Source: a virus. From it: a stretch of 23,952 bases of DNA. Shown piece after piece: positions 1-23,952 of this stretch. Positions within the stretch are counted from its first letter, which is position 1. The number at the start of each line of letters is the position of its first letter. The notes beneath the pieces were generated by a model, which was given only the letters and a program-made list of their open reading frames with translations, did no database searches and was not told the DNA's origin. The DNA lies in the IMG/VR virus record IMGVR_UViG_3300032116_001301, positions 1 through 23,952 of that record; one strand, written 5' to 3'. The position numbers and the translations under genes were made by a program.

Positions 1-881
1 ACCGGGCAGTCGACGCCGGCCACCCACAGCTGGCAGTTCACCACCACGTCCAGGTCGCCGGCGCGCAGCCGCTCCAGGGCGCCGGTGCGTTCGTCGGTGG
101 CGGTCTGGCCGGATATAGCAATACTGCGATAACCAGCCAGCCGGAATGCGTCGGCGGTGTCTTCGGCGTGGCGCACGTTGGTGCAGAACACGACGCAAGG
201 GCGGCCATGCGCCAGCTTGCGGTAGTGCGCCACCGCGTCGCCGGTGATGGACGGCTTGTTCATGGCGTCGGCCAGTTCGCCCTGGGCGTAGTCGCCGGCT
301 ACGGTGCGCACGCCGGCCAGGTCTGGACGGCTGGGGGCGTAGTAGCGGATGGGCACCAGCAGCCCCTGGCGCTGCAGGTCGGCAGTGTCGCAGGACTGCA
401 CCAGGGTGTCGAACATCTCGCCCAGGCCGCGACCGTCCAGTCGCGCCGGTGTTGCGGTCAGCCCCAGCAGGATGGGATTGCCGACCGCCTCGACCACCAG
501 GCGGTAGGTGGCGGCCACGGCCAGGTGGCATTCGTCAATCACGACCAGGTCGGGCCGCGACAGGTCAGCCAGGCGACGCGCTGCGGTCTGCACGCTCACG
601 ACATGCACCTGGGCGCCATAGTCGTGCGGCCGCTCGGCCATGACGTAGCTGTGCGCGATACCCTCGGCCGTCAGCTTGGCGCTAGTGGTGTCCAGGATTT
701 CGCGCAGGTGCGCCATGAACCAGACGCGGCGGCCACGGGCGACAGCGCTGCGGATGATCTCGGCGCTGGTGTGCGTTTTTCCGCCGCCGGTTGCCATCAC
801 CAGCACCGGCGCACGGTGGCCGGCGCGGTAGGCCGCCCGCAGGTCCTCCAGCGCTTTGGCCTGGTGCGGGCGCAGGCTCAC
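1..881 (-). CDS. SF2 DEAD/DEAH-box helicase, partial (3' end beyond left edge)
   Basis: ATP-dependent superfamily 2 helicase, probably for phage DNA replication or recombination. Reading the minus strand gives 293 uninterrupted codons that run off the window. Visible motifs are Walker A ATGGGKT (residues 30-36), motif II DECH (116-119), motif III TATP (142-145), a motif IV region VVFCTN (230-235) and a motif V-like VVVNCQLWVAGVDCP (279-293). This order is that of RecQ/DEAD-like phage helicases; the C-terminal part with motif VI is outside the window. The start is taken as GTG at 881 because it overlaps the stop of the small upstream membrane peptide in a GTGA junction. Another in-frame GTG lies at 893. 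The protein is third in the leftward operon after the HTH regulator. The family call is firm; the exact role in replication is inferred. Confidence 0.9.
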   Translation of the reverse strand, partial: MSLRPHQAKALEDLRAAYRAGHRAPVLVMATGGGKTHTSAEIIRSAVARGRRVWFMAHLREILDTTSAKLTAEGIAHSYVMAERPHDYGAQVHVVSVQTAARRLADLSRPDLVVIDECHLAVAATYRLVVEAVGNPILLGLTATPARLDGRGLGEMFDTLVQSCDTADLQRQGLLVPIRYYAPSRPDLAGVRTVAGDYAQGELADAMNKPSITGDAVAHYRKLAHGRPCVVFCTNVRHAEDTADAFRLAGYRSIAISGQTATDERTGALERLRAGDLDVVVNCQLWVAGVDCP

Positions 882-985
882 AGCGGCGCCCACATGTGGA
901 AGAAAAACCACACCAGCCGCAACCAGCTGCCTAGCAGGAACGCCCACCAGACGAATGCCGCCATCAGGATCAAGGCGCCTTTCAT
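878..985 (-). CDS. 35-residue aromatic-rich membrane peptide
   Basis: A short gene of 35 codons. The product starts MKGALILMAAFVWWAFLLG and is almost entirely one hydrophobic segment rich in Trp and Phe, so a single inner-membrane helix is likely. The frame stays open upstream to 1162, but ATG at 985 is preferred because it overlaps the stop of the HTH gene (ATGA), and the gene's own stop overlaps the helicase start (GTGA). This double coupling is the main reason to believe it is expressed. I do not recognise a family. A role in exclusion or membrane attachment of replication proteins would be a guess. Confidence 0.55.
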   Translation of the reverse strand: MKGALILMAAFVWWAFLLGSWLRLVWFFFHMWAPL

Positions 986-1182
986 CCCATTGCCTTTTCG
1001 CGCAGGCGCTCGGCCGCTTGGTTGATGCGCACGACGGTGGATGGCCTCGGCTTGGATAAGCCTTTGTTCCAGCGGTGAAGGGTTGCGCGGCTGACGCCGG
1101 CCTCGAATAGCAGCGAAGTCACGGAAGTTCTCGACCGTGCCGCCATTTCCCTGATCGTCCATTTAAGGTCGTCCGATTTCAT
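982..1182 (-). CDS. Small Cro/CI-like HTH DNA-binding protein
   Basis: A 66-residue protein that is nearly all helix-turn-helix domain. The segment SVTSLLFEAGVSRATLHRWN has the helix-turn-recognition-helix pattern of XRE/Cro-type or transposase-like HTH proteins. The frame extends to a GTG at 1215, giving 77 residues. ATG at 1182 is chosen because a TATGAT -10-like element lies on this strand at 1223-1218, which would place the transcript start near or downstream of the GTG. The gene heads the leftward early operon, is ATGA-coupled to the next gene and faces the exonuclease gene. A Cro-like or repressor role at the divergent promoters is likely from context but not shown. It is short for a full CI repressor and has no cleavage domain. 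Confidence 0.6.
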   Translation of the reverse strand: MKSDDLKWTIREMAARSRTSVTSLLFEAGVSRATLHRWNKGLSKPRPSTVVRINQAAERLREKAMG

Positions 1183-1301
1183 GGGTTTTCGATGGAAGTT
1201 TACTGTTGTGGTCACGCATCATAACGGAACGCGGCGCACCCAAACTATTGAAATGGCTGTATATTCCGGGTCGCGCCGTGAACTGGCGTGAAAGGACGAA
1301 A
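1183..1301. promoter_or_regulatory. Divergent early control region
   Basis: This non-coding gap separates the leftward HTH-helicase operon from the rightward exonuclease-excisionase operon and should hold both promoters and any operator. On the minus strand TATGAT (1223-1218) is a fair -10 box, with only a poor -35. On the plus strand an AAAGGA Shine-Dalgarno sequence sits just before the exonuclease ATG. I found no convincing operator palindrome by eye. Confidence 0.45.
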
Positions 1302-2150
1302 ATGGAAACAGGAATTTATGCGGGCATCAGTAACGACGCCTATCACGGCGGGCCCGGTGTCTCGAAAAGCGGCCTAGACCTGGTGGCGCGGTCGCCGCTG
1401 CACTACTGGTCGCGGTATCTCGACCCGAACCGCGAGGAGCGGGAACCCACGCCGGCGATGCGCCTGGGAACGGCCATCCACACGGCCGTGCTGGAGCCCG
1501 GCGAATTTGCCAAGCGCCACCACGTCGCGCCGGCGGTGGACCGCCGCACGAAGGACGGGAAAGCGACCTGGGAAGCGGCAGTCGATGCAGCTGCGGCCGC
1601 CGGCGCCGAACTGATCTCGAACGACGACGCGCTGACATGCATGCGCATTGCCGAACAGGTGCGCCAGCACCCGACGGCGCGCAAGGTGTTCGCCACCGGC
1701 CAGGCTGAAATGTCCTGTTACTGGACGGACGCGGAAACCGGCCTTCTGTGCAAGTGCCGGCCGGACTGGCTGTCCATGCCGCTGGTGGTGGACCTGAAGT
1801 CCACCGACGACGCCAGCGCTGTCGGGTTCCAGCGGTCGGCCTGGACTTATCGCTACTGGGTCCAGGCGGCCTGGTACATGGACGGCGTCGAACAGGCGAC
1901 CGGCCAGCGCCCTGATGCGTTCGTGTTCGCAGCTTTTGAAAAGGCCGCGCCCTATGCCTGCGCGTTCTACTTCGCCGACGACGCCATGATAGAAATGGGC
2001 CGCGCTGAATACCGCAAGCAGCTGCGCGTGCTGGCCGACTGTATCCAGTCGGATACATGGCCGGGCTACACCACCGACGTGATGCCGCTGGGGCTGCCGG
2101 CCTGGGCGTTGGCGGCCGCCGCGAATGACAACCAGCGGGGGGTGGTATGA
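1302..2150 (+). CDS. RecE-like PD-(D/E)XK phage exonuclease
   Basis: A 282-residue nuclease of the exodeoxyribonuclease VIII/RecE type (PDDEXK superfamily). Such enzymes resect double-stranded ends to leave 3' single strands for annealing. Visible signatures are LGTAIHTAVLEP (residues 55-66, with the motif I His at 60), the active-site pair RPDW (D155) and VVDLKS (D164, K166), and a QxxxY motif, Q188-Y192. The ORF can be extended to a TTG at 1206, but ATG 1302 has a good AAAGGA ribosome site six bases upstream and gives the usual family N-terminus. The stop overlaps the next gene (ATGA). The neighbouring RecA-fold ATPase supports a phage recombination module. Family confidence is high; exonuclease polarity is inferred from the family. 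Confidence 0.88.
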   Translation: METGIYAGISNDAYHGGPGVSKSGLDLVARSPLHYWSRYLDPNREEREPTPAMRLGTAIHTAVLEPGEFAKRHHVAPAVDRRTKDGKATWEAAVDAAAAAGAELISNDDALTCMRIAEQVRQHPTARKVFATGQAEMSCYWTDAETGLLCKCRPDWLSMPLVVDLKSTDDASAVGFQRSAWTYRYWVQAAWYMDGVEQATGQRPDAFVFAAFEKAAPYACAFYFADDAMIEMGRAEYRKQLRVLADCIQSDTWPGYTTDVMPLGLPAWALAAAANDNQRGVV

Positions 2151-2476
2151 AAGCGGCAGCCCTCATCCTGGCGCTGACCTCAACCTGCGCCCAGGCGCAG
2201 TTCTTGGACGGCAATGCCCTGCTGGCCCGGCTCAATGGCGACCAGCAGTCCCAGTCGTTCGCGCTGGGCTACATCGCCGGCGCCTTCGACAATGCCACCG
2301 GCGTGAAAATCTGCCCGCCTGCAGGCATCAGCGTCGGCCAGGTTCGAGACATGACGCGCCTGGCGCTGGAGGGGCTGCCGGCCGAACGGCATGCACCGGC
2401 CGACATTTTCGTCGTCGCTGTCGGCATTCGCGCCTGGCCGTGCAAGCCGCCGGCTCAACCAGGCAGGTCCCTTTAA
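2147..2476 (+). CDS. Secreted Rap1a/Tai-family immunity-like protein
   Basis: A 109-residue protein with a Sec signal peptide (positive Lys2, hydrophobic core, AQA cleavage site at residue 17). The mature part resembles Rap1a/Tai immunity proteins, periplasmic inhibitors of type VI amidase effectors. It has FALGYIAGAFD (38-48), CPPAGISVGQ (56-65), an HAPAD segment (82-86) and a final WPC (97-99). The two cysteines, C56 and C99, match the disulfide usual in this family. The start overlaps the exonuclease stop (ATGA), so the two are co-translated. It is odd in a DNA-recombination operon: it may protect the lysogen, act in superinfection exclusion, or have another periplasmic role. The family assignment rests on motif resemblance, not a search. 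Confidence 0.72.
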   Translation: MKAAALILALTSTCAQAQFLDGNALLARLNGDQQSQSFALGYIAGAFDNATGVKICPPAGISVGQVRDMTRLALEGLPAERHAPADIFVVAVGIRAWPCKPPAQPGRSL

Positions 2477-2495
2477 TTAACCCCGAAAGCAAAAC

Positions 2496-3497
2496 ATGAA
2501 CGAATTCCAAATCCGCGAAGCGCAGCGCCAAGGCGCCCGGCTGCTGATCCAGTTGTCCGGCGTGTCCGGCAGCGGCAAGACGTACAGTGCGCTGCAGCTG
2601 GCCTATGGCCTGGCTGGGCAGCGCGCCGACAAGGTGGTGATGATCGACACCGAAAACCGGCGCGGGTCGCTTTACGCCGACAGTCTGCCTGGTAAGGACA
2701 AATTCCGCATTATCGACTTCTACGCTCCATTTTCCCCGGCCCGGTATGTCCAGGCGATTGAAGCGGCCTGCAATGCCGGCGCCGAGGTTATCGTAATCGA
2801 CAGCGTTACACATGAATGGGAAAGCGAGGGCGGCTGCGAATGGATGGCGAACCAGACGCGGTTTCCTGACTGGAAGCGCGCCAAGGCGGAACACAAGCGG
2901 TTCATGACTTACATGCTGCAGTGCCCCGCGCACATCATTGCCTGCACCCGCGCCCGCGAGAAGGTGGATTTCAGCGACCCGAAAAATCCGCGCCCGCTTG
3001 GCATTCAGCCAATCCAAGAAAAGAATTTTTCGTATGAGGCAACCGTCAGCCTGATGATGCACGACCAAGGTCAACGTCAGGATGTGCTTAAGTGCCCCGC
3101 TGAACTTCAGGCTGTACTTGGGCGTGGGCAGGGGTATCTGGGTGCTAGCGATGGCCTAGCGCTGCGAAATTGGGTGGATGGTGGCGCGAGTGTTGACCCA
3201 GCCATCGAACACCATCGCGGCATTCTGCTCAACACGACAGAACAGGGTCTAAAGGCGCTCCAGGCCGCTTGGCTGGCGACGCCCGCGAACGTGCGCAAGG
3301 AACTAGGCGAATCGTTCAAGGACCAACTGAAGGCTGCCGCCAAGGAATATGAAAATGTTCGGGCGCCACAGCCGGCGGCTGTGCCCTCATCCATACGCGA
3401 CCTGAATTCTGGTGATAGGAATGAACACCATATGGACGGGAATGATTCCCAAGGTGTAGAACAGAACAAAATCAGAACGACGGGGGATGTATTTTGA
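2496..3497 (+). CDS. RecA-fold phage ATPase (AAA_24/Sak4-like)
   Basis: A 333-residue P-loop ATPase. Walker A is GVSGSGKT (residues 22-29), VIVIDSVTHEW (98-108) is the Walker B strand, MIDTENRRGS (49-58) follows the first strand, and HIIACTRAREK (146-156) looks like a RecA-type sensor strand. About 230 residues form the ATPase. The remaining 100 are a low-complexity, polar tail. The family is common in temperate siphophages next to an exonuclease, and some members (Sak4) act as single-strand annealing or RecA-like proteins. No Beta, Erf or RecT gene is visible here, so this is the best candidate for the annealing partner. The gene follows the Rap1a-like gene by 19 bases and its stop overlaps the TTG start of the next gene. 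Confidence 0.82.
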   Translation: MNEFQIREAQRQGARLLIQLSGVSGSGKTYSALQLAYGLAGQRADKVVMIDTENRRGSLYADSLPGKDKFRIIDFYAPFSPARYVQAIEAACNAGAEVIVIDSVTHEWESEGGCEWMANQTRFPDWKRAKAEHKRFMTYMLQCPAHIIACTRAREKVDFSDPKNPRPLGIQPIQEKNFSYEATVSLMMHDQGQRQDVLKCPAELQAVLGRGQGYLGASDGLALRNWVDGGASVDPAIEHHRGILLNTTEQGLKALQAAWLATPANVRKELGESFKDQLKAAAKEYENVRAPQPAAVPSSIRDLNSGDRNEHHMDGNDSQGVEQNKIRTTGDVF

Positions 3498-3694
3498 TCG
3501 AAACAGCAATTGAATACCTGACTCCATCTGAATTGGTTTCCCGGTATCGCGGCACCATTACCATTCGGACGCTGGCGAACTGGCGCAGCACCGGCGAAGG
3601 TCCGCGCTACACCAAAATCGGCGGGCGCGTTCTGTACCCAGTCGACTGCGTGATCGACTGGGAACGCAAGCGCACACTGGGTGAACCCGCGTGA
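3494..3694 (+). CDS. Excisionase-like MerR/HTH_17 DNA-binding protein
   Basis: A 66-residue protein with a winged-helix layout: TPSELVSRY (10-18), then TIRTLANWRSTGEGPRYTKI (23-42), then RVLYPVDCVIDW (46-57). This is the HTH_17/AlpA-Xis pattern, in which a helix-turn-helix is followed by a wing with Gly-Pro-x-Tyr and a Tyr-Pro turn. The only plausible start is TTG 3494, overlapping the ATPase stop, with a GGGGG stretch about eight bases upstream. It is the last gene before the terminator and attachment site and lies next to the integrase, so recombination directionality factor is the natural reading. A transcriptional regulator is the alternative. Confidence 0.72.
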   Translation: MIETAIEYLTPSELVSRYRGTITIRTLANWRSTGEGPRYTKIGGRVLYPVDCVIDWERKRTLGEPA

Positions 3695-3702
3695 CGAACT
3701 GA

Positions 3703-3729
3703 CAAACCATACCCCAAACCATACCCCAG
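3703..3729 (+). repeat. 27-bp direct repeat, left arm (integrase arm-site candidate)
   Basis: It consists of C, two tandem copies of AAACCATACCCC, then AG. An identical 27-bp copy lies at 3950-3976. The pair flanks the tRNA-derived core, as expected for P and P' arm-type integrase binding sites. The last six bases also form the left side of the terminator stem. Confidence 0.75.
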
Positions 3730-3754
3730 CCGATTTGGCTGGGGTTTTTGTTTT
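3724..3754 (+). terminator. Rho-independent terminator after the recombination/excision operon
   Basis: A perfect 8-bp stem CCCCAGCC/GGCTGGGG with a GATTT loop, followed by TTTTTGTTTT. It ends rightward transcription after the excisionase gene and before the attachment core, so integrase needs its own promoter or read-through. There is no T-run on the other strand. Confidence 0.92.
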
Positions 3755-3776
3755 AGCCTAAGTGCTTGGATTTGTT

Positions 3777-3823
3777 TGGTGAGCCCGGCCGGTGTCGAAC
3801 CGGCGACCCTCTGATTAAAAGTC
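3777..3823 (-). other. attP: attP core: 3' half of a tRNA-Lys(UUU) gene
   Basis: On the minus strand this reads as the 3' part of a tRNA. It has anticodon loop CTTTTAA (3821-3815, anticodon TTT), a 3' anticodon stem, a perfect T-arm GCCGG-TTCGACA-CCGGC, acceptor strand GGGCTCA and an encoded CCA (3779-3777). The match stops just upstream of the anticodon loop: the bases there would not pair with the 3' anticodon stem beyond GA, and no D-arm follows. It is therefore not a functional tRNA. Many tyrosine integrases use such a tRNA 3' end as the identity segment shared by attP and attB. The flanking arm repeats and the adjacent int and xis genes support this. The exact crossover point cannot be seen. 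Confidence 0.88.
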
Positions 3824-3840
3824 GGGAAATGACGGTTACC

Positions 3841-3860
3841 GGCAGTTCCCGGCAGTTCCC
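3841..3860 (+). repeat. Tandem 10-bp repeat in the attP arm
   Basis: Two adjacent copies of GGCAGTTCCC between the attP core and int. Tandem short repeats at this place are typical of excisionase or integrase arm binding, but the sequence alone cannot say which protein binds. Confidence 0.6.
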
Positions 3861-3873
3861 GGTGTCAGCGCGT

Positions 3874-3896
3874 AAGTCACGAAAAACAGGTGACTT
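3874..3896. promoter_or_regulatory. Inverted repeat upstream of int
   Basis: AAGTCAC and GTGACTT form a perfect 7-bp inverted repeat around a 9-base AT-rich spacer. It lies about 90 bases before the int start and could be an operator or a bent protein-binding site. It has no T-run and is not a terminator. Confidence 0.45.
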
Positions 3897-3919
3897 TCTG
3901 ACAAGGTTCGGTCTAAATG

Positions 3920-3934
3920 TAGCACCCGGTGCTA
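3920..3934. promoter_or_regulatory. Short palindrome in the int leader
   Basis: TAGCAC-CCG-GTGCTA is a 6-bp perfect inverted repeat with a 3-base centre, 50 bases before the int ATG. It is a possible operator for a dimeric regulator of int. I could not find a convincing -35/-10 pair near it. Confidence 0.35.
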
Positions 3935-3949
3935 GTCTTTCACTTTGAT

Positions 3950-3976
3950 CAAACCATACCCCAAACCATACCCCAG
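3950..3976 (+). repeat. 27-bp direct repeat, right arm (integrase arm-site candidate)
   Basis: Identical over 27 bases to 3703-3729, 247 bp away, with the same double AAACCATACCCC unit. It ends ten bases before the int ATG, so integrase bound here could block its own translation start or promoter (autoregulation, inferred). Confidence 0.75.
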
Positions 3977-3985
3977 GAACAGCCA

Positions 3986-5272
3986 ATGCTCACCGACAGA
4001 CAAATCCAGGCCGCACTGAAAACCTGCACCAGCGAGGTGGTGCTAAACGATGGCGCCGGCGGCAAGGGTGGCGGGTCGCTGGTCCTGGTCGTGCGTCGGC
4101 GCGCCGATGGCTGCACGGCGAACTGGTCCGGCCAGTGGTGGGACGACGGCAAGCGCCGGCGCAAGCCGCTCGGGCCTTATCCCAGCGTGGGACTAGCAGC
4201 AGCGCGCCAGCTGTATGCCGACCAGGTGCGCGACGTCCTGGCGGCCGGCAGGAACCCGCTGGTGGCCGTTCTGACTGCCGACAAACCGACGGTGGCGCGG
4301 CTGTTCACGGCTTATTGCGACCGCATGCTGGCCGACGGCAAGTCCTCCGAACCGGAATACAGGCGCTGCCTGGAAGCGGCTGCGGCGGCCTTCGGGGCGA
4401 ACCGGCTGGCCGGCGACATATTGCCGGACGACGTGTCGGCCTATCTCGCCAAGGTGTTCGCCCGCGCTCGGTCCCAGGCTGACCACGAACGGGCCTACTT
4501 GCACGCCGCATTCCAGTGGGGGCTGCGGGCGGCGCACGACTACCGGCAGGACCTGCGCGTGGACTGGGGGGTGCGACAGAACCCGGTTGGCGCCATCCCG
4601 AAGGACACAGCCGCCAGCCGGCCGCGTGACAGGGCGCTGACGCCGGATGAACTGGCCGCCGTGTGGCACGGCCTGGCCGGCAGCCGCATGGGGCTGGAAG
4701 CGGCCACCTGCGTGCGCATGCTGATCCTGACCGGCCAACGGGTGCGGGAAGTGCTGCGCATGGACCGCCGCCACATTGACCTGGCGCGGATGCTGTGGAC
4801 AATGCCCGCCATGTCCACCAAGGGCGGCCTACAGGGCAAGCGCGCGACGGCGCACGTCATCCCGCTGCCGGAACTGGCGCGGCCGGTGCTGCAGCAGCTG
4901 ATGGCCGCCAACAAGTCGGGCCCGCTGTTCGCTAACCGCAAGGGGGAACCGATGGCCGACAACAGCATTCGCCAGGCGCTGGTCGACCTGCAGACCGACC
5001 TGGCGATGGACCCGTTCCAGCCGCGTGACCTGCGCCGAACCTGGAAAACACGGACTGCCGATGCAGGAATTGCAAGGTTCGAGCGTGACCTAATCCAGCA
5101 GCACCAGCAGGGCGACACCGGGTCCAAGCATTACGATATGGCGACCTATACGCCGCAGCTGCGCGCCGCGATGGACACCTGGAACGACTGGCTGGAGCAG
5201 TTAATCGCGGGAAAACAGTCGCGCGCGGCGCTCACGCATGCGGGCGCACTCCAGGCACAGGCGCAGGCGTAG
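3986..5272 (+). CDS. int: Tyrosine-type site-specific integrase
   Basis: A 428-residue tyrosine recombinase that would join attP to a host tRNA-Lys gene. The catalytic domain shows TGQRVREV (R252), a box II written RDLRRT (R347 where His is usual, R350), H373, and HYD with nucleophile Y383 ten residues later. The N-terminal part has a DUF4102-like arm domain (GxYPSVGLAAAR near residue 65) and a core-binding SAM-like domain (about 95-205). The frame extends to a GTG at 3929, but that would translate the arm repeat; ATG 3986 has AGGAA six bases upstream. The 3' end overlaps the convergent TraR-like gene by 72 bases. The family call is secure. The His-to-Arg change occurs in some phage integrases as I recall them, so activity is not ruled out. 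Confidence 0.93.
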   Translation: MLTDRQIQAALKTCTSEVVLNDGAGGKGGGSLVLVVRRRADGCTANWSGQWWDDGKRRRKPLGPYPSVGLAAARQLYADQVRDVLAAGRNPLVAVLTADKPTVARLFTAYCDRMLADGKSSEPEYRRCLEAAAAAFGANRLAGDILPDDVSAYLAKVFARARSQADHERAYLHAAFQWGLRAAHDYRQDLRVDWGVRQNPVGAIPKDTAASRPRDRALTPDELAAVWHGLAGSRMGLEAATCVRMLILTGQRVREVLRMDRRHIDLARMLWTMPAMSTKGGLQGKRATAHVIPLPELARPVLQQLMAANKSGPLFANRKGEPMADNSIRQALVDLQTDLAMDPFQPRDLRRTWKTRTADAGIARFERDLIQQHQQGDTGSKHYDMATYTPQLRAAMDTWNDWLEQLIAGKQSRAALTHAGALQAQAQA

Positions 5273-5416
5273 CGCCACCCGGCCAGGCTCTATTTCGTCC
5301 TCGCATTCCTCGCAGTCGATGATGGGCGGCTTGTTTTGGGCCGCCCGATGCGCTGCCAGGCGCCGTTCCAGGTCAGCCATGATGGCGTCGTTCGCGATGT
5401 CGGCTTCGTCGGGCAT
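5201..5416 (-). CDS. TraR/DksA-like C4 zinc-finger protein
   Basis: A 71-residue protein. The N-terminus MPDEADIAND closely resembles that of plasmid TraR, where acidic residues Asp3 and Asp6 enter the RNA polymerase secondary channel. A helix follows, then a C4 zinc finger CEEC (35-38) and CLEC (54-57), and a basic C-terminal helix. TraR acts alone like DksA plus ppGpp on host promoters. ATG 5416 is chosen because it overlaps the upstream stop (TAATG) and gives the TraR-type N-terminus; longer starts at 5434 and 5467 are less likely. It is the last gene of the late operon in this window and overlaps the end of int on the other strand. I see no terminator behind it. Confidence 0.83.
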   Translation of the reverse strand: MPDEADIANDAIMADLERRLAAHRAAQNKPPIIDCEECEDEIEPGRVALRLRLCLECARMRERRARLFSRD

Positions 5417-5559
5417 TACAGGGCCGCCCTCCATAGGAACACCTGGGCGAACGCATAACCCAGCCACATGCCGGCGCCGTTTACGTTGCCCTTCATGTAC
5501 TGGTCGCAGGCGACGACGAAGTAGGCGACGCCAGTGGCCGCGATCAGGACGTGGCTCAT
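5416..5559 (-). CDS. 47-residue small membrane protein
   Basis: The product begins MSHVLIAATGVAYFVVACDQ and contains two short hydrophobic stretches (about 3-18 and 30-44) around a polar middle, so it is probably an inner-membrane hairpin or one helix plus an amphipathic segment. ATG 5559 overlaps the metallophosphoesterase stop (ATGA) and its own stop overlaps the TraR-like start. The frame is open upstream to 5634, but that part lies inside the previous gene. Similar tiny membrane proteins are common in phage lysis or late regions. No function can be assigned. Confidence 0.6.
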   Translation of the reverse strand: MSHVLIAATGVAYFVVACDQYMKGNVNGAGMWLGYAFAQVFLWRAAL

Positions 5560-6527
5560 AGCTTGCTGACGTCGACCACCTGGCCCCTGAACTCGACCTG
5601 GCCTTCGGCGTACTTGTGGATAACTTCCGGCCATAGCAGTCGGCCGTCCTTAAACGTCAGCACCGCAAACCCGCTGCGCCAATTGGTCGGGTTCGACTCC
5701 AGATAGTCCTCAAACTGCGGCCCGGACGGGTCCGCCAGGGTGCCGGTGTCGACGCCGTAACGGGTGCCGTTGTAATCTGACCAGGGCGTGACCTTCAGGC
5801 TGTGCAGGTGGCCGGTAACGATAGACTTTCCGCCGCTGACGGTGTTCTGGTGCGTCGCGTGGATGCCGCCCTTGTAGCGGTGTTTGATCACCACGTCCTC
5901 GGTCGGCCAACACGACCAGCACGGCGTCCAGCGGCTGAAATGGTCCTTCAGGCTAAACCCATTCACGCCCTGAAACTCGGGCGCATTGGCAGCCAGTCGG
6001 TTTTCGAAACGGGCGTCGTGGTTGCCCATTGTCCAGATTAGTTTAGCGCGACCGGCGGCGTCTTCGATTTCGCCAAGGGCTATCTCGCAGGCTTTCAGTT
6101 CTTCGATGACGCTGGGCTTGCTGTCCCAGCCGATGCGCGGGTGTCGGCTGATGGCTGCGCCGTCGAAGGCGTCGCCGTTGTTAACGATGACCTTCGGCTT
6201 TAGCTGGTCGATGGCCCACAGCAGGCCCTTGTATGCCGTAGTGCGGATGCCAGGCCAAAAGTGCGCATCGCTGAACACCAGCACGACACCGTTTTCGATG
6301 CCCAGGTGCAGCCTGGATTTCGATAGGTGCGCCGTCTGCAGGTGATCGTATTTGCGGGCCTTTTGGTGTTCGGACGACAAGCGGACACCCAGTTTCAATT
6401 CCATGTGCCGGCGCCGCATGGCTACAGCGCGCTGCGACGTCTTTAGGTGGGCTGCAACTTTGGCGACCGATTTATGAGTATTCCACAGTTCGATAAACTC
6501 GGCCTGCGAAACCAGTGGTGCGGGCAT
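5556..6527 (-). CDS. Metallophosphoesterase with N-terminal HTH region
   Basis: A 323-residue protein. Calcineurin-like metallophosphoesterase motifs appear in order: SDAH (D87, H89), NNGDAFD (D119, D122), MGNHD (N169, H170, D171), GIHATH (H223) and GHLH (H240, H242). All the residues expected to hold a two-metal centre are present. The first 50 residues (AEFIELWNTHKSVAKVAAHL and following) look like a helix-turn-helix. The substrate is unknown: nucleic acid ends, cyclic nucleotides or phosphoproteins are all possible. It sits one base after the HExxH protein gene, late in the lysis region, and is ATGA-coupled to the small membrane protein. Confidence 0.85.
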   Translation of the reverse strand: MPAPLVSQAEFIELWNTHKSVAKVAAHLKTSQRAVAMRRRHMELKLGVRLSSEHQKARKYDHLQTAHLSKSRLHLGIENGVVLVFSDAHFWPGIRTTAYKGLLWAIDQLKPKVIVNNGDAFDGAAISRHPRIGWDSKPSVIEELKACEIALGEIEDAAGRAKLIWTMGNHDARFENRLAANAPEFQGVNGFSLKDHFSRWTPCWSCWPTEDVVIKHRYKGGIHATHQNTVSGGKSIVTGHLHSLKVTPWSDYNGTRYGVDTGTLADPSGPQFEDYLESNPTNWRSGFAVLTFKDGRLLWPEVIHKYAEGQVEFRGQVVDVSKL

Positions 6528-6528
6528 A

Positions 6529-6888
6529 TCAGCTGCGGGAAAGTACCCGCTCCAGTACGTTGATGACCCGATGCTCGGCTGCTTCCAGCTTTTCCGGCTC
6601 GGCGCTTCTATCCTGCGCGGTGTCGATCAAGTCGTGCAGCAGAATGTGCAGCGACTCATGCAGCGCGGTGTCATCCAGGGATTTTTCGGTGATCTGCTCG
6701 GCGCCGAAGTCGCCCAGGCGGTAAATTGCCAGCCTGGCGCCCTCATTGAATTCGACCGATGCCATCGCCTGCTTGGCAGGCTTCTGTCCGCGCTCAATGC
6801 GCCAGTCGCCCAGGTGCAGAACCTGCTGCCACCGGGCCATGCACTGGTCGAAAAACAGCGCCTGTTCGGCGCTGGGCGTATTCTTCAT
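6529..6888 (-). CDS. HExxH-motif phage protein (putative zinc metallopeptidase-like)
   Basis: A 119-residue protein with HESLH at 77-81 inside a helix, followed by HD at 85-86, like the zinc-binding helix of small metallopeptidases. The N-terminal 70 residues are mixed alpha/beta with no membrane segment or signal. ATG 6888 overlaps the endolysin stop (ATGA). The longer frame to 6966 would lie within the endolysin gene. Short HExxH proteins of this kind occur in phage genomes with no known substrate. I cannot see a certain third ligand, so catalytic activity is uncertain. Confidence 0.65.
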   Translation of the reverse strand: MKNTPSAEQALFFDQCMARWQQVLHLGDWRIERGQKPAKQAMASVEFNEGARLAIYRLGDFGAEQITEKSLDDTALHESLHILLHDLIDTAQDRSAEPEKLEAAEHRVINVLERVLSRS

Positions 6889-7364
6889 AACCCTAGAAAA
6901 AGTTTTCGCTCGTCCGTCCTGCGCTTGACCAGGCCCGGCAGGACTTTGCCGGCCGCCTTGGTCCACGACATAAATGCTTCGGCTGCCCCGTGATAGTCGC
7001 GTCGGTTGTAGCGTTGGCGCAACGTTGACCGCTGCAGGTTCCCTAATCCAACATTAAAGGCAAAGCTGACCAGGCTGTCCAAGTGGTTTTGATTAGCAAG
7101 AACGCCAGGACACAGTCGCACCACACCATCCTCAAAACGTTCAAGATCTTTAAAAAGGATAGCATTAACTTCCTCCATTGTCAGCGCGCGGTCCCAGCCG
7201 GCGGGCAGTGGCAGTTCGAGGCGCTTTTCGTAGGGCACCCGAATGTGCGCCGGGTCAATGACGTGGCCCACGCCAATAGTCCACAAGCGGGCCGGGCACC
7301 TATAAGCGCGCGTCCGCACGCCTTCGTGGTGCTTGATCATTTCCAAGGCGTGATCTGAAATCAT
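6885..7364 (-). CDS. Endolysin, GH24 phage lysozyme
   Basis: A 159-residue lysozyme that would cut peptidoglycan at the end of infection. The catalytic pattern E-8-(D/C)-5-T is present as HHEG (E14), C23 and TIGVGH (T29); Cys takes the middle place, as in a known subset of the family. The rest fits T4/P22-type lysozymes: NQNHLDSLVSFAFNVG (about 92-107) and RRTDERKLFL (147-156) near the end. There is no signal peptide or SAR helix, so release should depend on a holin. ATG 7364 overlaps the stop of the upstream holin candidate (ATGA). The length is normal for the family. Confidence 0.93.
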   Translation of the reverse strand: MISDHALEMIKHHEGVRTRAYRCPARLWTIGVGHVIDPAHIRVPYEKRLELPLPAGWDRALTMEEVNAILFKDLERFEDGVVRLCPGVLANQNHLDSLVSFAFNVGLGNLQRSTLRQRYNRRDYHGAAEAFMSWTKAAGKVLPGLVKRRTDERKLFLGL

Positions 7365-7897
7365 TTGCCGAATACTCGACCGCCAAAGTGAAACGCGATG
7401 ATGCTGGCGAACAGGGTGGATGTGTTGTCATCCCACAATATTTCGGCCATTTCGGTAAACGGCACTTTATGGGTGAACCCATAGACAATCAGGCCGGCGT
7501 CAATGGCGCACAGCAGCAGAAAGAAACCCAGGCTGATAATAGACTGGGTGGAGCCGCGCAGGTTTGTTACCCATTGGCTTACGCCAGCGCCCAACGACTT
7601 GCTGTAGTCGTACAAGGCGACAGTCTCGGCCTTCTGGGCGTCCACGACTGCCTGCTGCGTGTTGGCGTCGGCTAAATATTTCTGCGCTTCCGACTGGACT
7701 TTGATTTCGTCCAGCTTGATTTCCTCAATGCGGGCCTGGGCCATGAACCCGCGTTCTGCCATCTGCAGTTCCCGGTCGATCTGCAGCCGCGCCATTTCCA
7801 TTTCGTGCTTATGGTCGGCACGGTTTTGGAAATAATCCAGCAGCTTGGGCAGACCGCCCATTAGGAACGAAATCAGAGTGGACAGTAGTGTGAGCAT
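7361..7897 (-). CDS. Holin candidate, three membrane segments with coiled coil
   Basis: A 178-residue protein. A hydrophobic or amphipathic N-terminus (1-22) is followed by a long charged coiled coil (about 26-100), then a strong membrane helix LGFFLLLCAIDAGLIVYGFT (about 122-141) and a last hydrophobic segment ending AFHFGGRVFGK. This layout and the C-terminal signature resemble the '3TM holin' family of phages and gene transfer agents. It lies directly before the endolysin, which supports a role in its release. The holin call is from layout and position. A spanin-like or structural membrane protein remains possible. Confidence 0.6.
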   Translation of the reverse strand: MLTLLSTLISFLMGGLPKLLDYFQNRADHKHEMEMARLQIDRELQMAERGFMAQARIEEIKLDEIKVQSEAQKYLADANTQQAVVDAQKAETVALYDYSKSLGAGVSQWVTNLRGSTQSIISLGFFLLLCAIDAGLIVYGFTHKVPFTEMAEILWDDNTSTLFASIIAFHFGGRVFGK

Positions 7898-7899
7898 GG

Positions 7900-8361
7900 T
7901 TAGACCTGCAGGATGATGTAGACAATTCCCAGAAACGCGATGGACACGCAGAACGCCACGAATCCGTAGATGGTGAAATCAATTAACCGTTTTCTAGCCG
8001 CCAGGCGCTGCTTGCGTTCCTCGCGTTCGCGGCGCTCGCGTTCTTGGCGGACTTTCGCCCGCTGCATCAGCATCTGTTCCCACAGGTCGGCGGCCCCGTA
8101 CCCGTAAATCAGCGTGTGCTTTAGTTCTTCCTCAGCCTGGCGCAACTGCTCGGCCTGCATAACCAGCTCCAGCGCCTGGGCGGTATCTGATTTGCCAGAC
8201 TTGCCTGCGTCGTTTGCGGCCTTTTGCACCGCATCTTTTGCATCAAAAAACCGGCTGAACTCACCAATCAGCCCATTAATGTCTTTGCCCAGTTGGACGG
8301 CTTTTTTGATGCCAGCCACCGCAGCCTGCGCAGTAGCGAAGGCGGCAGCGATTTCAATCAT
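7900..8361 (-). CDS. Membrane-anchored coiled-coil protein of the lysis region
   Basis: A 153-residue protein starting MIEIAAAFATAQAAVAGIKK. An Ala-rich helical N-terminus is followed by a charged coiled coil (about 75-125, with runs of Glu/Arg such as RQERERREREERKQR) and a single C-terminal membrane helix ending IAFLGIVYIILQV. ATG 8361 overlaps the XhlA-like stop (ATGA); the frame to 8451 is not needed. The tail-anchored topology is like XhlA or an inverted i-spanin. No spanin pair with a lipobox is visible, so I leave the function open. Confidence 0.55.
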   Translation of the reverse strand: MIEIAAAFATAQAAVAGIKKAVQLGKDINGLIGEFSRFFDAKDAVQKAANDAGKSGKSDTAQALELVMQAEQLRQAEEELKHTLIYGYGAADLWEQMLMQRAKVRQERERREREERKQRLAARKRLIDFTIYGFVAFCVSIAFLGIVYIILQV

Positions 8362-8582
8362 TTTGGCATCCAGCCCAGCCAGCCCGCCAACTTGGATACT
8401 GTTGCCCCAACGGCCGCCGCAATTCCACCGACAAGCATTAGCGTTTTCCACCCGCCACGCGCCTCTGACAAGATCATTTTGATTTCATGCACGTCCTCTT
8501 TCATGGCGCGCATGTCAGCCTGTAGCTGTTCAATTTGCGCGTCGTGGCGCCCCAGGTCATGGTGAATAGAAGGGTTTTCCAT
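8358..8582 (-). CDS. XhlA-like small membrane protein (holin-associated)
   Basis: A 74-residue protein. A predicted coiled coil (HDAQIEQLQADMRAMKEDVH, 13-32, continuing to about 40) is followed by one C-terminal membrane helix, LMLVGGIAAAVGATVSKLAG. This is the layout of hemolysin XhlA, which works with a holin in phage lysis cassettes. It is the first of three membrane genes before the endolysin. The ATG lies 15 bases after the previous stop and the stop is coupled to the next gene. Confidence 0.65.
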   Translation of the reverse strand: MENPSIHHDLGRHDAQIEQLQADMRAMKEDVHEIKMILSEARGGWKTLMLVGGIAAAVGATVSKLAGWLGWMPK

Positions 8583-8597
8583 GATGCGCGGTGATGG

Positions 8598-8762
8598 TTA
8601 GTCGCCCGATTGCTCGGGTTTCTCAGGCGGGCTATTAGTTGGCGCCACCTGCGCGTTGATTTTATCAAACGTGGCCTTCGAAACTTTCAACTGCAATTCA
8701 CCAAGACCGGCGGCAATGACCGCTAAGTCGTTTTCGTCTAAAACTAAAGAAAACTGTTTCAT
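8598..8762 (-). CDS. 54-residue conserved small phage protein
   Basis: The product begins MKQFSLVLDENDLAVIAAGL, continues with a short helical part (KVSKATFDKINAQV) and ends in a Pro/Glu-rich tail. The ATG at 8762 overlaps the stop of the fibre-assembly-like gene (ATGA), so it is translationally coupled. Short proteins with this 'LxxxDLxxIxxxL' start are frequent between fibre and lysis genes of temperate phages, with no known function. Its composition is that of a soluble protein. Confidence 0.65.
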   Translation of the reverse strand: MKQFSLVLDENDLAVIAAGLGELQLKVSKATFDKINAQVAPTNSPPEKPEQSGD

Positions 8763-9259
8763 GGGAGTGCCGACCAGTTAGCCTGTGGACGGGGAGGCCA
8801 CTGCGCGACAACGACCGGCGGATTGATGACGATAGCCCGCAAGGCCAGGCGGTATGCGTCAAACTCGGCAGCGTTAACAAGGTGCGGCGTCACGTTGTTG
8901 TCGCGCACGCTGGGCAAGTCGGCCCAGTCGGTGTCGATTAACTGCTGCTTGGCTTGCTCCTCATTAATCGCACGGGCGGCGGACTCGGTGTCGGCAATCT
9001 CTTGGGCGCTTAAAGCAACAATTTCCCAAACCTGCACCCAGCGCTGCGCGTTCATATCAAAGACGGGGGTTCCATCTTTCAACCGCTCGGTCGCGGCGTT
9101 GTAGTTTGGTGCAGGCGAATTGACGACACGAACCATTCCAAACGCTTCATAAGCCGCATCGTCATTGGGCGGAAAACTGACATTCGGATTCGCAAATCTA
9201 AGGTCGGTCAGGCTGTACGGATATTTAGCGACCGCACCGTTTTTGATTAGAGCGTACAT
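8759..9259 (-). CDS. Tail fibre assembly-like protein
   Basis: A 166-residue protein beginning MYALIKNGAVAKYPYSL. The C-terminal half, with TDWADLPSV, then EFDAYRLALRAI, then QWPPRPQ, follows the pattern of caudoviral tail-fibre assembly or Gp53-like accessory proteins, which end in a Pro-Trp-Pro rich segment. ATG 9259 has GGAG eight bases upstream. A GTG at 9268 would overlap the upstream stop but has its Shine-Dalgarno too close. Its place just after the fibre and propeller genes suggests it helps fold or attach one of them. Confidence 0.65.
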   Translation of the reverse strand: MYALIKNGAVAKYPYSLTDLRFANPNVSFPPNDDAAYEAFGMVRVVNSPAPNYNAATERLKDGTPVFDMNAQRWVQVWEIVALSAQEIADTESAARAINEEQAKQQLIDTDWADLPSVRDNNVTPHLVNAAEFDAYRLALRAIVINPPVVVAQWPPRPQANWSALP

Positions 9260-9264
9260 GGGAT

Positions 9265-9522
9265 TCACTCCAGTTGCTGCTTGAGCACGGCTAACATGAT
9301 CTTAGATTTTTTCTGTTCTAGTTTTTCAGACGCCAACAGCGCGCGAAGTTGTTCCGCAAAGCCGGCAAGTTCCGCACGTTCGTCGTGGCTTTTGGCGCTG
9401 ATTTGCTCCAGCGCCAGGGTGTAATTGTCGATGTTGATTTGATAGTGCATGACCTCCTGCACGCGCGCATTAAGCGCCGATTGCAGGATTTCTTCGCGGG
9501 CTTGCTGTGTGTCTTTTGCCAT
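9265..9522 (-). CDS. Small coiled-coil protein of the fibre cluster
   Basis: An 85-residue, almost wholly helical and charged protein beginning MAKDTQQAREEILQSALNAR and ending in a Lys/Gln-rich helix. There is no membrane segment and no Cys. ATG 9522 is preferred over a start at 9564, which would lie inside the preceding gene. It sits between the beta-propeller gene and the fibre-assembly-like gene and could be a chaperone or trimerising adaptor. I do not recognise a family. Confidence 0.55.
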   Translation of the reverse strand: MAKDTQQAREEILQSALNARVQEVMHYQINIDNYTLALEQISAKSHDERAELAGFAEQLRALLASEKLEQKKSKIMLAVLKQQLE

Positions 9523-9548
9523 AATTTCGTTCTTTAGTAAATTCGCCA

Positions 9549-10574
9549 CTATTGCATCGCCCACGCGATCTCGTTCCCAGTGGCCCCTGGTAGCGTTGCT
9601 GGGTCAGCGTATTTTGTCCCAAAACCTGAACCCGACCAAGGATATGCCGTGATATACGGCGACGCTGTATGCGCGACTGCGATGGTTAAATTATCAGGGC
9701 TAAATTTAACACCAAAGCCGGCAAGGCCGGGCAGTGTCGCCGGATCAGTAAACTTTGTCCCAAAGCCCGAACCAGACCAAGGATATGCACTGATGTAGGG
9801 TGTAGTGTCGTGCGCAATGGCTATTGCTGACCCGTCCGGGCTAAATGCAACTCCGCGACCACTGCCCGCTGGTAGTGTTGATGGGTTTGCGTACTTCGCG
9901 CCAAAACCTGACCCAGACCAAGGATATGCGGAAACGAAAGGGCTCACAGCATGCGCAACTGCGATTGCTGAATTGTCAGGACTGAACGCGACGCCGTTGC
10001 CGGTTCCGGTAGGCAGCGTCGCAGGATCGGCGAACTTTGTTCCAAAGCCGGACCCAGACCAAGGATATGCGGTAATAAATGGCGTGGTGGCATGCGCAAC
10101 CGCGATCTGCGAACCGTTTGCACTAAACGAAACTCTATTACCCGTGTTTGCCGGAAGCGTCGCCGGATCAGTAAACTTTGTCCCAAAGCCTGAACCAGAC
10201 CAGGGATATGCAGTAATAAATGGCGTGGTCGAATGCGCAACCGCTATCGCTGAAGCGTCCGGGCTAAATGCGACTCCTCGCCCAGTGCCCGCCGGCAGCG
10301 TCGCCGGGTTTGCGAACTTTGTTCCAAAGCCTGAACCCGACCAAGGATATGCCGTGATAAATGGCGTGGTGAAATGCGCAACCGCTATCGCTGAAGCGTC
10401 CGGGCTAAATGCAACTCCATTACCGGCACCCGTAGGAAGCGTGGAGGGGTTGTTATACCTTGTGCCAAAATTGTCGGCCCAAGGATAAACCCGGACATAC
10501 GGCGAATTAGATGTCGCAATGGCGACATCTAAACTTTTGCCGCCAAGACTCGCCATCCTTGTAAGCATGCTCAT
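9549..10574 (-). CDS. Seven-bladed beta-propeller tail-associated protein (receptor-binding candidate)
   Basis: A 341-residue protein built of seven repeats of about 47 residues. Each repeat follows VAFSPDxSAIAVAH, TTPFITAYPWSGSGFGTKF, then xxPATLPxGTGxG. The SPDG-like and IAVAH strands are those of WD40/YVTN-type propellers. The C-terminal strand EIAWAMQ can close the ring with the first, incomplete blade (the usual 'velcro'). There is no signal peptide. ATG 10574 overlaps the stop of the tail fibre gene (ATGA), and accessory genes follow. Phages often place the receptor-binding tip after J and the fibre, so a host-binding role is likely but inferred. The repeats are very similar in DNA, which suggests recent amplification or gene conversion. 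Confidence 0.85.
   Translation of the reverse strand: MSMLTRMASLGGKSLDVAIATSNSPYVRVYPWADNFGTRYNNPSTLPTGAGNGVAFSPDASAIAVAHFTTPFITAYPWSGSGFGTKFANPATLPAGTGRGVAFSPDASAIAVAHSTTPFITAYPWSGSGFGTKFTDPATLPANTGNRVSFSANGSQIAVAHATTPFITAYPWSGSGFGTKFADPATLPTGTGNGVAFSPDNSAIAVAHAVSPFVSAYPWSGSGFGAKYANPSTLPAGSGRGVAFSPDGSAIAIAHDTTPYISAYPWSGSGFGTKFTDPATLPGLAGFGVKFSPDNLTIAVAHTASPYITAYPWSGSGFGTKYADPATLPGATGNEIAWAMQ
9570..10541 (-). repeat. 141-bp tandem repeats encoding propeller blades
   Basis: The plus-strand word GGATATGC starts at 9640, 9781, 9922, 10063, 10204 and 10345, exactly 141 bp apart each time. The first, degenerate unit follows with GGATA at 10483 (138 bp). The period is 47 codons, one blade each. 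Divergence between units is low, especially at the YPWSGSGFG segment. Confidence 0.92.
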
Positions 10575-11494
10575 CTGATGATTTTCCCGTAGATAAACGC
10601 GCCAGCGTCTCGGGTCCATAACATGACAAAATCGGTTCCAGAGGTTCTAAGTGTTACGCCGTTATTAGCGAAATTTGTCACCACCGAACCGTCTGACTTG
10701 ACCCAATAAATTGTGGGCCATGTGATGGTGGCGGCGCCAAGGTTGACGCCCTCAATTAACAATTCCCCTAGATTCCCAGACGCCGGCCAGTTTGTTATTG
10801 ATAGCGTTTGCGCTCCGGTGTTTGGTGTCCAACGCTGATATGAACCATTCGTGAAGTCTAGGGCGTTGTTGGTGGTGCTATTGAACCACACCCAGGAAGT
10901 ATCTTTAAACGACTTCTCAATCAATGTCTGCGGGGCGGCCAATAGTGCAACCGTGTCGCTCGTAACTGCTGGCAGGGTGTGCTGCTGTGTGCTGGACGGC
11001 CCTAGCTTGGCGCTGATTATTGGCGCCGTGGCGTTGGTAAAACTGGCCTGGCCCGACAGTGTGTGATTGCCGGAGAACGTGCCGCTTTTAGCTCCACCCG
11101 AATAGGTCTTGTTTGTAAACGTCTGGGTGGCCGCCAATAGCGCCAATGTGTCGCTGGTAACAGCCGGGACGGTGTGCTGCTGCCCGGCTGCGGGTCCGAT
11201 CTTGGCGCTGATAATGGGGCTCGTGGCGTTGCTGAAAGTAGCGGCCCCACTGAATGTCGAAGCGCCGGCGACGGAAAGTGCCGGGAACGCGAAAGTGGCA
11301 ACGGCGTCAACCCACGCGGTTCCGTTCCATTTTTCAAATCGGCCGTTCGTGGTGTTTAGCCGCTTGGCATTTGTAGGCGTGTTTGTTGGCGTGACACCTT
11401 CAAACCACACAGCGACATCAGTGTCGCGGTCTTTAACTTCAGTAACGAAGTTGGTGTAAGTGCTGGTGAGAATCGGATTGGACCAGTTTGCCAT
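10571..11494 (-). CDS. Tail fibre / tail tip-attached protein
   Basis: A 307-residue protein. The N-terminus (MANWSNPILTSTYTNFVTEV, then a DRDTDVAVWF segment and RFEKWNGTAWV at 52-62) resembles the virion-binding domain of fibres placed after gpJ. The middle holds two 65-residue repeats starting NATSPIIS (89) and NATAPIIS (154), of the beta-rich Ala/Thr/Ser type. The C-terminal 100 residues (NLGELLIEGVNLGAATITWP and onward) form a domain seen on many phage tail proteins. The gene begins next to the J stop and its own stop overlaps the propeller start, so J, fibre and propeller form one translational unit. Confidence 0.78.
   Translation of the reverse strand: MANWSNPILTSTYTNFVTEVKDRDTDVAVWFEGVTPTNTPTNAKRLNTTNGRFEKWNGTAWVDAVATFAFPALSVAGASTFSGAATFSNATSPIISAKIGPAAGQQHTVPAVTSDTLALLAATQTFTNKTYSGGAKSGTFSGNHTLSGQASFTNATAPIISAKLGPSSTQQHTLPAVTSDTVALLAAPQTLIEKSFKDTSWVWFNSTTNNALDFTNGSYQRWTPNTGAQTLSITNWPASGNLGELLIEGVNLGAATITWPTIYWVKSDGSVVTNFANNGVTLRTSGTDFVMLWTRDAGAFIYGKIIR
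10913..11230 (-). repeat. Internal duplication in the tail fibre gene (195-bp offset)
   Basis: Two copies of a segment coding for NAT(S/A)PIISAK(I/L)GP, QQHT(V/L)PAVTSDT and LLAA-QT are offset by 195 bp (65 codons). In DNA the word GGTGTGCTGCTG starts at 10976 and 11171. Confidence 0.85.
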
Positions 11495-14400
11495 TTAGAC
11501 ACCTTTAACCGACCAGCTGACATCGCCGCTCACGCGGGTGCCTGATGTGTCGAATAGAAGAACTTTAAAACTTGTCGGGTTCGGAACATCAACGAAATCA
11601 TAGACCGCGATGCGGGCCGAAGTTCCCTTGGGGGTCACTGTAATGCTGTCAACATCCACAAAACTCACATTAAAGTTTATCACGGTGCCGCCAACATCAG
11701 TGGACAAAACAGACGCCACGCCGGCGTCGTTCTTCAGCTTAACGTCGAATCTGACGTTAAGCCCGGTGACCGTAATCAAGTCGTCACCGCCGCTGCTGGC
11801 AAACGTGTATAACACTTTCACATAACGGAAGTCGGTAACAAACACCGACGACAGCCCAGAATAGTCCGTCCAAGGGTCGGTCACTAACTTGCGCACGCTA
11901 ATGGTCGGCGTGACTGTAACGACGCCGGCCACCGTGGTGTAACTTAGGGTCGTGGTGATTTTTGTCGCGGCCAGCACCGTGCCGTAATCAATGGTTTCTT
12001 CATAACTGCCAGCTGTCTGCGACGGCATGGCGTAAATCGGAAAACCAGCGTTTATTTGATCTTGTAGGGTGGTCCAGCTTCTGCTCGTAAAGTGATCCTG
12101 CCACGTTTCTGTCGGGCTAACTGTGGCGATGTGACCGTTCTCGTACTGGATAAAATTGGTTTTTGTTCCGCCAAAAGCGCTATTTGCATCAAACTTCAGC
12201 TGGTAATCTGGCGGTTGATTCACTAGCGCGTCGACGTTAGACTGAACGCCCAAATTTCCAGCCACGTCAACGCCGGCAATCCAATATTTAAAGGTTCCCG
12301 CAGTCGATTCAAATATGGTCGTAAACCGCGCCGAAACGCGGCCAATGACGGTGGCCCCGGCCCAAGTCGCCCCGCGCCGCAGTTCGTAGTATTCAATCGG
12401 CAGCGTTTGCGTGGCGTCGCCCCATTTAAGTAGGACGTTGTTGTCGATCACCTCCTGCGTCATGGTCACGGCGCCTGGCACGTTTACAGTCGGCGCCACG
12501 CTTCCAGCCGCACCAATGTTGCCGGACAAGTCGATAGCCGCAATCCAGAAAGTTCTGGGCCCGGACCAATTAGCCTTGGTGCTGAATGATGTGCCTTGAA
12601 TGGTTCCCAAGGACGTGCCGGCGGCAAAGCTGGCGCCATAGCGGATTTCGTAGGACTGGGTCGCCAGGGTGCCCTGGACGGAGTTCCAGGTAAGGACCAC
12701 GTTATCCCCAGCAAATGCGCTTGCAACTGTCGGCGCAGCTGCTGCTGTGACCGTAACGGAAACACTGGCAGGCGTGACGCTGTAACTTCCCGATGTGTCC
12801 AGGGCGCGAACGGTAAATGTTTTGGTGCCCGTCGGCAGCAATCCAACTTTGAATGAGGTGGCATAGATAAGCCCAAGGACGGCCGCGCCATCCTTAACCT
12901 CGTATCCATCCAGGTCTAAATCGGCCACTTTGTCCCATGTCAGCGTGATTCCGATGTTTGGATCAATGACAGCTTGCAGCCCGGTGACATTGGAAGGTGG
13001 AGCGGTTTTGCCAAGCGCCGTAAAACTAAGTTCAGCATAGGCGGCCGACTCTTTACCGACCGGACTGATAGCATAAACACGAACGACAAAGACCCCCGGT
13101 GTGATGTTTTGCACATCGTAGTCGCTGACGCTGGTCACGGCTTCGCTAAAATTTGCGCCGTCTTTGCTCCACAGCACGCGATAGCTTTTGGCACCCTGCA
13201 CGTTAGCCCAGCCGATATTAAGCTGCGCCCGCACTTCCGCTTGATAGGTGTATAGCGATTCGCTGATTACCAAATCGGTAGGCGCATCAGGAATCGGCGA
13301 CAGTTGGGTGATCGTTCGCGGCTGCAGCACAAGATCGGATTCCACGGCGGCATACTTAGCAGGGTCGTGCTTTAGGGCTGTGACTTCTACTTTTCCTCCA
13401 TCGTGCTCGACGACACTCAGGACCCGAAACGTTTGGGCCTCTGTCGTGCTTGAGGACATAATCCACTGCGCGCCAGCCAAAGGCGCCTCGGCCAATGATG
13501 TGCTCAAATTAATGGTGTTCCCGCTGGCACTTGCCACCGCAGAAACACCCACGGTCCCGTCTGGCAGCATAACGTACAGGGTCCAGCTTGCCGCTCCCAA
13601 ACTCACCTCAGCATCCAAGGTTACGGCAGACGCCGTCGCGTTTCTTACGCGCCCACCAAGGCGCACGCCTGCGCGCGCGTCGTCGGCAACCTTGATGATT
13701 TGGCCGGGTCTGGCGACGGCGCCTTCGACGCCTGTCTGGAATGTGACGGTTTCGGTTTCGTTGGTTTCCGAATACAGCAGCCAGCGCCCGACGCGGTTGG
13801 CTTGGCCGCGACTGGTGCAACCGATTGCGACGACCTCGGTGGGGATTACACCAAATCTTGCGATGGCGGTGGCATCCTCGACGTATTCGACTTTCTGTTT
13901 GTAGAAGTCGTCCGGGTCGTTCCAGGTCACCAGGGTGACCGTGTGGCGGGCCTTGGCGCTGGTGCCGGAATAACTGAACACGCCGTCCAGCACATTAGCC
14001 TGGGTGAACAGCGCAACCGGGTCGCTGGGGGCGTCCTGCGCCAGCGTCATGCTGCCGGCGGCCCAGTACGTCACGGCCCGGAAACACGACGCCAGGTCCT
14101 GGACGACCTTGTAGGCTTCGGCGCGCGTCTGCAGGTACAGGTTACAGGTGAAGCGCGGCTCAGTGCCGCCAAACCCGTCCGGCACCAGTTCGTCGCAATA
14201 TTGACCGATGGTGTACAGGCCCCATTTATCCACCTGGCTGGCGTCGACGTAGCCGCCCAATCCGTAGCGGGTGTTCGTCACCAAGTCGTAGAACACCCAG
14301 GCCGGGTTATCGGTCCAGGCTGTTTTAAATGTTCCGTTCCAAACGCCAGCGTAAGTCCTAGCGACGGGGTCGTAGTTCACCGGAACCTGCACCCGCTTTA

Positions 14401-15076
14401 GCTTCAGGTCAAAAGCGCGCGTGGGCACACCTTGAAAATTTGCGGCATCAAATCTAGTCGACACTAAAGCGCTGTTCGGATAGCGTAGTTTGCTGTCGAT
14501 GATGGCCGTAAAACTATCCCAGAACGTTTTATTCTGCAGTCGCGGGTTGGTGGTGTCGCTGGTGATGCGGCGCAGGCGAATGTTCCAAGGGCTGCCGCCA
14601 GTCAGCGGCACACGGTAGCTGCGTTGGTATTTACTGGTTCCTTTGCCTGAAATTGTGTCGGCCAGCACCTGCGTGTAGCTTCCGCCACTAGGCTGCACAT
14701 CTATGGCTATTTCTACCGACTGGCCTTCCAAATCGCCTTGGCTGTTTTGAAAGAAAAGCGCGGGCACGCTAACAATAACTCGAACCGCATTGACATCAGA
14801 ATCGCTAATCGTTCGAACAACAGGTGTTGACGCTTGAATCTCGGTGTTTACTGACGTGCCGTTTTCGACACCGCCAAAACCTGAAATGTAGGTCTGCGCG
14901 TTGGTGCCGGTTCTGGTGTCGTAATTGACATCTTGAAAATTGAAGCTGTTGTCGGGGTTCTGTATTGGCGTGCCGTTTAAGTAAATGGATTTTGCCCCGT
15001 TAACCAGCCCTTCTATTTCGCCCTCAGAAACCAAATCCAGAATATTGGCGAATGCGCGTGATCTCAATGTGCTCAT
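11495..15076 (-). CDS. J: Tail tip / host specificity protein J
   Basis: A 1193-residue homologue of lambda gpJ (1132 residues), the central tail tip protein. The N-terminus SRAFANILDLVSEGEIEGLV (6-25), with KSIYLNGTPIQ after it, is characteristic. The first 590 residues form the conserved tip core. About four fibronectin III-like domains follow (roughly 597-690, 692-775, 775-865 and 865-950), then a C-terminal beta-rich region of about 240 residues that should carry host range or join the fibre. ATG 15076 overlaps the gpI stop (ATGA). The variable end is immediately followed by fibre and propeller genes, which may share receptor binding with it. Confidence 0.94.
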   Translation of the reverse strand: MSTLRSRAFANILDLVSEGEIEGLVNGAKSIYLNGTPIQNPDNSFNFQDVNYDTRTGTNAQTYISGFGGVENGTSVNTEIQASTPVVRTISDSDVNAVRVIVSVPALFFQNSQGDLEGQSVEIAIDVQPSGGSYTQVLADTISGKGTSKYQRSYRVPLTGGSPWNIRLRRITSDTTNPRLQNKTFWDSFTAIIDSKLRYPNSALVSTRFDAANFQGVPTRAFDLKLKRVQVPVNYDPVARTYAGVWNGTFKTAWTDNPAWVFYDLVTNTRYGLGGYVDASQVDKWGLYTIGQYCDELVPDGFGGTEPRFTCNLYLQTRAEAYKVVQDLASCFRAVTYWAAGSMTLAQDAPSDPVALFTQANVLDGVFSYSGTSAKARHTVTLVTWNDPDDFYKQKVEYVEDATAIARFGVIPTEVVAIGCTSRGQANRVGRWLLYSETNETETVTFQTGVEGAVARPGQIIKVADDARAGVRLGGRVRNATASAVTLDAEVSLGAASWTLYVMLPDGTVGVSAVASASGNTINLSTSLAEAPLAGAQWIMSSSTTEAQTFRVLSVVEHDGGKVEVTALKHDPAKYAAVESDLVLQPRTITQLSPIPDAPTDLVISESLYTYQAEVRAQLNIGWANVQGAKSYRVLWSKDGANFSEAVTSVSDYDVQNITPGVFVVRVYAISPVGKESAAYAELSFTALGKTAPPSNVTGLQAVIDPNIGITLTWDKVADLDLDGYEVKDGAAVLGLIYATSFKVGLLPTGTKTFTVRALDTSGSYSVTPASVSVTVTAAAAPTVASAFAGDNVVLTWNSVQGTLATQSYEIRYGASFAAGTSLGTIQGTSFSTKANWSGPRTFWIAAIDLSGNIGAAGSVAPTVNVPGAVTMTQEVIDNNVLLKWGDATQTLPIEYYELRRGATWAGATVIGRVSARFTTIFESTAGTFKYWIAGVDVAGNLGVQSNVDALVNQPPDYQLKFDANSAFGGTKTNFIQYENGHIATVSPTETWQDHFTSRSWTTLQDQINAGFPIYAMPSQTAGSYEETIDYGTVLAATKITTTLSYTTVAGVVTVTPTISVRKLVTDPWTDYSGLSSVFVTDFRYVKVLYTFASSGGDDLITVTGLNVRFDVKLKNDAGVASVLSTDVGGTVINFNVSFVDVDSITVTPKGTSARIAVYDFVDVPNPTSFKVLLFDTSGTRVSGDVSWSVKGV

Positions 15077-15660
15077 GCTGCGATGTCCTCCACATTGATG
15101 CCGGCGCTAATAACTGCGCTTCCGACAATCATGCGACCGTAGCCGATTGGCACCGGCTGGCCTTGCGCGGCCGTGTTAACAGCGCCGTCGAAAACGTAGC
15201 TGGGCGGGTCTTCCTCTTTGGGGCCGGTGGATTTTGGTGGTGGTGACAACAACTGGGCGACGCCGCCGAGAGCAAGTGAAAGGCCGATACCGAACGCTAC
15301 GCTGCCGATAGTGGTCGAACCGAACAGGACGGTGGACGCCAATGCTGGGTTAAAAACTGCAAACGCGATCAGCACCGCGCCCATGATGATCTTGCCGAAC
15401 GTTCCGCCGCCGCCGGCGATGACCGGGGCGATGACGATGCGCCGGCCAGCCGGCAGGTGCAGTTCGTCTTGGCCGACGTCCTCGCGCATGTTTAGCACGC
15501 GATATCCTACATTGCGCTCCTGCGACGTCGACACGAATTCGGCGAAGTCCTTAAAGTTCGCCATCAGCGCGCGCACAGCCTCGGCCGGCGACGCCACATC
15601 CAACATGTGACGCCGACCAAAACGACGGCCCAGTTCACCTAGTAAAACGATGGTTTTCAT
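15073..15660 (-). CDS. I: Tail assembly protein I
   Basis: A 195-residue homologue of lambda gpI. The N-terminal ubiquitin-like part contains LGRRFGRRHMLDVASPAEAV (10-29) and FAEFV further on. A Gly-rich hydrophobic middle (GGGGTFGKIIMGAVLIAFAV and following) and PVPIGYGRMIVGSAVISAGI near the end complete the family pattern. The start at 15660 lies 26 bases inside the end of K, and the stop overlaps J. It is needed for tail tip assembly and is thought to leave or be processed before tail completion; its exact role is known only from lambda-like phages. Confidence 0.9.
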   Translation of the reverse strand: MKTIVLLGELGRRFGRRHMLDVASPAEAVRALMANFKDFAEFVSTSQERNVGYRVLNMREDVGQDELHLPAGRRIVIAPVIAGGGGTFGKIIMGAVLIAFAVFNPALASTVLFGSTTIGSVAFGIGLSLALGGVAQLLSPPPKSTGPKEEDPPSYVFDGAVNTAAQGQPVPIGYGRMIVGSAVISAGINVEDIAA

Positions 15661-16336
15661 TTCTCAGCACATGCGTTGTTAGGTTTCGCCAAAAATCGCC
15701 GTAGACCTCGCGGCCAGACAGTCGGTTGTGTGCGTGATGGATGATGCGATTATCGCCGATGTAGACCGCCGCGTGATTAGGAACTGGGCTGGAAACCGCC
15801 ATGAGAATGGCGTCGCCATAGTCCAGTTCAGACGGGTCGATTTCGACAAACCCGCAGCGCTCGAAGTTGTCCACATACAGGTCCTGGCCGGCGTTCCACC
15901 ATTGGTCGCTGCGGTCGAAGTCGGGTAGACATAGCCCCTCCAACGCATACCAATCGCGCACCAGGGTGTAGCAGTCTTGGCTGCCGTGGACGTACTGGCG
16001 CCCGATCAGGGGCTGGTTGTAGGTGACCGGCCAAATCAGGTTCCACTGGCCGTCTGGCACGCTCACAATATGCCAGGGCAGGCCGCTGGCCTCGCACGCT
16101 ACGCGGTCAGCCGGTGACGGCGTAGGCGGCAGGTTAGGGTGCGAATGGACCACCGCCACGATGTCGCCGGCCTCGGCAGCCGCTGCATAGTCGCGCGGGT
16201 CCATGATGAATTGGTCCATGCCGGCGCCAAGGTTGCGGCACGGCAAATAGCGTTCGCGGCCCTTGATGATGACCGCCAGTCCGCAGGACTCGCGCGGGTA
16301 TTCCCGCAGCGCATGCTCTAGCGCGGCCTGCTTCAC
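15635..16336 (-). CDS. K: Tail tip protein K: JAMM peptidase plus NlpC/P60 hydrolase
   Basis: A 233-residue homologue of lambda gpK with two enzyme domains. The JAMM metalloprotease part shows E16 (RESCGLAV) and HSHPNLPPTPSPAD (H64, H66, S74, D77). The NlpC/P60 cell-wall hydrolase part shows GSQDCYTLVRDWY (C122) and PNHAAVYIGD (H188). The enzyme probably opens the cell wall or processes gpI during tail tip assembly. The frame continues to 16405, but GTG 16336 (residue 24 of the longer frame) is preferred because it forms a GTGA overlap with the gpL stop, like most genes in this operon. All key residues are retained. Confidence 0.9.
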   Translation of the reverse strand: MKQAALEHALREYPRESCGLAVIIKGRERYLPCRNLGAGMDQFIMDPRDYAAAAEAGDIVAVVHSHPNLPPTPSPADRVACEASGLPWHIVSVPDGQWNLIWPVTYNQPLIGRQYVHGSQDCYTLVRDWYALEGLCLPDFDRSDQWWNAGQDLYVDNFERCGFVEIDPSELDYGDAILMAVSSPVPNHAAVYIGDNRIIHHAHNRLSGREVYGDFWRNLTTHVLRNENHRFTR

Positions 16337-17088
16337 TTGGTCAAACCCGCAGCAGGGAACGACCCAAAAGGTAAAGGGTTGTTGGCGCCGAACCGGGCTT
16401 TGCAACTGGACAGCCGCTTGCCGCAGACGTCCAGCGCCAGGCTTCCTACTGGATCATCATTGGCGTCGAAGTAATTGCCGCCTGCGTAGCCGCACTCAGT
16501 GCCACGATACCGCCAGACGCAGACGTTCTGAACGATCTGTCGGCGCGGCAGTTGCACGCCGGCCACATCAAACGCGGCGGCCAGTTCAAATTCCACGACG
16601 TTCTTGTTCTCATTGACCTTGCGGTCAATGTAAAAAATATCATCCGAGAATTCAGCGGCTGGGTCGGCGGTGGGGTTGGTGCCGCCGGGGAAATTGACCG
16701 CGTCCAAATACTTGGCCAGGGTCCGCTTGCGGGTGATCTTGGCGCCCAACAGGTCGTCGTAGTTCAGCACCAGTGCGGTAATGGCGCCGCCAACGTTGGC
16801 GACCGTCAGCTTAGGGCGCGGCAACTGTCCGTTTCCACTGTAATCAAACCCAGCCGCCTGTAACGGGAACGCCGTGTAGGTGTCGCCCTGCCACACAATG
16901 TTCTGCCGCAGGGCGTTGGTGCCGGCGTGAAACCGCACCACATCGCCGCCGAACACGGTGGTGTCCATCTCGAAAAGTTCGATGATGGCCGACGGTTCCA
17001 ACTTCTGGATTTCTCCAGACACACCCGGCGTGTCGCCGACGATATATCCTTCGGCGTTGTAGTCTCTGACTACATATAGCTGCGCCAT
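16333..17088 (-). CDS. L: Minor tail protein L
   Basis: A 251-residue homologue of lambda gpL, part of the tail tip below the tape measure. Typical segments are EIQKLEPSAIIELFEMD (26-42), GGDVVRFHAG (47-56) and FDVAGVQLPRRQIVQNVCVW (173-192). Four cysteines, C190, C199, C222 and C229, match the C-terminal cluster known in lambda gpL to hold an iron-sulfur centre. The ATG overlaps the stop of the inserted upstream gene by one base (TGATG). Confidence 0.92.
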   Translation of the reverse strand: MAQLYVVRDYNAEGYIVGDTPGVSGEIQKLEPSAIIELFEMDTTVFGGDVVRFHAGTNALRQNIVWQGDTYTAFPLQAAGFDYSGNGQLPRPKLTVANVGGAITALVLNYDDLLGAKITRKRTLAKYLDAVNFPGGTNPTADPAAEFSDDIFYIDRKVNENKNVVEFELAAAFDVAGVQLPRRQIVQNVCVWRYRGTECGYAGGNYFDANDDPVGSLALDVCGKRLSSCKARFGANNPLPFGSFPAAGLTK

Positions 17089-17618
17089 CAGACGTTCGCC
17101 GCCTCAATAACGACCAATGCAGAACCAGCTTGTACGGTCGCAGTTTGTCCGGCGGTCGTGGCGGCAAATTGGATAACCAAGTTGCCCGCAGTCGCCCCTA
17201 CCGACATAGTCCCGTTAACTCTAATTCCGTGGTTAGTCGTTGCAACTGCGCAAAAGTTGACGGAAGAAAGCGTAGAAAGAGCCGTAAAAACGGTCGACGT
17301 CTGGGCGGTTGCCGACGTGCTGTTACCAATAGCGTGCGCCACCACTGTCGCGCTGGCCGGCCCGTTAACTGCGACTTTCACCCCGCCTGTACTTGAGCAC
17401 TGAACGACAAGTATTGCCTCAAAATAATAGTTTCTGTTAGCCGCAACAGGAATCGAAAGGTTTGTATTTACCGCCGTCGACAAAGTGGTGGTCGCAGCTG
17501 AACTCAGCCGCTCGACCACGCTATCCGGTTTCGCGGTATTTAGGTTGACGAAGTTGGCGTCCATCTCCGCATGAGTTAGCGCAGAACCTTTGCCGGATCG
17601 GGTGACGATTGTTGTCAT
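17088..17618 (-). CDS. Virion-associated beta-sandwich protein inserted between M and L
   Basis: A 176-residue protein. The N-terminus TRSGKGSALTHAEMDANFVN (6-25) carries the 'LTxxExDaNF' signature common at the start of phage fibre and decoration proteins. The rest is Ser/Thr/Ala-rich and strongly beta, with the alternating pattern of a jelly-roll (ANRNYYFEAILVVQCSSTGG and later GSALVVIEA). Lambda has no gene here: M is normally followed directly by L. It starts three bases after M and its stop overlaps the L start, so it is fully embedded in the tail tip operon. It may be an extra tail-surface or carbohydrate-binding subunit. Confidence 0.7.
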   Translation of the reverse strand: MTTIVTRSGKGSALTHAEMDANFVNLNTAKPDSVVERLSSAATTTLSTAVNTNLSIPVAANRNYYFEAILVVQCSSTGGVKVAVNGPASATVVAHAIGNSTSATAQTSTVFTALSTLSSVNFCAVATTNHGIRVNGTMSVGATAGNLVIQFAATTAGQTATVQAGSALVVIEAANV

Positions 17619-17621
17619 ATA

Positions 17622-17960
17622 TTAGCTCTCAAACACCTGGTGGAACTGGGCCGATACGTTGTTCAGGTTGTAGCGAACCGATGTGACCGACCACTCGCGG
17701 CAGACTACTTTAATGGCGGTGGCCTCATTGGGCGGCGTCCAGTCAAACGCCTCGACGCCGCCGCGTGCCGCCAAGAACGTCTTGATGTTTCCGGTTTCGG
17801 TGTTGTCGCGGTTTTGCCACTGCAGGTTCCACGTCTGGGGCTGGGTGTTAATCCCGTCGCCCTGGCGCTGCTCGTAGCCGTCGCCGAACGATGCCACGCG
17901 CACGCGCGGCTTGATGGTGACCTGGGCGCCGAAATCCGGGGTGTAGGTGAATGTTGCCAT
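17622..17960 (-). CDS. M: Minor tail protein M
   Basis: A 112-residue homologue of lambda gpM. Family features are YTPDFGAQVTIKPRVRVASF (6-25), GDGYEQRQGDGIN (27-39), then a W-rich strand (TWNLQWQNRD) and FDWTPP (73-78). The ATG overlaps the tape measure stop by one base (TAATG). It probably forms the ring between tail tube and tip. Length and position are as expected. Confidence 0.92.
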   Translation of the reverse strand: MATFTYTPDFGAQVTIKPRVRVASFGDGYEQRQGDGINTQPQTWNLQWQNRDNTETGNIKTFLAARGGVEAFDWTPPNEATAIKVVCREWSVTSVRYNLNNVSAQFHQVFES

Positions 17961-20236
17961 TATGCCGCCAGCAGCCCGCCGGGCCGTTTCTGTTGGATCA
18001 GTTCCGCCTTAACGACACCGGCAATCATGCGGCCCAGGTGCCCGGCGCCTTCGTCGGTCGTCACTTGTTCGCTGCCCGACTCGACGTTCACGTTCACCAC
18101 CACGCTGGTGTTGCCCATGCCTTGCCCCTTGGTGTGGTCGATCACAGTTTCCTGCGGGTGCATGACCGCAAGAAATCCGCCTTTCCCGTCCAGGCCGCCC
18201 GAACGGGGGCCGCTGCCGGTGTAGCCGCCGCCGTCGAATCCCAGCGACCCAGCCAACTCAAAACCACCAGCGCCGTTTGCGAAAGTGCCGCCGCCAAACA
18301 TTCCGCCAATTGCACCCAATAGCGGTTTCATGATGGTCTGCTGGACGTAGATGCGGATCAGGTCCTGGATGATGCTGTTTGCCAGTGACTTGAAGTTCAG
18401 CTTTCCGGTCATGGTGAACTGCACAAGTGCGTCCTCCATTCCCCTGAAGGCGTTCGCCATAGCGTCTTCGGTGACCTTCGCAACGTTCGTAATGTCGTCC
18501 AAATAATTGCGCATGGCGCGCCTTGCGCCCGTCTCGAACGTGCGCGACTGCTGGTAATTCAGGTCCTCGGCGGCCTGCTTGGCGGCAAACATCGCGTCGG
18601 CCACCTCACGGTAGCGCGCTGCGTTTTCGGGCAGCATGTTGCGCACCGCCTCGGACACCTGCAGTTCGTGGCGCTTGGCGTCGACCAGCTTTTCATATTC
18701 GCGCGCCGACAGTTCGGCCTGCTGGCCTTCCATTCGCGTTAATTCCAGTTCGCCCTGCTTGCTACGCATTAGCTGCCCGATGGCGTCGTTCTCGCGCTTG
18801 TACTGTTCGTCGCGGGCCTTGGCGCGGTCGGCTTCGGCTTTTGCTAGGTCCTGGCTGTCCTGCGTGATTTGCTTGGTGTAGTCGATCTTTGCCGCCAGGC
18901 GCAGCAGTTCTGCGCGCTGCTGCGGGGTAACGTCGGCGTATTCCTTCAGCTTCAGCTGGTTCAGGACTTCCTGCGCGCGGGTTAGGTCGCCGGTCTTGGC
19001 TAGCTGTTCGTCCAGTTGCTTTTTCAGCTTGTCGAACGCGCTTTCCTTGACGTCCTTGCCGGCGCTAAAATCAAAGCTCATGCCGCCAGCCCCGCCGGGC
19101 TTTAGCACGGCAGGTTCCTTCGCCGCCTCTTTGGCTTTGTCCATCGCGCCCTTGACGGCGGTGTAGAACTTGGACCCGTCCATTTTCCACAGGTCGACGT
19201 AGCGCTGGTTCGCGTCTGCCACGATGGCGTTGCGGTTCTCTAGCGCCGCCTTAAGTTCGGCCCGCGACTGCTCACTGAACAGCGCAGCAGGGCCCTTTGA
19301 CAGAATGGACCCGATGGCGCCCATGTCAGCCAGGACGGCCCGACCGCTGCCCAGCAGTGCATAGAAACCCTGGCCGGCGACCCGCACCACGTCAACCACG
19401 GCGGCAATGGATAGCGCCAGGTTTTCTGCCCAGAACTGCAGGCTGGTGTCGCCCGCCAGGTCGTCAGCTTTGGCCCTGGCCTCGGCTATGCCTTTGACAA
19501 ACCCCGTCAGCACCGGCAGCAGTTCGCGGGCGAAACTCAGGCTGACAGCGCCAGCCACCCGGCGCAGGCGCGACATGCTGTCGTTGAATTCGTCGGATGC
19601 GCGGGCAAAACCGCCGTCGAACAGGGCGCCGTAGCCCTCCAGTTCGGCGCGGGCGTTGCGAATAGCGTCAGCGCCGGCATTCAGTAGCGGCACCAGGTCT
19701 GCTGCCGACTTGCCGAACACCTGCTGCGCTGCGGCGGTTTTCTGCCACCCGTCGGGCATAGCGCCAAGCCGCTCGGATATGCGCGCCAGTGCTTCGGTGG
19801 TGGTGATGGAACCGTTTTTGATTTCCGCCTGGCTGATGCCAAACTGCTTGAACGTGGCAACCGCTTCCTTGCTGCCGCCGGCCGCTTCGGCCATGTTCTT
19901 CGCCAGCTTACCAAGGGCGCCAGCCACCGCGTCCAGGTTGCTGCCGTTTTGCTCGGCCACATAGCCCAGCGCGTCCAGGTCCTCGACCGCAATGCCTGTT
20001 TTCTGCGACAGGTCGTTCAGCTTGTCGCCCATGTCGATGGCGCTTTTGATCATGGCGACAAAACCGCCGACGACGGCGGATGCCGCTAGGCCGGCGATTG
20101 CGCCCTTGAGCATGTTGAAGCGGCCGGCGACGTCGTTGGCGCCATCCCCCAGCCGTTCCATGCTGGTGCGCAGCTGGTCGACCGCCTGCTGACCGCTGAC
20201 GCCGGCGACGATCTTAAGGGCTACGTTCATGTCCAC
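17960..20236 (-). CDS. H: Tail tape measure protein (lambda H-like)
   Basis: A 758-residue tape measure protein that sets tail length and enters the cell during DNA injection. The N-terminal 250 residues are the conserved TMP part (DMGDKLNDLSQKTGIAVEDL at about 69-88, and QQVFGKSAADLVPLLNAGAD further on). The middle is helical and charged. The C-terminus has the lambda-type end FDGGGYTGSGPRSGG followed by FLAVMHPQETVIDH. Hydrophobic segments near 45-65 and 265-290 may insert into the membrane. GTG 20236 is chosen because GAAGGA lies eight bases upstream; ATG 20230 is a near alternative. At 758 residues it is about 10% shorter than lambda gpH (853), so a somewhat shorter tail is expected. Confidence 0.93.
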   Translation of the reverse strand: MDMNVALKIVAGVSGQQAVDQLRTSMERLGDGANDVAGRFNMLKGAIAGLAASAVVGGFVAMIKSAIDMGDKLNDLSQKTGIAVEDLDALGYVAEQNGSNLDAVAGALGKLAKNMAEAAGGSKEAVATFKQFGISQAEIKNGSITTTEALARISERLGAMPDGWQKTAAAQQVFGKSAADLVPLLNAGADAIRNARAELEGYGALFDGGFARASDEFNDSMSRLRRVAGAVSLSFARELLPVLTGFVKGIAEARAKADDLAGDTSLQFWAENLALSIAAVVDVVRVAGQGFYALLGSGRAVLADMGAIGSILSKGPAALFSEQSRAELKAALENRNAIVADANQRYVDLWKMDGSKFYTAVKGAMDKAKEAAKEPAVLKPGGAGGMSFDFSAGKDVKESAFDKLKKQLDEQLAKTGDLTRAQEVLNQLKLKEYADVTPQQRAELLRLAAKIDYTKQITQDSQDLAKAEADRAKARDEQYKRENDAIGQLMRSKQGELELTRMEGQQAELSAREYEKLVDAKRHELQVSEAVRNMLPENAARYREVADAMFAAKQAAEDLNYQQSRTFETGARRAMRNYLDDITNVAKVTEDAMANAFRGMEDALVQFTMTGKLNFKSLANSIIQDLIRIYVQQTIMKPLLGAIGGMFGGGTFANGAGGFELAGSLGFDGGGYTGSGPRSGGLDGKGGFLAVMHPQETVIDHTKGQGMGNTSVVVNVNVESGSEQVTTDEGAGHLGRMIAGVVKAELIQQKRPGGLLAA

Positions 20237-20240
20237 GGCA

Positions 20241-20579
20241 TCAGTCCTTCCGCTTGTTCAGCACGCCTAGTGCCGCCATTTCCATCGCCTGCAGGTCGTC
20301 CATGAATGCGACGACGTCGGCGATACCGTGGATTTTAACTAAGAACTCGACGGACTGATAATTCAAGCCGACGAAACCGCCCTGCATTACATTCCACTGC
20401 GTCTGCAGTTTCAGGAACATCCCAAAAGTTTCGGCATTTTCTTCCCAAATCTCGAAACCGTCCGTGCCCCTTGCTTCGGCCGCCGCCACCATTTCGGCAG
20501 GCGCTCCGAACGCCGCCAGGTCGTCGGCTGCTTTGTCCTCGACGCCACCACCGGCCCAGTGGATGGCGGCGTCAGTTAG
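20241..20579 (-). CDS. Tail assembly chaperone GT extension (T domain, by -1 frameshift)
   Basis: This is the -1 frame reached from G at the A AAA AAC site. The joined reading gives about 112 residues of G plus 112 more, with no stop between. The extension reads LTDAAIHWAGGGVEDKAADD, then the Met at 20492 where an independent ORF would begin, then FEIWEENAETFGMFLKLQTQ. The TQW and GLNY segments are typical of the DUF1799/T-domain family of phage tail proteins. The GT fusion would bind the tape measure and tail tube subunits during assembly, as in lambda. The tape measure gene follows four bases later. An internal ATG start for an 83-residue product is possible but less likely. Confidence 0.85.
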   Translation of the reverse strand, partial: LTDAAIHWAGGGVEDKAADDLAAFGAPAEMVAAAEARGTDGFEIWEENAETFGMFLKLQTQWNVMQGGFVGLNYQSVEFLVKIHGIADVVAFMDDLQAMEMAALGVLNKRKD

Positions 20580-20585
20580 TTTTTT
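20541..20585 (-). promoter_or_regulatory. Programmed -1 frameshift signal for G/GT
   Basis: Slippery heptamer A AAA AAC at 20585-20579 is aligned exactly with the zero frame (CGA AAA AAC TAA). A 5-base spacer TAACT follows and includes the G stop. Then a 10-bp stem, GACGCCGCCA (20573-20564) with TGGTGGCGTC (20550-20541), has one G-U pair and a 13-base loop. Heptamer, spacing and stem fit a bacterial -1 frameshift element. Confidence 0.9.
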
Positions 20586-20914
20586 CGCTTGGCCCCAGCC
20601 AGGGACTCGAACATCGCCATAACAATGGACGCGGCCACCAGGGGGATTTCCAGCATCTGGTCGCGAGCCGCCTCGCTGTAGGGCACATCGCCCTTGTCGT
20701 CCGTCACGCCAGACCAGCCCACCAGCACTTCGCGGGCAATCTCGACGTCGCTGGTTGCGCTCTTTTCAATGGCGTCGCGCAGTTCCGCCAGGCGCGTCTG
20801 CGTCATGCGCTTGAATTTGGCGTCGAACGTCGCTTTTTCTGTGCGGCCGCCATCTGTCGGGAAATTGACAGTGACGGGCCAGGTGTAGTCGTTGGGTTGC
20901 GTGATCTTGAACAC
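20576..20914 (-). CDS. G: Tail assembly chaperone G
   Basis: A 112-residue protein in the place of lambda gpG, directly after the tail tube gene. It is soluble and helical, with YTWPVTVNFPTDGGRTEKAT (10-29) and then FDAKFKRMT and ELRDAIEKS. It ends AKRKN at the slippery site. GTG 20914 has GGAG seven bases upstream and no better ATG exists. Most ribosomes should stop at TAA 20578-20576, and a few percent shift into the GT frame (the lambda ratio; not measured here). Confidence 0.85.
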   Translation of the reverse strand: MFKITQPNDYTWPVTVNFPTDGGRTEKATFDAKFKRMTQTRLAELRDAIEKSATSDVEIAREVLVGWSGVTDDKGDVPYSEAARDQMLEIPLVAASIVMAMFESLAGAKRKN

Positions 20915-20932
20915 TATTAAACTCCAATGGGA

Positions 20933-20954
20933 AAGCCCGGCGGGTGCCGGGCTT
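20933..20954 (-). terminator. Hairpin between tail tube and G genes (attenuator-like)
   Basis: A perfect 9-bp stem AAGCCCGGC/GCCGGGCTT with a 4-base loop, directly after the tail tube stop. On the minus strand it is followed only by TCCC, so termination should be weak. It may reduce read-through or protect the tail tube message. Confidence 0.6.
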
Positions 20955-20973
20955 GTTTCTGGTTAGTGGGCGC

Positions 20974-21903
20974 TCACTTAACGATGATACTGATTTCGTC
21001 GTTGCCAGCCGTGCTGGGAACCAGCCGCACCGGAACCTGCATCATCATGATGCCGTCCTGGTCCTGGTAGGTCGGATTCTGCGCCGACACGCGGCTGGAC
21101 GTGATCTGCACGCGGTTGCCGGCGGTGGTGCCGTGCGTGATGTCCAGCGCGCCAAGGGCCGTTCCAAGCGCGACGGTGAAAAAGTCCTTCGCGGCGATGG
21201 TTGGGGCCTCAAACATCACGGTGCCGGACACTTGGCGGTCGGTCATCAGGACGTCTTCAGCGCCGATCAGGCTGCGGTAGCTGATGGCGTTGTTCAGGTT
21301 CAGCGACAGCGATTCCAAGGCGCCGCTGTAGCTAAACAGCGAGAAACCAGTGCTGTTGTCGCTGTTGGCGGCCAGCGGGGTCTGGAACGCGGTGTAGGTG
21401 ACAGCGGGGGCTGCGGTGTCAGTCGGCGCGTTGTAAAGGCCGGTGAAAGTGAATTTGAACACCGGAATTTGACGGGCGCGAATGTCCAGTTCCACGTTGC
21501 CGCGTGCGCCGGTGATCTTGTGCAGGACGCCGTCCACGTTGTGGTACAGGGTCACGCTCTCGAACGACGACGACACCGGGGTGTAGACCACGTCGCTGGC
21601 GCCGTCTGCTTCGGCCATGCCGCAAGCGCGCAGCAGCGGACCGTAGGCGGGCGCAGTGCCGGCTGTGCCGGAACCTGCCATCTCAACCTCAAATTCGATG
21701 CTGACATAGGCAGACGCCAGCAACTGCTCGGACGCGCCAAGGTACGGACGCACCAGGTCGCGGTTGACCAGTTCCGCGTTAAGCGGCGTGATGGTCATAT
21801 TGCGCACCAGGATGGCGTTGGCCGCGCCGGTGGGCGTGCTGTCGGTGCCATAGGTCGTTTCGATCTTGGCAAGAATGGTGCGTTTGCGACTAAGCAGGGG
21901 CAT
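20974..21903 (-). CDS. V: Major tail tube protein (lambda V-like)
   Basis: A 309-residue tail tube subunit. The N-terminus MPLLSRKRTILAKIETTYGT (1-20) with PLNAELVNRDLVRPYLG after it is typical of phage tail tube proteins. The middle repeats the family beta pattern (IEFEVEMAGSGTAG, then LLRACG and VTYTAF). The C-terminus ends DEISIIVK. There is no clear separate Ig-like tail domain. A GAGG ribosome site lies six bases before the ATG. It should be among the most abundant virion proteins, consistent with the hairpin after it. Confidence 0.88.
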   Translation of the reverse strand: MPLLSRKRTILAKIETTYGTDSTPTGAANAILVRNMTITPLNAELVNRDLVRPYLGASEQLLASAYVSIEFEVEMAGSGTAGTAPAYGPLLRACGMAEADGASDVVYTPVSSSFESVTLYHNVDGVLHKITGARGNVELDIRARQIPVFKFTFTGLYNAPTDTAAPAVTYTAFQTPLAANSDNSTGFSLFSYSGALESLSLNLNNAISYRSLIGAEDVLMTDRQVSGTVMFEAPTIAAKDFFTVALGTALGALDITHGTTAGNRVQITSSRVSAQNPTYQDQDGIMMMQVPVRLVPSTAGNDEISIIVK

Positions 21904-21932
21904 GGTAGACCTCGCGGGGGTTTGCTCGGATT

Positions 21933-22352
21933 TTAACTCAGCGAATTAAGCGCTGTGCGGTATTGGGCCGTGAATTCAGCCGAAACGACACCTGCAGGCT
22001 GGTCGGCCTCCAGGATTTCAAAAGCCGTGGTCGTCGGCAGCAACTGCACGACCATGCCGTCCAGCGTTGCGTCGCCCATCAGTTTGCTGTGGATGTCCAC
22101 TAGGGCGGCGTCGGCCAGCTGATCTGGCACGTTGCCGCGCACGATGACCGACACCCGAAACGTCAAGGTCCACAGCAGTGTGCCAAGGGTGTCCTGCACC
22201 GCCTGGTCGCCTACAGGCTCAACCACCAGCGCCGGCGCTTCGTTGCGGGCCAGCGGAATGACGCGGCTGCGGTAGATGCGACCGGCGACGCCAGCAGTGC
22301 CGGCCAGGGCGGTCGCCACGCGGGCTAGGATGGTTTCGCGCTTGCTTGGCAT
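21933..22352 (-). CDS. Tail terminator / minor tail protein U-like
   Basis: A 139-residue protein starting MPSKRETILARVATALAGTA, followed by the beta-alpha pattern of tail terminators: PALVVEPVGD, LTFRVSVIVRG and DIHSKLMGD. It ends in FTAQYRTAL-type strands. Such proteins cap the tail tube as a hexamer and join it to the head. It lies between the head-tail connector and tail tube genes, as expected. It could also be called a Z-like joining protein; U-like fits the length better. Confidence 0.78.
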   Translation of the reverse strand: MPSKRETILARVATALAGTAGVAGRIYRSRVIPLARNEAPALVVEPVGDQAVQDTLGTLLWTLTFRVSVIVRGNVPDQLADAALVDIHSKLMGDATLDGMVVQLLPTTTAFEILEADQPAGVVSAEFTAQYRTALNSLS

Positions 22353-22353
22353 G

Positions 22354-22632
22354 TCAGACTTTCGACAAGTACGCGGTGCTGAACCTGCCGTCGTCCTGCA
22401 GCTTGACCTCGCGCACGGTGTACGCCGCGCCGTTGACCGTCAGGGCGTCGCCATAGCCCAGGTTAGGCAGGGCGGCGGTCTTGATGGTCAGGGCGTAGTC
22501 GGTGGTGATCACCATGCCGCCGGCGATGACTTCGCTAGGCATATCCAGGATGCCGGTGGTCGTCGTCGCGCCGCTGATTACGGTCACGCCGAAATCAGCC
22601 AGGAAAACGTCCAGGTCTTCAGTTATTGCCAC
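22354..22632 (-). CDS. Head-tail joining protein (FII-like)
   Basis: A 92-residue protein starting with GTG (AITEDLDVFLADFGVTVISG), followed by strand-rich segments LTVNGAAYTVREVKLQDDGR. This is the fold pattern of lambda gpFII and Gifsy-2-type head-tail connectors. The start is 14 bases inside the previous gene, with GAGG eight bases upstream. It ends one base before the terminator-protein gene. Function is assigned by pattern and position. Confidence 0.75.
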   Translation of the reverse strand: MAITEDLDVFLADFGVTVISGATTTTGILDMPSEVIAGGMVITTDYALTIKTAALPNLGYGDALTVNGAAYTVREVKLQDDGRFSTAYLSKV

Positions 22633-22849
22633 GCGGCCGTCCTCGGCGCTTGGGCGCCTCAGTTGCCACGACAGCGTCGGTGTTCTCGGTCGTCAGCGTC
22701 TCAGGCTTGGGCGCCGGCTCGGCGTCAGCCAAGACCGCCTTGCCTAGTTGCATCAGCGCGCGTGCGTCAGCGTCGGGCAGGTCATAAACCTGGCCGGCTT
22801 GGACGAACTTGCCGTCAGCGACAGTCGTGCGGGTGACTTTGACTTTCAT
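22619..22849 (-). CDS. Small head-region protein with AT-hook-like tail
   Basis: A 76-residue protein. The first 45 residues (MKVKVTRTTVADGKFVQAGQ, then VYDLPDADARALMQLGKAV) form a compact beta/alpha domain seen in small phage head proteins next to the capsid gene. The last 30 are a charged linker ending KRRGRPRGNN. RGRP is the core of the AT-hook DNA-minor-groove motif, so the tail may bind DNA. The ATG is seven bases after a hairpin that follows the capsid gene, and no clear Shine-Dalgarno is visible, so expression may be limited or coupled. Confidence 0.65.
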   Translation of the reverse strand: MKVKVTRTTVADGKFVQAGQVYDLPDADARALMQLGKAVLADAEPAPKPETLTTENTDAVVATEAPKRRGRPRGNN

Positions 22850-22855
22850 GTCAAA

Positions 22856-22879
22856 ACGGGCCTGGTTGCCCAGGCCCGT
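22856..22879 (-). terminator. Terminator-like hairpin after the major capsid gene
   Basis: A perfect 10-bp stem ACGGGCCTGG/CCAGGCCCGT with a 4-base loop. On the minus strand TTTTG follows. It lies between the capsid stop and the next ATG, so it is probably a partial terminator that lets some transcripts continue, giving capsid protein more message than downstream genes. Confidence 0.75.
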
Positions 22880-22891
22880 CCTTCTTGCCTA

Positions 22892-23952
22892 TTAGGCGAT
22901 GCTGGCGTTGCCGTAGCAGAACGACACGGCATTGCGCACGGCAATGTCGGTATCCTGCAGGGCGATCACGCGAACCGTGCCGCTGGTGGCGCCAGCGTAG
23001 GGGTCCACAGTCAGGTCCAGGCCAGACCAGAAACCGATCAACAGGTCAGCGAAGTTGCCGAAGAACACGTCGCCGGCAGTCACCTGGTTGGACACCTCGG
23101 TGGCGTAGCCGTTGATGGTGTTGCCCGGCTCCCAGACGAACTGGGCGGTGCCGGTGGCCTTCTCGGTGGTCTTGGCTGCGCCACGCTGGGCGGGGTTCAC
23201 CAGGTAACGCATGGTGCCCACGTCGGCGTTGTCGGTCGCCACTTCGGTTTCCATGCCAACCAGTTCCGCATAGGTCGGGTTGGTAGCGGCGAAGTCGCGG
23301 GTGTTGATGCCGGACTGCAGCTTCAAGCCGGTGGGCTGGTTGGAAGCCCCCGAACCGTACAGGGCAGCGGTGTCAATCGCTAGGGCGATGACGGCAGCCA
23401 GGTCGCGGCGGACCATGTTCTCGACGTCCAGGCTGGACTGGAGAATCAGGCGACGGCTGAAGTCGGTGAACGCGCCGACCGTCTTGGGCGACATGGTGAC
23501 CTGGCCGATGGTCTGCTGGGACTCGGTGGGGGCACCAGACTCAGCAACCCAGTAGGCGGTGGCGGCACCGCTCTGCTTGGGGATAGCGACGTTGCCGACC
23601 AGGCCGTTCATCACGGTGGCGCCGGCGCGGATGGCGACGGAGCGGTTGCGCAGCAGGTCGATAAACGAATCAGCCATCAGGTCGGTGGCGACCAGGTTAC
23701 CGCCGGCGGACGCGGTGCCGACGGTCAGGTCACGCTTGGCGCGCAGGACTTCGGCGGGCACGAAAATGCCACGGGCAGACTTGCCAGCAGCCTTGGCGGC
23801 GGCCTCGGAAACGTCACGCTCAAAGGCGGCGGCTTCCCATGCAGCCTTGTCGGCCGGGTTCGCCAGCGCGTTCAGGGCGCGCAGGATGCTGAAGGAACGA
23901 ACTTCCTTCTGGGTCAGACCAACGTCGGCTTCTTTGCCGGACAGGGGCTTTT
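22892..23952 (-). CDS. Major capsid protein, HK97 fold, partial (N-terminus beyond right edge)
   Basis: This frame is open from the right edge of the window to TAA at 22892, giving 352 codons, and the start is not seen. The upstream part has EADVGLTQKEVRSFSILRAL and AAFERDVSEAAAK, the usual end of the delta/scaffold region. LRAKRDLTVGTASAGGNLV follows, then the capsid core: AYWVAESGAPTESQQTIGQV, LDVENMVRRDLAAVIALAID and FYGN-type strands near the end. It is the HK97-like capsid subunit of the phage_capsid family. An internal GTG at 23761 is not the start. Protease or scaffold genes should lie to the right. Confidence 0.92.
   Translation of the reverse strand, partial: KPLSGKEADVGLTQKEVRSFSILRALNALANPADKAAWEAAAFERDVSEAAAKAAGKSARGIFVPAEVLRAKRDLTVGTASAGGNLVATDLMADSFIDLLRNRSVAIRAGATVMNGLVGNVAIPKQSGAATAYWVAESGAPTESQQTIGQVTMSPKTVGAFTDFSRRLILQSSLDVENMVRRDLAAVIALAIDTAALYGSGASNQPTGLKLQSGINTRDFAATNPTYAELVGMETEVATDNADVGTMRYLVNPAQRGAAKTTEKATGTAQFVWEPGNTINGYATEVSNQVTAGDVFFGNFADLLIGFWSGLDLTVDPYAGATSGTVRVIALQDTDIAVRNAVSFCYGNASIA

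Follow-up and report, generated by a model that had tools for sequence, protein, structure and literature searches.

A probable tRNA-Lys(UUU) attachment site in a phage genome fragment and the frame it shares with relatives of its integrase

Genes and features at the locus

The window, the whole stretch of DNA analysed here, is the 23,952-bp linear-class IMG/VR record IMGVR_UViG_3300032116_001301. Its termini lie inside a helicase gene and a capsid gene, and it therefore represents part of the genome of a free phage. A reading made earlier from the letters alone (the sequence-only reading) had proposed a virion, circular or permuted phage as the source rather than a prophage; the free phage stands, and a linear-class, fragmentary record does not show circularity. 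An operon on the plus strand encodes an exonuclease VIII-type recombination exonuclease (1206–2150; PHROG 412, E = 1e-104), a RecA-like AAA ATPase (2496–3497; Pfam AAA_24, PHROG 1366) and a 66-aa HTH protein (3494–3694). A Rap1a-immunity-like protein (2147–2476, plus strand; PF18602, E = 4e-13) is also encoded within it. The 66-aa protein is a probable excisionase (Xis), or recombination directionality factor: its Pfam HTH_17 match (E = 1.3e-5) falls marginally below the cut-off, its PDB match is to RdfS of ICEMlSymR7A (E = 1.3e-4), it shares 54% identity with a Bas97 (HeidiAbel) protein annotated as excisionase and transcriptional regulator, and a homologue adjoins attP in 11 relatives. The integrase gene (int, 3986–5272, plus strand) lies to the right of the candidate attP, followed by genes for lysozyme, lambda-like tail proteins and an HK97-type capsid. 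The HTH gene and int border the site on its left and right sides, respectively, and phage genes continue beyond both, as had been described. Further along, a 356-aa propeller-like protein (9549–10619, minus strand) consists of about six near-identical repeats (TPFITAYPWSGSGFGTKFxDPATLP..GVAFSPDxSAIAVAH) and is without a Pfam match.

The integrase is a 428-aa tyrosine recombinase with an arm-binding N-terminus and a catalytic domain (Pfam Arm-DNA-bind_3 and Phage_integrase; PHROG 1, integrase). Residues R252, K279, R350, H373 and Y383 are invariant in alignment A1, while the HxxR box carries an arginine in place of the histidine (RDLRR). Catalytic residues and an arm-binding N-terminus are accordingly found together with arm-type sites flanking a core, as in a lambda-type attP.

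The core occupies 47 bp on the minus strand (3777–3823) and corresponds to the 3′ half of a tRNA-Lys(UUU), CCA included. It comprises the anticodon loop CTTTTAA (3815–3821), a T stem paired at 5/5 positions, the T loop TTCGACA, the acceptor strand CGGGCTC, a discriminator A and the CCA end. As expected for half a tRNA, ARAGORN calls no complete tRNA in the window, and Rfam likewise returns no RNA family or complete tRNA there. The anticodon heptamer is the predicted crossover region, based on anticodon-region crossover in integrated relatives.

Two identical 27-bp direct repeats, P (3703–3729) and P′ (3950–3976), frame this half tRNA as the sequence-only reading had noted, and each is indeed a double AAACCATACCCC with a 12-bp period (3704–3715 and 3716–3727; 3951–3962 and 3963–3974; plus strand). 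The AAACCATACCCC 12-mer occurs exactly four times in the 23,952 bases, always at this locus, and the combined arm score is 42, compared with a maximum of 25 among 60 shuffles. No further occurrence of the exact arm pair was found in IMG/VR outside this record. The P′ repeat runs up to the AGGA ribosome-binding site (3975–3978), leaving 9 bp to the int ATG, a detail that the sequence-only reading had missed. The arrangement supports the repeats as putative Int arm sites.

Several smaller elements lie between the arms. Three 10-bp-phased repeats, TTACC/TTCCC/TTCCC, occupy 3836–3860 on the plus strand and include a tandem GGCAGTTCCC at 3841–3860. Left of the core, a degenerate IHF-like site with two mismatches (3759–3771, minus strand) stands at a position conserved in the family, and the inner P site overlaps the stem of an intrinsic terminator of the exonuclease-RecA-xis operon (3723–3754, plus strand; −20.1 kcal/mol, z = −3.5); neither is mentioned in the sequence-only reading. 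A 15-bp palindrome, TAGCACCCGGTGCTA (3920–3934; TAGCACC and GGTGCTA around a central C), is located upstream of P′. It is possibly an operator and is absent from the same place in aligned relatives. A sigma-70 scan of the window returned no int promoter.

The attachment-site frame of the integrase family

Relatives of the integrase were retrieved by an alignment query of genome and viral collections, in which a single-protein query gave no matches; no Jilinvirus-type integrase was found among E. coli complete genomes. The protein is 43–47% identical to the integrases of PPpW-3, Persinger, Mano, PT1, HeidiAbel, KA2-1 and others, and at most 56% identical to those of metagenomic phages. A minus-strand tRNA 3′ part lies upstream of int in 55 of the 60 relatives with an integrase, and its type is Lys-UUU, Lys-CUU, Arg-UCU, Arg-ACG, Gly-UCC or His-GUG. 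Four arm sites, arranged 2 + 2 with a 12-bp period, were found at 42 of 53 non-redundant loci and in none of 60 shuffled controls. P′ lies 128–133 bp from the anticodon heptamer at 26 of 31 distinct loci (128 bp in the window). In four relatives (L106, L109, L126 and L011) the stretch upstream of int shows no recognisable core and no full set of arms, their attP having likely decayed or relocated.

The arm sequences themselves are lineage-specific (AACCNTACCC, AACAGCACCC, GTGCACCC, GGGCACCC, ACCGATACCA, GGTTCAACC and others). With catalytic-domain distance removed, arm-site distance correlates with the distance between integrase N-terminal domains (partial r = 0.33, p = 0.001); the converse correlation with catalytic-domain distance, N-terminal domain removed, is −0.003. 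Since arm divergence tracks the N-terminal and not the catalytic domain, the repeats are best regarded as Int arm sites.

Most of the accessory elements can also be placed in this frame. The family array has the form [AGT]TCA[CTG] at +14, +24, +34 and occasionally +44, counted from the anticodon loop, and pairs of the motif at 10-bp spacing were observed 41 times against 0.14 expected. The window array stands at exactly +14/+24/+34, although its TTCCC departs from the family TCAC, which counts against the explanation favoured here. Directionality factors recognise direct repeats spaced by one helical turn (PMC7498355), and on a 40-bp oligonucleotide from attP RdfS assembles as a tetramer (PMC11963761); by analogy, the array is probably the excisionase site. 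An RdfS-related protein and helically phased candidate sites are thus found at one att locus. The sequence-only reading had placed the tandem GGCAGTTCCC and an inverted repeat within the arm layout. Both are present, but the tandem is most likely part of the directionality-factor array rather than an Int arm site. Matches to the IHF consensus are enriched at fixed positions, about −56 left of the core and +51 to its right; a site without mismatch stands in the interval from the P arm to the core in 11 of 42 relatives and in none of the shuffles. The right-hand site is not recognisable in the window. A terminator stem shared with the P arm recurs at 7 of 42 loci, five of them clear and those of L093, L099, L104 and L014 comparable to the window, and so is recurrent, not general. 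Before P′, a −35-like hexamer with at most one mismatch is present at 13 of 42 loci against about 10% expected, a weak enrichment.

Integrated relatives and two tRNA solutions

Prophages with this type of integrase had been predicted to lie beside tRNA-Lys(UUU). One relative, L015, is found there and another, L013, at tRNA-Arg(UCU); no prophage of the exact phage was found. Comparison of attL and attR, which had been suggested, places the crossover of integrated relatives in the anticodon region. L015 is an 8.8-kb element in an alphaproteobacterial MAG that encodes a large AAA/primase-like protein. The same double arm lies at both ends, accompanied on the left by a 3′ core and int and on the right by the core, where L015 abuts a second, integrase-bearing element that ends at a complete tRNA-Lys(UUU), the two forming a tandem (G001:C73:77584-110671).

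In Microvirga alba BT350, contig C7 (40,528 bp; L013 and L212) has exactly 77 bp in common with contig C23 (L199) at each end, and C23 holds an intact tRNA-Arg(UCU). C7 is therefore a prophage in the integrated state, and C23 carries the corresponding empty site, so that attL, attR and the empty attB are all present in one assembly. Phage and host cores share only about 14 bp, which leaves the host tRNA without its 3′ half, and in the attR stretch ARAGORN recognises the phage tRNA-Arg(UCU) alone. A search of this one genome revealed no intact tRNA-Arg(UCU) besides the host and phage copies; the broken host gene is, in this genome, single-copy. The whole phage tRNA follows the captured 5′ half of the host gene on the same strand, about 165 bp downstream of the host anticodon, and could consequently be read from the host promoter. 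The prophage disrupts the only tRNA-Arg(UCU) found and carries a complete replacement, which fits tRNA-dependent lysogeny. A second element with GAGGG-type repeats, and apparently another integrase, is found in the same Microvirga tRNA-Arg (G003:C23:125636-149441).

Besides the Microvirga prophage, where it is evident from attR, a short anticodon core accompanied by a complete tRNA with the matching anticodon was found at 11 further loci (L003, L005, L006–L010, L120, L124, L125 and L128): those of PPpW-3, Persinger, PT1, HeidiAbel, MQ-4, Alux-21, Mano and four metagenomic phages. The complete tRNA is on the same strand, either outside the P arm (Arg) or between the P arm and the core (Lys). 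Mano had been considered for a third class in which the complete tRNA is the core; it has a second, short core at the standard P′ distance and so belongs to the tRNA-carrying class. The window, with its 47-bp 3′ half and no complete tRNA, is canonical. In the integrase tree it pairs with L093 (98/93) within a canonical clade, and strongly supported branches force at least two changes between the canonical and tRNA-carrying states.

The tRNA type of the window, allowing at most one mismatch at fixed positions, was detected in 59 of 385 alphaproteobacterial genomes and in 0 of 143 gammaproteobacterial genomes. Its core is hence of an alphaproteobacterial type, and the actual host may be found in that class. 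Neither the exact 47-bp core nor the exact T stem was found in the sampled genomes, where the nearest match was 44/47.

Proposed mechanism, alternatives and known systems

In the proposed mechanism, the N-terminal domain of Int would occupy the four arm sites (P, 3704–3727; P′, 3951–3974) and its catalytic domain the core, with IHF bending the DNA between arm and core. Strand exchange, with cleavage points predicted within 3815–3821, would join attP to a host tRNA-Lys(UUU) gene whose 3′ half is identical. As the phage supplies the 3′ half with its CCA, one junction would rebuild the tRNA and the other would keep the displaced 3′ half beside P′ and int. Excision probably involves head-to-tail loading of the small HTH protein onto the 3836–3860 array. 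Because P′ abuts the start of int, bound Int probably also represses its own gene.

That 3703–3976 is an intact attP, as the sequence-only reading had proposed, and belongs to a lambda-type tyrosine integrase is assigned a probability of roughly 0.93. Counting against it are the failure to find a prophage of the exact phage or, in sampled genomes, the exact 47-bp core, the TTCCC of the array, the two mismatches of the IHF-like site with no recognisable partner at +51, and the negative scan for an int promoter. Tandem arrays do occur at tRNA-Lys, as on the L015 contig, where a single core marks the border of two elements; the record could by analogy be a tandem-prophage junction or a hybrid of two elements, with a composite site instead of a virion attP. 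This is improbable, given that the 27-bp arms are identical, that the order xis-attP-int is common to the window, L093, L094, L099 and L104, and that host genes are absent around the site. All 19 Lys-targeting relatives tested have a single core, mostly phage-internal and with arms on both sides.

With their overlap of both the xis terminator and the ribosome-binding site of int, the repeats could regulate transcription, so that the AAACCATACCCC pairs might instead be operators of a repressor or replication initiator beside an incidental tRNA half. Against this, the arms stand at near-fixed distances around the core in dozens of phages with differing tRNA targets, covary with the Int N-terminus more than the catalytic domain can account for, and are split between the two ends in integrated relatives, which makes an operator function in place of attachment very improbable. 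The core could also be a decayed phage tRNA gene beside int, since tRNA genes are common in phages and complete ones occur here in the tRNA-carrying relatives. Yet the 3′ half is present alone and ends at the anticodon stem, the place of Int crossover in relatives, and a tRNA 3′ part lies here in nearly all integrase-bearing relatives; of the explanations considered, simple decay is the hardest to credit. The reading as an intact attP is therefore retained.

The 283-bp attP of the IntS/RdfS system of ICEMlSymR7A (PMC11963761) likewise has arm-type sites and a small filament-forming HTH directionality factor. It belongs to an ICE and not to a phage, has five arm sites of another sequence (TGKTGGTATC) and keeps rdfS in a conjugation operon; a consensus RdfS motif was not found there, in contrast to the fixed 10-bp array of the window family. 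The KplE1 IntS/TorI attL (PMC2951348) shares a tRNA target and arm sites overlapping the int promoter region. Its target is argW, and its negative autoregulation has been demonstrated, whereas for the window, where P′ reaches the int ribosome-binding site in the manner of KplE1 IntS and other autoregulated integrases, repression of int is a prediction. The Pseudomonas phages PPpW-3 and Persinger, the Jilinvirus phages HeidiAbel and PT1 and the Achromobacter phage Mano share the integrase family, the four-arm plan and the anticodon-P′ distance. Their core is limited to the anticodon stem-loop, and each has a complete tRNA of its own (Arg-UCU; Lys-UUU in Mano), whereas the window carries a 3′ half that would rebuild the host tRNA. 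Such tRNA-carrying relatives resemble mycobacteriophage Fionnbharth (PMC10865867), which also combines a short common core, a phage tRNA of the same isotype and arms flanking the core. Lysogeny of this type is known from Actinobacteria and has been suggested for Lj965.

Taken alone, the window attP is an ordinary, complete site of a known kind that can be read site by site, and its value lies in the family frame it helps define: arms in a 2 + 2 arrangement, a 10-bp array, crossover in the anticodon region and P′ about 130 bp away. The naturally divergent set suits decoding of Int arm-site specificity. It is likely that a single integrase family uses this near-rigid frame with two tRNA solutions and has switched between them at least twice, which would extend candidate tRNA-dependent lysogeny to Pseudomonadota phages and the Iiscvirinae. 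Guerrero-Bustamante and Hatfull (PMC10865867) showed tRNA-dependent lysogeny in mycobacteriophages and left open how it relates to canonical systems and how frequent it is beyond actinobacteriophages. Here the two kinds of attachment site share a single conserved frame, and both questions become testable through the integrase tree, the Microvirga prophage and the isolated phages. The family also offers one possible reason why lysogeny has been elusive in the Iiscvirinae, whose lifestyle has been called enigmatic (PMC11990801).
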